Source: Bacteriovorax sp. MedPE-SWde
Lineage (GTDB): Bacteria; Bdellovibrionota; Bacteriovoracia; Bacteriovoracales; Bacteriovoracaceae
DNA length: 64,000 nt
NCBI GenBank assembly: GCA_001874305.1
Contig: MPCU01000013.1
Location: 62,001 to 126,000 of the forward strand
Reading direction: 5' to 3'
Below, piece after piece: positions 1 to 64,000 of the stretch. The position numbers were made by a program, and so were the translations under genes. The notes beneath the pieces are model-generated. The model made no database searches. It worked only from the letters and a program-made list of their open reading frames with translations, and had not been told where the DNA came from. Position 1 is the stretch's first letter. The number at the start of each line of letters is the position of its first letter.

Positions 1-114
1 AAAGGGAGTCAACTACTCTTTAAGTAGGGAGGAAGATATTGCCCTATCCGACTGAAATTAAATGACTCTAATATTTCCTTAAACATTAAACGCTTTTTTG
101 ACGATAATTTGTTC

Positions 115-3100
115 ATGAGAAAGTTAAAGGGAATTAGCACATTTATAGTTTTAGTTTTACTCCTTCAGGGTTGTATGCCCGATAGTCTAACTAAGTTCAA
201 AGAAGCCGAAACAAAAAGCGAAGAAGTAGCCTCAGGTGTTGAAGCTCCAGATCTTCTCGATGGTGATGGAAATCCCATTGAAGCAGACGCTTTAGTCGCT
301 CCTGTTTCAGTTAGCTATGATGATAAGATAATCGTCTCAGGTGCTGATGTCGACATTGTTCCAGGGGGATCACTAAATGACCTTGAAGTTCAAGTAGATA
401 TTCCGAATGACACATATGAACTAATTGCGAATATGGAAACAAACTACTCTCCCAACTATACAATTGTTCCAGCACTTCCAACAGGGTTAACACTTAACAC
501 AGTTACCGGAGTAATTTTTGGGGCACCAGTTGCACCAGTTAATCTTGCAGCCTATACAATCACACTCACTTATACAGACCCAACGTCGCTTGCAACTGTT
601 ACACTTAATGACACTTTTAACCTAACAATCGAGGAAGAAATTCCTGCAGATTTTAGAATCACTTATAATGCTGCCGTTGTAACAAAGAAGCTTGGACTAG
701 AACTCGGAACTAATGAAAATTTCCTATCCGGTGTTACAACTATATCTTCAAAGAATGGTGCCACTGGTACTCTTGTTCTAGCAGATGCATCAAACTCAGT
801 ATTTATCGATGTTACTGCCGGAGAATTTTTAATAGCTGACGAGATTGATAATAATGGGACTTATATTGCCCCAGAATCAACTGTTTCGACACTCACATAT
901 TTCTTTGCGACTAATGCAACGGTTGACCTTATACCAATGGCATCAAGTACATCTTCTCTTGATTCAACACAAAATAGTGTTACCTATGAAATTCTTCCAG
1001 ATCTACCAACCGGACTAACTTTAAATACCTCAACTGGTGCAATCACAGGAACAGTAGCTACATCGGTTGCATCAACAGAACACACTTACAAGATTAGTAA
1101 TTCTCAGTTTACACAAAGTTACAAGTTTTCGCTCGCAATTACGGAAGCTCCAAGAGCTCTATCTCATACAAATTCATTGGTATTAGAGGTAAGTGATCCT
1201 TCAAACTTCGAAGTAGGAAGTGCTATATCTGCAAACTTCACACCTCCTCTAACAGCAGGAGGACTTGGTGAAGTTTTATTTAAACAAGGTAATACATTAA
1301 TAATTAGACATATCTCCGGTTCTTTTGAGAATGGACAAGCCATTGATAATTTTTCTTCTTACATTGATGAGGAAACGAAAATTGCGAGTACCCCTGAACA
1401 GGTTACATCCGTAATTTCTGTAGCAGATGGAACTGTCGCAACTTTAGGTGACTACAATTCAGCAGTAGCTAATTTTGTAGTATGTCAGCAAGATGGTGGT
1501 AATAATGAAGCGAAAGGTACAATTACAAAACTCATCGAAGATGGTGATGGTAACGGTGTAGATGATGCTGATATCGATTTAATATTTGTAACGCAAACAA
1601 AGGCACTTGCAGGAACGGATTGGGATGGAGAATTTGCTGATGGTATTGGTGAAAGTCTATTTTTAAATACTACATGTGATGCCTTAAATGTAAATGCTCC
1701 AGTAGTTGGTATTGGTGTTACTTCAGTTTGGTCTCCTTCAATGAGACTTACAGGTACGGCCACAACAGGATTTAAGGATGGTTATGATCTTATAACTAAC
1801 AACCTTGCAACAGCATACATAAGTGATCTTACTGCAACAGATTTTTACATCTCACCAACGAGTGCAACTTTTATAGACTCTGGTGATATTGTAGATTATT
1901 CGAGACCATACAATAGTGGCGGTGTAGGAACTCAAGAAACAACAACAGCTGTCAGAACTAACCTTAAGTTTGAGCTTAAGCGTGGAGAGGAAGTTCTACT
2001 TACGCCATTCCTTGCTCAAGGTGAAGATATTAACTACTCTACAGATGTTGACCTACCTAAAGGGCTAACTATAGATGAAAAGACTGGAGTTATTTCTGGT
2101 ACTCCAGAAGAGACAACAACAGATAGTGAATACCAAATTACTGCACAAAATATTATTAGTAGTGAAACAGTAAGAATTAATATTCAGATTATTGACTACA
2201 TTGAAATTACTGAAGTCACTAATGCACCAACGTACGCTCTACATAAGACAGAGCAGGCAAATACTGCGGCAAAGTGTAGAGTCACAAAAGAGGATATTGA
2301 CGAGTTCGCGGTTGTTCAAGATCCGCAAATTGTAGATATCGAGTGCTTTATGGATGGTGGAGAATCGGACATTTACAACCTTGGTCTTAATTTAAAAGTT
2401 GATGCTGGGCCAGGTGTATGTGAATTTGTATCTTTCCAGCCATTCTCATATTGGCAATACCCACCGGCAGAAACAGATAGTAACTTAATTGCTGAGGTTA
2501 CAGAAGTAAGCTGTACGGATGCTGTTAGAAGTGTTGGCGATTTCTATGTTCAAGGGTCATTTGCCACTGGACTATTAGGGACAGGAGTTTTTGCTCCTAC
2601 AACTCTCCCCTCAACAATAAGCAAAGACAATATATGTGAAGGCTTATATGATTCAGGTGCCATTAACTGTGACTCAGGGTCTTACACAATACAAAATGTC
2701 GGTATTTTGGATGATGGAGCAGATGGTGATGCAACTTGCGATTATCAAATTTTGAATACTGCGACTGTAGACTGTAACGGAAAAGTTAGAGCTTGTCTTC
2801 AAGGTCCAATTCGAGAGTTATTTACTACTTCAGAAATTGAAGACTCCGGGGTCAATTCAGAAATTGTACCTTCAGATGATGGACTTGAAAAAACATATAC
2901 ATTTAAAGCACCTATAGTAAATGGACTTGCTTCAAACCGAAGCATAGTTAACCATGTACGAAATAGCTCATGCTCTAGCGAAAGTTCACCTACGGAGTAT
3001 ACTCACGGAGGATTACAAGTAAGAGGAAACTCTGGCAACGCCTCGACTGGGCCGAATGCTATCTCCACTCCTATGCTTGACTCTAGTCCATACTATACTT

Positions 3101-3846
3101 TTAACTGCCTTGATGGTGCATATGACCTAAAAGCAAGAATTAGAGTAGTAGTAAGAGACTGGAATAGAAACTTCAATAAGAGCTCAAGTATTGATAGCTA
3201 CTTTGCATCATTCTTAGATGATAACTCAACAGATCCTTTCGGAATTTCTTATAATAACAGAGGTGACTGGGACGATTATAAACCAACTTATTATGAAGCT
3301 TGTACAGACACAGTCTCTCCACTTACGGCTGGAGAAGGTGGTGCAACTGTAACAGCTCCAGTTAATGCATTTCACTATATTGCAGCGACTGGAACTGCAG
3401 CGACAACAGCTGGCTCTACTACAGTTACTGGAACAGGAACAACTTTTAATACAGAGTTAGCTGTCGGAGATTGGGTTGCAATTGGATCTTCTTTAAGAAG
3501 AGTGACTGGTGGACTTGTAGCAGGAAGCTTTACTGTTAACACTGCTTTCTACAATACGATGACAGCACAAAGTGTTTACTCTCTAACAGCGACAGGCGGT
3601 ATATCAGCAGCACCAGCACTATCATATACGATTGGAACTAATACCCTTGATGGAACAAACACAAGGTTCTTATCAACTCTTACTCCAGGGGCCCGAATTA
3701 CTCTGAGCTCAGGACAAGTTGTCATTATAGATAGTGTTGCTAACAATACTGAAGCAACAATTACTGGTTACTTTAACTCAACCAACGCTGCTGATGCTAC
3801 AGCAACGATAGGAACAGGAATGATATTTCCAGGACCAAACCTCTAA
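115..3846 (+). CDS. Large Ig-like surface lipoprotein
   Basis: I read this as an exported lipoprotein of about 1243 residues. A hydrophobic stretch near the N-terminus ends in the lipobox LLQGC, so it should be lipid-anchored in the envelope. At least three repeats of the He_PIG (putative Ig) type are visible, each with an LPTGLTLN..TG.I.G core, starting near bases 475, 1003 and 2053. The C-terminal 140 residues hold two Thr/Gly-rich repeats (about 3390-3590 and 3595-3810) of the GTGTTFNTEL..GD type seen in surface and tail-fibre proteins. The middle part has many Cys residues, which suggests disulfides outside the cytoplasm. A TTG at 109 is also in frame, but the ATG at 115 puts the positively charged n-region right at the start; no clear Shine-Dalgarno is seen for either. 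It converges on rimO with a 4-base overlap. An adhesin or prey-contact role is possible but unproven. Confidence 0.75.
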   Translation: MRKLKGISTFIVLVLLLQGCMPDSLTKFKEAETKSEEVASGVEAPDLLDGDGNPIEADALVAPVSVSYDDKIIVSGADVDIVPGGSLNDLEVQVDIPNDTYELIANMETNYSPNYTIVPALPTGLTLNTVTGVIFGAPVAPVNLAAYTITLTYTDPTSLATVTLNDTFNLTIEEEIPADFRITYNAAVVTKKLGLELGTNENFLSGVTTISSKNGATGTLVLADASNSVFIDVTAGEFLIADEIDNNGTYIAPESTVSTLTYFFATNATVDLIPMASSTSSLDSTQNSVTYEILPDLPTGLTLNTSTGAITGTVATSVASTEHTYKISNSQFTQSYKFSLAITEAPRALSHTNSLVLEVSDPSNFEVGSAISANFTPPLTAGGLGEVLFKQGNTLIIRHISGSFENGQAIDNFSSYIDEETKIASTPEQVTSVISVADGTVATLGDYNSAVANFVVCQQDGGNNEAKGTITKLIEDGDGNGVDDADIDLIFVTQTKALAGTDWDGEFADGIGESLFLNTTCDALNVNAPVVGIGVTSVWSPSMRLTGTATTGFKDGYDLITNNLATAYISDLTATDFYISPTSATFIDSGDIVDYSRPYNSGGVGTQETTTAVRTNLKFELKRGEEVLLTPFLAQGEDINYSTDVDLPKGLTIDEKTGVISGTPEETTTDSEYQITAQNIISSETVRINIQIIDYIEITEVTNAPTYALHKTEQANTAAKCRVTKEDIDEFAVVQDPQIVDIECFMDGGESDIYNLGLNLKVDAGPGVCEFVSFQPFSYWQYPPAETDSNLIAEVTEVSCTDAVRSVGDFYVQGSFATGLLGTGVFAPTTLPSTISKDNICEGLYDSGAINCDSGSYTIQNVGILDDGADGDATCDYQILNTATVDCNGKVRACLQGPIRELFTTSEIEDSGVNSEIVPSDDGLEKTYTFKAPIVNGLASNRSIVNHVRNSSCSSESSPTEYTHGGLQVRGNSGNASTGPNAISTPMLDSSPYYTFNCLDGAYDLKARIRVVVRDWNRNFNKSSSIDSYFASFLDDNSTDPFGISYNNRGDWDDYKPTYYEACTDTVSPLTAGEGGATVTAPVNAFHYIAATGTAATTAGSTTVTGTGTTFNTELAVGDWVAIGSSLRRVTGGLVAGSFTVNTAFYNTMTAQSVYSLTATGGISAAPALSYTIGTNTLDGTNTRFLSTLTPGARITLSSGQVVIIDSVANNTEATITGYFNSTNAADATATIGTGMIFPGPNL
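3390..3810 (+). repeat. Tandem Thr/Gly-rich protein repeats in the surface lipoprotein
   Basis: Two consecutive repeat units in the C-terminus of the lipoprotein share the pattern GT..T..GT.T.F.T.L..G..I...S....V. The first covers roughly 3390-3590 and the second roughly 3595-3810. They are diverged, so they are visible in protein but not as an obvious DNA repeat. Confidence 0.5.
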
Positions 3847-5228
3847 ACCAAACGACCAACTAAATCAAAATCTAATACATCTGAGACCTCGACATTTACG
3901 AGGTCTCCTTGTTTTAACTCTCTATCATTCAGATCATTTATAATAACTTTCCCGTCAATATCTGGAGCCTGTCCAAAATGGCGACCAACAATGAGAAGTT
4001 CCGTATCTTCATGAGTTCCCTCAACTAATACTTCAATAGTCTTCCCAAGGAAATCTTGGTTAAGTTCACGAGCGATTTCTTTTTGAGCTTCAAATAGTCT
4101 ATCAAACCTTTCTTCGATAACTTCTTGAGGAACCTTATCTTTTAAACGGTAAGCAGGTGTTCCTTCTTCATCTGAGTATCTGAATATACCTAAGTGATTA
4201 AAACGTGCCTTCTTAACACCTTCTAAAAGCTTTTCGAAGTCAGCATCATTCTCACCAGGGAATCCAACAATGATTGAAGTTCTAAGAACGATTCCAGGAA
4301 TCTTCTCACGAAGCCTTTGAATTCTATTCATTATTTCTTCACCAGTAATCTTTCTATTCATTCTCTTAAGAACATAGTCAGAGAAGTGTTGTACTGGCAT
4401 ATCTAAGTACTTACATACTTTTTCAGAAGAAGCCATTTTATCAATAACTTCATCAGTTAACTCATCTGGGTAAAAGTAAAATAACCTAATCCAATCAATA
4501 TTTTCGACTGACTCTAGACCAGAGAGTAATTCAAATACATTATTCTTATCATCTAAATCAACTCCGTAATCAGAAAGATCTTGTGAGATAAGATTTAATT
4601 CCCTTACTCCTGTTTCAGATAAGGCTTGAGCTTCTTTTACTAGAGACTCAACTGATCGAGATCTTAAACGACCTCTTAGAGTTGGGATAATACAGAATGT
4701 ACAATTTCTGTTACACCCTTCTGAGATCTTCAACCATGCTGTATAAAATGGAGATGTATTAAGACGAGGATCAAACTCTGTATGAATAAATCTTGGGACT
4801 TCTACGAATGACTTCTTTTCAAGCTTATTATCTTCAAGAGCTGTTAATAGTGGAACAATCTTATTGTACTCACCAGTTCCAATAAACATATCGACTTCTG
4901 GCATACTCTCTTCAAGTTCACTTGAGTATCTCTGTGCCATACAACCTGAAACAACTAGTGCCTTACAGATTCCATGCTCTTCTGATTTATAGTCTGCAAG
5001 ATCAAGAATCATCTCGATCGATTCTTGCTTTGCTGCTTCGATAAATGAGCAAGTGTTTACAACTATAACTTCTGCTTTATTTTCTTCAGTTACGACTTCG
5101 AAACCATTTAGGCCCATATGACCTAACATAACCTGTGCATCTACAAGGTTCTTTGAACAACCAAGTGAGGTAAAGTAAACTGTTCTATCAACGAATTTCT
5201 TCGCCCCATCCACATTTGTGGTTTCCAT
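3843..5228 (-). CDS. rimO: Ribosomal protein S12 methylthiotransferase RimO
   Basis: RimO adds a methylthio group to a conserved aspartate of ribosomal protein S12 using radical SAM chemistry and two 4Fe-4S clusters. The N-terminal MTTase domain carries Cys24, Cys60 and Cys96 for the auxiliary cluster. The radical SAM CxxxCxxC motif is Cys172-Cys176-Cys179 in the context SEGCNRNCTFC, and is followed by IIPTLRGRLRSR, typical of RimO rather than MiaB. The C-terminus looks like a TRAM domain. The length of 461 residues is near the family norm. An AGGAG lies about 9 bases before the ATG. The gene is convergent with the surface lipoprotein gene and divergent from the transglycosylase gene, so it is probably monocistronic. 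Confidence 0.95.
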   Translation of the reverse strand: METTNVDGAKKFVDRTVYFTSLGCSKNLVDAQVMLGHMGLNGFEVVTEENKAEVIVVNTCSFIEAAKQESIEMILDLADYKSEEHGICKALVVSGCMAQRYSSELEESMPEVDMFIGTGEYNKIVPLLTALEDNKLEKKSFVEVPRFIHTEFDPRLNTSPFYTAWLKISEGCNRNCTFCIIPTLRGRLRSRSVESLVKEAQALSETGVRELNLISQDLSDYGVDLDDKNNVFELLSGLESVENIDWIRLFYFYPDELTDEVIDKMASSEKVCKYLDMPVQHFSDYVLKRMNRKITGEEIMNRIQRLREKIPGIVLRTSIIVGFPGENDADFEKLLEGVKKARFNHLGIFRYSDEEGTPAYRLKDKVPQEVIEERFDRLFEAQKEIARELNQDFLGKTIEVLVEGTHEDTELLIVGRHFGQAPDIDGKVIINDLNDRELKQGDLVNVEVSDVLDFDLVGRLV

Positions 5229-5371
5229 ATATCTAATCTCCTGAGAAAAACTACCCCTTTATAGGTGGCTTCCCTAATTTTATCAAGAGCTTATGTAATT
5301 TTTTTGTATCTATGTGGACGTATTTTCAACGAGTTGCTTACCTTGCTCTCTTCTAATATCCTATTACTACT

Positions 5372-7357
5372 ATGAAAAACTCTATTCTCTTACTTATTAT
5401 AACTATATTTTGTTCATGCTCTCGTCTCGTGGCACCTCCAGACAAGAGACATTCTGAGATCCTTAAGACTTCAGACAAGAGTACCTCTGAGCAACAAGCC
5501 TTAATCCTCTATAGCTTAAAGAATGGTTCTGTTGAGTGTTCTAAACTTTCAAACCTTGCAACTAATAAAAATAATCCACTAAATCAATGGATTAAGATTC
5601 AGCACATAGCAAATTGCAATACATCACAAGACCAGCTTCAATCACTCTTTGACAGTCGTGACGACTTAAAAGAATGGGTCAAGCAAGACCTATATAATTT
5701 AGTGATTAAGAAGTCTGACAATATTGATTCAAAGGTAGAGGCCTATTCACTTCTCACAAAATATCTTAAGACTCAAGATGAGAAGGTAAAAAATATTAAG
5801 GCGGCAATCAAGCTAGCAAAGAAGAGTAATAGAAGTTTATCGAAACTCAAATCTATGCTCATTGATATATCTCCTCTTTATAATCAAGATATAAACGCTT
5901 CAAATATTTTTACTATTGCAAAGGACTTTCATAGAAATAGGAAGTTTAAAAAAGCTAGAACTCTATATAAGAAAATAATTAAATCTCAAACAACTTCTTT
6001 AAAAGAAAAGGTTCTTGCTTGGGATAAGCTAAGATTCTCATATAAACTAGATAGAGATAAAGAGTCCTACAGAAAAGAAACAAGAAAGCTGGTTCTCTTT
6101 TTAAGAAGTATTAAGAACGATGACTATGCCCGAGAAATGAATGCTAAGTTCTCTAATATCCTAGCAAGAATATATTGGACAAAAGGAAATCTTACACGTG
6201 CAAAGAGAGTTATTAGGGATGTTCTTATATTAAAAGAGATTCCATTAAAACATAAAATTAACTCATACTACCATCTTGCAGGTATTCACGCCGATAGAAG
6301 ACAACACTCTAGAGCTGTTCACTATTACAAAAAAGCATATCAAACAATTGAAGATGATCATGAACATAAAGAAGCCATTTTATGGAATGTTGGATGGCAC
6401 TACTACAAGCGAAAGAAATATCAACAAGCAATTAACTGGTTCAACAATTATATGCCTAAAGAAGGTGAATCTCCACAGTTTAGATTTACTTATTGGAAGG
6501 CAATTTCATATAAAAAACTTGGAAATAAAGATAAGTTTAAAGAAGTTATGTCGAGTCTTAGATCTCAAGATCCGTATGGTTTCTATGGTCAAATGGCCCA
6601 CGTCGATAGTGTCGCTCTTCAACCTATTAACTCAGACACGAAGTCTCATGAATTCAAAGCAGATGCTCTTTCGTGGTCAATCTACTTAAATAATTTTGAT
6701 CTTGCACATAAGATCGTTGATCATACTAAAGATATTGATTTACTAGAGTTCTATCATGCTGAGTACTTCGACAAGTTAATCTTTAAGTACTTCTCCTTTG
6801 ATTATGAAAAGAGAAAAGAAATATTAAAAGAATCTCCATTATACGCTTACCCTCTTGCCTATAAGGCTGACTTTATAAAGTCTAATCTCTCTAAGAATGT
6901 TCCAACAGAGCTTCTTATGGCCATAGCAAGACAAGAGTCAGCGTTTAATAAATACGCAAGAAGCCCGGCAGATGCATTTGGATTATTGCAACTAATCCCT
7001 ATCAGGGCAAAAGAACTCTCAAAGAGATATAAGATACCATTTAAAAACTATAATGATCTCTATTCACCTGAAACGAATATAGCTCTCTCTAGTAAACTCT
7101 TAGATCAGCTAATGAGAAGACAAAAGAAGAATTTTATTCACTTTGTAGCCAGTTATAACGCTGGAGAAACTCCAATTAATAGGTGGAAGAAATCATTTAA
7201 GAAATTAAGTGATATGGAGTTTATTGAAGAGATTCCTTATTCAGAGACAAGGAAATATGTAAAACTTGTTGCGAGAAACATTCTTGTATACAAGAGGCTC
7301 TTATCAGACAAAGAGTTTCATATTACAAAGAACTTTTTTAGAGGTGGATATAAATAG
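5372..7357 (+). CDS. Lytic murein transglycosylase lipoprotein (Slt70-like)
   Basis: This enzyme should cleave the MurNAc-GlcNAc bond of peptidoglycan without water, leaving 1,6-anhydro-MurNAc. The N-terminus is a short signal ending in FCSC, a lipobox, so it is predicted to be lipid-anchored rather than soluble as in E. coli Slt. Residues of about 60-480 form a helical TPR-like superhelix. The C-terminal SLT domain contains LLMAIARQESAF with catalytic Glu522, then FGLLQLIP and the YNAGE motif. The length of 661 residues matches Slt70. The stop codon lies inside a bidirectional terminator hairpin shared with lolA. It would act with NagZ (elsewhere in the window) in murein turnover; a predator could also use it on prey wall. 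Confidence 0.9.
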   Translation: MKNSILLLIITIFCSCSRLVAPPDKRHSEILKTSDKSTSEQQALILYSLKNGSVECSKLSNLATNKNNPLNQWIKIQHIANCNTSQDQLQSLFDSRDDLKEWVKQDLYNLVIKKSDNIDSKVEAYSLLTKYLKTQDEKVKNIKAAIKLAKKSNRSLSKLKSMLIDISPLYNQDINASNIFTIAKDFHRNRKFKKARTLYKKIIKSQTTSLKEKVLAWDKLRFSYKLDRDKESYRKETRKLVLFLRSIKNDDYAREMNAKFSNILARIYWTKGNLTRAKRVIRDVLILKEIPLKHKINSYYHLAGIHADRRQHSRAVHYYKKAYQTIEDDHEHKEAILWNVGWHYYKRKKYQQAINWFNNYMPKEGESPQFRFTYWKAISYKKLGNKDKFKEVMSSLRSQDPYGFYGQMAHVDSVALQPINSDTKSHEFKADALSWSIYLNNFDLAHKIVDHTKDIDLLEFYHAEYFDKLIFKYFSFDYEKRKEILKESPLYAYPLAYKADFIKSNLSKNVPTELLMAIARQESAFNKYARSPADAFGLLQLIPIRAKELSKRYKIPFKNYNDLYSPETNIALSSKLLDQLMRRQKKNFIHFVASYNAGETPINRWKKSFKKLSDMEFIEEIPYSETRKYVKLVARNILVYKRLLSDKEFHITKNFFRGGYK

Positions 7358-7379
7358 AACTCCTAAATGGAGTTCTATT
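7353..7379. terminator. Bidirectional terminator between transglycosylase gene and lolA
   Basis: This is a perfect 11-base-pair inverted repeat (7353-7363 with 7369-7379) around a 5-base loop, followed on the + strand by T-rich sequence. The stop codon of the + gene (7355-7357) and the stop of the - gene (7375-7377) both lie inside the stem. Confidence 0.75.
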
Positions 7380-7971
7380 GTTTTACAATTTTTGCATTTT
7401 TTGGAATTTTGAATATAAAGTATTTCTTTTTGAACTTTAAATCTACTTTAGTATTTTTAAGATCTAATTTAACATTTCTACCATCTTCATATTTTATTAT
7501 AATTTGGTTAAGTAGATTAAAGCTCTTCTTTTTCTTAGAAAAAGATAATATGGCTTCATTCACACCAGTTCTCTTCTTAGCATTCTTATTAAAAAAGATC
7601 TTCGTCACTAGCGCTTTATTTTCAACCCTATAATTCCCATTAGTCTTTAATCCAGATTTTAGTATATCAAAGAAGTTTGAAAGCCCGGTCTCCTGTCCCT
7701 TGTGAACTGTAACCTCTGGAGCTTCATCTTCAAAAAATGGAGCTCTATAAATCCAAGTCGTTTTACTATTAGAAACATAGAGCAGCTTTTCAGGCGCGGA
7801 CTGATCAAGTCTCAAGTTACTTGGATACTTATACTCGAAAATACCTGATGCCTTTCGATGTCCCTTATCAACCTTACTCTTAAATTCTTGAATATATTCT
7901 GTTCTAAATGAACTTGGTAGAAATGCCAGAATATTGGCGGATAAAAATACGAGTATTAAACTTTTAAACAT
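7375..7971 (-). CDS. lolA: Outer-membrane lipoprotein carrier protein LolA family
   Basis: LolA shuttles outer-membrane lipoproteins across the periplasm from LolCDE to LolB. The protein has a signal peptide of about 16-18 residues. After it, the pattern of an early YIQEF..KV helix, KASGIFEYKYPSNLRLD, then WIYRAPFFEDEAPEV matches the LolA fold opening (loss of signal, then 'GxFxyxxPxxLR...W.Y.P'). The length of 198 residues is typical. An AGGAG lies 6 bases before the ATG. Many lipoproteins in the window would be clients. The assignment rests on motif pattern, since LolA sequences diverge strongly. Confidence 0.8.
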   Translation of the reverse strand: MFKSLILVFLSANILAFLPSSFRTEYIQEFKSKVDKGHRKASGIFEYKYPSNLRLDQSAPEKLLYVSNSKTTWIYRAPFFEDEAPEVTVHKGQETGLSNFFDILKSGLKTNGNYRVENKALVTKIFFNKNAKKRTGVNEAILSFSKKKKSFNLLNQIIIKYEDGRNVKLDLKNTKVDLKFKKKYFIFKIPKNAKIVKQ

Positions 7972-8010
7972 TCTTGTCTCCTTATAACTATCTTATTATA
8001 AACCAAAAAT

Positions 8011-8052
8011 GAAAAAAGCCCACTATGTTCTAAGAGAATCATAGTGGGCCTT
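8011..8052 (-). terminator. Intrinsic terminator of smc
   Basis: A perfect 10-base-pair stem (8018-8027 with 8040-8049) is followed on the - strand by six T residues (complement of 8012-8017). It sits 20 bases beyond the smc stop codon. Confidence 0.85.
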
Positions 8053-8071
8053 ATATTTAATTCTATTTATT

Positions 8072-11000
8072 TTAATGTAATTGTACTGATAGTGCCTTAG
8101 AAACACCTGGTTCCTGCATCGTAACACCATAAAGAGTATCATTTAGCTCCATCGTCTTCTTATTATGTGTAATAAGAATGAATTGAGACTCTGAACTCAT
8201 CTCTCTTAGAAGCTCATTAAATCTACCTACGTTTGCATCATCAAGTGGAGCATCAACCTCATCCAGTAAACAGAATGGAGAAGGCTTAACTAGGAAGATA
8301 GAGAAGATAAGAGAAACAGCAGTCATCGCCTTTTCTCCACCAGACATTAAGTTGATATTCTGCATTTTCTTACCTGGCGGCTTAGCTATAATATCAACAC
8401 CACATTCAGCGTCATCAATATCTCCAACAATTTTAAGTTGTGCTTCACCACCACCAAAAATGATTGGAAATACTTTTCTAAATCTCACATCAACTTCTTC
8501 AAAAGCGACTTTAAATCTCTCTTTAGATTTTTCATCAATATGGTTAATTGCGTTTTCAAGGTCTTCAAGAGACTGTCTTAACTCACCTTCTTGAACCTTT
8601 AAGAAGTCATGGCGAAGTTTTTGACGATCATAGTCTTCAATAGCTTGCCAATTAATCTCTCCTAAACGGCCATACTCAGACTTGTATTGCTTAAGTCTTT
8701 GAGATTGGTCTTTAAGTTCTTGACCATATTTTCTTACAAACTCATAAGATTCTTTTTCTATTTCAACAATTCCATTCTCTGTTTCCATGAAGTACATTCC
8801 AGAAACATCTGTTAATCGTTGATAGTCTTCTTCTGTATATTCTAAAAATCTTCCAAGAGTTTCTCTTAGGTCTACTCTATATTTCTCGAAGATATTTCTT
8901 GTAAGCTCTTCTTCTTCTACAAGATACTGCTCAAGTCTAAGTTCTTTTTCTGTAATTTCCTTGTCAGTCTTATTGATGTCTTTTGTAAGAGTTTTAACAG
9001 TTTCTTCTCTTTCTTGCATACCAAGAAGAAGCTCTGAAAACTCATCTTTCATCATACTTAGAACTTCATCTTTATCAGAAAGAACTTCTGCCATCTCACT
9101 ATTAGAGACTTCAAGAGTTTCAATTTCCTCTTGAGTATTATTCATTTCTTCTTGTAAGTTTTCTACAAGCTCTGAATTCGTTTGAATTCTAGATGTTTGT
9201 TTTTCAAGTTGGTTAGCAATATCTTCAACCTGAGCTTCTAATGAATTAACTCTTTGCTGAAATGTTTTCGCTTCAACTTGCTTTTCCATTAGTAGTTCAC
9301 GGTCTTGATCGTAACTACCTCTCAAAGTTTCATACTCTTCAGTATTTTCTTCAATTCTATTAGCAAGATCTTCTAACTCTTCTTCAAGAGTACTCTTAAG
9401 CTTCATGAAAGATTCTTCTTTTTCTAGAATCTCAAACCTAAGTTTAGAAGTTTCATCTCTTCTATTGTTTAGAATATCTAATCTTGTATTACCCGATTCC
9501 ATTCCTGCCAATTTAGAATCAAGTGCTGACTTCTTTGAAGCATATTCTGCTTTAGAGTCAGCAAGAGCTTCTCTGGCCTGATCATGAGAATCAACAGCAA
9601 TTACTAATTCCTCATTACTTGTAGAAACGATTTCTTCAAGCGTTGATACTTCAGCATTTAAGACTTCAAGACTTGCAGTAAGTTCTTCGATTTTATTATT
9701 TCTTGCAACAGCTGATTGAGTTGCGTCCTCATCACCTTTAATAATTAGGCTTGTTGCTTTTGATCTATTTTTGAGAATTCTTTTTCCAGAAATATCAGAG
9801 ATACCAATGAAATTTATCGCACTTGAAATTCCTCTAGCTTTCTCTAGATCAAGATCTTCAACGATAAATAGTCCATTAAGATATGGCATAAGACGTGACT
9901 TATACTCTTCAGGTAATTGTACTACATCTGAAACACTTAATAGTTCTTGTCCAAGTTTTACATTTAATCTTTCTTTGGTTTCCTCAGTAACTAGGTCAGC
10001 TTGTTTGTCTCCAAGTAGAACTTCTAGTGCTTTTGAAGAGTCTTTTGAGATCCAATCTTTTAATAGCGAAAGGTCATCTTCAGTTGTAACAAGAGTATCG
10101 AAGAACTCTCCAAGAAGTGAGCCAACAGCTGAAGTGTACTTATCATCACACTTAACAAGACTTCCTAATACATTGTACGAGTCAGTTTCATTATTCTTTA
10201 GAAACTCAGAAATACCTTCTTTTGCTCCCTCAAGTGATGCAGCAACCTCTTTTAAAGAGTTCAGTCTAGACTCAACAGTGATTTGCTCTTTTGACTTTGC
10301 TCTTAGCTCCATCTCAGAGTTCTTATCTCTTTGAGACTTCTCTTCTAAGTTAGTTTTTAGATCTGATTCTTTCTCAGTTAACTCAGTCACTAATTTTTCA
10401 GCAGCGTAAACAGCATCTCTTTCTTTAGCAATTTCAGTTGAAACTCCAGAGTATTGTTTCTCAAGGGCCTCAATTTCAGTTGCTAGATCTTGAAGAGAAG
10501 TTGCGTATTCTTCTAGTTTAGAATTATTTTGAAACGCAACTTGTTCCATTTTTTGCATTTCATCTTTCTTAGATGTTGCTTCTTCAACAATATCCGTTAA
10601 AGATTCTTTCTTAAGCTCAAGCTCAGACTTAATATCTTCAAGTCTTTCTTCTTCAGCCTCATAGTCATATTCTTCTTTTGCACTCTCTATTACAGAAGTC
10701 ATTTCTTCAGTAAGTGCTTCTCTTTTCTCAGTTCTTTCAAGCATGTCTGCTTTAAGATCTTCAATTTCTTTTTCTCTAAGCTCTGCTTGCTTCTCTTTAT
10801 CAGTAAGAGAGTTACATAGAGAGTTTAATCTCTCTTCTGCTGCAGCTAACTTATTTGATACTTCATTTCTTTCTTTTTGAAGGTTTTCAATACATTCAGA
10901 CTTTTCATCTTTTAAGTATCTTTCTTCTTCTAGAGAAACTTCTAAATTATTTTTTTCAGTTGTCCACGTTTCTAAAAGAATTGTCTTTTCATTGAGACTA

Positions 11001-11755
11001 ATATTTCCATCACGAAGTTCCTTAAGTGCATCAAACTCTTTATGAGCATTTACAGAAACTTCTGTTCTTTGGATTTTATCTTTTAGTGTTCTTGCCTTCT
11101 CAGCTTTTTCTGCCTGGTTTTGAAGAGACTTAAGATTTTTTTCAATCTCAATAGTTAGATCGTTTAAACGATTAAGGTTTTGTTCAGTGGCCTCGATTTT
11201 TCTCATCGATTCCTTCTTACGAACTTTAAACTTCGTAATACCTGCAACATCTTCAATCATTGTTCTTCTTTCAATAGGCTTTGCCTGAACAAGCCTATTG
11301 ATCTCACCCTGTGCAATAATTGAGTAAGACTTTGCTCCAGCTCCAGTATCCATGAACACTTCTTGGATATCTTTTAATCGAGCTGGTTCACCATTGATTC
11401 TATATTCAGTGTCACCATTTCTATATAATTTACGAGTTAGCTGAATCTCCGATGGACTAGCAACCTTGTTACCAATGTGAATATGTTTTCCATCATTGTT
11501 ATCAAGAACTAAAGTCGCTTCGGCAAATGCACCTGGATTATATTTAGAAGAACCTGCAAAGATAAGGTCCTTCATCGAGTTCCCTCTAAGGTGTTTTGCA
11601 GACTGTTCACCCATTACCCAAAAGAGTGCATCTACAATATTAGATTTTCCACATCCGTTTGGCCCAACGATACCAGTAATACCGTCATCAAAATTAATGA
11701 TTGTTCTATCTTTGAAAGATTTGAACCCCTGAATAACAAGTCTTTTGAGCTGCAT
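8072..11755 (-). CDS. smc: Chromosome segregation protein SMC
   Basis: SMC is the ATPase core of bacterial condensin, which organises and segregates the chromosome. The Walker A motif GPNGCGKSN is at residues 31-39. Two long coiled coils (about 170-480 and 680-1010) flank a hinge domain at about residues 510-660. The C-terminal head holds the signature motif SGGEKAM and the Walker B/D-loop stretch LLDEVDAPLDDANV. The length of 1227 residues is in the usual range. A GGAG lies about 9 bases before the ATG. The gene has its own terminator. The kleisin partners ScpA and ScpB are not in this window. Confidence 0.97.
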   Translation of the reverse strand: MQLKRLVIQGFKSFKDRTIINFDDGITGIVGPNGCGKSNIVDALFWVMGEQSAKHLRGNSMKDLIFAGSSKYNPGAFAEATLVLDNNDGKHIHIGNKVASPSEIQLTRKLYRNGDTEYRINGEPARLKDIQEVFMDTGAGAKSYSIIAQGEINRLVQAKPIERRTMIEDVAGITKFKVRKKESMRKIEATEQNLNRLNDLTIEIEKNLKSLQNQAEKAEKARTLKDKIQRTEVSVNAHKEFDALKELRDGNISLNEKTILLETWTTEKNNLEVSLEEERYLKDEKSECIENLQKERNEVSNKLAAAEERLNSLCNSLTDKEKQAELREKEIEDLKADMLERTEKREALTEEMTSVIESAKEEYDYEAEEERLEDIKSELELKKESLTDIVEEATSKKDEMQKMEQVAFQNNSKLEEYATSLQDLATEIEALEKQYSGVSTEIAKERDAVYAAEKLVTELTEKESDLKTNLEEKSQRDKNSEMELRAKSKEQITVESRLNSLKEVAASLEGAKEGISEFLKNNETDSYNVLGSLVKCDDKYTSAVGSLLGEFFDTLVTTEDDLSLLKDWISKDSSKALEVLLGDKQADLVTEETKERLNVKLGQELLSVSDVVQLPEEYKSRLMPYLNGLFIVEDLDLEKARGISSAINFIGISDISGKRILKNRSKATSLIIKGDEDATQSAVARNNKIEELTASLEVLNAEVSTLEEIVSTSNEELVIAVDSHDQAREALADSKAEYASKKSALDSKLAGMESGNTRLDILNNRRDETSKLRFEILEKEESFMKLKSTLEEELEDLANRIEENTEEYETLRGSYDQDRELLMEKQVEAKTFQQRVNSLEAQVEDIANQLEKQTSRIQTNSELVENLQEEMNNTQEEIETLEVSNSEMAEVLSDKDEVLSMMKDEFSELLLGMQEREETVKTLTKDINKTDKEITEKELRLEQYLVEEEELTRNIFEKYRVDLRETLGRFLEYTEEDYQRLTDVSGMYFMETENGIVEIEKESYEFVRKYGQELKDQSQRLKQYKSEYGRLGEINWQAIEDYDRQKLRHDFLKVQEGELRQSLEDLENAINHIDEKSKERFKVAFEEVDVRFRKVFPIIFGGGEAQLKIVGDIDDAECGVDIIAKPPGKKMQNINLMSGGEKAMTAVSLIFSIFLVKPSPFCLLDEVDAPLDDANVGRFNELLREMSSESQFILITHNKKTMELNDTLYGVTMQEPGVSKALSVQLH

Positions 11756-11935
11756 TAATAAACTCCGTCTTCTCTATAAAAATTAATTCATTGTGTGTTG
11801 TGTGTTAGGCCTTCAATCTACCATTAACAGAAGGGCTTCGTACAATAAAAATTGAAAATGGACAGTTAGAGCCAAACGTAAAAACGACTAGTTAGCGAGC
11901 TCGCAATCTTACAATATATTGCAAGTAGATAGGAC
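11756..11935. other. Intergenic region upstream of smc
   Basis: This 180-base gap should hold the smc promoter and the 3' end of the neighbouring transcript. Two 10-base palindromes stand out at 11895-11904 (GCGAGCTCGC) and 11912-11921 (CAATATATTG). I cannot link either to a known regulator, and I see no convincing ORF. Confidence 0.4.
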
Positions 11936-12352
11936 TTATTTACACTGAAGAGTTGCTTCAAAGATTTTCTTATTCTTAAGGAAATTTCTAACTGATACTT
12001 CAAGTTTTTGAGTGATTCTCCAAAACTTGGCAGTAGTTAGTCTCCCCTTATATTGAGACGACATATTCGTAAGCTTACTCATTTGAGTTGCTTCCCAATA
12101 CTTCGCTGACTGATTATTTGGAGTATCAAGCCACTTGTATACCTGTACGACTTTCGTACCAGATGATTCAACTCTCACTCCTACATATTCTCGGCCTTCT
12201 CTAGTAAAAGCCTTAATCATGCACCCCTTAAAATTCAATGAGTTACAATCGGCTTGAGACAGTATTTCATCGGAAGGGTATATCTTAGCATCATCACATG
12301 TAGCCCATGCAAACACTGGAAGTAGCATCATAAGGAGTATTATTATTTTCAT
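11936..12352 (-). CDS. Secreted protein of unknown function
   Basis: This is a small exported protein of about 138 residues. I chose the ATG at 12352 over the ATG at 12367 because AAGGA lies 3-8 bases before it and the signal peptide MKIIILLMMLLPVFAWA then starts directly. Cleavage after AWA would leave a mature protein beginning TCDD. It has Cys residues near the start, in the middle (CNSLNFKGC) and at the C-terminus, which could form disulfides. I do not recognise the family. It stands alone between smc and the divergent HD-GYP gene. Confidence 0.65.
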   Translation of the reverse strand: MKIIILLMMLLPVFAWATCDDAKIYPSDEILSQADCNSLNFKGCMIKAFTREGREYVGVRVESSGTKVVQVYKWLDTPNNQSAKYWEATQMSKLTNMSSQYKGRLTTAKFWRITQKLEVSVRNFLKNKKIFEATLQCK

Positions 12353-12473
12353 AAATCCTTCATACAAAAATACTCAAGTAATTCCAAGTCCTATTATAGC
12401 ATCATGCATAATATTACTCATAATCTTAAAGAAATTTTAATTAACCAGGCCATATGTCCGATAAGAACTAGGT

Positions 12474-13616
12474 ATGGGAACTCACGCAAATCACGAATTA
12501 AATAGTTATTTCACAGTAGACTTTGGACTTATCCTACAAGGTAAGCCTCTACCGTATTCAATTTACGTAAATTCGTCTAAGCACGAGTCCCGCGACAGGT
12601 TTGTAAAAATTGTTGGTCAAGACGAAGTCCTAAATAGTGACCTCATCGAAGGTTTCAAAAAGTATCATCGTGTCTATGTTCTAGAGACTGAAAGGAACCA
12701 GTACCTAAGAAGTTTAGTTGATGCAACTCACGCACCCGATATCGAGAGAGTTTCAGTTATTAAGGATTCGGCGATAAAATATCTTGATGATATTTTTGAT
12801 CCAAGCAAAGAGTTTAATACAGAGATTTTAGGTGATGCTATAGAAGGTTGCCATGAATCTATGCAGTCAATGGTCGGAGTGATCAAAGACTATGACATCA
12901 ATAATTTAAAAAAATTAATTGGGGATCTTTCTTTTCATGATTTCTATACATATGACCACTCTATAAATGTAAGTATGTATACTGTTATGATTCTTAAGGC
13001 CTATAAGCCACAGTCTAAAAATGAAGACCTCGTTACAGCTGGCTTAGGCGGTCTTCTACACGATCTTGGTAAAATAAAAATTCCCACCGACATATTAAAT
13101 AATACAGGAAAACTTTCAGATGAAGCATTTGATGTAATCAAAACTCATCCGGAGCTAGGTGCAAAACTATTTGATGAATCGGCCCCAGATCTTCCAGGAG
13201 CAGACTCTAGTGCAATAAGAAGAGTGATTTTGGAGCACCATGAAAACTGGGATGGAACTGGTTATCCTAATAAGTTAAAAGAAAAAGAACATCACCTTTT
13301 TTCTCGTGTTTGTTCTATAGCTGATTTCTTTGATGCAATAACTACAAAGCGTTCTTACTCTGATGTAATGTCAATTGAAGATGCACTTGTTGTTATGGAG
13401 AGAACAGCTTCTAAGAAAATTGATCCCGATATCTTTAAATTCTTTGTTGAGAAAGTTTCCAAAGCTGTTCTTAACGGAAAGGCATCAATTGAACTTCCAG
13501 AGGACTTTGATACAGAACGTGCACACAAAGTTCTACCTCTAAGAAAAGTAAAACCTAAGAAAATCAGCAGTGATTTTACAAAGGCCGAAGGTCCAAGCAA
13601 GAAAAAAGCAGCATAA
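12474..13616 (+). CDS. HD-GYP domain c-di-GMP phosphodiesterase
   Basis: HD-GYP proteins hydrolyse cyclic di-GMP. The C-terminal domain (about residues 140-350) is catalytically intact: YDHSINV with His162, HDLGKIKIP with His196-Asp197, and HHENWDGTGYP at 255-265. The N-terminal 120 residues form a separate, unrecognised module instead of a receiver domain, so it is not a classic response regulator. The C-terminal tail is Lys-rich. Only a weak AGG precedes the ATG. With the PilZ protein at 28.4 kb it shows that c-di-GMP signalling operates in this organism. No diguanylate cyclase is in the window. Confidence 0.9.
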   Translation: MGTHANHELNSYFTVDFGLILQGKPLPYSIYVNSSKHESRDRFVKIVGQDEVLNSDLIEGFKKYHRVYVLETERNQYLRSLVDATHAPDIERVSVIKDSAIKYLDDIFDPSKEFNTEILGDAIEGCHESMQSMVGVIKDYDINNLKKLIGDLSFHDFYTYDHSINVSMYTVMILKAYKPQSKNEDLVTAGLGGLLHDLGKIKIPTDILNNTGKLSDEAFDVIKTHPELGAKLFDESAPDLPGADSSAIRRVILEHHENWDGTGYPNKLKEKEHHLFSRVCSIADFFDAITTKRSYSDVMSIEDALVVMERTASKKIDPDIFKFFVEKVSKAVLNGKASIELPEDFDTERAHKVLPLRKVKPKKISSDFTKAEGPSKKKAA

Positions 13617-13713
13617 GTCACTAAAATCACTAACAAAATTTACTTTTAAAATTATCTAGAAACTTTTTTAGACCTCGTCCGTATACTTTTATGACGGAAC
13701 AATTGGAGGTCAA

Positions 13714-14013
13714 TTGAATAAATTAATAATCGTTTCGATAGCTTCTACATTCGCATTAGCTAAAGATGTACACCTTGAAGAATTCAAAAGCAGAACGCTA
13801 ACTTTCATGGATAAGAAGATAGCTATACTCCAAGACGGTAGGTCTTGTATTAATTCTGCTGGGTCAAAGGAAGACCTTAGGTTATGTCGAGAAAAAATAA
13901 AATTTCAAATGCAAAACTTTAGAGCCGAAAGTAAACAGGCCAAAATCGATAAACAAAAAAGGAGACTTGAACAGAAGCAAAAGAAAAATCTCTCAACTAA
14001 TAAGAACGTATAG
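13714..14013 (+). CDS. Small basic exported protein of unknown function, TTG start
   Basis: This protein of about 99 residues has a short hydrophobic N-terminus (MNKLIIVSIASTFALA) that looks like a signal peptide. The rest is charged and helical, ending in a Lys/Gln-rich segment (QKRRLEQKQKKN) that may be coiled coil. It has two Cys in the middle part. The start is TTG at 13714, supported by a strong GGAGG at 13705-13709. I do not recognise a family. It follows the HD-GYP gene by about 100 bases, so co-transcription is possible but not shown. Confidence 0.6.
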   Translation: MNKLIIVSIASTFALAKDVHLEEFKSRTLTFMDKKIAILQDGRSCINSAGSKEDLRLCREKIKFQMQNFRAESKQAKIDKQKRRLEQKQKKNLSTNKNV

Positions 14014-14170
14014 TTAACAACTCCCTCTCTCTACAGGCACAGCGCCAATGTTGTTAATTATCACCCTCTCTCTTGATTAACTTGGTCGAAAGGTTAAACT
14101 TTCGGCCAAGTACCCTCGCTTGTAAAAGTACTCACCCAAATAACTTAGGTACTTAAGTATTTCCAATAGC
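14014..14170 (+). ncRNA. Candidate structured C-rich small RNA or long 3' UTR
   Basis: The stretch after the small basic gene is gene-free but structured. It has three inverted repeats: 14014-14021 with 14050-14057; a 12-pair hairpin 14081-14092 with 14099-14110 (one G-U); and 14126-14131 with 14149-14154. C-rich segments of the type CCCTC recur at 14022-14026, 14064-14068 and 14113-14117, where they lie in loops or linkers. C-rich loops are typical of small RNAs that pair with Shine-Dalgarno sequences. Strand, ends and expression are not known. It could instead be the 3' UTR of the preceding gene. Confidence 0.3.
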
Positions 14171-14276
14171 TTAAATGTCTTCGCTTAGATAAAAATTAAA
14201 AATCGAATGTAAAAATAATTGATAATTACTGTAGGATATTTTTATTATTTTTGTGAAAATTGGGAAGAAAAAAGAA

Positions 14277-14353
14277 TGGTCGGAGCGAGAGGATTTGAAC
14301 CTCCGACCCCTTGCTCCCAAAGCAAGTGCGCTACCAAACTGCGCTACGCTCCG
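14277..14353 (-). tRNA. tRNA-Pro (anticodon TGG)
   Basis: The complement folds into a standard 77-base cloverleaf. The acceptor stem is CGGAGCG with CGCTCCG, the discriminator is A, and the CCA end is encoded. The D arm is GCGC..GCGC, the anticodon stem CTTGC/GCAAG holds the loop TTTGGGA, which gives the TGG anticodon, and the T arm contains GGTTCAAAT. It reads CCN proline codons. Confidence 0.97.
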
Positions 14354-14374
14354 ACATACTTTCTGGTGAATAAA

Positions 14375-14403
14375 TTTATATTGTATCTAATAAGCTTTGG
14401 CAA
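14375..14403 (-). promoter_or_regulatory. Sigma-70-type promoter of tRNA-Pro
   Basis: On the - strand a TTGCCA box (14403-14398) is separated by exactly 17 bases from a TATAAA box (14380-14375). The -10 box lies about 21 bases before the mature tRNA 5' end, a fitting distance for a short leader. Confidence 0.7.
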
Positions 14404-14410
14404 TCATTTT

Positions 14411-14992
14411 CTACTTTCGTTCACTAAAAAACTTTTCAGCATGTAGGCATGCCTTAGCTCTATGAGAATTCTTGTCTTTCCACTCAGGTAGCTCTGCCAA
14501 TGATTTACCATCATGCTCGCCTAAGGGTTCGAAAACAGGGTCATAACCAAAACCAAATTCGCCTTTATATTCGTTTGAAACATTCCCATCGACTCTACCC
14601 TCAAAGAAATAAATTTCATTTTCTCCGAGATAGAAACAAAGAACACATACAAAGTAGGCCTTTCTATTTTCTACACCTTTCATTCGTTCAAGAAGAAGCT
14701 CAGACCTTTCACGACTTTCAAGATTGTCACCACCAAAACGAGCTGTGTGAATTCCAAGTTCCCCAGGTAATGACTCAACAACAAGACCAGAGTCATCAGC
14801 AAGAACAGGAACCTTGAATTTATCAAAGTAGGCTTTTGCTTTTAACAACGCATTCTCATTAAAACTTTCTCCATCTTCAACAACTTCTAATTTCTCAGAA
14901 GCTGCTGATATAGACAGAATATCTTTGTTAAATATTTTAGAGAACTCTTCGGCCTTATGATTATTTCCAGAGGCCAAAATAAACTTATGCAT
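14411..14992 (-). CDS. rdgB: XTP/dITP diphosphatase (RdgB/HAM1)
   Basis: This enzyme removes non-canonical purine nucleotides (dITP, XTP) by hydrolysing them to monophosphates, keeping them out of DNA and RNA. The N-terminal ILASGN(N)HKAEEF, the catalytic region [26 protein letters not shown] and the late FGYDPVFEP motif are diagnostic. The length of 193 residues is normal. The ATG overlaps the end of rph by 8 bases, so the two genes are translationally coupled; rph-rdgB is a common gene pair. Confidence 0.95.
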
Positions 14993-15695
14993 TTTTTAAG
15001 GCCTCATCTTGTGCCTTAAATACTGACTTTAAAGAGATGTCAGCACATTCAATTAAGGCATCTAGTTGTTCACGACTAAAAGGCATACCTTCAGCAGTTC
15101 CCTGAACTTCAATAAACTTTCCAGACTTAGTCATTACAATATTCATATCTGTTTCACAGCTTGAATCTTCTTCGTAGTTAAGGTCAGCAATAATTAGACC
15201 TTCTTTATCTACACCCACACTAAGTGCCGCGAGAGGTTCTCTAATTGGGCTTTCTTCTAGCACACCCTCTGAAACAAGGTTTTTAAGTGCCATTTCAAGT
15301 GCTACATAAGCTCCAGAAATAGAAGTTGTTCTCGTTCCACCGTCAGCAACTAGAACATCACAATCAACTGTAACCATTCTCTCACCTAGCTTTTCAAGAT
15401 CGACTACAGCTCTTAAGCTTCTTGCAATTAATCTCTGAATCTCTTGAGTTCTACCACCAACTTTACTTCTCTCTCTTCTATTTCGTGAGTGTGTTGAACC
15501 TGGTAGCATTGAATATTCAGCAGTAACCCATCCTTTCCCTTGTCCTTTTAACCATCGAGGAGTGTCTTCTTCTACTGTTGCTGTAATGTGAACTTTAGTA
15601 TTTCCAAATTCAGCAATGACACTTCCAGCTGTATATGGATTAATATTTGTAGTGAATTTAATTTCTCTTGGTGTATCTCTTTTGATCAAAGACAT
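14985..15695 (-). CDS. rph: Ribonuclease PH
   Basis: RNase PH trims tRNA 3' ends phosphorolytically. The protein has the family motifs: an N-terminal [12 protein letters not shown], then [22 protein letters not shown], the [12 protein letters not shown]-like segment (here [19 protein letters not shown]) and [23 protein letters not shown]. The length of 236 residues is standard. It is the first gene of the rph-rdgB pair. Its promoter should lie in the 59-base divergent gap to birA. Confidence 0.96.
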
Positions 15696-15754
15696 GGACA
15701 GGTCCCCTTTAAGGTTGTTTAATTTGAAACGATAATATCATAAAAAGGTACCCC

Positions 15755-16423
15755 ATGGAACATCTACATTTCAATGAAATAGCTTCAACACAGTCACATT
15801 TAATCGAGTTACTTAATCAGGGCTCAGATACCAAATTAGTGAGTGCTAAAGAACAAACTTCAGGAAGAGGAAGAAGCTCCAACACATGGGATAGTTATGA
15901 AAACTCATTGGCATTCTCATTTATCGCTGAGTCCGCAACTACACCGACCCTAACATCACTTGAGATCGGAGTATTAATTTGTAAGTTTGCAAAAAACTCT
16001 CAATTAAGTTTGAAATGGCCAAATGATATTATTAACTCTGAAGGTCAAAAGTGTGGTGGAATATTAATTCAACTTATCAACAATATACCAGTAATCGGTA
16101 TCGGCCTTAATTGGGGAATATCTAAACATAACGATAGTTATAAAACTCCAAAAGGAAATATTTTTAATGAAGCCATCTCTGAAGATGATTACAAAAATAT
16201 TCCAGGTGATATCTATAAATATATTACAAATAATAGATTAACTGACTCTGAAATAATCACGGAATGGAATCTCTTATGTTCACACAAAGACAAACAAGTT
16301 TCTATAATTGATACAGCTGAAGCTAAAGGAATATTTAAAAAAATAGGCCCCTTTGGAGAAGCCTATTTAGATATAGATGGTAATATTCAAAAGTTTTATG
16401 CGGGATCTTTAATTATCCATTGA
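15755..16423 (+). CDS. birA: Biotin-protein ligase (BirA catalytic type)
   Basis: BirA activates biotin to biotinyl-AMP and attaches it to the lysine of biotin carrier proteins. The GRGR motif of the biotinyl-AMP loop is at residues 37-40, LKWPNDI at about 86-92, and KCGGILIQ follows. At 222 residues it lacks the N-terminal HTH of E. coli BirA, so it should not act as a DNA-binding repressor. Its likely substrate here is the biotinyl carrier protein at 58.9 kb. It is convergent with the response regulator gene and overlaps it by 15 bases. Confidence 0.93.
   Translation: MEHLHFNEIASTQSHLIELLNQGSDTKLVSAKEQTSGRGRSSNTWDSYENSLAFSFIAESATTPTLTSLEIGVLICKFAKNSQLSLKWPNDIINSEGQKCGGILIQLINNIPVIGIGLNWGISKHNDSYKTPKGNIFNEAISEDDYKNIPGDIYKYITNNRLTDSEIITEWNLLCSHKDKQVSIIDTAEAKGIFKKIGPFGEAYLDIDGNIQKFYAGSLIIH
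16337..16368 (-). terminator. Terminator for the leftward response-regulator transcript, inside birA
   Basis: An 8-base-pair stem (16341-16348 with 16361-16368) is followed on the - strand by a run of seven T (complement of 16337-16343, partly in the stem). It lies about 40 bases beyond the response regulator stop and inside the birA coding sequence, so it must satisfy both the RNA hairpin and the BirA protein. Confidence 0.5.
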
Positions 16424-17602
16424 TCTTAGAACTTTTTTGCTAATTTCTTTAAGTTCCTTTTTGATTAAGTTTTCAGCAAGGTCTGGAATTATTTCCCAAA
16501 CAACTTTCTCAACTCTTTCCTTACAGTACTCCTGTACATATTTTTCAACAATTGGTCCAAGGTCTGATCTAAGTTTCTGCTCTAACTCTTCAGGCATAAC
16601 CATACTAACGGTTGCAGTTTCAGGTGAGACAACTTCATCAACTTCTTCTGTACTAAAGTTAACTTCTTCAACTATAGGACTTTCAACTTGAACTTCTTCT
16701 TGCGCCTGCACTACTTCTTCCTGATCAACAATGTCTTCATCAACATCATCAACAGACCAGAATGCATCAATCTCAGCTTCAACTTCCGCCCCACTATCTA
16801 GTTCATCAATAGAAACAGAATCATGAATAACCTCCTCAGGAGTTTGTTCAACATGGTCACCATCGAATGTAGCATCAAATGCACTATCTAGACCTGAATC
16901 AATATCTGCTTCAGAGATAAGGTTTTCTGCAGATAGAAATTTAGAGGCAAAACCAGTTTCTGTCGATTCAACAGGTTGCTCCGAACTAGCTTCTATAACA
17001 GGAGGAAACTCCTCATAATCACTAGTTACATCACTGCCCTTTAAGTTTGGTCCAGAGAATCCCCAACCACCTAACTCTTGTGATAGCTCATTATTATTCT
17101 CAACTGGAGTTTCATCATACTCTTCTACAACTTCAGCTTCTTCATATACTTCTTCTGCCTGTGGAGAATTAATATCCCAACCAGAAATATCATCATCTTC
17201 ATCTGCTTCGAATTCAGTGCTCGCCTCTAAAGCAGAAGCTCCATTTGCGACAAGATCTTCACACTTACTTATAAATTTTTCCGTTTCAAAAGGTTTAACA
17301 ACTTTATCTGAGTAACCTGCTGTTCTGAAATTATCCTCATCAACTGTATCGAAAGTTCCTAGAAGTGCCATAATTGGTACACCTGAAGTTTTACTTCTAA
17401 CTTCACGTCCAAGTTCATAACCTGACTTAGTCTCAGATAAGCTAAAGTCTAATAGAACCAATGATATATCATCAGATAGATTATTCATTAATTCAGCCTC
17501 GTTAAGGCAAGGAATTAAATCGTACTTTCTATTACCGAATGTAATTTTGATAACTTTTTGAATTGTTTGGCTATCATCAGCAACAATGATTTTCGTCGTC
17601 AT
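16409..17602 (-). CDS. Response regulator with acidic linker and conserved C-terminal helical domain
   Basis: The N-terminal receiver domain (about residues 1-120) has Asp9-Asp10, phospho-acceptor Asp52 and the VVKPF lysine. A long acidic, low-complexity linker (about 130-330) follows. The C-terminal 55 residues form an amphipathic helical segment with VEKVVWEIIPDLAENLIKKE, a sequence seen at the end of many deltaproteobacterial receiver proteins and loosely like the PopZ/DUF2497 type multimerisation tail. There is no DNA-binding or enzymatic domain, so it probably works through protein-protein contacts, for instance at a cell pole or motility complex. It lies just downstream of the PP2C/FHA block on the same strand. 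An RNA hairpin overlaps its start (see regulatory entry). Confidence 0.8.
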   Translation of the reverse strand: MTTKIIVADDSQTIQKVIKITFGNRKYDLIPCLNEAELMNNLSDDISLVLLDFSLSETKSGYELGREVRSKTSGVPIMALLGTFDTVDEDNFRTAGYSDKVVKPFETEKFISKCEDLVANGASALEASTEFEADEDDDISGWDINSPQAEEVYEEAEVVEEYDETPVENNNELSQELGGWGFSGPNLKGSDVTSDYEEFPPVIEASSEQPVESTETGFASKFLSAENLISEADIDSGLDSAFDATFDGDHVEQTPEEVIHDSVSIDELDSGAEVEAEIDAFWSVDDVDEDIVDQEEVVQAQEEVQVESPIVEEVNFSTEEVDEVVSPETATVSMVMPEELEQKLRSDLGPIVEKYVQEYCKERVEKVVWEIIPDLAENLIKKELKEISKKVLRSMDN

Positions 17603-17623
17603 AAGTTAGTTTCTCCAACTTAT
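17601..17623 (-). promoter_or_regulatory. Hairpin presenting the ribosome binding site of the response regulator
   Basis: In the mRNA, ATAAGTT (17623-17617) pairs with AACTTAT (17607-17601), a 7-base-pair stem. The Shine-Dalgarno GGAG sits in the 9-base loop, and the A and U of the start codon lie in the 3' arm. This could modulate translation, for example by temperature, but a stem of A-U and few G-C pairs may also be chance. Confidence 0.3.
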
Positions 17624-17659
17624 ATTGTTACGCAAAATAGCCGTCTAATCAACTAAGAA

Positions 17660-18400
17660 TTAAACACTTACGATAATCGCCGATTGATTATCTAAATTTC
17701 CTCTATCATTTGCTTGAACAATTAGCGATCGCACTGATTCATGTTCGTCCACGAGAGATGAGTCTAAACATAAACGTATATCATCAAGCCCTAGACGCGA
17801 GTATATACCATCTGTAAGTAGTATAACTTTATCTCCTGCTGATAAGTTTACCTCCCACACCTTCGGGGAAAGATCGTCATAAAGACCTAGACCACTTAGA
17901 GGGAAAGTTCGGTTTGTTAGATTTTGCTCGATAGATCCAATTGGAGATATGCAATCAGGGGAACTAATAAGAGATACCCTACCATTACGGTACAGAAACG
18001 CTGCACAATTACCAACAGATACAATTGAGAGAATATTCTCAGAAAGCATTGCCACTAAGGATGCCACGCCACCTCTCTCATTCATTTCTCGATTTTTATT
18101 ATCATTAATTAGAGACTCGTGAGCTAAGTGAGTTGCATTAATTAACGCATTTGTTTCCAAGAGATACTTATGGCTATAGTAATAAGGCATAGTCGAATCT
18201 GGGTCTGAAGATACTTTTGCAAAGAAACCTTCAACTTTCTTCTTAGTAAGATCTACTGCTTGGTCTCCAATACCACTTCCACCAAAGCCATCAAATACAG
18301 CGAAGATTCTATTTTCTAAATCAACGAGAATATCATCCTCATTTAAATTCAAGTAAGGACCTTGATGAGTTTTTGCAAAGTAACTTTGAATATCAATCAT
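17660..18400 (-). CDS. PP2C-family protein Ser/Thr phosphatase
   Basis: PP2C phosphatases remove phosphate from Ser/Thr with two metal ions. The metal-binding motif DGFGG is at residues 37-41, a central GGVASLVA and VGNCAAFLYR segment follows, then LLTDGIYSRLG and a C-terminal DNQSAIIV, the place of the usual DN metal ligand. The length of 246 residues is that of stand-alone prokaryotic PP2Cs. Its ATG overlaps the stop of the upstream FHA gene by 4 bases, so it is translationally coupled to it. The natural substrates are phospho-threonine proteins bound by the neighbouring FHA domains. No Hanks-type kinase is encoded in the window. Confidence 0.88.
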   Translation of the reverse strand: MIDIQSYFAKTHQGPYLNLNEDDILVDLENRIFAVFDGFGGSGIGDQAVDLTKKKVEGFFAKVSSDPDSTMPYYYSHKYLLETNALINATHLAHESLINDNKNREMNERGGVASLVAMLSENILSIVSVGNCAAFLYRNGRVSLISSPDCISPIGSIEQNLTNRTFPLSGLGLYDDLSPKVWEVNLSAGDKVILLTDGIYSRLGLDDIRLCLDSSLVDEHESVRSLIVQANDRGNLDNQSAIIVSV

Positions 18401-20622
18401 AAATCCCTCAATCTATCTGTCGCTTTTTTATAGTACTCATTATCAGAAGGTGCAATTTGTTGAACCTCTTGAAACTTTTCTCTCGCTTCTTCATATAGTC
18501 CTAGAGACTCAGAAACAAGTCCTTCCCTATAAGTCGTCCTTGCTCTCTTCGTTAGCGTCTGCCTAATGTCGTCCAGCTCACTTAGGGCCTCAGACATTGT
18601 TGGATCAAATACGAGAACTTCATTATATGCAGAGTAAGCACCTTTTAGGTCTTCCCCTTCTCTAAGAGAACGGGCCTTCCCAAGAAGTGGATCTAAAACC
18701 TCTCCGAGTCTCTTTTTAGAGTCTTTAAGCATCTTTGTTCCACTCTTTATTAAATCCTCATCCATTTCTTTAATTGTTAAGAATTTCTCAAGAGCACCAA
18801 TCGCTGAAAACCACTCTTCTTTTAAATAAAAGCTCTTACCTGTTGCAAGAGAGCTAACCATTCGCTGTCGCTCTGCTTTCTTTTGTGCTTCTTCAAGCTC
18901 TTTTCTAGCTTTCTCTTTTTTCCAAGCATTTAAATCTAGCTCGAGAGAAGTAACATCATAATTTTCAGGTTCGATAGATCTAATCTGTGTAAATAAAGCT
19001 TCGGCCACGGTAACATTTCTTTCATCAACCGCCTTAGTTGCTTTCTTTAAGAGATCTGCAACTTTCTTCTTTCGAAGAGCTTTCTTGAGTTCACTTCGCT
19101 TTTCTTCTTCTATTTTCTCTAACTCTTTTAATTTATCTTTCGTTAATTGATATAGTTGTTGTGCCTGTTTATAGTCTCTTTTGATAAGGAATAATTTATC
19201 AAATTCTCCCATAGCTTCAGGAAACTTCTCTTCACTAAAAAATGCCTGTGCTAGTTGATATAGAGCTTCGGCCTGCTCGGCTTGTTCAGGAGTAAGCTTC
19301 TTCTCTCCCTTCTTTAGTACTTTTTCTTTTTTTACAGCGGCTTTCTTTTTTCCGGTATCTTTTGCTGTTGAGGCACTTTCGTCATCTCCTAACATTACCC
19401 ATGCCATCATTACACCAACAGCGATATAGAGTAGTTTCTTTCGTCTTACAGGATCTTTAAGTGCTTCTTTAGAAAATAGAGACTGGTTACCACTTGAAGC
19501 ACCATCATCCTCAAGACCATCTCCTTCTAAGTCATCATATTCATCAGAATCTTCATCTATCTCGACAACTTCTTCAACTTCAACCATTTGATTATCTTCA
19601 ACTGGCATCAGACTATCTTGCTGACTATCTAGAAATTCACTTCCAACTCTTACTGTAAAAGTAGAGCCACCAATAACAAATTCATCACCATTAGTAACTT
19701 CTTTAGAATTGATTCTCTTTCCGTTTAAAAGAGTTCCGTTCGCTGACTGTAAATCTTCTAGCGTACAAGTTATATTATTCTTTCTAATTACTGCATGTAC
19801 TGTTGAAACTTCTGGATCTTGTAAAACAATTTGGCACTTCTCAGGGTCTCGACCAATGAAAGTTTCAGCATCTTTGATATGGTATGTATCATAGGGAACA
19901 TATTCTCCAAAGAGCTCTAAAGAAAATTTCGCAAAACCAGAAAATAGTTGAGTACTTTCTCCTGCTCCATCATCATATTCATCTACAGCGTAATCGTCAC
20001 CTTCAGCGTACTCATCGCTATATTCTTCATCTGAGTATTCACCTTCTTCAGAAAAGCCTTCATCTGAAAATTCCTCACCTTCTCCATCTCCGCTTTCTTC
20101 AGCGAGATCATCCATAGATGTAAACTGTGTACCGGCCTCTGTTGTTGTAACGTCTTCGGCCTCTTCTCTATTTAGTAATTCTGTCTCAATATCTTCATCT
20201 TCAGGTGTAATTTCGGTACTTGTACCTGGAAGTATTTCTGTCTCAGGTTCAAGCTCTTCTGTTTCAATTTCAACAGGCGCGACTTCCGGAGTAGCAATAA
20301 CTTCTTCCTCAATCGCCAAATCAGAAATTGATAGAACATATTGATCAACATTAATAACATCATTATCCAAGAGTAATCTTGTTCCAGTTAATTGCTGATT
20401 ATTTACAGTGACTAGTACATAGTCTGAAAGGTTTGATACCTCCCAAGCTTTACCATTAAAATCAATCTTAGCTTGTTCTCTTGAGATCTTTTTGTCATCT
20501 AAAGATATATGACAAGACTCAGATCTACCTATAAGAAAACTACTTTCTTCACCAAGATAAACCATCTCCCCAAGATCGACGACTTTTAGAATGTTATTAT
20601 TCTTAGAAACAGTGATTTTCAC
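18397..20622 (-). CDS. Membrane protein with two FHA domains and a periplasmic TPR region
   Basis: This 741-residue protein has an FHA domain at about residues 25-100 (LIGRSESCHISL, SREQAKI) and a second at about 245-330 (FIGRDPEKCQIVL, VHAVI, SANGTLLNGK). FHA domains bind phospho-threonine. A strongly acidic Glu/Asp/Tyr-rich linker separates them. A single membrane span follows at about 398-415 (KLLYIAVGVMMAWVML), preceded by basic residues, so the FHA domains face the cytoplasm. The remaining 320 residues outside the membrane form charged helical TPR-like repeats. It overlaps the upstream FHA gene by 20 bases and the PP2C gene by 4. Its layout parallels the upstream 335-residue protein, including the basic anchor before the span, so the two are likely paralogues. 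Confidence 0.85.
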   Translation of the reverse strand: MKITVSKNNNILKVVDLGEMVYLGEESSFLIGRSESCHISLDDKKISREQAKIDFNGKAWEVSNLSDYVLVTVNNQQLTGTRLLLDNDVINVDQYVLSISDLAIEEEVIATPEVAPVEIETEELEPETEILPGTSTEITPEDEDIETELLNREEAEDVTTTEAGTQFTSMDDLAEESGDGEGEEFSDEGFSEEGEYSDEEYSDEYAEGDDYAVDEYDDGAGESTQLFSGFAKFSLELFGEYVPYDTYHIKDAETFIGRDPEKCQIVLQDPEVSTVHAVIRKNNITCTLEDLQSANGTLLNGKRINSKEVTNGDEFVIGGSTFTVRVGSEFLDSQQDSLMPVEDNQMVEVEEVVEIDEDSDEYDDLEGDGLEDDGASSGNQSLFSKEALKDPVRRKKLLYIAVGVMMAWVMLGDDESASTAKDTGKKKAAVKKEKVLKKGEKKLTPEQAEQAEALYQLAQAFFSEEKFPEAMGEFDKLFLIKRDYKQAQQLYQLTKDKLKELEKIEEEKRSELKKALRKKKVADLLKKATKAVDERNVTVAEALFTQIRSIEPENYDVTSLELDLNAWKKEKARKELEEAQKKAERQRMVSSLATGKSFYLKEEWFSAIGALEKFLTIKEMDEDLIKSGTKMLKDSKKRLGEVLDPLLGKARSLREGEDLKGAYSAYNEVLVFDPTMSEALSELDDIRQTLTKRARTTYREGLVSESLGLYEEAREKFQEVQQIAPSDNEYYKKATDRLRDL

Positions 20623-21610
20623 TTTCTTCTTTTCCTATTTTGTAGGCCATGTCTTTTACATTACTATCGGCCTCTTTAAATCTTTCGTCTTCTGGATAAT
20701 CTTTTAATAGTTTATATATTGCACAGTAAGTACCCAGTGCTTGATTGAACTTTAGAGCATCTTTGGATTTCGTGGCCTGAAGAAACATGGCCTCAACCTT
20801 TTCATCTAAACGTTGCTTCGCTTTATTCATATGAAAGGCAGCATCCCCATTTGTAGGATCAAGCATTAATGCTAAATTAAACTCTTCCATTGCTCTAAAA
20901 TAATTTTTTTCACGCGCCTCTCTACGGCCCCTATGAATATATGCTTTTACTTTGCTAGCAATTTCTTTTTCTAATGTAGATCGTACGATCCTTTTGGCCC
21001 TTTCACCTTCAACAAAAGGTGTCGATGCTTCAGTCTTTTTCTTTGCGACAGGTTTATTTTCATCAGTTGGTAACATCATCATTACAACTGCCAGAGCAAC
21101 AACCCCATATATCAGCTTTTTCCTTTTAGCCGCAGGATCTTCTTTAGCTTTCTTCTTTTTCTTAGAAGGTTTTTTCTTCTCTTCAAATTCTTCTTCTAAT
21201 TCATATTCATCATCTTCGTCTTCGTCATCCTCATCATCTTCGACGACAACAAGTGGCATAACGTCAATAAAACTAAATTTAAAAACAGTAGAGCCAACGA
21301 TTATTTTGTCTCCATTTTTAAGCTTATGTTGTTTTACTTTTAGATCATTAACATAAACACCATTTTGAGAGCCTAAATCAGTTAGTACATAGTCTTTACC
21401 AACCTTTACTAACTCCATATGTTCACGAGACGATTTAGTATCTATTATTTGGATGTCGACCTTTTCAGATCGCCCCATTATCACTCGTTTATTAGTTAGA
21501 TAATAGCAAAGACCTTTATTTTTTCCGGTCATACAAATTACGCGATGATACTTTCCTGCTGTTTCAGGATGTGAAAGATCTTTCGTAATTCTAACTGCTG
21601 CTTTGCTCAT
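20603..21610 (-). CDS. Membrane protein with one FHA domain and a TPR tail
   Basis: The FHA domain is at about residues 40-115 (VIMGRSEKVDIQI, SREHMELV, SQNGVYVND). It is followed by a run of Asp/Glu, then a Lys-rich patch, then a membrane span (LIYGVVALAVVMMML, about residues 167-182). The C-terminal 140 residues look like two to three TPR-type helical repeats (FRAMEEFNLALMLDPTNGDAAF). The order FHA, acidic linker, basic anchor, span, TPR matches the larger downstream protein. The gene sits 6 bases downstream of the FHA/PAS gene. Phospho-threonine binding is a family inference; partners are unknown. Confidence 0.85.
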   Translation of the reverse strand: MSKAAVRITKDLSHPETAGKYHRVICMTGKNKGLCYYLTNKRVIMGRSEKVDIQIIDTKSSREHMELVKVGKDYVLTDLGSQNGVYVNDLKVKQHKLKNGDKIIVGSTVFKFSFIDVMPLVVVEDDEDDEDEDDEYELEEEFEEKKKPSKKKKKAKEDPAAKRKKLIYGVVALAVVMMMLPTDENKPVAKKKTEASTPFVEGERAKRIVRSTLEKEIASKVKAYIHRGRREAREKNYFRAMEEFNLALMLDPTNGDAAFHMNKAKQRLDEKVEAMFLQATKSKDALKFNQALGTYCAIYKLLKDYPEDERFKEADSNVKDMAYKIGKEESENHCF

Positions 21611-21616
21611 AATTTA

Positions 21617-23194
21617 CTAATCTTCTTTTACCAGTGTTACATAAAAAGCTTTTGCGAAATTATCCTTTCCCATAAGACTTGTTACAAAAATATCATAACT
21701 GTGACCAGATATCTCATACTCACCTTTTTGAGACGTTCCACCATTATCTGCAGAGTTATCACATAACTCTATAATAGTTGCTGCAAAACCTTTCTCTCTT
21801 GCAACATCAAGAAGACTCATCCCCTGCGATCCCGATTCACGTATACCTGTAATATCTTCTGCTTCAGGGTTGATATGAGATAAGTTCTTATCAGAAGACA
21901 TAACCATTACTGGTCCTTGTGCCCCTTGCATAAACTCGTATAAGTTTGCGACATATGTTTCATCACTTTCTACTTCTGCAAATTCATCATCACCACCATC
22001 TTTTTGAAGTTCTCGCAACCTTTGCAAGATGGTATTAATTGAACTTCGAAGCGGACTCATCTCTTCCCATAAGTATTTACTTTCAAGACCTTTTCGCTTT
22101 CCACGAAGAGACTCTTCAATTTGGAATTTCATTTCATCAATATGACGTAAGGTCAGATAGTAGACGATTGCAAAGAATACGATTGAAGCCAAGAACGAAG
22201 TTATAAGTGATTCGAGATAAGCAACCTGACTTTTAGACGCCTCTTCAGTTAGAGATGCCGGTTTAAATCGAATGGCTATAACCCCAACGACATCAGCTTC
22301 ACCAGTTTTGATATTGGTAGCCTTAATCTTTTGGCCAATACCTATTTCTCCACCTTCAAGTCTTAATACGAGGCCTCTAGCGGAGGATGATCTCCTCGTT
22401 TTATCTGCCCACTCTCTTACTCTTACTGAAAATGGGTCATCAATATACTGATTAAGCCTAGTTAATGGTCTTACAATTCTTCCATCAATATCGAAAAGAT
22501 CATAAGAAACAATTCCATTTTTCTTATCTTCCAAGAAAACAGTATCTACCCTATCTAAATCTTTTACGGCAAGGGCCTTTCTATTTACTCTCTTAATTTC
22601 ATCTGCATAATGTGAACCTCTTTTAGCGACTTCTAAAAGTAGTAATCCACGGCTGGTTTGTAGAACTGGAAATATAGTTAGAGTTACAGCACATACAACA
22701 AATGCCGATAGAAGAATTCCTAAAAGTACCTTCCATTCATACTCTTCATTAATCCCATGAAATAGTGACATTAGCCTATATTTAAATAACCAGAGAACTT
22801 TCCCTGCGATATTGTCAGGAGCTTCACCTCCAGTCATATAGTCTAAGTTATCGTCATCGTCATCGTCAGCTTTTTTAACTTTCTTCTTTATAACTTTCTT
22901 TTTTTCTTTTACATAAACGACTTGAGCAATTGAATCAGGTAGAGCTATTTTATCGCCATTTTTGACCGTTGCTCTCTTAACAATTTTACCGTTAACAAAT
23001 GTTCCATTAGCACTGCCTAGGTCTTTAACATAAGCAACCTTTCCAGTTACATTTATAGAAAGGTGTTTCTTAGAAACTCCATCTACAGCATAATGAATAT
23101 CACACTCATCAGATCGACCAACAGTGTTTTCACCTTCTGATAAAATAAATTCTTTTCCGCGTAACTTCCCGCCGACAACAACTAACTTGTACAT
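21617..23194 (-). CDS. FHA-domain transmembrane sensor with C-terminal PAS-like domain
   Basis: This 525-residue protein starts with an FHA domain (about residues 20-95: TVGRSDECDIHY, SKKHLSI, SANGTFVNGK). A Lys-rich and Asp-rich linker leads to a first membrane span at about 155-178. About 155 residues outside the membrane resemble the sensor region of chemoreceptor-like proteins. A second span (about 333-353, FLASIVFFAIVYYL) returns to the cytoplasm. The last 110 residues look like a PAS domain (PVMVMSSDKNLSHINPEAEDITG). There is no kinase, cyclase or methyl-accepting segment. It therefore seems to link an outside signal to phospho-threonine recognition. It overlaps the DUF192 gene by 13 bases. 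Confidence 0.75.
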   Translation of the reverse strand: MYKLVVVGGKLRGKEFILSEGENTVGRSDECDIHYAVDGVSKKHLSINVTGKVAYVKDLGSANGTFVNGKIVKRATVKNGDKIALPDSIAQVVYVKEKKKVIKKKVKKADDDDDDNLDYMTGGEAPDNIAGKVLWLFKYRLMSLFHGINEEYEWKVLLGILLSAFVVCAVTLTIFPVLQTSRGLLLLEVAKRGSHYADEIKRVNRKALAVKDLDRVDTVFLEDKKNGIVSYDLFDIDGRIVRPLTRLNQYIDDPFSVRVREWADKTRRSSSARGLVLRLEGGEIGIGQKIKATNIKTGEADVVGVIAIRFKPASLTEEASKSQVAYLESLITSFLASIVFFAIVYYLTLRHIDEMKFQIEESLRGKRKGLESKYLWEEMSPLRSSINTILQRLRELQKDGGDDEFAEVESDETYVANLYEFMQGAQGPVMVMSSDKNLSHINPEAEDITGIRESGSQGMSLLDVAREKGFAATIIELCDNSADNGGTSQKGEYEISGHSYDIFVTSLMGKDNFAKAFYVTLVKED

Positions 23195-23520
23195 ATTGTT
23201 AAAACATCCCCTTTCTTCAAATTCTCAGGAGTAGTACCTGGTCTTAACTCTAAGACCTGTGTAGCTTTCCAAACAATTCGAGTCATTCTCCACGGCTTTA
23301 TACTTTTATATATTCTAATGACTTCGTTATCTTTATTCATAAAGATTGCATCGATATTGAACATCATAAAAAATGTATGAATTGAATTACATCTTTTAAT
23401 CAAAAGTCCGTCATATCCTTTCATTTCTTTTTTAAACATAAGTCCTATTAGTCTCGAAAAGAAACTATTAGCAACCTTCATCTCTTCACAAATAGAATAC
23501 TCATCAAACTTAACTTTCAT
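23182..23520 (-). CDS. DUF192 family protein
   Basis: The 112 residues match the DUF192 pattern: an early FSRLIGLMFKKEM, then IHTFFMMFNIDAIFM, VIRIYKSIKPWR and a late VLELRPGT. The family forms a small beta-barrel of unknown biochemical role. Many homologues are exported, but this one has no signal peptide. It is common next to Tad-type secretion genes, and here it sits between tadC and the FHA genes, overlapping tadC by one base and the FHA/PAS gene by 13. Confidence 0.85.
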   Translation of the reverse strand: MKVKFDEYSICEEMKVANSFFSRLIGLMFKKEMKGYDGLLIKRCNSIHTFFMMFNIDAIFMNKDNEVIRIYKSIKPWRMTRIVWKATQVLELRPGTTPENLKKGDVLTICTS

Positions 23521-24761
23521 TAATTTCTACCGGCCACAAACTCAACGATAATAGGAGCACCAACCATTAAGAATACGGCGGGAACAATAAAGATCATCAT
23601 AGGGAATAATATTTTAGTAGCGGCGGTAGCTCCTTCTTTTTCAACTTGCGCTGATCTCTTCTGTCTAATCTCCGCAGATAGAGCTTTTAAAATTGGTCCA
23701 ATTGAAGCACCAACAGAGTCAGCTGCAATTAAAGTGGCACAAAACGAAGAGATTTGAACCATATCAATTCTCCATGCCATATTTCGAAGAGCTTCAGCAC
23801 GAGAAGCACCAACCTTAATTTCTTTAATCATTATTTCAAACTCTTCAGTAAGTGCACCAGGCTTTGCTTTCTCAACAACTTTTGTCATTGCCGCAACGAA
23901 GTCCAGCCCCGCTTCAACAGAAAGCGCCAACATATCTACAGAGAATGGCATTCCACTTACAATCTCTTTTTGTCTTTGATCAATTTTACCTTTAATCCAA
24001 ATATCAGGATAAACAAAACCTACAATCCCTAGAACTGGTGCCAGCTTTAGCGGCCAATCAGTTTCAAGAAAAGATCTCAAAGCAATAAATACGACAGGGA
24101 AACCTATGATTAGAAATAGCTTAAATGCATAGAAGTCCTCTGTTGTTAAAACCTCAGTTAGACCTGAGTTCGCGAGTTTCCTTCTGTACTTCTCTTTTAT
24201 TTTTTTCTTCCCTTTCATCTGGGATACTATGGGAGAGACATAGCGTTTAAAGAATGGACGTGAATACTGAAGAATAATTCCATGACTTTTTACTTCTGCA
24301 GTTTTTTGATCTTCACCATCTTCTAATTTTTGTGAAACCTGGAATTGCTCATTGTCCTGAAACATCATTTTTGTGACAATCAGAACAGCTATCCCCATCA
24401 GAATTATTGCCGACCACAAAAGCAGTTGAGACCCTTTAAAACGATCCTCTCCTTTTAAATAGTCACAAGCATTTTGGTCACCATTGGTACACGCTTCAGC
24501 AATTAGTTTCTTACCTTGTGCTGAATAATTTATTCCATCAAATTTAAATTTTGCTTCTTTAAAATTTTGATACAGAAGCCCTAGTTCAAAACAACTAGCA
24601 CTCATCCCTTTCTTACAGGACTCATCTAAAAGTTTCGCTAGTTCTCTCTTATCGAGATCATCATAGCCGCCCACTTTAGACTTATCTTGGGCGAGCGTTT
24701 GACCACCTAAGAATAGGGTCAAAAATATTACTAGTAGTGAATTTATGATACTTCTCGTCAT
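23520..24761 (-). CDS. TadC-like secretion platform protein with Sel1-like N-terminal extension
   Basis: The C-terminal two thirds are a type II secretion system F (T2SSF) domain of the TadC type: MPFSVDMLALSVEAGLDFVAAM, then the conserved EI..G.SRAEALRNMA..., with membrane spans at about 205-225, 235-255 and 385-405. TadC is an inner-membrane platform subunit of the Tad/Flp pilus machine. Unlike usual TadC proteins of about 300 residues, this one has 413: it opens with a signal peptide (about 24 residues), then two Cys-containing Sel1-like repeats (SASCFELGLLYQ, DQNACDYLKG), then an extra span at about 112-130. The gene heads the leftward block with DUF192, FHA and PP2C genes. TadA, TadB and a pilin are not in the window. 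Confidence 0.82.
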   Translation of the reverse strand: MTRSIINSLLVIFLTLFLGGQTLAQDKSKVGGYDDLDKRELAKLLDESCKKGMSASCFELGLLYQNFKEAKFKFDGINYSAQGKKLIAEACTNGDQNACDYLKGEDRFKGSQLLLWSAIILMGIAVLIVTKMMFQDNEQFQVSQKLEDGEDQKTAEVKSHGIILQYSRPFFKRYVSPIVSQMKGKKKIKEKYRRKLANSGLTEVLTTEDFYAFKLFLIIGFPVVFIALRSFLETDWPLKLAPVLGIVGFVYPDIWIKGKIDQRQKEIVSGMPFSVDMLALSVEAGLDFVAAMTKVVEKAKPGALTEEFEIMIKEIKVGASRAEALRNMAWRIDMVQISSFCATLIAADSVGASIGPILKALSAEIRQKRSAQVEKEGATAATKILFPMMIFIVPAVFLMVGAPIIVEFVAGRN

Positions 24762-24818
24762 AACATTAGAATAACAAATTATTCGTATGTTACGACGATA
24801 CGGAAAGAATATCCTAGT

Positions 24819-25907
24819 TTAAGTATTCGAATTTTCAGACTTTATATTAATTGCTTGAGTAAGATCCTTAAGTACTTTTTCATGTGCTTCTGTACCGATA
24901 GTTTTAGCAACATCTGGTATATAAAGAGGTTTATATTCACTCAAGTATTGCTTCTTTAACTCATAAACTCTTTCTAGTTTTTCACTTACTGAATCTTTTG
25001 TTATAGATTTTGTTTTATAAGCTTCTTTGGCCGCAAAGTATGCTTCTTTACAAGTATCCATACTTCTATACTCAAGTACATCTGCTCCTGCATTGAGGGC
25101 CATAATAGCAGCTTCGCCATAACTATAGTTATCAGTGATTGCCTTCATTTCCATATCATCTGTAATTATTACTTTTTTGAATTTTAACTCTGATCTTAGT
25201 AAATCATAAGCGTTCTTTGAAAGAGTACAAGGTAGCTCTTCATCAATAGAGTCGACTTGCATATGCGCCATCATGACAAACTCAACACGCGACTTTACTG
25301 CTTTAACAAAAGGGATGAACTCTTCTGCACGTAACTCTTCCATCGTTTTTTTAACTATTGGCAAATCAAAGTGTGAATCTTTAGTTGTGCAACCATGACC
25401 AGGAAAGTGCTTGGCACATGCCATAATATTTTCTGTCTGAAGACCTCTTATAGCAGATGATACAAATAGTGATACTTTCTCTTTATCCTGACCAAATGAT
25501 CTATCACCGATAACTTTATTATTTGGGTTAGAGAAGATATCACAAACAGGAGATAAATTTATATTTACTCCACAAGACTTAAGCTCCTTTCCCATTACCT
25601 GGTGAGCTGCAAAGCTTTGCTTTGGAGAATCTGTCTTTGCGATATCTAGCATTGAAGGAAATTGTGTAAAGTGCTGCTTAAACCTAATCACTCTACCACC
25701 TTCATGATCTACAGCTATAAAAAGTGGATAATGATCACGTAGCTCCTGAATAGAATTCACGAGCTCAGCCAGCTGTGCAGGATTGTCGTAATTATTTGCA
25801 AAGAGGATTACACCACCAATATTTTCTTCTTGAATAAACTTTTTTTCATCATCAGTTAATGACTTTCCAGATATTCCAGTAATAAATAATTGTCCTAATT
25901 CTCTCAT
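24819..25907 (-). CDS. nagZ: Beta-N-acetylhexosaminidase NagZ (GH3)
   Basis: NagZ removes GlcNAc from anhydro-muropeptides in cell wall recycling. The GH3 hallmark KHFPGHG is at residues 166-172, followed by TKDSHFDLP with the catalytic His/Asp dyad region. The nucleophile motif ITDDMEM is at about 248-254. Early AVDHEGGRVIRF matches the substrate-binding loop. The length of 362 residues is normal and there is no signal peptide, so it is cytosolic. It would process material made by the transglycosylase at 5.4 kb after import. It lies 45 bases downstream of the peptide permease genes. Confidence 0.93.
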   Translation of the reverse strand: MRELGQLFITGISGKSLTDDEKKFIQEENIGGVILFANNYDNPAQLAELVNSIQELRDHYPLFIAVDHEGGRVIRFKQHFTQFPSMLDIAKTDSPKQSFAAHQVMGKELKSCGVNINLSPVCDIFSNPNNKVIGDRSFGQDKEKVSLFVSSAIRGLQTENIMACAKHFPGHGCTTKDSHFDLPIVKKTMEELRAEEFIPFVKAVKSRVEFVMMAHMQVDSIDEELPCTLSKNAYDLLRSELKFKKVIITDDMEMKAITDNYSYGEAAIMALNAGADVLEYRSMDTCKEAYFAAKEAYKTKSITKDSVSEKLERVYELKKQYLSEYKPLYIPDVAKTIGTEAHEKVLKDLTQAINIKSENSNT

Positions 25908-25952
25908 TATAATTCCTTCTGCTTTTTTCTATATTCTAACCTATCGTCACTC

Positions 25953-26768
25953 TTACTTCTTTAATTTAGGATCTAGTGCATCTCTTAATCCATCACTAAA
26001 TAAATTTAAAGATATAATTAATCCAGTCATAAGAATACTTGTTACTATAACAACATGAGGTGCTTCCAATAAAACTACTTTGGCCATTGAAAGAATAGCT
26101 CCCCATGAATAATCACTGGCACCAAGGCCTAAGAACCCTAAACTTGCTTCCGAAATTATTACTCCACTAAGTCCAAGAACAAAGTGAATAGTGATAACTG
26201 GCAATATTGAAGGTAATATAGACTTTAGAAATAATCTTGTCTGACTTACACCAATCGCTCTAGCACTCTCAACAAAGCCTAAATTCATTACTCTCATTGT
26301 CTCGCCACGAGCGATACGAGCGTAACCAGGCCATGATGTAAAAATCAAACAGAGAATCAACCCCGTAGTTGATGCACCGGAAAATGACATAACTAAGATT
26401 GCCAACAAAATACTTGGAAAGATAAATATGAGATTTGTTGCAAGGTCCATGAATTCTGAAACGAATCTAATATTAAGGGCCGACATATATCCAATAATAA
26501 TTCCAAACGCACATGAAAAGAAACTAACTGTTAATGAAAGAGTAAATGTATAAAGTAGCCCAACACTTAGAACTTCAAACAAACTTCTTCCATGTACATC
26601 TGTTCCCATAAAGTAGCCACTATTAAATGGTGCTACAAGTTCGTGTTCAATCATCGATCCAGGATCAAATGCAGCCCCTTTTGTCAGCAACCATACGATC
26701 GCCCAAAGAGCATATGCACCAAGAATGACTCCACCAAAGATTATTTCTTTATTAAGTCGTTTCATCAT
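25953..26768 (-). CDS. Oligopeptide-type ABC transporter permease (OppC/DppC-like)
   Basis: This is an inner-membrane permease subunit for peptide uptake. It has an N-terminal span, the periplasmic motif YFMGTDVHGRSLFEVL (family 'LGTDxxGRDxxSR'), and a C-terminal BPD transmembrane domain with about five more spans. The ATPase-contact EAA loop reads ESARAIGVSQTRLFLKSILP. At 271 residues it is of normal size. Its ATG overlaps the stop of the OppB-like gene by one base. No binding protein or ATPases accompany it here. Confidence 0.9.
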   Translation of the reverse strand: MMKRLNKEIIFGGVILGAYALWAIVWLLTKGAAFDPGSMIEHELVAPFNSGYFMGTDVHGRSLFEVLSVGLLYTFTLSLTVSFFSCAFGIIIGYMSALNIRFVSEFMDLATNLIFIFPSILLAILVMSFSGASTTGLILCLIFTSWPGYARIARGETMRVMNLGFVESARAIGVSQTRLFLKSILPSILPVITIHFVLGLSGVIISEASLGFLGLGASDYSWGAILSMAKVVLLEAPHVVIVTSILMTGLIISLNLFSDGLRDALDPKLKK

Positions 26769-27664
26769 TAAGCAATCCTCGGATCTAATTTTTCATTTAA
26801 AAAATCAACAAAGAAATATATCAACATATAGATAACTGTTGAATAAGCTATTACTCCCTGAACAATTGGATAATCTCTGTTTCCAATTGCTTCAAATAGA
26901 AGTGAGCCAACACCTGGAATATCAAAAATAGTTTCAGTAATCATTGTTCCTGCGAGAACAACTGACAGCTGAATAGCAACGACATTCAATATTGTTGGCA
27001 TACAAATTTTCACAGTTCTTAGAACAATATCTTTTTTAAACATTCCCTTTGCATGAAGGACTAATACCCATAATTGGTTATTCTCTTCTAAGAATTTATT
27101 TCTCATTACACGTGTCACTACTGATGACAACGGTAGGACCAATGTTATAACAGGTAGGACCATATGCTTCCAAGAACTCCATTCAGAAACAGGAAATAAT
27201 CCTAGCTTTACTGCAAATACAAGAACAAGAAGAGGTGCTAGCGAAAAAATAGGAAACGACAAAAGTCCTAATGTTGCCATTCGAATTGCACTATCGGTAA
27301 GTTTTGATTTCCTTAGTGCGGAAACGACACCTATGAATACACCTATTGGTGTCGATAGTAATATAGATAACAGAGCAAGAGTCATAGTTGGCTTCATTCT
27401 TTTAGAAAGTAACTCCACAACATCTTTCTTTTTAAAGAAGGACTTACCTAAGTCAAAAGCAAATACTCCTTTTAAGAAGTTTCCATATTGCCTAACAAGA
27501 CTTTGATCAAGCCCAAGTTGCGTTCTATATTTATTCACTTCTTCTATCTTTGCTTCAGGTCCTAAAAGTCTTTCAACTGGGTCACCAGGAGTCAGACGAA
27601 GTGCGAAGAATATCGTAGAAATAGCAAAGATAAGTGTTATTAAAGATTTTCCTAAGAAACGCAT
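26768..27664 (-). CDS. Oligopeptide-type ABC transporter permease (OppB/DppB-like)
   Basis: The N-terminal ALRLTPGDPVERLLG is the hallmark of the OppB/DppB half of peptide permeases. Six membrane spans follow, with a degenerate EAA loop (VLVLHAKGMFKKDIVLRTVKICMP) and the late ETIFDIPGVGSLLFEAI motif. The length of 298 residues fits. It lies one base downstream of a lipoprotein gene. With the next gene it forms the membrane part of an importer whose ATPases (OppD/F type) and solute-binding protein must be encoded elsewhere. Confidence 0.92.
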   Translation of the reverse strand: MRFLGKSLITLIFAISTIFFALRLTPGDPVERLLGPEAKIEEVNKYRTQLGLDQSLVRQYGNFLKGVFAFDLGKSFFKKKDVVELLSKRMKPTMTLALLSILLSTPIGVFIGVVSALRKSKLTDSAIRMATLGLLSFPIFSLAPLLVLVFAVKLGLFPVSEWSSWKHMVLPVITLVLPLSSVVTRVMRNKFLEENNQLWVLVLHAKGMFKKDIVLRTVKICMPTILNVVAIQLSVVLAGTMITETIFDIPGVGSLLFEAIGNRDYPIVQGVIAYSTVIYMLIYFFVDFLNEKLDPRIA

Positions 27665-27665
27665 A

Positions 27666-28412
27666 TTATTTTCTCTCTCTTGTGAAACCTTGAGACGCCC
27701 AGATATGTTTTTTTATCTTGAAAGATTTATCTACAAAGTAAAATTGATTTTGTCCGCCAGCATCTAATGTGAACCTATGCTCACCGTATTTATTTGTTCC
27801 ATCGTAAGTAAGACTTGCCTTTGAAAATGGACGGCCAGGAACATTAATAAATTGTTCATGAAAGTATGGATATCCTTCCCATATTAAGAAAAAATTCATT
27901 TTACCTCCACCATTACGAATGGACTTTTTGGCAAAACCAGTTTTAATTGCACATTCGATCACTGTTGAGTAATAACAAATATTCCCATTACCCTTTGGTA
28001 GTGAAAAAGATTTTTCACCATTCCATTGCCCCTCAGGACTCTCCATTCTAACAAGAATACTTCTATCTTCTATATTATAAGAGATCTGGCTTAGATATTT
28101 TTGGCCATTGAGGTAATAGATAACTTCAGAACGAACAGGAATGAGACCCGATATCCTTTTTCCAATTGTATGTACCTTGGAAAAAGTTATACCTTTTTCG
28201 ATACTTAAACTTTTCTCTTCATCACTTTTCGTCGATGATTTTACAATGAATTCTTTCGCTTTATTAAAACCCGACTCACGTAAGGTAATGAACTCACCTT
28301 GCTCTTCTTTCTGTGTAAACTCTGCACTATCATTACTTAAGGATAGTTTTTTACTTTTAAATACTGAGCAACTACTCAGCAGAATTAAAATAACAGGTAT
28401 TAGCTTGATCAT
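27666..28412 (-). CDS. Lipoprotein of unknown function
   Basis: The N-terminus ILILLSSCS is a lipobox, so the 248-residue protein should be lipid-anchored in the envelope. The mature part begins with a Ser/Lys/Glu-rich stretch and continues with beta-rich sequence including YYLNGQKYLSQISYN and a pair of Cys near residues 150-158. I do not recognise the family, and it does not resemble peptide-binding proteins, which are about twice as long. Tight spacing to the permease genes (1 base) suggests it is part of the same operon. Confidence 0.7.
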   Translation of the reverse strand: MIKLIPVILILLSSCSVFKSKKLSLSNDSAEFTQKEEQGEFITLRESGFNKAKEFIVKSSTKSDEEKSLSIEKGITFSKVHTIGKRISGLIPVRSEVIYYLNGQKYLSQISYNIEDRSILVRMESPEGQWNGEKSFSLPKGNGNICYYSTVIECAIKTGFAKKSIRNGGGKMNFFLIWEGYPYFHEQFINVPGRPFSKASLTYDGTNKYGEHRFTLDAGGQNQFYFVDKSFKIKKHIWASQGFTRERK

Positions 28413-28417
28413 ATTTT

Positions 28418-29227
28418 CTACTTTAAAGTATCAATGAATTTTTGAAAATCCTCATCTAACGAAGTTAAGACAATAGAGTTATCATTAAATTCATCTAGTA
28501 AAACATTAAGCTTTTCACAATCCTCAAAGCTTGCCCCAACCTTCTTCATTGGAACTGATTCTATACGAGCATTGAGGTAATCAACATCGTAAACAATTTC
28601 GATACCATTTAATTCGATGCTTTTTCCATCGATGATTATAACTGACGTAGTTTCTTTAGAGTTCTTAATAAAGAGTAGCTCACTTTCACTACATACAAAG
28701 GAAAGTCCTCCACTTGAAAGATCGAGAATCTTCTCGCCTCCCAACTCAGGAGTCTTTCTTAGTTCTTTGTTAAAACTTTTAAATATTTTCTTTTCAGCAT
28801 CTTGAAAGCGATTTATTGAAACCACATTTTCATTCTCCTCATCATTTTCTTCAGTGAAATTTAGGCTGAAGTAAATATATGATTCAAAACGTGGATACAT
28901 GAGATAACGAACATCTTGTCTTCTTTCTGCTCGGTAGATATCTCCCATTGGTTTAAAAAGACACCCCTCTTCCAAGTCAAAGGTTCCTCTTAGATAATAG
29001 GACATACCCCTCAAGCAGAACGAGGCAAAATAAATATCTTCATCATTGGCGAAATCAGGTTGATCTAATTTTAAGGAATATCCGTCTACATCATGTATCT
29101 TTTGGGAAATAAATGTATCAGCATCCTGCCAAATTTTTAAAGATTTTTTTGAAAATAGAAGCTCCCTTAGTTTTGTTTCTATATCAGGGAGCTCTAATTT
29201 TAAGAATAAATCTTTATGAGTAGTCAA
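28418..29227 (-). CDS. PilZ-domain protein, probable c-di-GMP receptor
   Basis: The RRxxxR motif is at residues 102-107 (RRQDVR) and the DxSxxG motif at 169-174 (DLSSGG). Together these are the c-di-GMP binding signature of PilZ domains. About 60 residues separate them, more than usual, because of an acidic Glu/Asn-rich insert near 125-135. Residues 1-95 look like a YcgR-type N-terminal domain. The gene lies between mreB (19 bases upstream) and the lipoprotein/permease genes (5 bases downstream). It could tie c-di-GMP level to wall synthesis or uptake; the HD-GYP enzyme at 12.5 kb could lower that signal. Confidence 0.85.
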   Translation of the reverse strand: MTTHKDLFLKLELPDIETKLRELLFSKKSLKIWQDADTFISQKIHDVDGYSLKLDQPDFANDEDIYFASFCLRGMSYYLRGTFDLEEGCLFKPMGDIYRAERRQDVRYLMYPRFESYIYFSLNFTEENDEENENVVSINRFQDAEKKIFKSFNKELRKTPELGGEKILDLSSGGLSFVCSESELLFIKNSKETTSVIIIDGKSIELNGIEIVYDVDYLNARIESVPMKKVGASFEDCEKLNVLLDEFNDNSIVLTSLDEDFQKFIDTLK

Positions 29228-29246
29228 AGACTCTCCTCATTTTATT

Positions 29247-30284
29247 TTATGAAAGAGTAGCAACTTGTTTTAGAAGATCAATGCTTTCAAGAGCAGTTCC
29301 ACATCCTCTTACTACAGAAGTAAGTGGGTCTTCAGCAAGTGCAACAGGTAAACCTGTCTTCTCTTTAATTAATACGTCTAAGTTAGCAAGTAATGATCCA
29401 CCACCAGCTAAGATAATACCATTATCAACGATATCAGCTGCAAGTTCAGGAGGAGTCTTCTCTAAAGAAGTTTTTATCGCCTCAACAACTTCAGCAATTG
29501 GATCAGAAAGTGCATCTCTAATTTCATCAGAAGTTACTTCGATAATTTTAGGTGCACCAGCAATTAGGTCACGACCTTTAACTTCGTAAGTCTTTACTTC
29601 ATCATCAAATGGATATGCATTACCAATAGATAATTTTATCGCTTCAGCTGTTCTCTCACCAATTAGAAGAGAGTATTTCTTTTTAATATATGAAGAAATT
29701 GCTTCATCAAACTTATCGCCTGCAACTCTTACAGATTGTGAATATACAATTCCACCAAGAGAAATAACTGCAACTTCAGTAGTACCACCACCAATATCAA
29801 CAATCATATTTCCAGAAGGTTCAGTAATTGGAAGTCCTGCACCAATTGCCGCTGCCATTGGCTCTTCAATGAGATATACTTCTCTAGCTCCAGCTTGTTC
29901 AGCTGATTCTTTTACTGCTCTTTTTTCAACTTGAGTAATTCCAAAAGGAATACAAATTATAATCCTTGGCTTTACAAGTTTAGAACCTGCAAGTGATTTA
30001 CCAATGAAATACTTTAACATTGCTCCAGTAACTTCAAAGTCAGCGATTACACCATCTTTCATTGGTCTAATTGCTTTAATTGAACCAGGAGTTCTACCAA
30101 GCATCTGCTTTGCTTCTTTACCAACGGCTAGAACTTTATTAGCTCCTTTATAACCCTGGTGTACTGCTACAACAGAAGGCTCATTAACTATAATTCCGCG
30201 ATCTTTAGCGTAAACTAAGCAGTTTGCTGTTCCTAAATCGATTGCTAAATCATTCGAAAACCAATCAAAGACTTTTTTAAACAT
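29247..30284 (-). CDS. mreB: Rod-shape determining protein MreB
   Basis: MreB is the bacterial actin that guides lateral wall synthesis. The phosphate-1 motif [13 protein letters not shown] is at about residues 13-25, [17 protein letters not shown] at mid-protein is phosphate-2, and the late [11 protein letters not shown] is the adenosine motif. The amphipathic N-terminus MFKKVFDWF fits membrane binding. The length of 345 residues is standard. mreC and mreD do not follow; instead a PilZ gene follows directly. It is 18 bases downstream of the AMP nucleosidase gene. Confidence 0.97.
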
Positions 30285-30302
30285 TACAAATTCCTCTTTA
30301 TA

Positions 30303-31394
30303 TTACCAGTGGTAGTGTCTAACGTTTTCACCTCTATCTGCGATATCGGCCATAGCTTCAATTCCAAGCTCAATATGTCGATCAGTGTAATCCTTGAAAA
30401 CACCTTTAGCAGATTTCTTTGTTTTAATTCCATCTTTTGTCATTGGACAATCTGAAATTAACAATAAGGCACCTATATTTACTTTACTTACAAAGCACGA
30501 AACAAAAAGTGCTGCCGTTTCCATTTCAACAGCAATAACTCTTTCTTCTATGAGCTTCTCTTTAAATCTTTCATCAAACTCCCAAAACCTATAATCCGTA
30601 GAGTGGATTGTACCAGTTCTGTAGTCATAACCATGCTCTACTAAAATTTGAGACACAAACTTTTGAACCTTAAATGTTGGTAGTGCTGGAACTTGTTTTG
30701 GTAAGAAGTGTTCTGTTACACCTTCAGCTCTAATCGAAGCAATTGGTAGAACAAAGTCACCTACTTTTAGAGATGGATGAACTGCTCCGGCCATTCCTAA
30801 AAATAATACTGCTTTCGGTTGAACAACAGCGACTAACTCTCCAATAAGTGCTGCCATAGCTGCACCTACACCAAACTCAATAATAGTAACCTTAGCTTTC
30901 TTTGAAGAAGAAGCTTTAAAGGCAGAACCTTGAGTATAGTGACTATCCTCTAAAAGGTGATTAAACCTTTCGATATAATAATGAAAATTAGTTAGAATTA
31001 TTTGCTCTTGAAAATCTTCAAAGTCATGACCTGTATATCTTTCAAGCATATCAATTGCGATTTGCTTTTTATCGTCATTCCAATGAATTCTTCTCGCTCT
31101 TAAAGCTGCTCTTTTAGCTTCAAGATTAGCTGCCATTTTCTTAGAAGTCTTCTTAACCATACCAGCTTGATCAATAGCAAGGTCATCAACAAATGCAGAG
31201 TCTATACCCTTCACTTTTGAAGCTCCTACTTTTCTCATCACTTTCTTTTTTGGAGAAGTTTTCTTAGCAGTCTTTGATGTTTTCTTTTTTGCCACTACTT
31301 TTTTCTTAGTAGTTTTCTTCTTCGCAGAAGCTTTTTTAGCAGTTTTCTTCGTTGCTTTTTTTACAACTTTCTTAGTTTTTTTTGCAGCGCACAT
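30303..31394 (-). CDS. amn: AMP nucleosidase with Lys-rich histone-like N-terminal tail
   Basis: AMP nucleosidase splits AMP into adenine and ribose 5-phosphate. The C-terminal 260 residues are a phosphorylase-fold domain: IIEFGVGAAMAALIG, FLGMAGAVHPSLKVGDFVLP, the Glu motif AVEMETAALF and LLISDCPMTKDG. These fit the short AMP nucleosidase type. Before it lie about 70 residues of Lys/Ala/Thr repeats (KKATKKTAKKASAKKK and similar) like histone H1 tails. The tail belongs to the gene: AAGG lies before its ATG and the frame is open throughout. It may bind nucleic acid or other polyanions. The gene heads the mreB-PilZ-permease series. Confidence 0.85.
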   Translation of the reverse strand: MCAAKKTKKVVKKATKKTAKKASAKKKTTKKKVVAKKKTSKTAKKTSPKKKVMRKVGASKVKGIDSAFVDDLAIDQAGMVKKTSKKMAANLEAKRAALRARRIHWNDDKKQIAIDMLERYTGHDFEDFQEQIILTNFHYYIERFNHLLEDSHYTQGSAFKASSSKKAKVTIIEFGVGAAMAALIGELVAVVQPKAVLFLGMAGAVHPSLKVGDFVLPIASIRAEGVTEHFLPKQVPALPTFKVQKFVSQILVEHGYDYRTGTIHSTDYRFWEFDERFKEKLIEERVIAVEMETAALFVSCFVSKVNIGALLLISDCPMTKDGIKTKKSAKGVFKDYTDRHIELGIEAMADIADRGENVRHYHW

Positions 31395-31581
31395 TCCGTC
31401 ACACCTTTTTTACAGCATCCATTTTGCTTATTATTCAGTAAAATGTACCATTTACGGATTATTATTAACAACTATTAATACTTTATATCAATTTTTTTTA
31501 CTCACATACTCTTACTTGCCATTTTGACTAATATTTCCTAGTATAAGCGAACTATTTTAACACCTAGCAAAAGGATTCACC

Positions 31582-31683
31582 ATGGGTATGGGAAGAAAGA
31601 AAAACGTCATGAAAATGAAGAGAAAAAAGAACCAACTTAAAAAGAAAACGAGAATTCTTGCAAGAATTAACGCAAAGAAATAA
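31582..31683 (+). CDS. 33-residue highly basic protein, ribosomal-protein-like
   Basis: A short ORF of 33 codons starts at ATG 31582 with AAGGA 6 bases upstream. It reads MGMGRKKNVMKMKRKK and continues with similar Lys/Arg-rich sequence, ending INAKK. Almost half the residues are Lys or Arg. Size and composition recall tiny ribosomal proteins such as bS22 or Thx and the AURKAIP1/COX24 motif, but the match is by pattern only. It is followed directly by a strong terminator containing its stop codon. It is alone on the + strand among long leftward operons, so it must have its own promoter in the 186-base gap upstream. Confidence 0.7.
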   Translation: MGMGRKKNVMKMKRKKNQLKKKTRILARINAKK

Positions 31684-31707
31684 AAGCAGGTTACTCTGCT
31701 TTTATTT
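31678..31707. terminator. Bidirectional terminator after the 33-residue basic gene
   Basis: A perfect 12-base-pair stem (31678-31689 with 31696-31707) closes a 6-base loop, with A-rich and T-rich flanks in the stem itself. The stop codon of the small + gene is in the stem. The stop of the leftward lipoprotein gene starts in the loop (31691-31693). Confidence 0.85.
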
Positions 31708-33664
31708 CACTCATTTTCATTCTTGTAGTTTTTCCTCTATACAAGCTCATCGTATTCATTGATTTCAACCAAACATTATCACTAAGTGTCCAATTTCCAG
31801 TTAGACCTTTTAATGATTCTAAAGACTTAAGACTACTCTCAAGCGCAGATCTACTCTCGTACTTCCCCATTCTAAGTATATTATTTGCCACTTCAAAGGC
31901 TTCATAACCTAATATTTCTATCAATCTTGGTCTCTTCTTATACCTCATTGTAAAAGATTTCGAGAATTCAGATTCACCCTTAGGTACATCACTATCAACA
32001 AAGTATAGTCTTCCAAGTTTAAAACTCTCTCTCGAAACAGTATTACTTCTCCAACTTGGATCACCAATTAATGGAATATTGAAAGCATCATAATAACCAA
32101 AAGATGGAATGAGCTGCAGTGCTTCTGAAGGAAATGATGGCATAAATGTCCAATCGAAATCAATTTCAGGTTTTAATGTTTGAATCCTACGGATACTAGT
32201 CGCACCTTCTAGCTCATGAAGTTCTTTTAGGATATCTAGTTCTTCCTGTCTCTCCCTCTTAAATCTTAATCCTAAGAGCCTTTGAACAGTTTCCCTATGA
32301 TCCGTATTAGTTTTTTCATAAGAGTGTATATTAGAAACTTTAACGCCTTTTAGATTAGCAATTCTCCAAAACTCATCAACATAGGCCTGGCCTCTATCTG
32401 TAGTTGGGTAAATAATTGCTCCATTATTTCCAAAAGTATTTAAGAATTTATCAGAGAAAAGAACTGCAACCTGTGACTCAACTGAGCCAGGTATCTCTAC
32501 AAGTAAATGGTCCTTCTTTCCTTTATCTGAATATATTTGAGAAAGAGATATAAAGAATGTTCCAAACCTTTTTGCAATTTCATATTCTGCAGATGCTTCG
32601 TTTGAAAAGAGTCCACCAACAAGTATTGCTACATTTTTATTCTCAATTAAATCTACAACTTGTTTCTTTCCAACTATTGCACTTCCCTTACTGTCGGCGA
32701 CATGTAGTTGGATTGGTGTGAAGTCATCTTTACCTTGGTTCTTTGAATTATATGTTCTTACAGCATGGTCTATACCCGCTAAAGCTCTTTTACCAAAAAC
32801 ACTCTTCTTTCCACTTAAAGGTAGTACTATACCTATAGAGAACTGATTTAAAGCAGAGTAGTTTTGAAGTCTTGCCTTAAAATTTAATACAATTCCCATT
32901 AGCTCACTATTGTCTTCGTATCTATCCTCAATCCACTCTGCAAGCTCAAGAGCATCTTCTCTTTTTGCCATTGCATGTAGCTGCTCTACTTCTAAGTATG
33001 TTAAGTAACCCGAAATAAGAATGTTGTCAGAATTAAAGTCCTTAACCATTCTAAGTCTTTCACTTTGATCTAATGAAAAGTACTGAGCAACAAGCTCACT
33101 AAATTCTGGTGCTGACTTTAATGACACAAGGTCTGACTTATCAGACAACAACCACATTAAAGATTCTACAACTATTCTCTTCTTACCTAGTTCTTTTGAA
33201 ACATTAATTCTAAGCTTATGAAAATTTGTAAACTCTTTTCCCTTAAGTCTCTTAAAGTCACATAGCAGAAGTGTTGAAAGTGTATTATCAATATCGTTAA
33301 GTTTAAAATAGCTGCTTGCTAAGTTTAAATGAATTTGTGCCGTAAGTTTTTGATCAAGGCTTGATGATGAAAGACCTAGATTAAACTGAAATATTGCCTG
33401 CTCATACTCACCCTTAGAAAAGTGAATAACACCAAGAAGATTTCTCTTCATTGATCTTTCAGAAGGCAAAATCATTTCTTCTTTTATTTGATTGAGAAGT
33501 CTAATTGCTTCTTTAGAGTTACCTTGAGAGTAAACGCCTTTTGCTCTTTCAATTTTAGCAATAAACTCTTTCGTGTATAAGTCTTCAGTACCTCTACTAA
33601 TAAGAGATACTCCACCACATCCAAGTAGCGCTAATAGTGATAAGAAAAGCAATAACCTCTTCAT
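31691..33664 (-). CDS. LpoA/LppC-like lipoprotein with periplasmic-binding fold
   Basis: The N-terminus ends in the lipobox ALLGC. Residues of about 35-270 are TPR-like helical repeats (YSQGNSKEAIRLLNQI, FSKGEYEQAIFQFNLGL). From about residue 280 a type 1 periplasmic-binding fold starts with IGIVLPLSGKKSVFGKRALAGIDHAV. This order is that of LpoA (LppC), the outer-membrane activator of penicillin-binding protein PBP1A. The length of 657 residues also fits. Binding-fold proteins of this kind can have other ligands, so the exact role is inferred. It is a single-gene transcription unit. Confidence 0.78.
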   Translation of the reverse strand: MKRLLLFLSLLALLGCGGVSLISRGTEDLYTKEFIAKIERAKGVYSQGNSKEAIRLLNQIKEEMILPSERSMKRNLLGVIHFSKGEYEQAIFQFNLGLSSSSLDQKLTAQIHLNLASSYFKLNDIDNTLSTLLLCDFKRLKGKEFTNFHKLRINVSKELGKKRIVVESLMWLLSDKSDLVSLKSAPEFSELVAQYFSLDQSERLRMVKDFNSDNILISGYLTYLEVEQLHAMAKREDALELAEWIEDRYEDNSELMGIVLNFKARLQNYSALNQFSIGIVLPLSGKKSVFGKRALAGIDHAVRTYNSKNQGKDDFTPIQLHVADSKGSAIVGKKQVVDLIENKNVAILVGGLFSNEASAEYEIAKRFGTFFISLSQIYSDKGKKDHLLVEIPGSVESQVAVLFSDKFLNTFGNNGAIIYPTTDRGQAYVDEFWRIANLKGVKVSNIHSYEKTNTDHRETVQRLLGLRFKRERQEELDILKELHELEGATSIRRIQTLKPEIDFDWTFMPSFPSEALQLIPSFGYYDAFNIPLIGDPSWRSNTVSRESFKLGRLYFVDSDVPKGESEFSKSFTMRYKKRPRLIEILGYEAFEVANNILRMGKYESRSALESSLKSLESLKGLTGNWTLSDNVWLKSMNTMSLYRGKTTRMKMSEIKAE

Positions 33665-33754
33665 ATTCTTCCTTGATATATAAACAGCAACATTAAACTC
33701 AATTCTAACATTTTAAAGGAATTTCCAGTAGATGGAAATGCTGAATATATCATA

Positions 33755-33781
33755 CAAAAAAAGGGAGCTTATTGCTCCCTC
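33755..33781 (-). terminator. Intrinsic terminator of the grpE-dnaK-dnaJ operon
   Basis: A 7-base-pair stem (33762-33768 with 33774-33780) with a 5-base loop is followed on the - strand by a run of T (complement of 33756-33762). It lies 30 bases beyond the dnaJ stop. Confidence 0.8.
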
Positions 33782-33810
33782 TTCTTAATAACCAAATATT
33801 TTAGTCAGAC

Positions 33811-34944
33811 TTATTGGAATAGATCTTTTACTTTATCAAAGAATCCCTTACTCATTGGGTTACACTTTGCAGCTGATTCCATTGTAGCAAGTTGTTCAAA
33901 TACTTCTTTTTGATCTGATGTAAGCTTAGTTGGTGTTTCAACATGAATTGTAAGGATTGCATCACCTTGGCCATAACCACCAAGCTTTTGAACACCTTTA
34001 CCTCTAAGTCTCATTTTCTTTCCAGACTGAGTTCCTGCTGGAACCTCAACCATTACCTTACCTTCAAGAGTTGGTACTTCAACTTCAGCTCCTAGAGCTG
34101 CCTGAGAAAAGCTAATTGGAACTGTATAATGAACATTGAATCCATCTCTTTCAAAGATTTCGTGCTCTTCAATTTCGATTACAATATAAAGGTCACCATC
34201 AGGTCCACCTTGAGCACCAGAGTCACCTTCATTTGAAAGCTTTAATCTCTGACCTTCATCAATACCTGCTGGTACAGTAACTTCAAGTTCTACCTTCTTC
34301 TTAGTTCTTCCGTCACCATGACAAGTTCCACATGGGTCAGAAATCATTTGTCCTGAACCACTACACTTTGGACATGTTGAAGCAACTGTAAAGAAACCTT
34401 GCTGTCTTCTAATCTCACCTGAACCGTGACACATGTCACAGCTTGTTGGTTTAGCTCCGTTCTTTCCACCTGAACCGTGGCATGTCCCACACTTCACAAG
34501 TTTTGTAACAGAAACTTTCTTTTTCGCTCCAAATGCAGCTTCTTCAAAAGATACATTGAGAACCATTTGAAGATCATTACCAGGTCTTCCTGTTCTTCTT
34601 GATCCACGACGACGGCCACCGCCACCCATCATGTCACCAAAAATATCTCCAAAGATGTCACCGATATCACCGAAGTCTCCACTGAAGCCTCCACCACCGA
34701 ATCCACCTCCGCCTTGACCATCAACACCAGCGTGTCCGAATTGGTCATAACGTTGTTTCTTATTATCATCTAGTAAAACTTCTGCTGCTTCCGAAGCTTC
34801 TTTAAACTTCGCTTCAGCTTCAGCATTGTCCGGATTTCTATCCGGATGATACTTCATAGCTTGTTTTCTATATGCTTTTTTTATCTCGTCCTTACCTGCG
34901 CCTTTGGCAACACCTAAGGTTTCATAATAGTCTCTTTTACTCAT
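33811..34944 (-). CDS. dnaJ: Chaperone protein DnaJ
   Basis: DnaJ delivers unfolded proteins to DnaK and stimulates its ATPase. The J domain has YHPDRNPD, a Gly/Phe-rich region follows (about residues 75-115), and four zinc-binding CxxCxGxG repeats are present: [24 protein letters not shown] and CGTCHGDG. The C-terminal substrate domain and a length of 377 residues are standard. It is the last gene of grpE-dnaK-dnaJ, separated from dnaK by 84 bases that hold a stable hairpin. Confidence 0.98.
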
Positions 34945-34964
34945 GTTGCTTCCTTATGTAGGAA

Positions 34965-34998
34965 AAGGTGTTCTATGATTTGAGCCATAGAACACCTT
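34965..34998. terminator. Hairpin between dnaK and dnaJ, possible partial terminator
   Basis: A perfect 13-base-pair stem (34965-34977 with 34986-34998) with an 8-base loop separates the two genes. On the - strand it is followed only by a short T run (TTTT then CC). It may act as a leaky terminator or a processing site that keeps DnaJ below DnaK. Confidence 0.55.
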
Positions 34999-35028
34999 AG
35001 TTATTTTCTTTTAAAAAGATAAATTTAC

Positions 35029-36948
35029 TTAAACTTCCTTAAAGTCAGCATCAACAACATCGTCGTCGTCTTTCTTCTCAGCTCCAGCATCAGCACCTGG
35101 CTGAGGACCTGCACCCATGTCTGGACCTGGTTGATCACCTGGAGCTTGTTGAGTTGCTTGAGCAATCTCATGTGCTACAGCTTGAAGTGCTTCGAAAGCA
35201 GCTTTAAGCTCATCACCATTTTCAGACTCTAACTTCCCTTTTGCTTCTGTAACGGCACCTTCTAACTTTGCCTTCATTTCAGCTGGGATTTTATTTTCAG
35301 TATCATCTTTGATCATTTTTTCTGATCCAAGAATTAGAGAATCAAGGTTGTTTCTGTTATCAACAATTTCTCTTCTTTTTGCATCTTCTTCTTTGTGGGC
35401 TTCTGCTTCTTTAACCATTCTTTCAACTTCTTCATCCGAAAGACCTGAACCAGCAGTAATCTTAATCTCTTGAGACTTCCCAGTAGCTTTATCGTTTGCT
35501 GATACATTTACGATTCCGTTTGCATCAATATCAAAAGTTACTTCAATTTGAGGAACACCTCTTGGAGCTGGGTTAATTCCAGAAAGATCAAATCTACCTA
35601 GAGACTTATTATCTTTTGCGAATTCTCTTTCACCTTGGCATACATGAATTGTTACCGCTGGTTGATTATCAACTGCTGTTGAGAAAGTTTGAGATTTCTT
35701 AGTTGGAATAGTTGTGTTCTTAGTAATTAGTGGAGTTAATACACCACCAAGAGTTTCAATCCCTAGAGTCAGTGGAGTAACATCTAGAAGAAGAACGTCT
35801 TTAACGTCTCCAGCTAATACACCACCTTGAATTGCAGCACCTGCAGCAACAACTTCATCAGGGTTAACACCTTTAGAAGCTTCTTTTCCAAAGATTTCTT
35901 GTACTCTTGCTTGTACCGCTGGGATACGAGTTGATCCACCAACAAGAATTACCTCATCAATTTCATTCTTATCAAGACCTGAATCTTCAAGACATGTTAA
36001 ACATGGTCTTGCAAGATTTTGAAGGTCGTTACCAATTAGGTCTTCAAACTTTGCTCTAGAAAGGTTTACGTTAAGGTGTTTTGGACCTGAAGCATCTGCA
36101 GTGATGAATGGTAGGTTTACATCAGTGCTATTTACATTTGAAAGCTCATGCTTAGCTTTCTCTGCTGCTTCTTTAAGTCTTTGAAGTGCCATTTGATCTT
36201 TTCTAAGATCAATTCCTTCTGTCTTTTGAAATTCTTCAGCTAAAAAGTTGATGATATCTTCATCAAAGTTTTCACCACCTAAGAAAGTATCACCGTTTGT
36301 CGCCTTAACTTCGAATACTCCGTCAGAAGTAATTTCAAGGATAGAGATATCAAATGTACCACCACCAAGGTCGAATACTGCAATATTCTTATCTTGCTTA
36401 GACTCAAGTCCGTAAGCTAGAGCAGCAGCAGTTGGCTCGTTTATAATTCTTTTAACTTCAAGACCCGCAATTTTACCTGCGTCTTTAGTAGCTTGTCTTT
36501 GTGAATCATTGAAGTAAGCAGGAACTGTAATTACAGCTTCTGAAACTGATTCACCAAGGTAGTCTTCTGCAGCTTTCTTTAGCTTTTGAAGAACCTTTGC
36601 AGAGATCTCTTGTGGTGCCATTGATTCGTCACCAACTTTTACCCATGCATCTCCATTGTCATTAGCATAGATTTCAAAAGGTGCTACACCTGAGAATTTC
36701 TTAGCTTCTGGAGTATCAAACTTACGACCGATTAGTCTTTTGATTCCGTATAGTGTTTTACCTGGGTTTGTTACTGCTTGTCTTTTAGCAACTTGTCCAA
36801 CAAGTGTTTCTCCATTTGTTGCAAACCCGATTACAGATGGAGTTGTATTGTGTCCTTCTGCATTTGGTACGATTTTGTATTTTCCATTTTCAAGAACTGA
36901 TACACAAGAGTTTGTAGTACCTAGATCGATTCCGATAATTTTTCCCAT
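35029..36948 (-). CDS. dnaK: Chaperone protein DnaK (Hsp70)
   Basis: DnaK is the ATP-driven Hsp70 chaperone. The N-terminus [13 protein letters not shown] is the phosphate-1 motif; [27 protein letters not shown] and [14 protein letters not shown] follow in order. The C-terminal substrate-binding domain ends in a Gly/Pro/Asp-rich tail with VDADFKEV, close to the usual EEVD-like bacterial ending. The length of 639 residues is standard. It is preceded by grpE at 31 bases. Confidence 0.99.
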
Positions 36949-36979
36949 TTTAATTCTCCTTATTTATTGTCTCTATTTT

Positions 36980-37573
36980 TTAGTTTTTAACGATTACTAC
37001 TTTTGCTGCTCTTAACAGTCTTCCATTTAACATATAACCTTGCTGATATATTTGAATAACTTCTTGATCTTCTTTTCCTTCAACTGGCTGCTGTGCTAGT
37101 GCCTCATGAAAGTTAGGATCAAAAGTTTTCCCAATAGCATCGATTTGCTCTAATCCGTTATTCTTTAAAACTTCTAAGAATTGCTTTTGAACCATATCAA
37201 TTCCTGTGAAGATATTCTTAACTTTTTCATCTTCATCATTTTCAATAGCTGTAGCAGTTCTTTCTAAGTTATCAACAACATCCAAAAGACCCTTAAGTAC
37301 TTTCTCATTTCCATACTTAACTTGGCTTTGCATATCTCTCTCGTGACGCTTCTTCATGTTCTCCATTTCAGCTGCCACATAATAGAATTTATCCTTAAAT
37401 TCAGCTAACTCTTTCGCTTCAGCTGAGACTTCTTCCTTAAGTTCTTCTACTTCTTCGTGAATTTCTTTTACTTCTGCCATCGCCTCTTCAGCTTCGGCCA
37501 TTGCTTCATCTGCTGTCGCTTTAACTTCTTCTAAATTTTCAGCTGCATCATTGTTCACTTCAGTACCAGACAT
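36980..37573 (-). CDS. grpE: Nucleotide exchange factor GrpE
   Basis: GrpE releases ADP from DnaK. The N-terminal half is a Glu/Ala-rich coiled coil (about residues 10-70). The conserved core reads FYYVAAEMENMKKRHERD, then VLKGLLDVVDNLERT, and ends in a beta domain with QGYMLNGRLLRAAKVVIVKN. The length of 197 residues is normal. It is the first gene of grpE-dnaK-dnaJ. No CIRCE element (TTAGCACTC inverted repeat) lies upstream, and no hrcA gene precedes it. Confidence 0.97.
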   Translation of the reverse strand: MSGTEVNNDAAENLEEVKATADEAMAEAEEAMAEVKEIHEEVEELKEEVSAEAKELAEFKDKFYYVAAEMENMKKRHERDMQSQVKYGNEKVLKGLLDVVDNLERTATAIENDEDEKVKNIFTGIDMVQKQFLEVLKNNGLEQIDAIGKTFDPNFHEALAQQPVEGKEDQEVIQIYQQGYMLNGRLLRAAKVVIVKN

Positions 37574-37611
37574 TACTCAATTTCCTTTGTTTAACAAATT
37601 ATCCTTTCCTA

Positions 37612-37665
37612 TATAAAGTGGTACTATATAGATTAATGTCAATGGCACAAGGCCAAAAAAAAATA
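37612..37665 (-). promoter_or_regulatory. Possible promoter region of grpE-dnaK-dnaJ
   Basis: On the - strand TTGACA lies at 37642-37637, but a well-spaced TATAAT match is missing. An alternative, TTGTGC with 16 bases to TATAGT, covers the same stretch (about 37650-37623). A heat-shock-type CTTG..CCCAT arrangement is not clear. Only the general location is supported. Confidence 0.3.
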
Positions 37666-37722
37666 TACTATTATATAAACACTTAAAATTACTCATATAA
37701 TATCCAAGGAAGGACCTTTTTT

Positions 37723-39162
37723 ATGAAGAAACCTAGTCTCTTAGTTTCATTGATCCCCATTTGCTTACTCGTATTCCTCCTTATAGTGAACGTTATTATC
37801 TTTAAAGATGACGCAACAGGAGGAGCAAACCAGACCGCTCTCCTACTGTCTGCATTTGCTGCTGGCTTGATTGGTGTTTATGGACTCAAGGTAAAATTCA
37901 AGACGATTGAAGACGGAATTGTTAACTCTATTACGAGTTCATTGTCGGCAATTACAATTTTAATTATTGTTGGAGCTCTCATAGGAACATGGATTCTTGC
38001 AGGAACAGTTCCAGCAATGATTTACTATGGCCTTAAACTTATTAATCCTACTGTCTTCTTACCTGTCTCTTGCATCATCTGCTGTATCGTTTCTATTGCA
38101 ACGGGTAGTAGTTGGTCAACAACGGGTACTGTTGGTATCGCCTTATTAGGAATTGGTGAAACTCTTGGTCTACCGACTGGACTTGTCGCCGGTGCGGTTA
38201 TCTCAGGAGCTTATTTCGGAGATAAGATGTCTCCATTATCTGACACAACAAACTTAGCTCCAGCAATGGCAGGAACAGATTTATTTACACATATTAAACA
38301 TATGACCTATACATCCGGGCCAGCAATAATCATTGCCATAATAATTTATGCCATCATCGGAGTTAGTTATACTGGAACAACAATAGATCAACTATCAATT
38401 GAAAACTTAAGAGTAACATTAGCAAGTAATTTCAACTTAAGTCCTTGGTTATTCTTCCCCCCTATCATAGTCCTTATTTTAGTAAGAAAGAAAGTTCCAG
38501 CACTACCTGCAATTACCATTGGAGTCTTTGCTGGTGTCGCTACGGCTTTAATCTTTCAACAAGATCTAATATATAAGATGACAAACTTTACTGGTGGAAT
38601 GAAAGGCTATTATGAAGTTATTACCAAGGTCTCTTTTTCTGGTTTTGATATTGAGACTGGTCACAGGATTATAGATAAACTTCTAAACAGAGGTGGAATG
38701 AAAGGAATGCTAACGACAGTTTGGCTTATTTTATCTGCAATGATTCTCGGTGGAACACTTGAGGCGACAGGAATGTTACACAGTATTGCTTCTTCAATAT
38801 TAAAGCTTGTTCGTGGAACAGGATCTTTAATAGGTGCGACATTAGGTAGTTGTATTTTTCTTAATGCGACAGCTTCAGATCAGTATCTTGCTATTGTAGT
38901 TCCAGGAAGAATGTTTAGAAGTGCTTATGATAAATATGGACTTGAACCGGAGAATTTATCGAGGGCCCTAGAAGATGCAGGAACAGTTACCTCTGTTCTA
39001 TTTCCTTGGAATACTGGTGGTGCCTACAATGCTTCAGTTCTTGGGGTTCCAACACTGACATACGCACCGTATTGCTTCTTTAATTTATTAAGTCCAATAA
39101 TCTCATTATTCTTAGCAAGTATGAATTGGACAATCGTTAAGAAAATAGAAGAAAGAAAATAA
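37723..39162 (+). CDS. nhaC: Na+/H+ antiporter NhaC family
   Basis: NhaC exchanges Na+ for H+ across the inner membrane and helps in pH and salt balance. The 479-residue protein is very hydrophobic, with about 11-12 spans. It contains typical NhaC segments such as SCIICCIVSIATGSSWSTTGTVGIAL, ISGAYFGDKMSPLSDTTNLAPAMAG and PWNTGGAYNASVLGVP. An AAGGAAGGA run precedes the ATG. It is divergent from grpE and convergent with a secreted-protein gene over a shared terminator. A sodium antiporter suits a marine or brackish relative, which is only suggestive. Confidence 0.92.
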   Translation: MKKPSLLVSLIPICLLVFLLIVNVIIFKDDATGGANQTALLLSAFAAGLIGVYGLKVKFKTIEDGIVNSITSSLSAITILIIVGALIGTWILAGTVPAMIYYGLKLINPTVFLPVSCIICCIVSIATGSSWSTTGTVGIALLGIGETLGLPTGLVAGAVISGAYFGDKMSPLSDTTNLAPAMAGTDLFTHIKHMTYTSGPAIIIAIIIYAIIGVSYTGTTIDQLSIENLRVTLASNFNLSPWLFFPPIIVLILVRKKVPALPAITIGVFAGVATALIFQQDLIYKMTNFTGGMKGYYEVITKVSFSGFDIETGHRIIDKLLNRGGMKGMLTTVWLILSAMILGGTLEATGMLHSIASSILKLVRGTGSLIGATLGSCIFLNATASDQYLAIVVPGRMFRSAYDKYGLEPENLSRALEDAGTVTSVLFPWNTGGAYNASVLGVPTLTYAPYCFFNLLSPIISLFLASMNWTIVKKIEERK

Positions 39163-39163
39163 A

Positions 39164-39186
39164 AAAGGCTCCATTAGGAGCCTTTC
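39164..39186. terminator. Bidirectional terminator after nhaC
   Basis: A perfect 9-base-pair stem (39164-39172 with 39177-39185), with a 4-base loop, is flanked by A's on the left and T's on the right. It serves nhaC on the + strand and the secreted-protein gene on the - strand. Confidence 0.85.
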
Positions 39187-39187
39187 T

Positions 39188-39976
39188 TTATTTAAGTTCA
39201 ATATAAATATAAGGTTCATCAACCAGCATATTGTCTGGTGCATTTGCTGCTAATTCCGTAAATAACTTCGATCTAACACTAAAGAATCCGGCCCTAACAT
39301 CATCAACTCTCACTACAACTAGCTCACTCGCTACATCGTAATCAATTTTTCCATTGAAGCTTACATCAAAACCAAAAGACAGGTTACTTGAGAATGATCC
39401 TTCAACATACCCTTTTGAAATATCAAGTTGAATATTATTTAAAATAATTTCAGAAGTCTCTACACCATCTTCAACTAAGCTCTTAAATGAGTTTGTTTCA
39501 GAGAGAAAAGAGAAACTGTACACAGAAAGCTCTGAGTTGCTCAAACAATTTAAAACGAGATCTTGTGTAGCATCTGTATAAGTTTTTGTTCTTTTACAGT
39601 TTGCAGACCCTCTTCTAATGTCTGTTGAGTAACCAATACTGCTTGCATTTAGTCCGTAAAAATCTAGTTCAATCTTTCGCTTGTTATTAACGAAGTTCAT
39701 ATCATCGACATTGATATAGTCAGCATCTCTTACAGCAAATAAAGTTAAATCTATTTGAAATTCTTTTCCATCAAAACCAAACGACAGAAGACCATCTTTA
39801 TTTTCAACAGAAAGAGTAGGATTACGATAGTTACCAAAACCATCAATATTCAGATAGTCTGCGCTTGCCGTTCCAACAGGTGATTTATATTGTGCATTTA
39901 AGCCTTGAAACTCTCCATCAGGAAGTGAGGCCATTGCGAATGTACTTATTAAAATTGCTACGATTAGTTTTTTCAT
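39188..39976 (-). CDS. Secreted protein of unknown function
   Basis: A signal peptide of about 16-17 residues (MKKLIVAILISTFAMA) precedes about 245 residues of beta-rich sequence without a membrane span. The C-terminus reads LVDEPYIYIELK. Two Cys in the middle (near SANCKR and LVLNCLSN) could pair. I do not recognise a family. Its general style (short beta-strands, DFYGLNASSIGY, a final strand of I/Y/E) recalls the larger secreted protein at 50.7-52.1 kb. It is preceded by a separate gene for an ABC1-fold lipoprotein, 53 bases upstream. Confidence 0.65.
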   Translation of the reverse strand: MKKLIVAILISTFAMASLPDGEFQGLNAQYKSPVGTASADYLNIDGFGNYRNPTLSVENKDGLLSFGFDGKEFQIDLTLFAVRDADYINVDDMNFVNNKRKIELDFYGLNASSIGYSTDIRRGSANCKRTKTYTDATQDLVLNCLSNSELSVYSFSFLSETNSFKSLVEDGVETSEIILNNIQLDISKGYVEGSFSSNLSFGFDVSFNGKIDYDVASELVVVRVDDVRAGFFSVRSKLFTELAANAPDNMLVDEPYIYIELK

Positions 39977-40029
39977 TCAGCTATTCTAGCCAAATTGATT
40001 CTAATGTAGCAAATAAATGTTTTCTAAAC

Positions 40030-42105
40030 TTATTTAGTTTTCCAAAAGTGCTTTACAACAGCTGAACAAGAGTCACTTAACGAAGCCATTCCAACTCTTA
40101 ATACTTCCGTACGTGATAGGGGGAAGTCATATCCAAGCTTAAAGTATCCACGTCTAATATTATCTTTTAAGATTTCTTCAACGACGTCTTCCGCCAACTC
40201 ATCTTCCCCAGCGAGTTTACCAAGTTGTGAAACTAAGCTCCCACCTCTTGCAAGAGTTCCAAGTTGATCGTTATCGAGATGCCCTTCTTTAAGACCCCAA
40301 ACAATCCATTCTTCAGCTTTTGAATATTCACTCATCTTCTTTTCGATATCTCTAACTAATTTTCTTCTCTGCTGCCTTGATACTTTCCTCTCAGAAATCA
40401 TACCATCTGCAATTAATCCAGCATTGTGAAACTTTGCGCCAGATCCAATTAATAAGAAAGATTTACGTGTATCCATTCTCAGTTTTTCGCTCATTCCAAA
40501 ATCAAAGAGCGTTACTTTTGCTGCACTTTCTGTCGCAGTGTTAACGGTAAAGTTTCCTTGATGAAGATCACTATGAACAAAACCAGTATCTATTAATCCA
40601 GACTGAAACCAGGTCTTCATAATTCCTTCAGCAATATTTCTTCTCATTTTTAGATCATTTAATTCAGAAAACTTTTTCCCAAATTTTACAAACTCTTGAA
40701 GGTGTAGAGTTGTTCTCTTTCCTTTTGCAGGCTTGTATACATCAGGAACATCAATCTCTACATTATAGTATTTCTTCTTTCCTGTTTTAACCTTTATCGT
40801 TCCTTCGTAAGCTTTAGCCGCAAATTCTTGTTTCTTTATTGCATCTTCAATATCTAATTCAGATCTAAGAAATACCGCAATACTTTCAACTAATTTACGT
40901 GCTGTTGGTAGGAAGTCATCAGAGAGTTCTCCCTTTTCGGCCATTGTCTCAATAAAGTCTCCAAGAATCTTTATATCGTCATTTGCTCTTGCTTCAATAT
41001 CTGGTTTTAAAAACCTTAAAGCGATATCAATTTTCCCGCTCTCTCTTTGTAGTTTTGCCTTATTAACTTGTGCCATTGTCCCTGTTCCAAGTGGGTTATG
41101 GCTAATATTAGTAATTTTAAATCCAGCCGTATCTTTATCTACAATCTCTTTCACAAGGTGATATGGAACGGCTTTTCCATCATCCTCTAGAATTTCGATA
41201 ACATCTTGAAGACCTTGGCCCATACTAGGTTCTTTACCTAGCTGCTGAAGAGTCTTACCAAGACCAGGCCCAGAGTTTTGAAACATTAATGTAACAAGCT
41301 CCATTTTTTCAGGCTCACGTCCAAGGACAAGAATATCACTTATAATATTTTTAATTACATCACGATCTACATTTGAATAATAGTAATCAAGAAAGAGAAC
41401 CAAAAACTTCTCAGCCTCTTCATTACCTAGATTTAGTTGTCCCGACAACTTTAACTCTGTTCCTAGTTTTTCAATTTTCTTAAAATAATCATTTAATCTT
41501 TCTTCAAACTTATTAACTACAAGAAGGGCTACATCTCTTTGTGACCCAGAAGATTTAACTGCCGCAATAAAATTGGAAATATCATCATTTACAACAGCTG
41601 ATAGTTCATTACCAGCATCCACTTGATCAAAATTCATTGACGCTAATGTTGCATAGATTGTATCTGCTCTTACTGAAACTGGAACCGTTTCCACTTTATT
41701 CTTCTCTGTTAGCCATCGAACTTCTTCCTTTAGTGTCCAAGGAGGAGGTGCCTGTATTTTATAAAACTTAGAAGAACTAATCGGAAGCTTTTCTGTTTTT
41801 ATATTTAAAACTACTTTTGAAGTATTCTTTTCTAAATACGACTCTGCATTTTTAAATATTTCAAATTTCTCATCATCTGTTTTAAAGCTTGCTTCAAGCA
41901 AGTATTTCATAAGGTTTGTTCTTACAATATTTACTTCGGCCTTTCTCTCTGGAGATAAGTTCTCCCAAGCAATAGCACCGGCCTCTCTTACTTGGGCAGT
42001 AACAGAACTTGGAGTTCTTAGTTTTGATTTGTTTGAGTGGTTATTTTCGCTACAAGAGATGAGTAGCGTTGAAATCATAATTGAATATATAAATGCTATT
42101 TTCAT
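40030..42105 (-). CDS. Exported ABC1/UbiB-fold kinase-like lipoprotein
   Basis: The C-terminal 350 residues carry the ABC1/ADCK/UbiB atypical kinase pattern: an Ala-loop equivalent GTGTMAQVNKA at about 340-350, an ExD motif in SELDIEDA (about 415-422), catalytic HSDLHQGN at 511-518 and DFG at 535-537. The lysine of the usual VAVK strand appears to be Arg364 (IALRF). The N-terminus MKIAFIYSIMISTLLISCS is a lipoprotein signal with Cys18, and GAGGT 6 bases before the ATG supports this start. UbiB-family members normally sit in the cytoplasm or organelles and use ATP; this one should be outside the inner membrane. Residues 30-280 are a helical domain I do not recognise. Whether it binds nucleotide is open. 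Confidence 0.8.
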   Translation of the reverse strand: MKIAFIYSIMISTLLISCSENNHSNKSKLRTPSSVTAQVREAGAIAWENLSPERKAEVNIVRTNLMKYLLEASFKTDDEKFEIFKNAESYLEKNTSKVVLNIKTEKLPISSSKFYKIQAPPPWTLKEEVRWLTEKNKVETVPVSVRADTIYATLASMNFDQVDAGNELSAVVNDDISNFIAAVKSSGSQRDVALLVVNKFEERLNDYFKKIEKLGTELKLSGQLNLGNEEAEKFLVLFLDYYYSNVDRDVIKNIISDILVLGREPEKMELVTLMFQNSGPGLGKTLQQLGKEPSMGQGLQDVIEILEDDGKAVPYHLVKEIVDKDTAGFKITNISHNPLGTGTMAQVNKAKLQRESGKIDIALRFLKPDIEARANDDIKILGDFIETMAEKGELSDDFLPTARKLVESIAVFLRSELDIEDAIKKQEFAAKAYEGTIKVKTGKKKYYNVEIDVPDVYKPAKGKRTTLHLQEFVKFGKKFSELNDLKMRRNIAEGIMKTWFQSGLIDTGFVHSDLHQGNFTVNTATESAAKVTLFDFGMSEKLRMDTRKSFLLIGSGAKFHNAGLIADGMISERKVSRQQRRKLVRDIEKKMSEYSKAEEWIVWGLKEGHLDNDQLGTLARGGSLVSQLGKLAGEDELAEDVVEEILKDNIRRGYFKLGYDFPLSRTEVLRVGMASLSDSCSAVVKHFWKTK

Positions 42106-42166
42106 AAGTTTACCTCATGAACTTATCGGCACATATATTACTTAGCTAAAGTATTAGTTTTATTAA

Positions 42167-43285
42167 CTAAAACTTATTTTTAAGTCTGAGAAATAACTCA
42201 TCCATAAGCGAGCCCAATATTAAGAATCCCTTACTATTAAGCTTAACCTTATTGTCTTCTAAGGTCGCTAAATCACGTTCGCTCCATTCTTTTGCAATAG
42301 TTGAAAATTCAGATTCAGAGAACTTGTTCAGACTAAGTCCATCATTTATTCTGAGACCCATATAGACCTCTTCTAGAAATAACTCATCTTCAGTTAGCCT
42401 TTCTTCAACAATTTCAGCAGATTTAACCTTCCACTTATATCTAAACTTCTCTTCTTTTAAGAAGCCTGTAGCCGACGGACCTATTGCTGCAACTGAATTC
42501 ATTTTCCAATATTCTTTATTATGTTTAGACTCATGTCCCTCAAGAGCAAAGTTTGAAACTTCATAGTGAAGAAAACCTTTTGACTGTAGATAGTTTGAAA
42601 CTTCCATATACTCTTTCTCTATATATTCATCATCAGGTAAATCTTTTGCATGAATATAGTGATCCTTAACAGTCAGAATATAGAGGCTTATATGTTTAGG
42701 GCTATATGAAAGAATTTCATCCAACTCTTTTAGTATATTTCTATTATATTTTTCAGAGAATGGTAGACCTAACATAAAGTCTACTGAGAAATTAGCCTTT
42801 ATTTCAGAGAACTTCGCTAGAGTTGTATATACATCATCGATATTATGGACTCGATCTAATAGTTTTATAAATGTCGAATCGAGGGCCTGTATCCCAAGAG
42901 AGAATCTATTCACTCCTAGGTTCTGCCAAGCCAACAATGACTCTTCAGTCCAGCTTCCAGGGTTAACCTCTAGAGTAAATTCAGCGTTTTGTGATAAGTT
43001 AATATCATATTCTCCGAGTAGCTCACTCAGTTTACTCGCTCCTCTCTCACCCCAAAGAGATGGTGTCCCTCCTCCAATATATAGTGTCTCAAGGTCGGCC
43101 CATTCGTATGCAAGTTCGCTAAACTTTTCGTCATGCGCCTTAAACATAGCACTAAGGAGTACTTCGAAGTTATCTACGTCCGCTTCTGACTTAGGAACAT
43201 TCTTATAAAAGTCACAATAGTTACAAAGATGTCTACAAAATGGATAATGTAAATAAAGTGATTTTACGGCCAGTTTTTCTTGCAT
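42167..43285 (-). CDS. hemW: Radical SAM protein HemW
   Basis: HemW is a radical SAM heme-binding protein linked to heme delivery, related to the coproporphyrinogen oxidase HemN but not itself that enzyme. The motif YLHYPFCRHLCNYCDFY gives Cys17, Cys21 and Cys24 for the 4Fe-4S cluster. The HemN-specific extra Cys after the motif is missing, which supports HemW. The next motif LYIGGGTPSLW and the later FSLGIQALD fit too. The length of 372 residues is normal. It is divergent from the M16 peptidase gene across a 63-base gap. Confidence 0.92.
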   Translation of the reverse strand: MQEKLAVKSLYLHYPFCRHLCNYCDFYKNVPKSEADVDNFEVLLSAMFKAHDEKFSELAYEWADLETLYIGGGTPSLWGERGASKLSELLGEYDINLSQNAEFTLEVNPGSWTEESLLAWQNLGVNRFSLGIQALDSTFIKLLDRVHNIDDVYTTLAKFSEIKANFSVDFMLGLPFSEKYNRNILKELDEILSYSPKHISLYILTVKDHYIHAKDLPDDEYIEKEYMEVSNYLQSKGFLHYEVSNFALEGHESKHNKEYWKMNSVAAIGPSATGFLKEEKFRYKWKVKSAEIVEERLTEDELFLEEVYMGLRINDGLSLNKFSESEFSTIAKEWSERDLATLEDNKVKLNSKGFLILGSLMDELFLRLKNKF

Positions 43286-43348
43286 TACTTTTTATCTCTT
43301 AGAGGGTTATCCTAAGTAGTATATCTCAATAAAAAGGTGTTCTTGTAA

Positions 43349-45898
43349 ATGAAATACGAAATAGAAAAACTAAATAATGATCTTGAAGTTATATTTGTCG
43401 ATCTTCCAGGGAGTTCTGCTGCAACTGCTCAAATTTGGTTCCGTGCAGGAAGTACACTCGAAGATAAAGAAGATCATGGTATTGCCCACTTTCTTGAACA
43501 TATGTTCTTTAAAGGAACTCCAACAAGACCAGGTGCAATGATTGCACATGAAGTTGAATCATTTGGTGGTGAAGTTAACGCATTCACTTCCTTTGATTAT
43601 ACTTGTTATTATATAAACACTCCAAACTCTCACCTTAATCAAACTGTTGATATTCTCTTAGATATGGTTTCAAACCCAATGTTTAAAGAAGAAGAACTGA
43701 TTCCAGAAAGAGAAGTTGTTTTTGAAGAGTATAGAAGAAGCCAGGACAATCCTAACCAATTCTCTTTTCAAAAAATTCAAAAGTCATGCTTCTCTGGTGG
43801 ATACGCACATCCGATTCTAGGTAATGAAAAAACAATTAAATCGTTTACTCAAGACCAGTTAAGAAAATTTAGAAATAAGCACTATAATAATTCAAATGCG
43901 TTTCTTGTAGTCGCAGGAGATATGCGAGAAAAGAAAACAATACTTAAAACTATTGAGAAGTTTGAATTACCAAAAGGTGAAGCAACGGCAAGACCAGCTT
44001 TTAAACTTAAGAAAAAACCAGCAATTGAAATTCATAATAAAGATGTAAGAATGTGCCAACTAACTCTTACGATTCAATCTCCAAGTGCGGACTCTGCAAT
44101 GGCAGCAGCTGAAGACCTTGCCTACAACACTTTAGGTCACGGAGAAACTTCACCTCTACACAAGGATCTTGTTCTTGATGGCTCTATTGCCAATAGTTGT
44201 TCATCTTCAACAATGTTCTTTTCAGAAGGTGGAATTCACTTTCTTAGAGTTAATTACCCAATAGAAAATCATAAGAAAGTTATGTCTAAACTTCAAAAGA
44301 CTTTAACTACAGTTATTAAAGATGGTCTTACACAAGAAGATATTACTAAAATAAAAAATCAGTATGTTTCTTCAAAGGTATACGAGAAAGAATCGATTGA
44401 ATCATTCTCTTTTTCACTCGGAAATAGTTATGCACAAACTCAAGATCTTGAAAATGAAAATGAGTTCGTTAAGAAGGTAAAGAAGACAAGTCTTAAAGAA
44501 GTTAATAATGCTTATAAGCATATCTTTTCAAGACCTATTCACCTAAGTCTTCAACTTCCAAAAGGACTCAAGTCCAAAGACTACAAGTCAGACCTTGAAA
44601 AGTTTCAAAAGTCATTTACTAAGTTTGCAGTTGCTGAAAAGAAAGCAAAGCTTAAAGTTACAAAGTCTAAGTTTGATCCAAGTGCCCTAACTGTAGAGCT
44701 AAAGCCAGGTATTACACTTCTTTATAGACATAATCCAATGACACCAACTTTCGTTATGCATGCTTACCTTAAAGGTGGCCTAACTGAAGAAACTACCAAG
44801 AACAATGGTATTTATAACCTTACGAGCTCACAGCTTAATAAAGGTTATAAAGGGATCAAACAAGAAGCACTTAAGCATGACCTAGAAAATAAATCAGCGA
44901 TGCTAGGATACTTTTCTGGAAAGAATGCTTATGGATTAACTCTTCATGGACAATCAGAACATACTGAAGATTTAGTTAAGCACTTTATGGGAACTCTCTT
45001 GACTCCTTCATTTCCTAACAAGTCTCTTACACATGAAAAGAAACTGATAATGAGAAATATTGAAGCTCAACAAGAGGACGCAACTAGACACTGCTTTAAA
45101 GCAGCAACAGAAGCGCTATTTGAAAAGCACCCTTATTCAAGAAGTGTTATAGGTACAGAGAAAACGGTAAAGTCTCTTAAGAGAATTGATCTTGAAAAAC
45201 TACATCAAAAAAATGTGAGATCAAAAGAAATGCTTCTTACTTATTGTGGTGATCTATCTCTAGAAGAAGTAATGGATCATATTTCAGAATATGTTAATAC
45301 TCTTCCAAAGAGAGCTGTTAAGCCTCTAAAAGCTAAGAAAGTAAATACAATGAAAGAGCAAGTCTTTCACAAAGACTTCGATAGAGAACAAACTCAAATT
45401 TTTGTTGGTACTCAATCTCCATCACTAAATAAGAAAGAGAATACTGTTTTAAAAATGCTTACAACTCATCTTTCAGGACAATCTTCAGAATTATTTGTTG
45501 ATGTTCGTGACAGAAAAGGCCTTTGCTATGTTGCTCAACCTGTTCATATGAATGCTCTAGAGGCAGGGTATTGGGGAATATACATGGCCAGTGGTCATGA
45601 TAAGGTAGAACAAGCAATTGAAGCGATTAAATCTATCATAGACAAGACTAGAGAGAATGGACTTTCAGAAGATGAGTTTAATAGAATTAAAATAATGATT
45701 GAAGGACAGAACCAGATTAATCTACAAGTTAATGAAGATTACGCAAATGTGTACTCGGTTCCAACACTACAAGGACAGGGATTAGATTACTTTCACAAGT
45801 CTAATGAACAAATAAAGAACTTATCTTATAAAGACTTTCAAACTGGTATTAAAAAAGTACTTAGTAAGAAATGGATTACAGTAACAGTGGGTAGATAG
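43349..45898 (+). CDS. M16-family zinc metallopeptidase (two-module)
   Basis: M16 peptidases are built from two similar halves. The first half holds the inverted zinc motif HFLEHMFFKG (HxxEH at about residues 48-52), with the downstream Glu in the stretch VVFEEYRRSQDNP. The second half (from about residue 440) keeps the fold (RDRKGLCYVAQPVHMNALEAGYWGIYM) but lacks HxxEH, as usual. The length of 849 residues matches the pitrilysin/PqqL-like long form. There is no signal peptide in the ORF, so a cytosolic role is most likely. Substrates are not evident. Confidence 0.9.
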   Translation: MKYEIEKLNNDLEVIFVDLPGSSAATAQIWFRAGSTLEDKEDHGIAHFLEHMFFKGTPTRPGAMIAHEVESFGGEVNAFTSFDYTCYYINTPNSHLNQTVDILLDMVSNPMFKEEELIPEREVVFEEYRRSQDNPNQFSFQKIQKSCFSGGYAHPILGNEKTIKSFTQDQLRKFRNKHYNNSNAFLVVAGDMREKKTILKTIEKFELPKGEATARPAFKLKKKPAIEIHNKDVRMCQLTLTIQSPSADSAMAAAEDLAYNTLGHGETSPLHKDLVLDGSIANSCSSSTMFFSEGGIHFLRVNYPIENHKKVMSKLQKTLTTVIKDGLTQEDITKIKNQYVSSKVYEKESIESFSFSLGNSYAQTQDLENENEFVKKVKKTSLKEVNNAYKHIFSRPIHLSLQLPKGLKSKDYKSDLEKFQKSFTKFAVAEKKAKLKVTKSKFDPSALTVELKPGITLLYRHNPMTPTFVMHAYLKGGLTEETTKNNGIYNLTSSQLNKGYKGIKQEALKHDLENKSAMLGYFSGKNAYGLTLHGQSEHTEDLVKHFMGTLLTPSFPNKSLTHEKKLIMRNIEAQQEDATRHCFKAATEALFEKHPYSRSVIGTEKTVKSLKRIDLEKLHQKNVRSKEMLLTYCGDLSLEEVMDHISEYVNTLPKRAVKPLKAKKVNTMKEQVFHKDFDREQTQIFVGTQSPSLNKKENTVLKMLTTHLSGQSSELFVDVRDRKGLCYVAQPVHMNALEAGYWGIYMASGHDKVEQAIEAIKSIIDKTRENGLSEDEFNRIKIMIEGQNQINLQVNEDYANVYSVPTLQGQGLDYFHKSNEQIKNLSYKDFQTGIKKVLSKKWITVTVGR

Positions 45899-45908
45899 CC
45901 CACTGTTT
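45883..45908 (+). terminator. Terminator hairpin at the end of the M16 gene
   Basis: A perfect 9-base-pair stem (45883-45891 with 45899-45907) closes a 7-base loop that contains the stop codon. The following T-rich tract is short (TTATAAT), so efficiency is uncertain. Confidence 0.55.
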
Positions 45909-45936
45909 ATAATCTTCAGAATATTGTTTAAGTAAT

Positions 45937-46479
45937 TTAAGATGCTTTAAAAGACTTCCCTAGTATAAGAAAAACATCATCTGAATTTTCTCCGCTCAAA
46001 TGTGTTTGTTGAACAATTTGCATCAGGTTAGTAAGAATATCAAACTGACCTGAAAGCTTTTTATAAAATGAATTAACATCACAAAATGAAGGAGCAAAGC
46101 TATCCAATCTTTGATATGCCATTTGGCCGACATCTCTATAGTACTTTATATCTAATAGTTTTCTTTCATTAATCGAATCTGAGAAAAAACCACATAGAAA
46201 TAGAGCAGTGTCTCCAATATCCTTTAATGATCTTTCTTGTTCTCGTCTGGAGAGATGTCCACTCTCCAATAATTTCATACCAAGAACCTTTTCTCTTACC
46301 CTGCCATCAACCATTTCAAAGTACTCATGTGAGTGTCCAAACCTATCCATTACTAAACTTGAGTAATAAATTGTTTCCTTAGGTAATTTCAATTGAGATT
46401 TATCATTAGCAGAAGCTAACTGTTCAAAGAAAAATGCTTGTAGACTCGCTTCTAGAATTAAAGAGTTATTACTAACCAC
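45937..46479 (-). CDS. Conserved-looking cytosolic protein of unknown function, GTG start
   Basis: This 180-residue protein has no signal peptide or span and looks all-helical. The segment GDTALFLCGFFSDSINERKLLDIKYYRD...GQMAYQRL has the look of an uncharacterised proteobacterial family, but I cannot name it. The start is GTG at 46479, with GAGGAGG a few bases upstream. It is monocistronic between the M16 gene (convergent) and the HAD gene (divergent). Confidence 0.65.
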   Translation of the reverse strand: MVSNNSLILEASLQAFFFEQLASANDKSQLKLPKETIYYSSLVMDRFGHSHEYFEMVDGRVREKVLGMKLLESGHLSRREQERSLKDIGDTALFLCGFFSDSINERKLLDIKYYRDVGQMAYQRLDSFAPSFCDVNSFYKKLSGQFDILTNLMQIVQQTHLSGENSDDVFLILGKSFKAS

Positions 46480-46614
46480 TCACCCTCCTCGGCCATTCTC
46501 TAATACTATTCTACCAAATTACGACACAACACACAAAAGGTAAGGAATTACCGAAATTTATCTTTAAAAATCAGCTATAATCTTAATAAATAACTTAATT
46601 AGTGGAGCTTCAGA

Positions 46615-47241
46615 ATGATTAGTAACCGTATTATCAATGAGTTAAGCCTCGTGGATATCCAAAAAATTAGAGATTTAACAAAAGATAAGGACGCCGTTTT
46701 CTTCGATATGGATGGCACAATTTTAAATAGTGAGCCACTCCACTTTCACGCTATTGAAATTTTGACGAATAAACAGAGTACCTACAAGCTTGATGACCTT
46801 TATGGTCTATCAGATACAGATGTATATCCCTTAATTAAAGATCACTTAGAACATGATTTAGAAATGTTCTTAAAGGCCAAGAATGATTTACTTTTGGACT
46901 TGATTCCTAAAGCTTCTGTAGATTCAATCTTTATTAGCGAAATCAGAAATTTACTACTAGAGCTTAGGAAAACTAAGAAGTTAGCGCTTGTCACGGCCAG
47001 TGAAAGAGTTATTGCCCATGCTTTGTTAGACCATTGCAAGCTTTCTGAGCTATTTGATATCATACTAACGCGCCAAGACACAAAACAAACAAAACCTTCC
47101 CCAGACCCTTACAACTTGGCCCTAAAAATGCTAGAAACTAAGAAAGTGAAATCACTTATTTTTGAAGACTCTCCGACTGGTATCGAAGCAGCAAGACTAG
47201 CAGATATTGATACCGTAAAAGTCACTTGGTATGAGTCATAA
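46615..47241 (+). CDS. HAD-superfamily hydrolase (beta-phosphoglucomutase/Gph-like)
   Basis: The HAD motif I DMDGT has nucleophile Asp31 and acid Asp33. Motif II is near LVTASE, and motif III/IV appear as KPSPDPYNLALKML and IFEDSPTGIEAARLAD. A small helical cap lies between motifs I and II. The length of 208 residues is typical of phosphoglycolate phosphatase or beta-phosphoglucomutase-like enzymes. The substrate cannot be told from sequence. It lies 27 bases upstream of the mutase gene and is probably co-transcribed. Confidence 0.88.
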   Translation: MISNRIINELSLVDIQKIRDLTKDKDAVFFDMDGTILNSEPLHFHAIEILTNKQSTYKLDDLYGLSDTDVYPLIKDHLEHDLEMFLKAKNDLLLDLIPKASVDSIFISEIRNLLLELRKTKKLALVTASERVIAHALLDHCKLSELFDIILTRQDTKQTKPSPDPYNLALKMLETKKVKSLIFEDSPTGIEAARLADIDTVKVTWYES

Positions 47242-47268
47242 AATATTTTCAGCACAAAGGTAATAGCG

Positions 47269-49413
47269 ATGAGTAAGTATTCTCCAGAAACTAAAACTGC
47301 CTCTCAATGGCAAGAGTTAGCAACTAAAGAAACCAAAGGAAAGGGTCCTAAAGAAACTCAAACTCCTGAAGGAATTACTTTAAAAGCACTATATACAAAA
47401 GAAGATACAGATGGTCTTCCACACCAAAATACAATGCCTGGTTTTGAACCTTTCATTCGTGGCCCAAGAGCAACAATGTACACTGGTCGTCCATGGACAA
47501 TTAGACAGTACGCAGGTTTCTCAACAGCTGAAGCATCAAATGCCTTTTATAGAAAAGCATTAGCGGCAGGTGGACAAGGTGTTTCTGTAGCATTCGATTT
47601 AGCAACTCATAGAGGTTATGACTCTGATCACCCTCGCGTAAAAGGAGATGTTGGAAAAGCAGGTGTTGCAGTTGATTCTGTTGAGGATATGAAGGTTCTC
47701 TTTAACGAGATCCCATTAGACAAAGTTTCAGTATCAATGACAATGAACGGAGCAGTACTTCCAGTTCTTGCTGGTTATATCGTTGCAGCTGAAGAGCAAG
47801 GTGTATCTCAAGACAAACTATCAGGAACAATTCAAAATGATATTTTAAAAGAGTTCATGGTGAGAAATACATATATCTTTCCACCAACTCCCTCGATGAA
47901 AGTTATCGCGGATATCTTTGAGTACACATCTCAAAATATGCCTAAGTTTAACTCAATCTCAATATCGGGATACCATATCCAAGAGGCTGGAGCAGACGCT
48001 GCTCTTGAGCTTGCTTATACTCTTGCTGATGGTAAGGAGTATATTGAAACTGCAATCGCTGCTGGAATGGAAATTGATCAGTTTGCACCAAGGCTTTCTT
48101 TCTTCTTTGGTATAGGAATGAACTTCTACATGGAGATAGCTAAACTTCGTGCAGCAAGACTTCTATGGTCTGAAATTGTATCTAAGTATAACCCACAAAA
48201 TATTAAGTCTAAAATGTTAAGAACTCACTGCCAGACTTCTGGTTGGTCTCTTACAGAACAAGACCCTTATAATAATATTATCAGAACAACAGTTGAAGCA
48301 ATGGCCGCTGTATTTGGAGGAACTCAATCTCTTCATACAAACTCTTTTGATGAAGCTATTGCACTTCCAACTGAATTCAGTGCAAGAATTGCAAGAAACA
48401 CACAAATCATTCTTCAAGAAGAAACTGGAATTACAAATACAGTAGATCCTTGGGGTGGCTCTTATATGATGGAATCTTTAACGACAGAGATTGCAGAAAA
48501 AGCACGAGAAATGATTAAAGAAATTGCTGAGGCCGGAGGAATGGCAAAAGCAATTGAGTCAGGTCTTCCAAAACTAAAAATTGAAGAAGCAGCTGCTGCC
48601 AAGCAAGCTAGAATCGATCGTGGAGAAGATGTCATTGTTGGTGTTAACAAGTACAAGCCACAAGTTGAAGACGATATTGACGTCCTTGAAATTGATAATA
48701 TGGCGGTACTTGAGTCTCAGTTAAAAAATCTTGATAAAATAAGAAGTGAAAGAGACCAAGATGAAGTTAATAAGTGTATGGAAGATCTTTCTATATACGC
48801 CAAGACAGGAAAAGGAAACGCCCTAGATCTTGCAGTAAAGGCAACTAGAGCAAGATGTACAGTAGGTGAAATAACTTATGCCCTTGAACAACACTGGGGA
48901 AGATATAATGCCAATTCAAAAACGGTATCTGGTGTTTATGGAAAAGCTTTTGAAAAGGATGAGAACTGGATGAGCATTATGAATGACATCAAGGAATTTG
49001 AAAAAGAAAATGGACGTCGTCCTAGAATCCTAATTGCAAAAATGGGACAGGATGGTCATGACCGTGGAGCTAAAGTAGTAGCAACAGCTTACGCTGATGT
49101 AGGCTTTGATGTTGACCTTGCCCCACTCTTTTCAACTCCAGCAGAAGTTGCGAAACAAGCAGTTGAAAATGATGTTCACGTTATTGGAGTCTCTTCATTA
49201 GCTGCAGGACATAAGACGTTAATTCCAGATCTCATGGAAGAATTAAACAAGCTTGGTGCTGATGACATCATCATAGTTGCGGGAGGGGTGATTCCTAAAC
49301 AGGACTATGACTTTCTATACAAAGCAGGAGTAAAAGGGATCTACGGACCTGGAACACCAATTCCTGATGCAGCCAGAGATGTTATCAAAAACATTAAAGA
49401 GGCGATAAAGTAA
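47269..49413 (+). CDS. scpA: Methylmalonyl-CoA mutase (single-chain, catalytic plus B12 domain)
   Basis: The enzyme interconverts methylmalonyl-CoA and succinyl-CoA with adenosylcobalamin. The N-terminal barrel carries [24 protein letters not shown] and [15 protein letters not shown]. The C-terminal B12 domain has the base-off ligand motif DGHDRG with Asp595 and His597, then [17 protein letters not shown]. At 714 residues it is of the full MutB/ScpA type and needs no separate small B12 subunit. Its stop overlaps the start of meaB by one base. With the carboxylase genes at 58.9-62.4 kb it makes the propionyl-CoA to succinyl-CoA route. No epimerase gene is visible here. Confidence 0.96.
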
Positions 49414-50375
49414 TGAAAATCGATTTGGATAATTTACTTGCTGGCAAAATGAGAACTCTCTCAAAGGCGATTACTCTTTCAGAGAGTAAGAAAGTCGAGC
49501 ATCAGGCCGAGGCCCAAAGCTTAATAGAGTCTATTTTACCACATACGGGTAAATCTATTCGAATTGGAATATCTGGAACTCCTGGGGTTGGTAAATCAAC
49601 ATTTATCGAATCTCTCGGAGTTCACTTAATAAACAAGGGCCATAAGGTGGCCGTTCTTGCTATTGATCCAAGCTCACCTCTTAGTGGAGGAAGTATCCTA
49701 GGTGATAAAACAAGAATGGAGAAACTCTCTCAACTAGAGAATGCTTTTATTCGACCAACACCTACCTCAGGAACTCTTGGTGGTGTTGCACAAAAAACAA
49801 GAGAGGCAATGCTTCTCTGTGAAGCAGCAGGGTTTGATATTATTCTCATCGAGACAGTTGGAGTTGGTCAGTCAGAGTTTGAAGTTGCCGATATGGTAGA
49901 CTTCTTCACTGTTCTTCTTCTGCCAGGAGGTGGTGATGAACTTCAAGGAATTAAGAAAGGAATCATCGAGATTTCTGACTGCATACTTATTAATAAATCT
50001 GAAGGTGAAAACCTAAATAGAGCGCAAACAACTCAAAGAGAGTACTTAAGTGCTCTTCATATTATGCATAATGATGACCAATGGAATACAAAGGTTGAAC
50101 TGATTTCTGCGATAGAGTCAGCAGGCCTTGATAATTACTGGTCTCTAGTAAATGAATTTATTGATCAATCTAAAGAGTCTGGCTTTCTTGATAATAAAAG
50201 AGTTAATCAAAATAAGAAATGGCTTAATAGTTTATTTTTTGAGTTTATCAAGAATCGTGTGGATAATAATCCCGCCTTACAAACAGAATGGAAAAAGGCT
50301 GAATCAAATATAGAAGATAACCAGGCAACTCCATTTGCCGCAGCTAAGAAAATGATAGATTTACTTTTTACTTAA
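49413..50375 (+). CDS. meaB: Mutase-associated GTPase MeaB (ArgK)
   Basis: MeaB is a G3E-type GTPase that guards and reloads methylmalonyl-CoA mutase with its cofactor. The P-loop GTPGVGKS is at residues 55-62, followed by AVLAIDPSSPLSGGSILGDKTRM and IETVGVGQSE (switch regions), and INKSEGEN as the base-binding segment. The length of 320 residues is normal. It overlaps the mutase gene by one base, which is the usual linkage. Its 3' end overlaps the convergent secreted-protein gene by 8 bases. Confidence 0.95.
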   Translation: MKIDLDNLLAGKMRTLSKAITLSESKKVEHQAEAQSLIESILPHTGKSIRIGISGTPGVGKSTFIESLGVHLINKGHKVAVLAIDPSSPLSGGSILGDKTRMEKLSQLENAFIRPTPTSGTLGGVAQKTREAMLLCEAAGFDIILIETVGVGQSEFEVADMVDFFTVLLLPGGGDELQGIKKGIIEISDCILINKSEGENLNRAQTTQREYLSALHIMHNDDQWNTKVELISAIESAGLDNYWSLVNEFIDQSKESGFLDNKRVNQNKKWLNSLFFEFIKNRVDNNPALQTEWKKAESNIEDNQATPFAAAKKMIDLLFT

Positions 50376-50670
50376 CACCCGAACATTCAACTTTAAATGA
50401 CTTCGGACGAGGAAAGAAAACTCTCATATCACCTGAATCAACATCAAGAGTAAAAGATTTTACAGCTCCCCCAACGGAGTTCTTTCCAGAAAGATAACTT
50501 CCTGATCGAATAACTTCACCCTTAGCGATACCCTTCGGTGTACTTAACTCAAAGTCTCCTGACTCAGTAACAACAACATTATATTGTTCCATAGCATCCG
50601 TACAAGTAATGTCTCCAGCAAATGAACTTGCTGTAAACATAAGTAATAATATAGTACTTAGTAATTTCAT
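50368..50670 (-). CDS. Small secreted protein of unknown function
   Basis: A clear signal peptide (MKLLSTILLLMFTASSFA) leads to a mature protein of about 82 residues starting GDITC. It has two Cys, near both ends of the mature part, that could form one disulfide. I do not recognise the family. It lies 9 bases downstream of the larger secreted-protein gene and is probably in the same operon. Confidence 0.65.
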   Translation of the reverse strand: MKLLSTILLLMFTASSFAGDITCTDAMEQYNVVVTESGDFELSTPKGIAKGEVIRSGSYLSGKNSVGGAVKSFTLDVDSGDMRVFFPRPKSFKVECSGVK

Positions 50671-50679
50671 AAACTCTCC

Positions 50680-52086
50680 TTAGAGTTGTATAATTATTTT
50701 ATCATCATCAAACTGAATATTTTCACCAACTAGTGCTTTTTTAATGATTTTTAATAAAAACTTCTTCCATTTGATCTTAAACCAACCAATTGGGACCTTA
50801 ACTTCGTCTACATTTAAGACGATTTGATCCTTAGCTGGCTTATGGTCAACTGTACCCTTTATATAAACATCAAATCTTATGTACTTCCCTAAGACCTTCT
50901 TATAGGCCGAGGCTTTAATTAAGGCCCTGTGGTCATCAAGCTGAATAGAGATATTTCCCGCCGTTTTTTCTTTAGAAGAAATATGCGCCAAAGGATTAAA
51001 TCCCTTCTTCATTATATCTTCGTACTTAAACCATAGGTCGTATTCATCTCTTGAAATAAGTTTCTTAATATTGATCGATCCCGACTGAACACACTCTCCA
51101 ATAATGGAGTGAAGATCATAGAGAATCGAGTCTTCTGATTTCTGACATTTAATAGTTAAGTCTTTAGTTGTAACGGAACTTTCTTTATCAACAAATTGGA
51201 TAACTGGTGCAACAAAGTAAAGATTCTCATTTGCTACAGATAAGTTCTTTGTTTTTAAATAGAACTTAGTTTCGTCTTTTTCATTTCTTAATAATATTGT
51301 TGGAATATTAATGTTTAAGCTGTTCTCACATTGCTTCTTTATCTTTTCACTATCAAAAACAAGGAGATCTTCATCCTTCATACAAGAAGCATGTAGCTCA
51401 GAGGTTTCCATAAAATACTGTCCTACAGTCATTGAAGAATTCAGGGCATTTACTTGAAGAAGAGACCCTCCATTTAAGTTAATATCTCCCAATTGGGCAT
51501 GAAACTTCATTTTATCGCCATCTTCATAATCAACATCTATATCGACATTCATTGGAGCATTTTCAAATTCAGGACTAATATAGAATTCTGTCATACATCC
51601 CTGCTCTATCCCTTCAGCTGTTGCCATATCAAGATCAGGGTTATTTGATGTGCAGTACATATAGAAATTATCAAAACCTAATTTCATATCGCTCATAGAT
51701 ATCTCAAACTTCTTTCCACCAAATGAAAAGAAACCTGGGTTTACAATTGCAAGAGACTTGGTCGTATTCATTTCTAGAATATCGTTGAATGAGCTATCTT
51801 TACCCATATCAAATTGAAATTTTAAATAGTTTGCTTTAAATCCTAAGTTATCTTTTTCATAAGTAACTTCGGCCTTAAAAATATCGTCTTTATTAATTAA
51901 ATTAAATGCCATATCAGAACGAGACATTTTCACTTCTGTAAAATCAAGAATACCTGCACTTCCTTTCTTAGAAGGCTTTTTATAGTTCCAATTTGTTATT
52001 CCAACCTCTAGGAAATTCATAGAATTCCCTCCCGCTTGAACAGCAAAAGAGCCCATTAGTGCAAATGTCAGTAGCATTTTCTTCAT
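50680..52086 (-). CDS. Large secreted beta-rich protein of unknown function
   Basis: The 468-residue protein has a signal peptide (MKKMLLTFALMGSFAVQA). The mature part is rich in short alternating strands with repeated phrases such as MSDMKLGFDNFYMYC and DINLNGGSLLQVNALNS, suggesting a repetitive beta structure. It has several Cys pairs (for instance near 140 and 160, and 240-260). The final 50 residues are amphipathic (WFKIKWKKFLLKIIKKALVG), then end with FDDDKIIIQL. No membrane anchor is visible. The end resembles that of the 262-residue secreted protein at 39.2 kb. Function unknown. Confidence 0.65.
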   Translation of the reverse strand: MKKMLLTFALMGSFAVQAGGNSMNFLEVGITNWNYKKPSKKGSAGILDFTEVKMSRSDMAFNLINKDDIFKAEVTYEKDNLGFKANYLKFQFDMGKDSSFNDILEMNTTKSLAIVNPGFFSFGGKKFEISMSDMKLGFDNFYMYCTSNNPDLDMATAEGIEQGCMTEFYISPEFENAPMNVDIDVDYEDGDKMKFHAQLGDINLNGGSLLQVNALNSSMTVGQYFMETSELHASCMKDEDLLVFDSEKIKKQCENSLNINIPTILLRNEKDETKFYLKTKNLSVANENLYFVAPVIQFVDKESSVTTKDLTIKCQKSEDSILYDLHSIIGECVQSGSINIKKLISRDEYDLWFKYEDIMKKGFNPLAHISSKEKTAGNISIQLDDHRALIKASAYKKVLGKYIRFDVYIKGTVDHKPAKDQIVLNVDEVKVPIGWFKIKWKKFLLKIIKKALVGENIQFDDDKIIIQL

Positions 52087-52184
52087 ATACTTCCTTGAGT
52101 CTATTTCTTAGAAGTATAGGATAAACAGCTATTTTTTGGTGCGAATGGGAAGAACTTATAGTGGCCGTCTATAATTTAGACAGT

Positions 52185-53096
52185 TTATAGCGGGAATGCT
52201 TTTGATATATTAAGAAGAAGAGACTTTTCTAGAGAACTATTCCTAGAACCTGCCAATAATGTCTGATCGAAGTAATTAACTCCATAAGATATGTCTCCTG
52301 CAAGATAGTTAACACCTAGGCCGATTGTTGATACACGACTTCCTTTGGAGTGATTAATTCGTCCATCAGTAAACTCTAATTCACTATGACCATCATACTT
52401 ATAGGAATAACTCAATCCTACTCTCACAGGTGAGTAGCCAGGACTTACTCCTGCCGAAATTGAGAATTCAGTTGAAGGAAATCTATATACTGAGACATCA
52501 TTAAATGATTCGCTATGATAATATGCAGAATTTAAATCAACAGTTACATCGAAATTATCAATAACTTTGAATAAAGTTAATCCCACCTGAGACTTATGAA
52601 ATCCCCCTCCAGTAATATCAGTCTGAAGAGGCTTTTCAGCGTCATAACGAGAGTTACCTGTTGGAACTAACTGAGAGAAATAAATAAAGCCTCTTGGCTT
52701 CCACCTTGAATAATACTTCTCCTGTAAGAACTCATAAGCAATCGAAATTTTTGAGTCACTTATATCAGAAGTACTTTCTTCCTTACTAGATGTCCTCTTA
52801 GTTACTTTATTAACACTTGTACTCATTGCTAATTGAAAGTAGTTATCGAAGATATATGCTCCTCCAATATTCATACTTTCGAGGACCTCTTCTTCATCAG
52901 TTGTTCGCTTAGAAGCATTTCCCAAAGTATCCACATCATAAACATATGCTGCGTTTCTATAGCTAAGATAAACCTTTGCTCTATCTTCAGAAGTTACAAC
53001 AGAAGAAGATCCACCTCCACCACCACAACAAGAAGCTGCATAAGTATTTACAGAAAATGCTACAAGAAAGAAGATCTTTAAAGAGCTATAGGCCAT
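52185..53096 (-). CDS. Secreted, probably outer-membrane barrel-like protein with CCGGGGG N-terminus
   Basis: The signal peptide (about 20 residues, ending TYA) leads to a mature N-terminus ASCCGGGGGSSS, an unusual Cys-Cys-Gly stretch that could hold a metal. The following 260 residues alternate polar and aromatic residues in strands (YYHSESFNDVSVYRF, GLSYSYKYDGHSELEF), as in outer-membrane barrels, though it ends in KAFPL rather than a C-terminal Phe. It overlaps the upstream lipoprotein gene by 19 bases, with AGAGG before its ATG. It is the last gene of the redox/metal-type cluster that starts at regB. Confidence 0.65.
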   Translation of the reverse strand: MAYSSLKIFFLVAFSVNTYAASCCGGGGGSSSVVTSEDRAKVYLSYRNAAYVYDVDTLGNASKRTTDEEEVLESMNIGGAYIFDNYFQLAMSTSVNKVTKRTSSKEESTSDISDSKISIAYEFLQEKYYSRWKPRGFIYFSQLVPTGNSRYDAEKPLQTDITGGGFHKSQVGLTLFKVIDNFDVTVDLNSAYYHSESFNDVSVYRFPSTEFSISAGVSPGYSPVRVGLSYSYKYDGHSELEFTDGRINHSKGSRVSTIGLGVNYLAGDISYGVNYFDQTLLAGSRNSSLEKSLLLNISKAFPL

Positions 53097-53530
53097 AGTT
53101 CCTCTGCTACGATTTGGCCTTCATCAATTAACTGAAAGTGTAAGTCCCACTTGCCAGGCATCGTAAAATATATCTCAGAAGCGCTATAAACGCCCTTAGA
53201 TATTTTTGTTAGAACAATAGGGTAAGAACCATGCCCATGATCAGGCATCCAAAGCATTAGCTTTATCGAATACTCTGGATCGACAAGCTCACCAGATCCA
53301 TTGATCAGAATAAAGTTTAGCGAGTTGCTATCGTATAACTCAACCTTCTTTGTATATCGAGGGATGATCTCAATATCCTTCAGGAATAATTTACCCTGAT
53401 AAGATGAAATGCCACTAACTCCAGAAATAGCTTTGGAAGGTTCTTCATTACTTAAAAATGGTGAATCACCACAAGAGACGATAAGAGTAAGAAAGAGGAA
53501 AAAGTAAATTGGAGTTAGTGACCGAAACAT
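53078..53530 (-). CDS. Lipoprotein with YtkA/FixH-like domain
   Basis: The N-terminus ends LIVSCGDS, a lipobox. The mature part contains LMLWMPDHGHGSYPIVLTK, then GVYSASEIYFTMPGKWDLHFQL, the pattern of YtkA/FixH-like beta-sandwich domains (xMPxHGHG ... Y ... F.MPG.W.L). These domains occur in copper handling and cytochrome oxidase assembly. It is closely linked to a second protein of the same kind just upstream (4-base gap). Metal binding is inferred from the His/Met pattern. Confidence 0.75.
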   Translation of the reverse strand: MFRSLTPIYFFLFLTLIVSCGDSPFLSNEEPSKAISGVSGISSYQGKLFLKDIEIIPRYTKKVELYDSNSLNFILINGSGELVDPEYSIKLMLWMPDHGHGSYPIVLTKISKGVYSASEIYFTMPGKWDLHFQLIDEGQIVAEELWPIAL

Positions 53531-53534
53531 ATAT

Positions 53535-53927
53535 CTAAAACTCTACATTTACTGACTGTTCTTCTTCACCAACAATGACTTTTACTTGCCAATGTCCATT
53601 CATACCACCCATGAAAAACTTTGCGTCAGCTACTTCAAAGACACCATTTTCAACTTCATCCCAAGTTATTGTCGGTCCACCATGACTATGACCATTTGCC
53701 ATTATCATCCATGTCTTCATTTCTACACTCTGCTCAGGTGATACATAGCTATGATCAGCGTCTCCTTTTTCCCAAAAGAAAACTCTAAAAGAGGAGTTTG
53801 CATTTAGAACAGGACCATCAGTCCACTCTAATGAAGCACATTTATTCTCATCAGCAAAGTACAGAGGACAATGTGCAACTGCACCGAATGACATTAAAGT
53901 TATAAACAAAGTTAAAATAATTTTCAT
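53535..53927 (-). CDS. Periplasmic YtkA/FixH-like protein
   Basis: A signal peptide (about 18 residues, ending in VAH or AVA) precedes CPLYFADENKCASLEW with two Cys. The rest has the MKTWMIMANGHSHGGPTI segment, then GVFEVADAKFFMGGMNGHWQVKV, parallel to the downstream lipoprotein. His and Met are frequent, which could suit copper binding. The length of 130 residues is that of a single domain. It lies 8 bases after the redoxin gene. Function beyond the family pattern is not known. Confidence 0.72.
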   Translation of the reverse strand: MKIILTLFITLMSFGAVAHCPLYFADENKCASLEWTDGPVLNANSSFRVFFWEKGDADHSYVSPEQSVEMKTWMIMANGHSHGGPTITWDEVENGVFEVADAKFFMGGMNGHWQVKVIVGEEEQSVNVEF

Positions 53928-53935
53928 ATACTTCC

Positions 53936-54478
53936 TTATCTAGCTATATAACAGCCAAGTGCACGAGCATGTGACCGTTTGGGGTTTATTCCATTTTTAA
54001 TATCTTTTAGGGCCTCTTCTAAGAAGAAGCTTTTCGCATTCTTAAAGAAACGCGAGTTTGTAACTCCACCATGGTAAAGAACATCGCCATTATTATTTAC
54101 AACAAAGACATGTGGCGTTTTCAGGGCCTTAAACATGTTTGCAAATTTTAATTTTCGATCAAGCAAGATGGGAAAATCAATTTCATAATTAGAGAAGTAT
54201 GTTTCCGCTACCCCACGAGAAATTGCCTTATTAGAGTGAAAACCCATAAATTGAAAATCTGGATACTTTCTTTGTAATTCGTTAAGGTAGTCAAATGTAC
54301 TTTTTGAACAAGGGCATGAAGCACTAAGAAAGTAGAACACACTAATTCTCTTAGTTTGTTTTATCAATATCTCTTTCTTTGTTACTAAATTATATCCTTC
54401 AAATTCCTTTACCTCTAAGGCCAAAACCTCAACAAAGCATGCTGTGAAAAATAGAATGGTCATTAGTATTAGCTTCAT
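53936..54478 (-). CDS. Exported thioredoxin-fold redoxin with CxC motif
   Basis: A signal peptide (about 20 residues) leads to a thioredoxin/AhpC-TSA fold: VFYFLSASCPCSKSTFDYLNEL, with active-site Cys-Pro-Cys, then FPILLDRKLKFANMF and TPHVFVVNNNGDVLYHGGV with the cis-Pro. A late Cys sits in ALGCYIAR, typical of a redoxin subfamily. It could act as a thiol reductase or metal-loading factor in the periplasm. In alphaproteobacteria the regB-regA pair is linked to a thioredoxin-fold SCO protein (SenC/PrrC); this gene occupies a similar place but lacks the SCO CxxxC pattern. Confidence 0.8.
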   Translation of the reverse strand: MKLILMTILFFTACFVEVLALEVKEFEGYNLVTKKEILIKQTKRISVFYFLSASCPCSKSTFDYLNELQRKYPDFQFMGFHSNKAISRGVAETYFSNYEIDFPILLDRKLKFANMFKALKTPHVFVVNNNGDVLYHGGVTNSRFFKNAKSFFLEEALKDIKNGINPKRSHARALGCYIAR

Positions 54479-54551
54479 AGAGGATTTCTACAAAATCTTT
54501 TCAAACTGGTCAAAGCAACACATTGTTGCACCACCCAACATACTGATTTAA

Positions 54552-55070
54552 CTATACTTTAGGTGTGTATTTCTTTAGCTTTCTTTGGAGACTCTGCCTG
54601 TGAATACCAAGGGTCTTGGCGGCCTTAGTGATATTCCCACCACATTTTTGAAGAACAAACTCTATATATTCTCTTTCATTTCTATCTAAAGAGAGTCCTT
54701 CTTCTTTGATTGCATCTGTGACTTTATTTCTCTCACCAAGCAATACTGATCGTAAGACATCAAAACTTATCGGCTTTGTTAAATAGTCATCTGCACCGAG
54801 CTTTATCGCTTCCACTGTTGTTGAGATGCTACCAAACCCAGTGAGAATATATATTTTTGATTGAGGATACTTTTCTCTGACTTCTTTTATGTAATTTAAT
54901 GAACTCTTCGTCTGTAATCTTAAATCAAGTAGAACATGCGAATAGTTATCAACCTCATCTTTAATTGCATCAGGGTCATCTAGGATCTTTACAGTATCAC
55001 CCACCTCCTCAAATTCAATTTGAAGCATTCTCGCAAAGTTAAAATCATCTTCTACTATTAATATATTCAT
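54552..55070 (-). CDS. regA: Redox response regulator, RegA/PrrA-like
   Basis: The receiver domain has acidic residues at 7-9, phospho-acceptor Asp49 (LLDLRL) and the TKPI lysine. The C-terminal Fis-type HTH reads GGNITKAAKTLGIHRQSLQRKLKKY, very close to RegA/PrrA/ActR, and there is no AAA+ domain, so it is not an NtrC type. At 172 residues it has the RegA length. It follows regB by 2 bases. Its targets could include the redoxin/YtkA cluster just downstream, which may share the transcript. Confidence 0.9.
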   Translation of the reverse strand: MNILIVEDDFNFARMLQIEFEEVGDTVKILDDPDAIKDEVDNYSHVLLDLRLQTKSSLNYIKEVREKYPQSKIYILTGFGSISTTVEAIKLGADDYLTKPISFDVLRSVLLGERNKVTDAIKEEGLSLDRNEREYIEFVLQKCGGNITKAAKTLGIHRQSLQRKLKKYTPKV

Positions 55071-55072
55071 TA

Positions 55073-56275
55073 CTATCTTTTAAAGCTCATTTTTATAATG
55101 GTACCATTACTATTGGACACTTCCATATGACCACCGAGAAGGTCAACATAAGTCATAGCATTGTATAGTCCAATACCCATCCCATTCTTTTTAGTAGAGT
55201 TAAATGGAGTCCCTAAGTTCTCAACGACAGATTCAGGAAAGCCGGCACCATTATCATTAACACTCATTATATAAGTATCAACTTTCTTATCTACTCTAAC
55301 AGTTATATTACTAGCTCCTGCATCAACGCTATTCTCAAATAGATCAAAAAATAATCTATAAAAAGAAATCCTCGACCCAAGTACATAAATATCTTTGGCA
55401 TTACTCGTATCTATTTCAACACTACTATGGTTTTCACTAAAAGAAGATGCAACATCTTGTAGCACCTGAGAAATATCGACTTCGTTAAACTCAAGCTTTT
55501 CATCATTTTGAGACTGCATAACCATTGATTTTAGTGCAACCTCACAAGTTTGTAGAGACTCCTCCAATACCTTTATGTCAAAGTCATTTCCTCTACCTGA
55601 CTTAATCCTATCAACACATAGGCGCATAGATCCTAGAGGTGTACCTAGTTCATGACAAAAACCACTCGTAAGAGCTCCTATAGTCTGAAGCCTACTAATC
55701 CTTAAGTCTCTCTTTACCACTTCCTCAAGGTATTCACGTGACCTCGAAATAATATACGAGAACCAACTCATAAAAGTCCAAAGAGATGACATTACGACTG
55801 TTGTTATTAAGAAGTTAATATCTAAGAACTCACTAGTGTGCCAAAACTGGTATGTAGAAAATGATTGAATATATAAAGATAAGATAGAAAGAAGTAAAAG
55901 TACTACACTTTGCTTAAACTCTAGAAAAAGTGGTGTAAAAAGTGATGTAAGTATAAGAAGAAATGAAAATGGATTTCGATCTCCACCATTTATAAAAATA
56001 ATCAGAGATATAAAACATAAATCAATCAGTAACTGGCCAAAGTTTCCTAATACTCTAACCTTCCTTGATTCTTGAAAATTATTAAATAGAATTACTAACA
56101 ATAGAATAATAACAGAACTTGAAAACTGCTGAAATGTTATTGCCTGAACTTCAACAAATAACATGAGAACGATGGCCATGAAAAAGACAAGTGCCCACCG
56201 TGCACGCACAAGCAAATGAGGAGAAAATATCTCCTCGTTCTTACTTATTAATTTTGGGAATGAAATAAAGTTCAT
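55073..56275 (-). CDS. regB: Redox sensor histidine kinase, RegB/PrrB-like
   Basis: RegB is a membrane kinase that responds to the quinone pool. The N-terminal half has about six spans. The conserved ubiquinone-linked heptad GGXXNPF appears as GGDRNPF at residues 97-103. The H-box is SGFCHELGTPLGSM with His209, matching the RegB-type HELGTPL. A Cys at 244 in LEESLQTCEVAL lies where the redox-active Cys of RegB is found. The ATPase domain has NSVDAGA, DNGAGFP and KKNGMGIGL. The length of 400 residues fits. It is the first gene of the cluster. Confidence 0.9.
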   Translation of the reverse strand: MNFISFPKLISKNEEIFSPHLLVRARWALVFFMAIVLMLFVEVQAITFQQFSSSVIILLLVILFNNFQESRKVRVLGNFGQLLIDLCFISLIIFINGGDRNPFSFLLILTSLFTPLFLEFKQSVVLLLLSILSLYIQSFSTYQFWHTSEFLDINFLITTVVMSSLWTFMSWFSYIISRSREYLEEVVKRDLRISRLQTIGALTSGFCHELGTPLGSMRLCVDRIKSGRGNDFDIKVLEESLQTCEVALKSMVMQSQNDEKLEFNEVDISQVLQDVASSFSENHSSVEIDTSNAKDIYVLGSRISFYRLFFDLFENSVDAGASNITVRVDKKVDTYIMSVNDNGAGFPESVVENLGTPFNSTKKNGMGIGLYNAMTYVDLLGGHMEVSNSNGTIIKMSFKR

Positions 56276-56305
56276 GTAGCGTACATATCACGCTAATTGT
56301 CAGAT

Positions 56306-56923
56306 TTAAAGAGTCCCAACACCTTGGCGAACGACCTCTGGTGCACCAGAAGTAAAGTCCACAATAGTACTTAAGCCTACGAATTCATGTTCATCTGGGT
56401 CAATTATCATTTCTAGTTGACCTGACAGGGCCTCTTCAATTTGATAGCTATAAAGATCTTCATCTTCACCAAGAGAGATCATCTCATTTGTTAGGTTAGT
56501 AGAGATAACCACATCTCCATGTGCCTCAAGTAATTTCTCAATTAAGGTAGAAGGCACAAATCTCAGACCAACTTGATTATCCATCTTATTGGCCTGAACT
56601 GCTCTTGTTATTTTCTTTGTTGCGTCGAATATGAATGTGAAATGCCCGGGAATTTTCCTTTTGATCATTCTAAAAACTGAATCATCAATTACTGCAACTT
56701 CACTTGCTCTAGAGATAGTGTCACACAGTAGGGAAAAGTGCTTAAGTCTATCAACTTTCTTAAGACGATAAATCTTCTCAACACCTTTCTTACTAAAAGG
56801 ATCTGCTATAACAACCCAGCTAGTATCAGTAGGGAGACATACAAGCCCCCCTTTTTTGATTACTTCTGAAGCATTCTTTAGAACTCTATCGTCAGGGTTA
56901 CCTGCGATTACATATTCAATCAT
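56306..56923 (-). CDS. Sua5/YciO/YrdC family protein (threonylcarbamoyl-AMP synthase-like)
   Basis: This family makes threonylcarbamoyl-AMP for the t6A modification of tRNA; the YciO branch has a less certain role. The N-terminal GGLVCLPTDTSWVVIADPFSKKGVEKIYRLK is the substrate-binding segment, followed by HFSLLCDTI, IPGHFTFIF and VGLRFVPS. The length of 205 residues and the KIYRLKKVDRLKHFSLL spelling are closer to YciO than to TsaC. It lies 3 bases after hflC, so it may be the last gene of that operon. Confidence 0.85.
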   Translation of the reverse strand: MIEYVIAGNPDDRVLKNASEVIKKGGLVCLPTDTSWVVIADPFSKKGVEKIYRLKKVDRLKHFSLLCDTISRASEVAVIDDSVFRMIKRKIPGHFTFIFDATKKITRAVQANKMDNQVGLRFVPSTLIEKLLEAHGDVVISTNLTNEMISLGEDEDLYSYQIEEALSGQLEMIIDPDEHEFVGLSTIVDFTSGAPEVVRQGVGTL

Positions 56924-56926
56924 TCA

Positions 56927-57874
56927 TTACCTCATGTACTTTAAGAACTCATTATCTGAAGAAAGAATAAACTTTGTTCCAGTTTTCAATGACTTTTCAT
57001 AAGCACTCATTGATTTCATGAATTCATAAAATTTTGGATCACGAGAAAATGTTTTAGCATAAATTGCTGTCGCTTTCGCATCGGCCGTACCTTTAACAAG
57101 CTCAGCAGTCTTATAACTTTGAGACTCAATCATTCTTAAGTCTTTTTCAAGTCGACCTTCAATCTTAGCTTTTTCACCTGAACCAATTGATCGAATTTTT
57201 GCAGCAATTCTCTTACGTTCAGAGATCATTCTCTCGTAAACTTTCGCTTCAACACTTCTCTCATATGAGATACGTCTTAATTGAACATCAATTAATTTAA
57301 TTCCTAGCTCAGCCAATTCACTATCGGCCTTCTCTACGATTAGCTTACTAAGATTCTCACGCCCAACTAGAACTTTTTCAATCTCACCAGTGATTTCTTC
57401 ATCAATCTCATCTGCTTTGATCTTCTCATTGTTTGCTTTTATCTTATCAAGTATACCGTTTGAGTTTCTAACAGCTTCAACAAGACTATGAGATGAAATT
57501 ACATTTCTCGTTGCAGAGTCTAGAATCGTATCAAGTCTAGCTTTAGCACCTGACTTATTACGTACTGTTTGGATAAACTTAAGAGCATCAACTACTTTAA
57601 AACGTGCTGTAGTATCAACTTTAATAAATTTCTTATCTTTGGTAGGGATTTGATTTGGAAATCCATCCCAACTTAAAATTCTCTTATCTACGTATCTTAC
57701 ATCTTGAACAAATGGTTTCTTTAAATGTAGTCCAGCATCAGTAATTGGTTTTCCAACAGGCTTACCAAACTGAGTAATGATTGCTTGTCTACCTTCAGGA
57801 AGAATGTAGAAAGTATTCTTTCCTAAGATCATTGATCCAACTATTAAAACAACTAGTATTACTAACTTATTCAT
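56927..57874 (-). CDS. hflC: Membrane protease modulator HflC
   Basis: HflC forms, with HflK, a SPFH complex that regulates FtsH protease at the membrane. It has one N-terminal span (MNKLVILVVLIVGSMIL), ITQFGKPVGKPITDAGLHLKKPF, the ISERKRIAAKIRSIGSGEKAKIEG motif typical of HflC and the C-terminal YEFMKSMSAYEKSL. I use the ATG at 57874 (315 residues) instead of an upstream start at 57910, because AGGAG lies 6 bases before it and the overlap with hflK is then only 8 bases. Confidence 0.95.
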   Translation of the reverse strand: MNKLVILVVLIVGSMILGKNTFYILPEGRQAIITQFGKPVGKPITDAGLHLKKPFVQDVRYVDKRILSWDGFPNQIPTKDKKFIKVDTTARFKVVDALKFIQTVRNKSGAKARLDTILDSATRNVISSHSLVEAVRNSNGILDKIKANNEKIKADEIDEEITGEIEKVLVGRENLSKLIVEKADSELAELGIKLIDVQLRRISYERSVEAKVYERMISERKRIAAKIRSIGSGEKAKIEGRLEKDLRMIESQSYKTAELVKGTADAKATAIYAKTFSRDPKFYEFMKSMSAYEKSLKTGTKFILSSDNEFLKYMR

Positions 57875-58862
57875 TCCTAGCTCCTTTTTGATTAAATACT
57901 GGAAGAACACCTTTAACCTTAGGATCGATAACCATTACGTTTTCAAATTTTCCGTAAAGTTTCTCCATTGTCTCAAGATAGATTCTCTTCTTAGTAATTT
58001 TTGGTGCTCTCTTATATTCTTTAAGTATCGCCTTAAACTTTGCAACATCACCTTCTGCTCTATTTACTACGGCAGATGCGTAACCTTCAGCTTGAGAGAT
58101 TTTCTTTTGTGCCTTACCACGTGCTTCAGGTATTACTTTGTTGTATGCACCTTCTGCTTCGTTAATGGCCTTTTCCTGCTCTTGTTTTGCAGCATTTACT
58201 TCGTTGAATGAAGCCTTAACAACATTAGGTGGATTAACATCTTGAAGCTTTACAGAGATGATTTGAACACCCATATCGTATCTATCAAGAACCTTTTGCA
58301 TTAATACTTGTGCCTGAGTTTCAATCTCAACCTTACCAATAGTAAGAACATCTGAAACTGACCTATCCCCAACAACTCTCCTCATAATAGATTCAGAAAC
58401 ATCTCTTACATTTTGAATTGGTGAGCTAGTTTGAAAGATATACTTAAATGGATCACTAATTCTATATTGTACGGCCCACTCAACGTCTGCAACGTTAAGA
58501 TCTCCAGTCAACATAAGTGATTCATTTTCAAGGTTTTGCTTTGAATATGTAGAACGTCTTCCTCTCGTACTAGCAGTTCTAAATCCAAACTCTTCTTGAA
58601 GTACTCTCTTTGTTTTTACCTTGATTACATCATCAACACCCATTGGTATTTTAAAATGTAATCCTGATGAATTTGTTGTTTGATAGTGACCAAATCTGAT
58701 AACTACCGCTTCTTCATCTGGTTCTACTGTGTAAAATGACGTGTAACCAACCACAAAAATGATCGCAACAATTAAAAAAGGCCCTAGTAACTTTAGGGCC
58801 TTGTCTAAATCTTGTTTCATTTTTTCGAAATCATTCTGTGGTTGTCCTTGATTAAAAGACAT
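57867..58862 (-). CDS. hflK: Membrane protease modulator HflK
   Basis: HflK is the larger SPFH partner of HflC. The N-terminus is Gln/Asn-rich, then a span at about 28-48 and VEPDEEAVVIRFGHYQ, LHFKIPMGVDDVIKVKTKRVLQEEFGFRT and the long helical segment AKQEQEKAINEAEGAYNKVIPEARGKAQKKI. The length of 331 residues is normal. It is the first of the pair and follows the biotinyl carrier gene by 15 bases, so it could be read from the same transcript. Confidence 0.95.
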   Translation of the reverse strand: MSFNQGQPQNDFEKMKQDLDKALKLLGPFLIVAIIFVVGYTSFYTVEPDEEAVVIRFGHYQTTNSSGLHFKIPMGVDDVIKVKTKRVLQEEFGFRTASTRGRRSTYSKQNLENESLMLTGDLNVADVEWAVQYRISDPFKYIFQTSSPIQNVRDVSESIMRRVVGDRSVSDVLTIGKVEIETQAQVLMQKVLDRYDMGVQIISVKLQDVNPPNVVKASFNEVNAAKQEQEKAINEAEGAYNKVIPEARGKAQKKISQAEGYASAVVNRAEGDVAKFKAILKEYKRAPKITKKRIYLETMEKLYGKFENVMVIDPKVKGVLPVFNQKGARNE

Positions 58863-58877
58863 ATCCGCTCCTTCGAA

Positions 58878-59390
58878 TTATTTTGCTTCCACTTCCATCA
58901 TAAGAACATTTTGCTCTAGAGCATCACCCTCTGATACGTGAATAGCTTTTACTACTCCATCAAGTCCTGACTTGATTTCGTTTTCCATTTTCATTGCTTC
59001 AAGAATGATAAGTGTTTCACCTTTCTTAACCTCTTGTCCAACTTCTGCAATAATTTTTACAATTTTTCCTGGCATTTTAGTAAGTAGCTCACCTTCGTCA
59101 GCTCCAGCTAGTCCAGAAGGCTTAAAACCTCTAAAAATACTGTAAGTCGTATTAACATTAATCATTCGAGATGGAAGATCCTGTCTAGGGATTTTTGCCC
59201 AATTCTTCTGATCATTAGAAACAAAGTACTGTCCAGATACTTTCTTTACCCACATTGTTTCTTTATTAGTTTGCTTATTATCTTCAAGAGTTTGGTAATC
59301 AAACTCTACAAGATTATAATCATGAACTTTTGAACGAGTCAGATCAACAATGATCTCTTTTCCTTCATCATCAATTAAGTAAGTTCTCAT
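58878..59390 (-). CDS. Biotinyl carrier protein of the acyl-CoA carboxylase
   Basis: The C-terminal 70 residues are a biotinyl domain with EAMKMEN at about 131-137; Lys134 should be biotinylated. The N-terminal 100 residues are a separate module like that found before the biotinyl domain in propionyl/acetyl-CoA carboxylase alpha chains. Here biotin carboxylase and carrier are on separate chains. AGGAG lies 5-7 bases before the ATG. It is 8 bases downstream of the biotin carboxylase gene; the ligase for it is birA at 15.8 kb. Confidence 0.92.
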   Translation of the reverse strand: MRTYLIDDEGKEIIVDLTRSKVHDYNLVEFDYQTLEDNKQTNKETMWVKKVSGQYFVSNDQKNWAKIPRQDLPSRMINVNTTYSIFRGFKPSGLAGADEGELLTKMPGKIVKIIAEVGQEVKKGETLIILEAMKMENEIKSGLDGVVKAIHVSEGDALEQNVLMMEVEAK

Positions 59391-59398
59391 CCCTTCTC

Positions 59399-60850
59399 CT
59401 ATATTCCCATTCTACGTGCTTCAACACCTGCAAGGACAGTGTAGAAACGGTGATGATTAAATGATGTATCAACTTTGTCTTGAGGAGCAATCTCCTTAAT
59501 ATAACTAGTTGAATAATCACCTTCACAGAATTTCTCTTCTTTAAGAATTTCTTTTAGAAGTGGTTTATTAGTTTTTAAACCTTCAATAAATAGACCATCA
59601 AGTGCTGCTCTCATTTTACGAAGGGCTACATCTCTAACGATACCTTTACAAACTAGCTTTCCAACCATTGGATCAAAGTCTGGTGTAACTTCAAGACCTT
59701 TATACATACAGTGATCAAAACGTGTTCCTTGTGGGAAGTTAGTTTCAAAACCAGTTACTAGCCCTGGAGCTGGTAGCATAGTTATTGGATCTTCTGCACA
59801 GATACGACATTCTATTGCGTGACCTGTTCTAGTGATAAACTCTTGAGAAGGAATCCCTAACTCATCACCTAAAGCAGATTGAATCATACATACGATAAGA
59901 TCCATTCCTGTAATCTCTTCAGTAATTGGATGCTCAACCTGAATTCTTGTATTCATTTCTAAGAAGTAGAAACTCTTATCTTCGGCCATAATAAATTCAA
60001 CAGTTCCTGCTGAATCATAATCAACGGCCTTAGCAAGCTTAACAGCTGTTTCACAAAGATCTTGCCTAACAGCTTCATCATTACCAATAAATGGAGATGG
60101 AGCTTCTTCTATAATTTTTTGGTGACGTCTTTGAACAGAACATTCTCTTTCAAAGAAATGGAAAATATTCCCTTTCTTATCAGCAAGAATCTGAACTTCA
60201 ACGTGTCTTGGATTTAAAATCAGTTTTTCAACTAATAGATCACCGTTGTTGAATGCAGCAAGAGACTCTCTTCCTACAGCTTCAAAGTTAGCTCTTACGT
60301 CAGCTTCACTCTCACATGCACGCATACCACGTCCACCACCACCGGCAACAGCTTTTAGAAGAACTGGATATCCAATATCATTAGAAATCCTAACAGCTTC
60401 TTCAACAGTTGGAACTGCTGTATCTGTACCTGGAACAGTTGGAACACCTGCTTCATTTGCTAGTCTCTTAGAGATGGCCTTATCACCCATTACTCTAATA
60501 GCTTCAGTATTAGGGCCAATGAAAGTGATTCCATTAGCTTCTAATGTTCTTGCAAAGTCAGCATTCTCAGAAAGAAATCCATATCCTGGGTGAATTGCAT
60601 GTACGTTATTTTCTTTTGCTATCTTAAGAATTTTTTCCGGATTCAAATAAGTTTCAGCATTGGATGCACCTTCAAGGTGTACCCACTCATCACAAAATTG
60701 TAGATGAGTAGCTTCTGGCTCATTATCCGTCCACAAACCAATTGGTGTGTGACCTAGTTCACGACAGGCCTTGGCCACACGTGAAGCGATCTCACCACGG
60801 TTTGCAATCATAATTCTTCGACTTTCGTTCTGTGGCTGTCTTATCATCAT
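59399..60850 (-). CDS. accC: Biotin carboxylase subunit
   Basis: This subunit carboxylates biotin using ATP and bicarbonate. It has IANRGEIASRV near the N-terminus, the Gly-rich loop AVAGGGGRGMRAC, EKLILNPRHVEVQIL and FLEMNTRIQVEHPITEEITG. The length of 483 residues fits AccC and lacks a fused biotinyl domain. Its ATG overlaps the stop of the carboxyltransferase gene by 4 bases. Whether it serves propionyl-CoA or acetyl-CoA depends on the partner, which here is propionyl-CoA type. Confidence 0.94.
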   Translation of the reverse strand: MMIRQPQNESRRIMIANRGEIASRVAKACRELGHTPIGLWTDNEPEATHLQFCDEWVHLEGASNAETYLNPEKILKIAKENNVHAIHPGYGFLSENADFARTLEANGITFIGPNTEAIRVMGDKAISKRLANEAGVPTVPGTDTAVPTVEEAVRISNDIGYPVLLKAVAGGGGRGMRACESEADVRANFEAVGRESLAAFNNGDLLVEKLILNPRHVEVQILADKKGNIFHFFERECSVQRRHQKIIEEAPSPFIGNDEAVRQDLCETAVKLAKAVDYDSAGTVEFIMAEDKSFYFLEMNTRIQVEHPITEEITGMDLIVCMIQSALGDELGIPSQEFITRTGHAIECRICAEDPITMLPAPGLVTGFETNFPQGTRFDHCMYKGLEVTPDFDPMVGKLVCKGIVRDVALRKMRAALDGLFIEGLKTNKPLLKEILKEEKFCEGDYSTSYIKEIAPQDKVDTSFNHHRFYTVLAGVEARRMGI

Positions 60851-62415
60851 AACTGAATATTCCCGTGTTTACGCTTAGGTCTTTCAACTTTCTTATCTTT
60901 AAGTACTCTTAGGTACTCATATAATCTCTTTCTTGTTTCTTCTGGGAAGATTACAGAGTCAACATATCCTCTTTCAGCTGCAACATATGGGTTAGCAAAG
61001 TTATTCTCATAATTTGCTACTAGCTCAGCTTTTTTCTTATCAAACTCTTCTCCAGTTAGACCCTTAAGCTCATTTCTAAATACGATATTTACTGCACCTT
61101 CTGCACCCATAACTGCAATCTCAGCCGTTGGGTAAGCTAAGTTAACATCAGCTCTAATGTGCTTAGACGCCATAACGTCATATGCTCCACCGTAAGACTT
61201 TCTTGTAATAAGTGTAATTAGTGGAACTGTTGCTTCTGCATATGCATATAGAAGTTTAGAACCGTGCTTAATAATACCACCGTACTCTTGAACTGTTCCT
61301 GGTAAGAAACCTGGTACATCAACTAGAGAAACAATTGGAATATCAAAAGCATCACAGAAACGGATAAATCTTGCAGCTTTACAAGAAGAATCAATATCTA
61401 AAACACCTGCTAATACTTCAGGCTGGTTAGCTACGATACCGATTTTAATTCCACCGATACTTGCGAATCCAACGATAATATTTTTTGCATAGTCTTTATG
61501 AACTTCTAAGAAGTGACCATCATCAACGATATCAAGAATTACTTCTTTCATGTCATATGGTTTCTTAGGGTTCGCAGGTACAACAGTCTTTAACTTTGAG
61601 TTGTCTCTATATACTGGATCAGAACTAAATTTTTCAGTTTGATCTCTAAAGTTTGAAGCTGGAATATAAGAAAGAAGCTCTCTTACTCTTTCAAAACAAT
61701 CATCTTCGTCTCTACACTTAAATTGAGATACACCAGACTTTTCAGAGTGAGCAGTTGCTCCTCCAAGATCTTCTTTCGTTACTTCTTCATGTGTAACAGT
61801 CTTAATAACATCTGGACCAGTTACAAACATGTATGAAGTTTTATCAACCATAAAGATGAAGTCAGTTACAGCTGGAGAATAAACAGCTCCACCTGCTGAT
61901 GGACCCATAATCAAAGAGATTTGTGGGATAACACCAGAACACTTAACATTTCTCCAGAAGATTTCTGCATATCCACCAAGAGCATCAACACCCTCTTGAA
62001 TACGTGCTCCACCCGAATCTTGAATACCAATAACTGGAATTCTATTCTCAAGAGCAAAGTCCATAATCTTACAAATTTTTCTTGCGTGAGCTTCACCAAG
62101 AGCACCACCCCAACAAGTAAAGTCCTGCGAATATACAGCGATCTTTTGACCATTGATTTCCGCAATACCAGTTACAACACCATCTCCGTAAAACTTCTTC
62201 TTTTCCATTCCAAAGTTTTCACATCTATGTGTTACAAATTTATCGAACTCGATAAAAGTACCAGGATCAATCAGTCTTTCGATTCTCTCTCTGGCAGTAT
62301 ATTTTCCTTGGTCATGTTGTTTAGCAATTCTTGCTTCACCACCACCTTGTTCAGCTAATTCTCTTTTCTCTAAAAGCAATGCGCGTTTTTGCTCTTGTAC
62401 TTCTTCACTGGTCAT
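60847..62415 (-). CDS. pccB: Propionyl-CoA carboxylase beta (carboxyltransferase) subunit
   Basis: This subunit moves the carboxyl group from biotin to propionyl-CoA, giving methylmalonyl-CoA. It has ALLLEKRELAEQGGGEARI, ARERIERLIDPGTFIEFDKF, YSQDFTCWGGALGEAHA and the two crotonase-like folds with IQDSGGARIQEGVDALGGYAEIF and VPGFLPGTVQEYGGII. The family also covers acetyl-CoA and methylcrotonyl types, but gene context favours propionyl. I chose the ATG at 62415 (522 residues) over a GTG at 62439, because GGGAGG lies about 6 bases before the ATG. Confidence 0.92.
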   Translation of the reverse strand: MTSEEVQEQKRALLLEKRELAEQGGGEARIAKQHDQGKYTARERIERLIDPGTFIEFDKFVTHRCENFGMEKKKFYGDGVVTGIAEINGQKIAVYSQDFTCWGGALGEAHARKICKIMDFALENRIPVIGIQDSGGARIQEGVDALGGYAEIFWRNVKCSGVIPQISLIMGPSAGGAVYSPAVTDFIFMVDKTSYMFVTGPDVIKTVTHEEVTKEDLGGATAHSEKSGVSQFKCRDEDDCFERVRELLSYIPASNFRDQTEKFSSDPVYRDNSKLKTVVPANPKKPYDMKEVILDIVDDGHFLEVHKDYAKNIIVGFASIGGIKIGIVANQPEVLAGVLDIDSSCKAARFIRFCDAFDIPIVSLVDVPGFLPGTVQEYGGIIKHGSKLLYAYAEATVPLITLITRKSYGGAYDVMASKHIRADVNLAYPTAEIAVMGAEGAVNIVFRNELKGLTGEEFDKKKAELVANYENNFANPYVAAERGYVDSVIFPEETRKRLYEYLRVLKDKKVERPKRKHGNIQL

Positions 62416-62439
62416 ATCAAACCTCCCATCTAACTCCAC

Positions 62440-62667
62440 GGTCTTTGTTATCTGCCATGGAGGGCCTTAGCGCTTATTAAGGCGTGTAAAAATATCCGTG
62501 CATTGTACACCGATAAAATTCAACAAGGCTATTACCCCTGCGTCAATAAATGAGAATAAAAAAAGGGCCCAAAAGAGCCCTCAAAGTATTGAAATTGTTA
62601 TGATTTATATTGACCAGTAGTCATCAAATTCGATTAAGATTTATGACAGGCTCAAGCAGCTAAATTA
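62440..62667. other. Intergenic region between the sigma-54 activator and pccB
   Basis: The 228-base gap must hold the pccB promoter. On the - strand a TACAAT box lies near 62502-62507, without a convincing -35 box, and no clear GG-N10-GC sigma-54 promoter is visible. A terminator occupies 62553-62581. No ORF is evident. Confidence 0.4.
62553..62581 (-). terminator. Terminator of the sigma-54 activator gene
   Basis: A stem of at least five pairs (62564-62568 with 62577-62581, AGGGC with GCCCT) has an 8-base loop. It is followed on the - strand by a run of seven T (complement of 62558-62564). It lies about 87 bases beyond the activator's stop. Confidence 0.7.
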
Positions 62668-64000
62668 CTACTCTCCAGCGGCCTTTTTTCTCTTATCTAG
62701 TTGATACTTTTCCACCTTCATAATTAAGCTGGCCCTAGATACTCCAAGCTCCTTTGCAAGCTTAGATTTATTGAAATTACATCTTTTTAGACCTTCTCTA
62801 ATCATAATGACTTCAAGCTCCTGAAGTGCATCTTTTAGCTTACCAGATGTATTAACACCTCTACTTGATGCTCCAGCAGCTGGTGCTCCATAGTCAAGAA
62901 TTTGTGGACTCAGTAGATCTGGAGTTATCGTCTTGTCTTCTCCAGCAAGAACAACCAGTCTTTCTACTTCATTCTCTAGCTGTCTAACGTTTCCAGGCCA
63001 TTTATAATCAAGCATTTTCTCCATACATTTCTTAGAGTATTGCTTCATTGCCATTCCAGACTCATCACACTTCTTTTTAAGAAAGTGATCCATTAGAATA
63101 GGAATATCTTCTTGTCTTTCTCTTAAGTGAGGAAGGTTTACATTTAGAACATTAATTCTATAGTAAAGATCTTCTCTAAACTCACCTTTTGCCATCATCG
63201 TTTTAAGGTCTTTATTTGTTGCCGCAACAATTCTAACATCCGTCTTTCTTGAGCTATCAGCACCTACCGGAAGATACGTCCCTTCCTGAAGAACACGTAG
63301 TAGCTTAACCTGCATACTAAGTGATGTATCACCAATCTCATCGAGAAATAAAGTTCCACCATTTGCAACTTCAAATAGACCTGGCTTATCTTTCATTGCC
63401 CCAGTAAATGCACCTTTAACGTGCCCAAACAGCTCTGAATCAAGTAAGTTCTCATTGAATGCTGAACAGTTTACAGCTAAGAATTGATAGTCTTTTCTTG
63501 GAGAATGAAAGTGCACGGCCTTTGCTACAAGCTCTTTACCTGTACCGTTTTCACCTTGAATTAATACTGATGACTCCGAGCTCGAAATTCTTTCTAGAAG
63601 ACTATAAATCTTCTGCATAGACTTCGCTTTACCAATCATATTGTGATAGCGAAACTTTTCACCTAGCTCAGAATTTAGCATATGAATTCTAGCTTCCCTT
63701 TTAGAAATTTCACTATGGAAAGTTTCAACTTCATCAGAAACAAGATCAACTAATTCTTTTAAATATTCTACTTCATGTGGAGATAAAGCCTTTAGGTGTG
63801 AGACTGCACCTTCAGCATCTGTCTGTGTTGCACCACTTTCTACAAGCTGTGCTATAAGTTCTTCTCTTTCATGCTCAGTAAATGAATCGTTAACAAAAGG
63901 ATATGCAAATACATTACCTAGGTGTTCACCATCGACTTCTATTTTCGCTGCAATAACTTTTGCACCATGAAAGTGAGAGTCAAAGACCATTACACTTTCT
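62668..64000 (-). CDS. Sigma-54-dependent activator with PocR-like sensor, 5' end cut by window
   Basis: The reading frame stays open through the right edge, so the N-terminus is missing; an ATG at 63990 is probably internal. The visible N-terminal part ([22 protein letters not shown], then [20 protein letters not shown]) resembles the PocR sensory domain. The AAA+ domain has Walker A GENGTGKE, the sigma-54 contact loop [17 protein letters not shown] and [21 protein letters not shown]. The C-terminal Fis-type HTH reads [25 protein letters not shown]. It activates promoters read by sigma-54 RNA polymerase. It lies directly upstream of the propionyl-CoA carboxylase genes on the same strand. Confidence 0.85.

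Follow-up and report, generated by a model that had tools for sequence, protein, structure and literature searches.

A predicted exported, lipid-anchored variant of the ABC1 proteins is encoded in the window studied here, a stretch of 64,000 nucleotides from Bacteriovorax sp. MedPE-SWde. In this variant a glycine-type nucleotide loop is coordinated with an arginine in place of the key lysine. We consider it real and unusual, and it is undescribed in the open-access literature searched, in which no paper on a bacterial exported ABC1/UbiB protein, or on this gene in Bdellovibrio, was found. The gene and the elements at its 5'-end are as follows.

40030..42105, minus strand: coding sequence of the exported ABC1/UbiB-fold lipoprotein, 691 amino acids (open reading frame, PF03109, AlphaFold2 model, structural match to COQ8A)
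42112..42116, minus strand: Shine-Dalgarno-like GAGGT 5' of the start (direct sequence reading)
42052..42105, minus strand: predicted lipoprotein signal peptide with lipidated Cys18, MKIAFIYSIMISTLLISC (sequence, lipobox in orthologs, Lgt/LspA)

The open frame comprises 694 amino acids, and since its upstream stop lies just three codons before the ATG, the start site is nearly forced. The N-terminus, MKIAFIYSIMISTLLIS followed by Cys18, contains the lipobox LISC with Ser as the +2 residue. This lipobox is retained by the orthologs L005, L006, L008, L010, and L071-L079, and the genome encodes Lgt, in two copies, as well as LspA. Residues 18-31 were modeled with pLDDT values below 50, which fits the flexible linker expected of a lipoprotein. 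The strong lipoprotein signal that had originally been predicted from the sequence is thus upheld by the lipobox and Cys18, the near-forced start and the retention in orthologs. Export by Sec and anchoring in the envelope with the protein facing the periplasm are well supported predictions; the periplasmic location itself is inferred.

The match to the ABC1 profile PF03109 (E 8e-22, 78 bits against a curated cut-off of 22.9) is shared by all 60 relatives. In the NCBIfam UbiB equivalog model the protein scored 68.6 bits, far below the cut-off of 487.55. Judged by its sequence, it is a member of the ABC1 superfamily and not a UbiB in the strict sense. An AlphaFold2 model, calculated with a 60-row alignment as input, reached a mean pLDDT of 87 and a pTM of 0.84. 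Its top structural match was COQ8A (Z 17.3, rmsd 3.7 over 341 residues, model residues 269-653), followed by mycobacterial ABC1 proteins (Z 12-15) and RIO kinases (Z 11-12). A COQ8-type kinase-like fold with the helical N-extension is present in the part matched to COQ8A, and the ABC1/UbiB fold named in the original prediction was borne out by both profile and structure. Upstream of this fold the protein carries an additional region.

41308..42012, minus strand: extra all-helical N-terminal region, residues 32-266 (secondary structure of the model, alignment)

In the alignment this region is without counterpart in the canonical UbiB of the host (L001) or in E. coli UbiB. No strongly hydrophobic segment was found in the window protein beyond residue 45, the maximum 19-residue mean being 0.99.

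The active-site positions are listed below with their frequencies among 60 exported relatives.

41245..41256, minus strand: K284-T-L-Q287, KxGQ-type motif with Gly replaced by Leu (K and Q 60/60; third position L, F, I, V, or M)
41068..41088, minus strand: nucleotide loop GTGTMAQ, residues 340-346, against AAASIGQ in canonical UbiB (alignments)
41014..41016, minus strand: Arg364 at the position of the VAIK lysine (aligned to the lysine of E. coli UbiB, host UbiB, and COQ8A)
40852..40860, minus strand: ExD motif E416-L-D418 (at 416, E 50/60 and D 10/60)
40552..40575, minus strand: catalytic loop HSDLHQGN, residues 511-518 (D513, G517, and N518 60/60)
40495..40503, minus strand: DFG, residues 535-537 (D535 and G537 60/60)
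40246..40248, minus strand: Arg620, proposed equivalent of COQ8A Arg611, the partner of the catalytic Asp (60/60; by position and PMC4718504)
40066..40068, minus strand: Cys680, near the C-terminus (58/60; cysteine positions)

The motifs HSDLHQGN, DFG, and ExD, which had been read from the sequence, were all found in the window protein. Departures from the canonical site were seen at three places. A complete KxGQ motif is absent, KTLQ retaining the lysine and the glutamine without the glycine. In the nucleotide loop, where an alteration had also been predicted, the GTGTMAQ segment aligned under AAASIGQ; the Ala-rich AAAS is absent and replaced by GTGT, the motif GTGTMAQV spanning residues 340-347. 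Finally, the proposed exchange of lysine for arginine was followed by aligning the protein with E. coli UbiB, the canonical UbiB of the host, and the printed part of human COQ8A. Arg364 falls exactly on the invariant lysine, which is part of VVIK in E. coli UbiB, VVLK in the host UbiB, and VAMK in COQ8A. An invariant lysine, named beforehand as the finding that would speak against the exchange, does not occur in the Arg364 column of this alignment. Apart from Cys18, the mature protein has Cys680 as its sole cysteine, and the exported relatives are otherwise poor in cysteines; a disulfide-linked dimer, ligand binding, and modification are candidate roles of this residue.

Some congeners and relatives encode full-length orthologs, at 54-69% and 33-36% identity. 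A single-sequence query of genome contigs yielded one ortholog, from Bacteriovorax sp. DB6_IX, and a profile built from eight orthologs and searched against 369 genomes of the window's phylum recovered many more relatives of about 650-860 amino acids. Within the Bdellovibrio-like genus g71, which we take to be Bdellovibrio, 21 out of 24 genomes carry a member of the clade. The occurrence is patchy in the window's genus (3 of 6 genomes), which indicates that the function is dispensable. We also considered, and abandoned, a connection with periplasmic predation, as several genomes of predator genera were without the protein. No relatives were found in the viral contigs searched, and the plasmids searched yielded nothing beyond incomplete matches to ordinary ABC1 proteins. 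The window's genome encodes two further ABC1 proteins, the canonical UbiB (L001) and a divergent cytosolic one (L002). The latter (G000:C9:132105-132674) is a cytosolic-looking frame of 493 amino acids in which HxDxHxxN reads QEDSNISN, and is likely to be a degenerate ABC1 protein. The orthologs L080 and L083 from draft genomes contain one in-frame stop each (TAG and TAA), being either pseudogenes or the result of assembly errors.

The predicted export is a property of the whole clade. Among its 60 members, defined by 200 bits or more in the profile search, 58 carry an export signal (median hydropathy 3.1) as against 0 out of 48 canonical UbiB proteins (median 1.5, maximum 2.16), as scored by our own heuristic (hydrophobic core, charge, cleavage motif, best start) rather than SignalP, fixed for all sequences but with a threshold picked after the scores had been seen. 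The two members without a signal were L115, whose reading frame is cut by a contig end, and L106, whose N-terminus is ambiguous. Other lipobox-bearing ABC1 proteins, a search for which had been proposed, exist in the window's genus, in genus g14, and in a few others; the signals in g71 are of the signal peptidase I type. Strongly hydrophobic stretches located after residue 45 occur in 42 out of 48 canonical UbiB proteins versus 1 out of 60 members of the exported clade. The membrane anchor thus appears to have shifted from C-terminal helices to the N-terminal signal or a lipid.

To our knowledge, characterized bacterial UbiB proteins work inside the cytoplasm or at the cytoplasmic side of the membrane, which would suit a cytoplasmic UbiB whose N-terminus merely resembles a signal peptide. 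This explanation is highly improbable in view of the loss of the C-terminal UbiB membrane helices, of a signal that is of the lipobox type in some members and of the signal peptidase I type in others, and of its retention throughout the phylum despite low conservation in this part of the protein. The two closest orthologs share 74% identity in the kinase domain but only 36% over residues 1-30.

Although mean column identity was only 19% over the 60 relatives, nine columns were invariant in the 60 exported sequences: K284, Q287, W499, D513, G517, N518, D535, G537, and R620. The rows of this alignment had been selected for carrying a signal. Seven of the nine columns fall within the 19 active-site positions (p about 1e-10, a guide only, the sequences being related). 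This invariance of catalytic residues at such low overall identity suggests that the nucleotide site is under selection. Because the lysine and glutamine of KxxQ, the catalytic Asp, the Asn, the DFG Asp, and Arg620 are conserved in 60/60, a bare scaffold is unlikely. The original prediction had offered an envelope protein with a kinase fold that simply binds lipids or quinones; this reading is weakened by the same conservation of Asp513, Asn518, Asp535, the KxxQ lysine, and Arg620. In a true pseudokinase the fold would serve only for static binding, be it of a nucleotide, a lipid, or a protein partner, without turnover. The arginine at the VAIK position, the loss of the KxGQ glycine, and a periplasmic setting with little ATP are what such a protein might be expected to show. 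In pseudokinase families, however, residues for catalysis or metal binding have usually disappeared from some lineages, and D513, N518, and D535 are present in every one of the 60 divergent sequences. We regard a pseudokinase as rather unlikely.

The exchanges in loop and lysine position are themselves conserved. Residue 364 is Arg in 52, Lys in 7, and Gly in 1 of the 60 exported relatives, and residue 342 is Gly in 54 out of 60. When loop type and residue 364 were considered together, 55 exported proteins combined a Gly-loop with Arg, 34 cytosolic proteins an Ala-loop with Lys, and 5 exported proteins a Gly-loop with Lys. Three rows with Gly-loop and Arg were labeled cytosolic; their N-termini are cut or ambiguous. 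In a quick tree, supported by SH-aLRT values only, the Arg clade stands on a fully supported branch and the exported Lys proteins are placed between this clade and canonical UbiB. The simplest order of events that we infer would be export, followed by the change from Ala to Gly and then by that from Lys to Arg. Further exported ABC1 proteins (L015, L032, L127, L128, L131, and L151) form a second set that retains the VAIK lysine and has Ala-type or AAGT loops; they apparently mark a transition from cytosolic UbiB to the Arg clade.

An enzyme at work where ATP occurs, the prey interior for instance, was the second candidate of the original prediction. An active kinase outside the predator cytoplasm, which would draw on prey nucleotides and phosphorylate proteins, sugars, or lipids in either the predator envelope or the prey, would account for the invariant catalytic residues and for a GTGT loop resembling that of canonical kinases. 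G342 corresponds to Ala339 of COQ8A, in which the A339G mutation inverted the preference for ADP over ATP and enabled autophosphorylation (reviewed in PMC4718504), and ATP transport by Bdellovibrio is the subject of a 1986 report which appears among the references of PMC4834554. Furthermore, 24 out of 60 relatives also matched APH profiles and 18 out of 60 Pkinase profiles. On the other hand, the VAIK lysine is lost in 52 out of 60 sequences, the Lys and Gln of KxxQ are invariant and come from the segment which, in COQ8A, occupies the active site and keeps protein substrates out, and the presence of the gene does not strictly follow predator genera. We consider such a kinase unlikely.

Among known systems, the protein is structurally nearest to COQ8A. 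With human COQ8A/COQ8B (ADCK3/ADCK4) it shares the kinase-like fold, the KxGQ helical extension, ExD, the catalytic Asp and Asn, DFG, and probably a conserved Arg, which in COQ8A (R611) pairs with the catalytic Asp (PMC4718504). COQ8A is located in the mitochondrial matrix and has an Ala-rich loop and the VAIK lysine, whereas the window protein is a predicted exported lipoprotein with a Gly-type loop, Arg364, KTLQ, and the extra N-terminal helical domain. Bacterial UbiB/AarF proteins (E. coli UbiB and the host paralog L001) have PF03109 and the ordered motifs in common with it, but are not exported and possess C-terminal membrane helices, the VAIK lysine, and an Ala-rich-type loop. The mycobacterial ABC1 proteins Rv3197 and MSMEG_1954 share the ABC1 domain and gave the best PDB sequence-profile match (E 1.2e-7; structural Z 12-15); unlike the window protein, they show the Ala/Ser-type loop PVASASIGQV and the VAIK lysine in the printed alignment. 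In its predicted setting it resembles yeast Cqd1 and Cqd2, UbiB-family proteins which face the periplasm-like intermembrane space. These differ in being proteins of the mitochondrial inner membrane, and the likeness is one of predicted setting. As the nearest functional precedent, Cqd1 and Cqd2 affect the distribution of CoQ and phospholipids, for which kinase-like residues are required (PMC8346625, PMC10214851). The kinase-domain lysine K275 of Cqd1 was tested by mutation; the window protein has Arg364.

By analogy with Cqd1 and Cqd2, we tentatively favor an envelope-facing, nucleotide-dependent protein that handles lipids or quinones. Following Sec export, Lgt and LspA would anchor it to an envelope membrane, and the complete COQ8/UbiB-type kinase-like fold behind the extra helical domain would face the periplasm. 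Conservation suggests that a nucleotide and a metal are most likely still bound, at a site in which the loop is of the Gly type and Arg364 stands where a lysine is usual, and to which the invariant KxxQ lysine perhaps contributes. As in the Cqd proteins, a nucleotide cycle may be coupled to the gripping and releasing of a membrane lipid, such as a quinone, an isoprenoid, or a phospholipid. Two points count against nucleotide dependence, namely that ATP is scarce in the periplasm and that a Lys-to-Arg exchange at the VAIK position normally cripples kinases. The patchy occurrence in the genus, the weakness of the lipid-transfer resemblance in the downstream protein, and the lack of a shared gene context over the phylum also weigh against the favored reading. 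An extracytoplasmic source of nucleotides would be needed, for which prey contents are one candidate.

MenD is present in the host, one congener, and two g71 genomes, and no Ubi hydroxylases above cut-off were detected in these four. The host thus looks like a menaquinone producer, and a role of the window protein in ubiquinone synthesis is unlikely. For Bdellovibrio bacteriovorus ubiquinone-8 has been reported, yet the full pathway could not be demonstrated by genome analysis (PMC13386864), which makes the uptake of prey-derived quinones a testable but speculative idea. An extension, which we consider improbable, is that exported UbiB-type proteins form an envelope machinery with which predators take quinones or other lipids from prey membranes, fueled by nucleotides of the dying prey.

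The genomic neighborhood contains the following elements.

42167..43285, minus strand: HemW/HemN-like radical SAM gene, upstream and co-directional with a 61-bp gap (Pfam PF04055, PF06969)
39188..39976, minus strand: gene of an exported all-beta protein of 262 amino acids, downstream and co-directional (gene adjacency in other genomes, model)
39161..39188, minus strand: intrinsic-terminator-like hairpin 3' of the 262-amino-acid protein gene (consensus scan only)

The three genes run in one direction with short gaps. The HemW-like and lipoprotein genes, whose order is repeated in genome G003, form a probable operon. The lipoprotein gene and the 262-amino-acid protein gene are adjacent in 3 genomes, including G003 and G004, and lie near each other in G012. 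The family of the 262-amino-acid protein is common in the taxonomic family also where the lipoprotein is absent, with paralogs in much of it. It is characterized by two invariant cysteines, and some members weakly resemble DUF4403/LmeA (TULIP). DUF4403, a predicted TULIP lipid-transfer domain (PMC6791001), was weakly matched by 10 of 30 relatives (best E 1.4e-4), the detailed matches being below cut-off. The window's own copy gave no Pfam match, and comparison of its model (pLDDT 88.5) with known structures gave no significant match. Hence, there is only a hint of a TULIP lipid-transfer protein. Across the phylum no conserved gene context was found for the exported clade. Four genomes of genus g14 have the lipoprotein gene in divergent orientation to the gene of an exported 308-amino-acid protein with a HEARH metallopeptidase-like motif (L137:4361-5287; L140, L147, L148).

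Since relatives across the phylum are predicted to be exported and share one altered active site, our data suggest an envelope version of the UbiB/COQ8 machinery in the phylum of predatory bacteria. Which reaction the ancient and widespread UbiB/COQ8 proteins carry out is still under debate. A natural clade predicted to lie outside the cytoplasm that has regained a Gly-type loop and exchanged the key lysine for arginine while keeping the other catalytic residues amounts to an evolutionary mutagenesis experiment on this mechanism, and prompts one to ask how an ATP-type site would be fueled in such a compartment. Purification is difficult in this family, and the clade supplies members that are free of membrane helices; it further provides a testable connection with the movement of lipids or quinones across an envelope.
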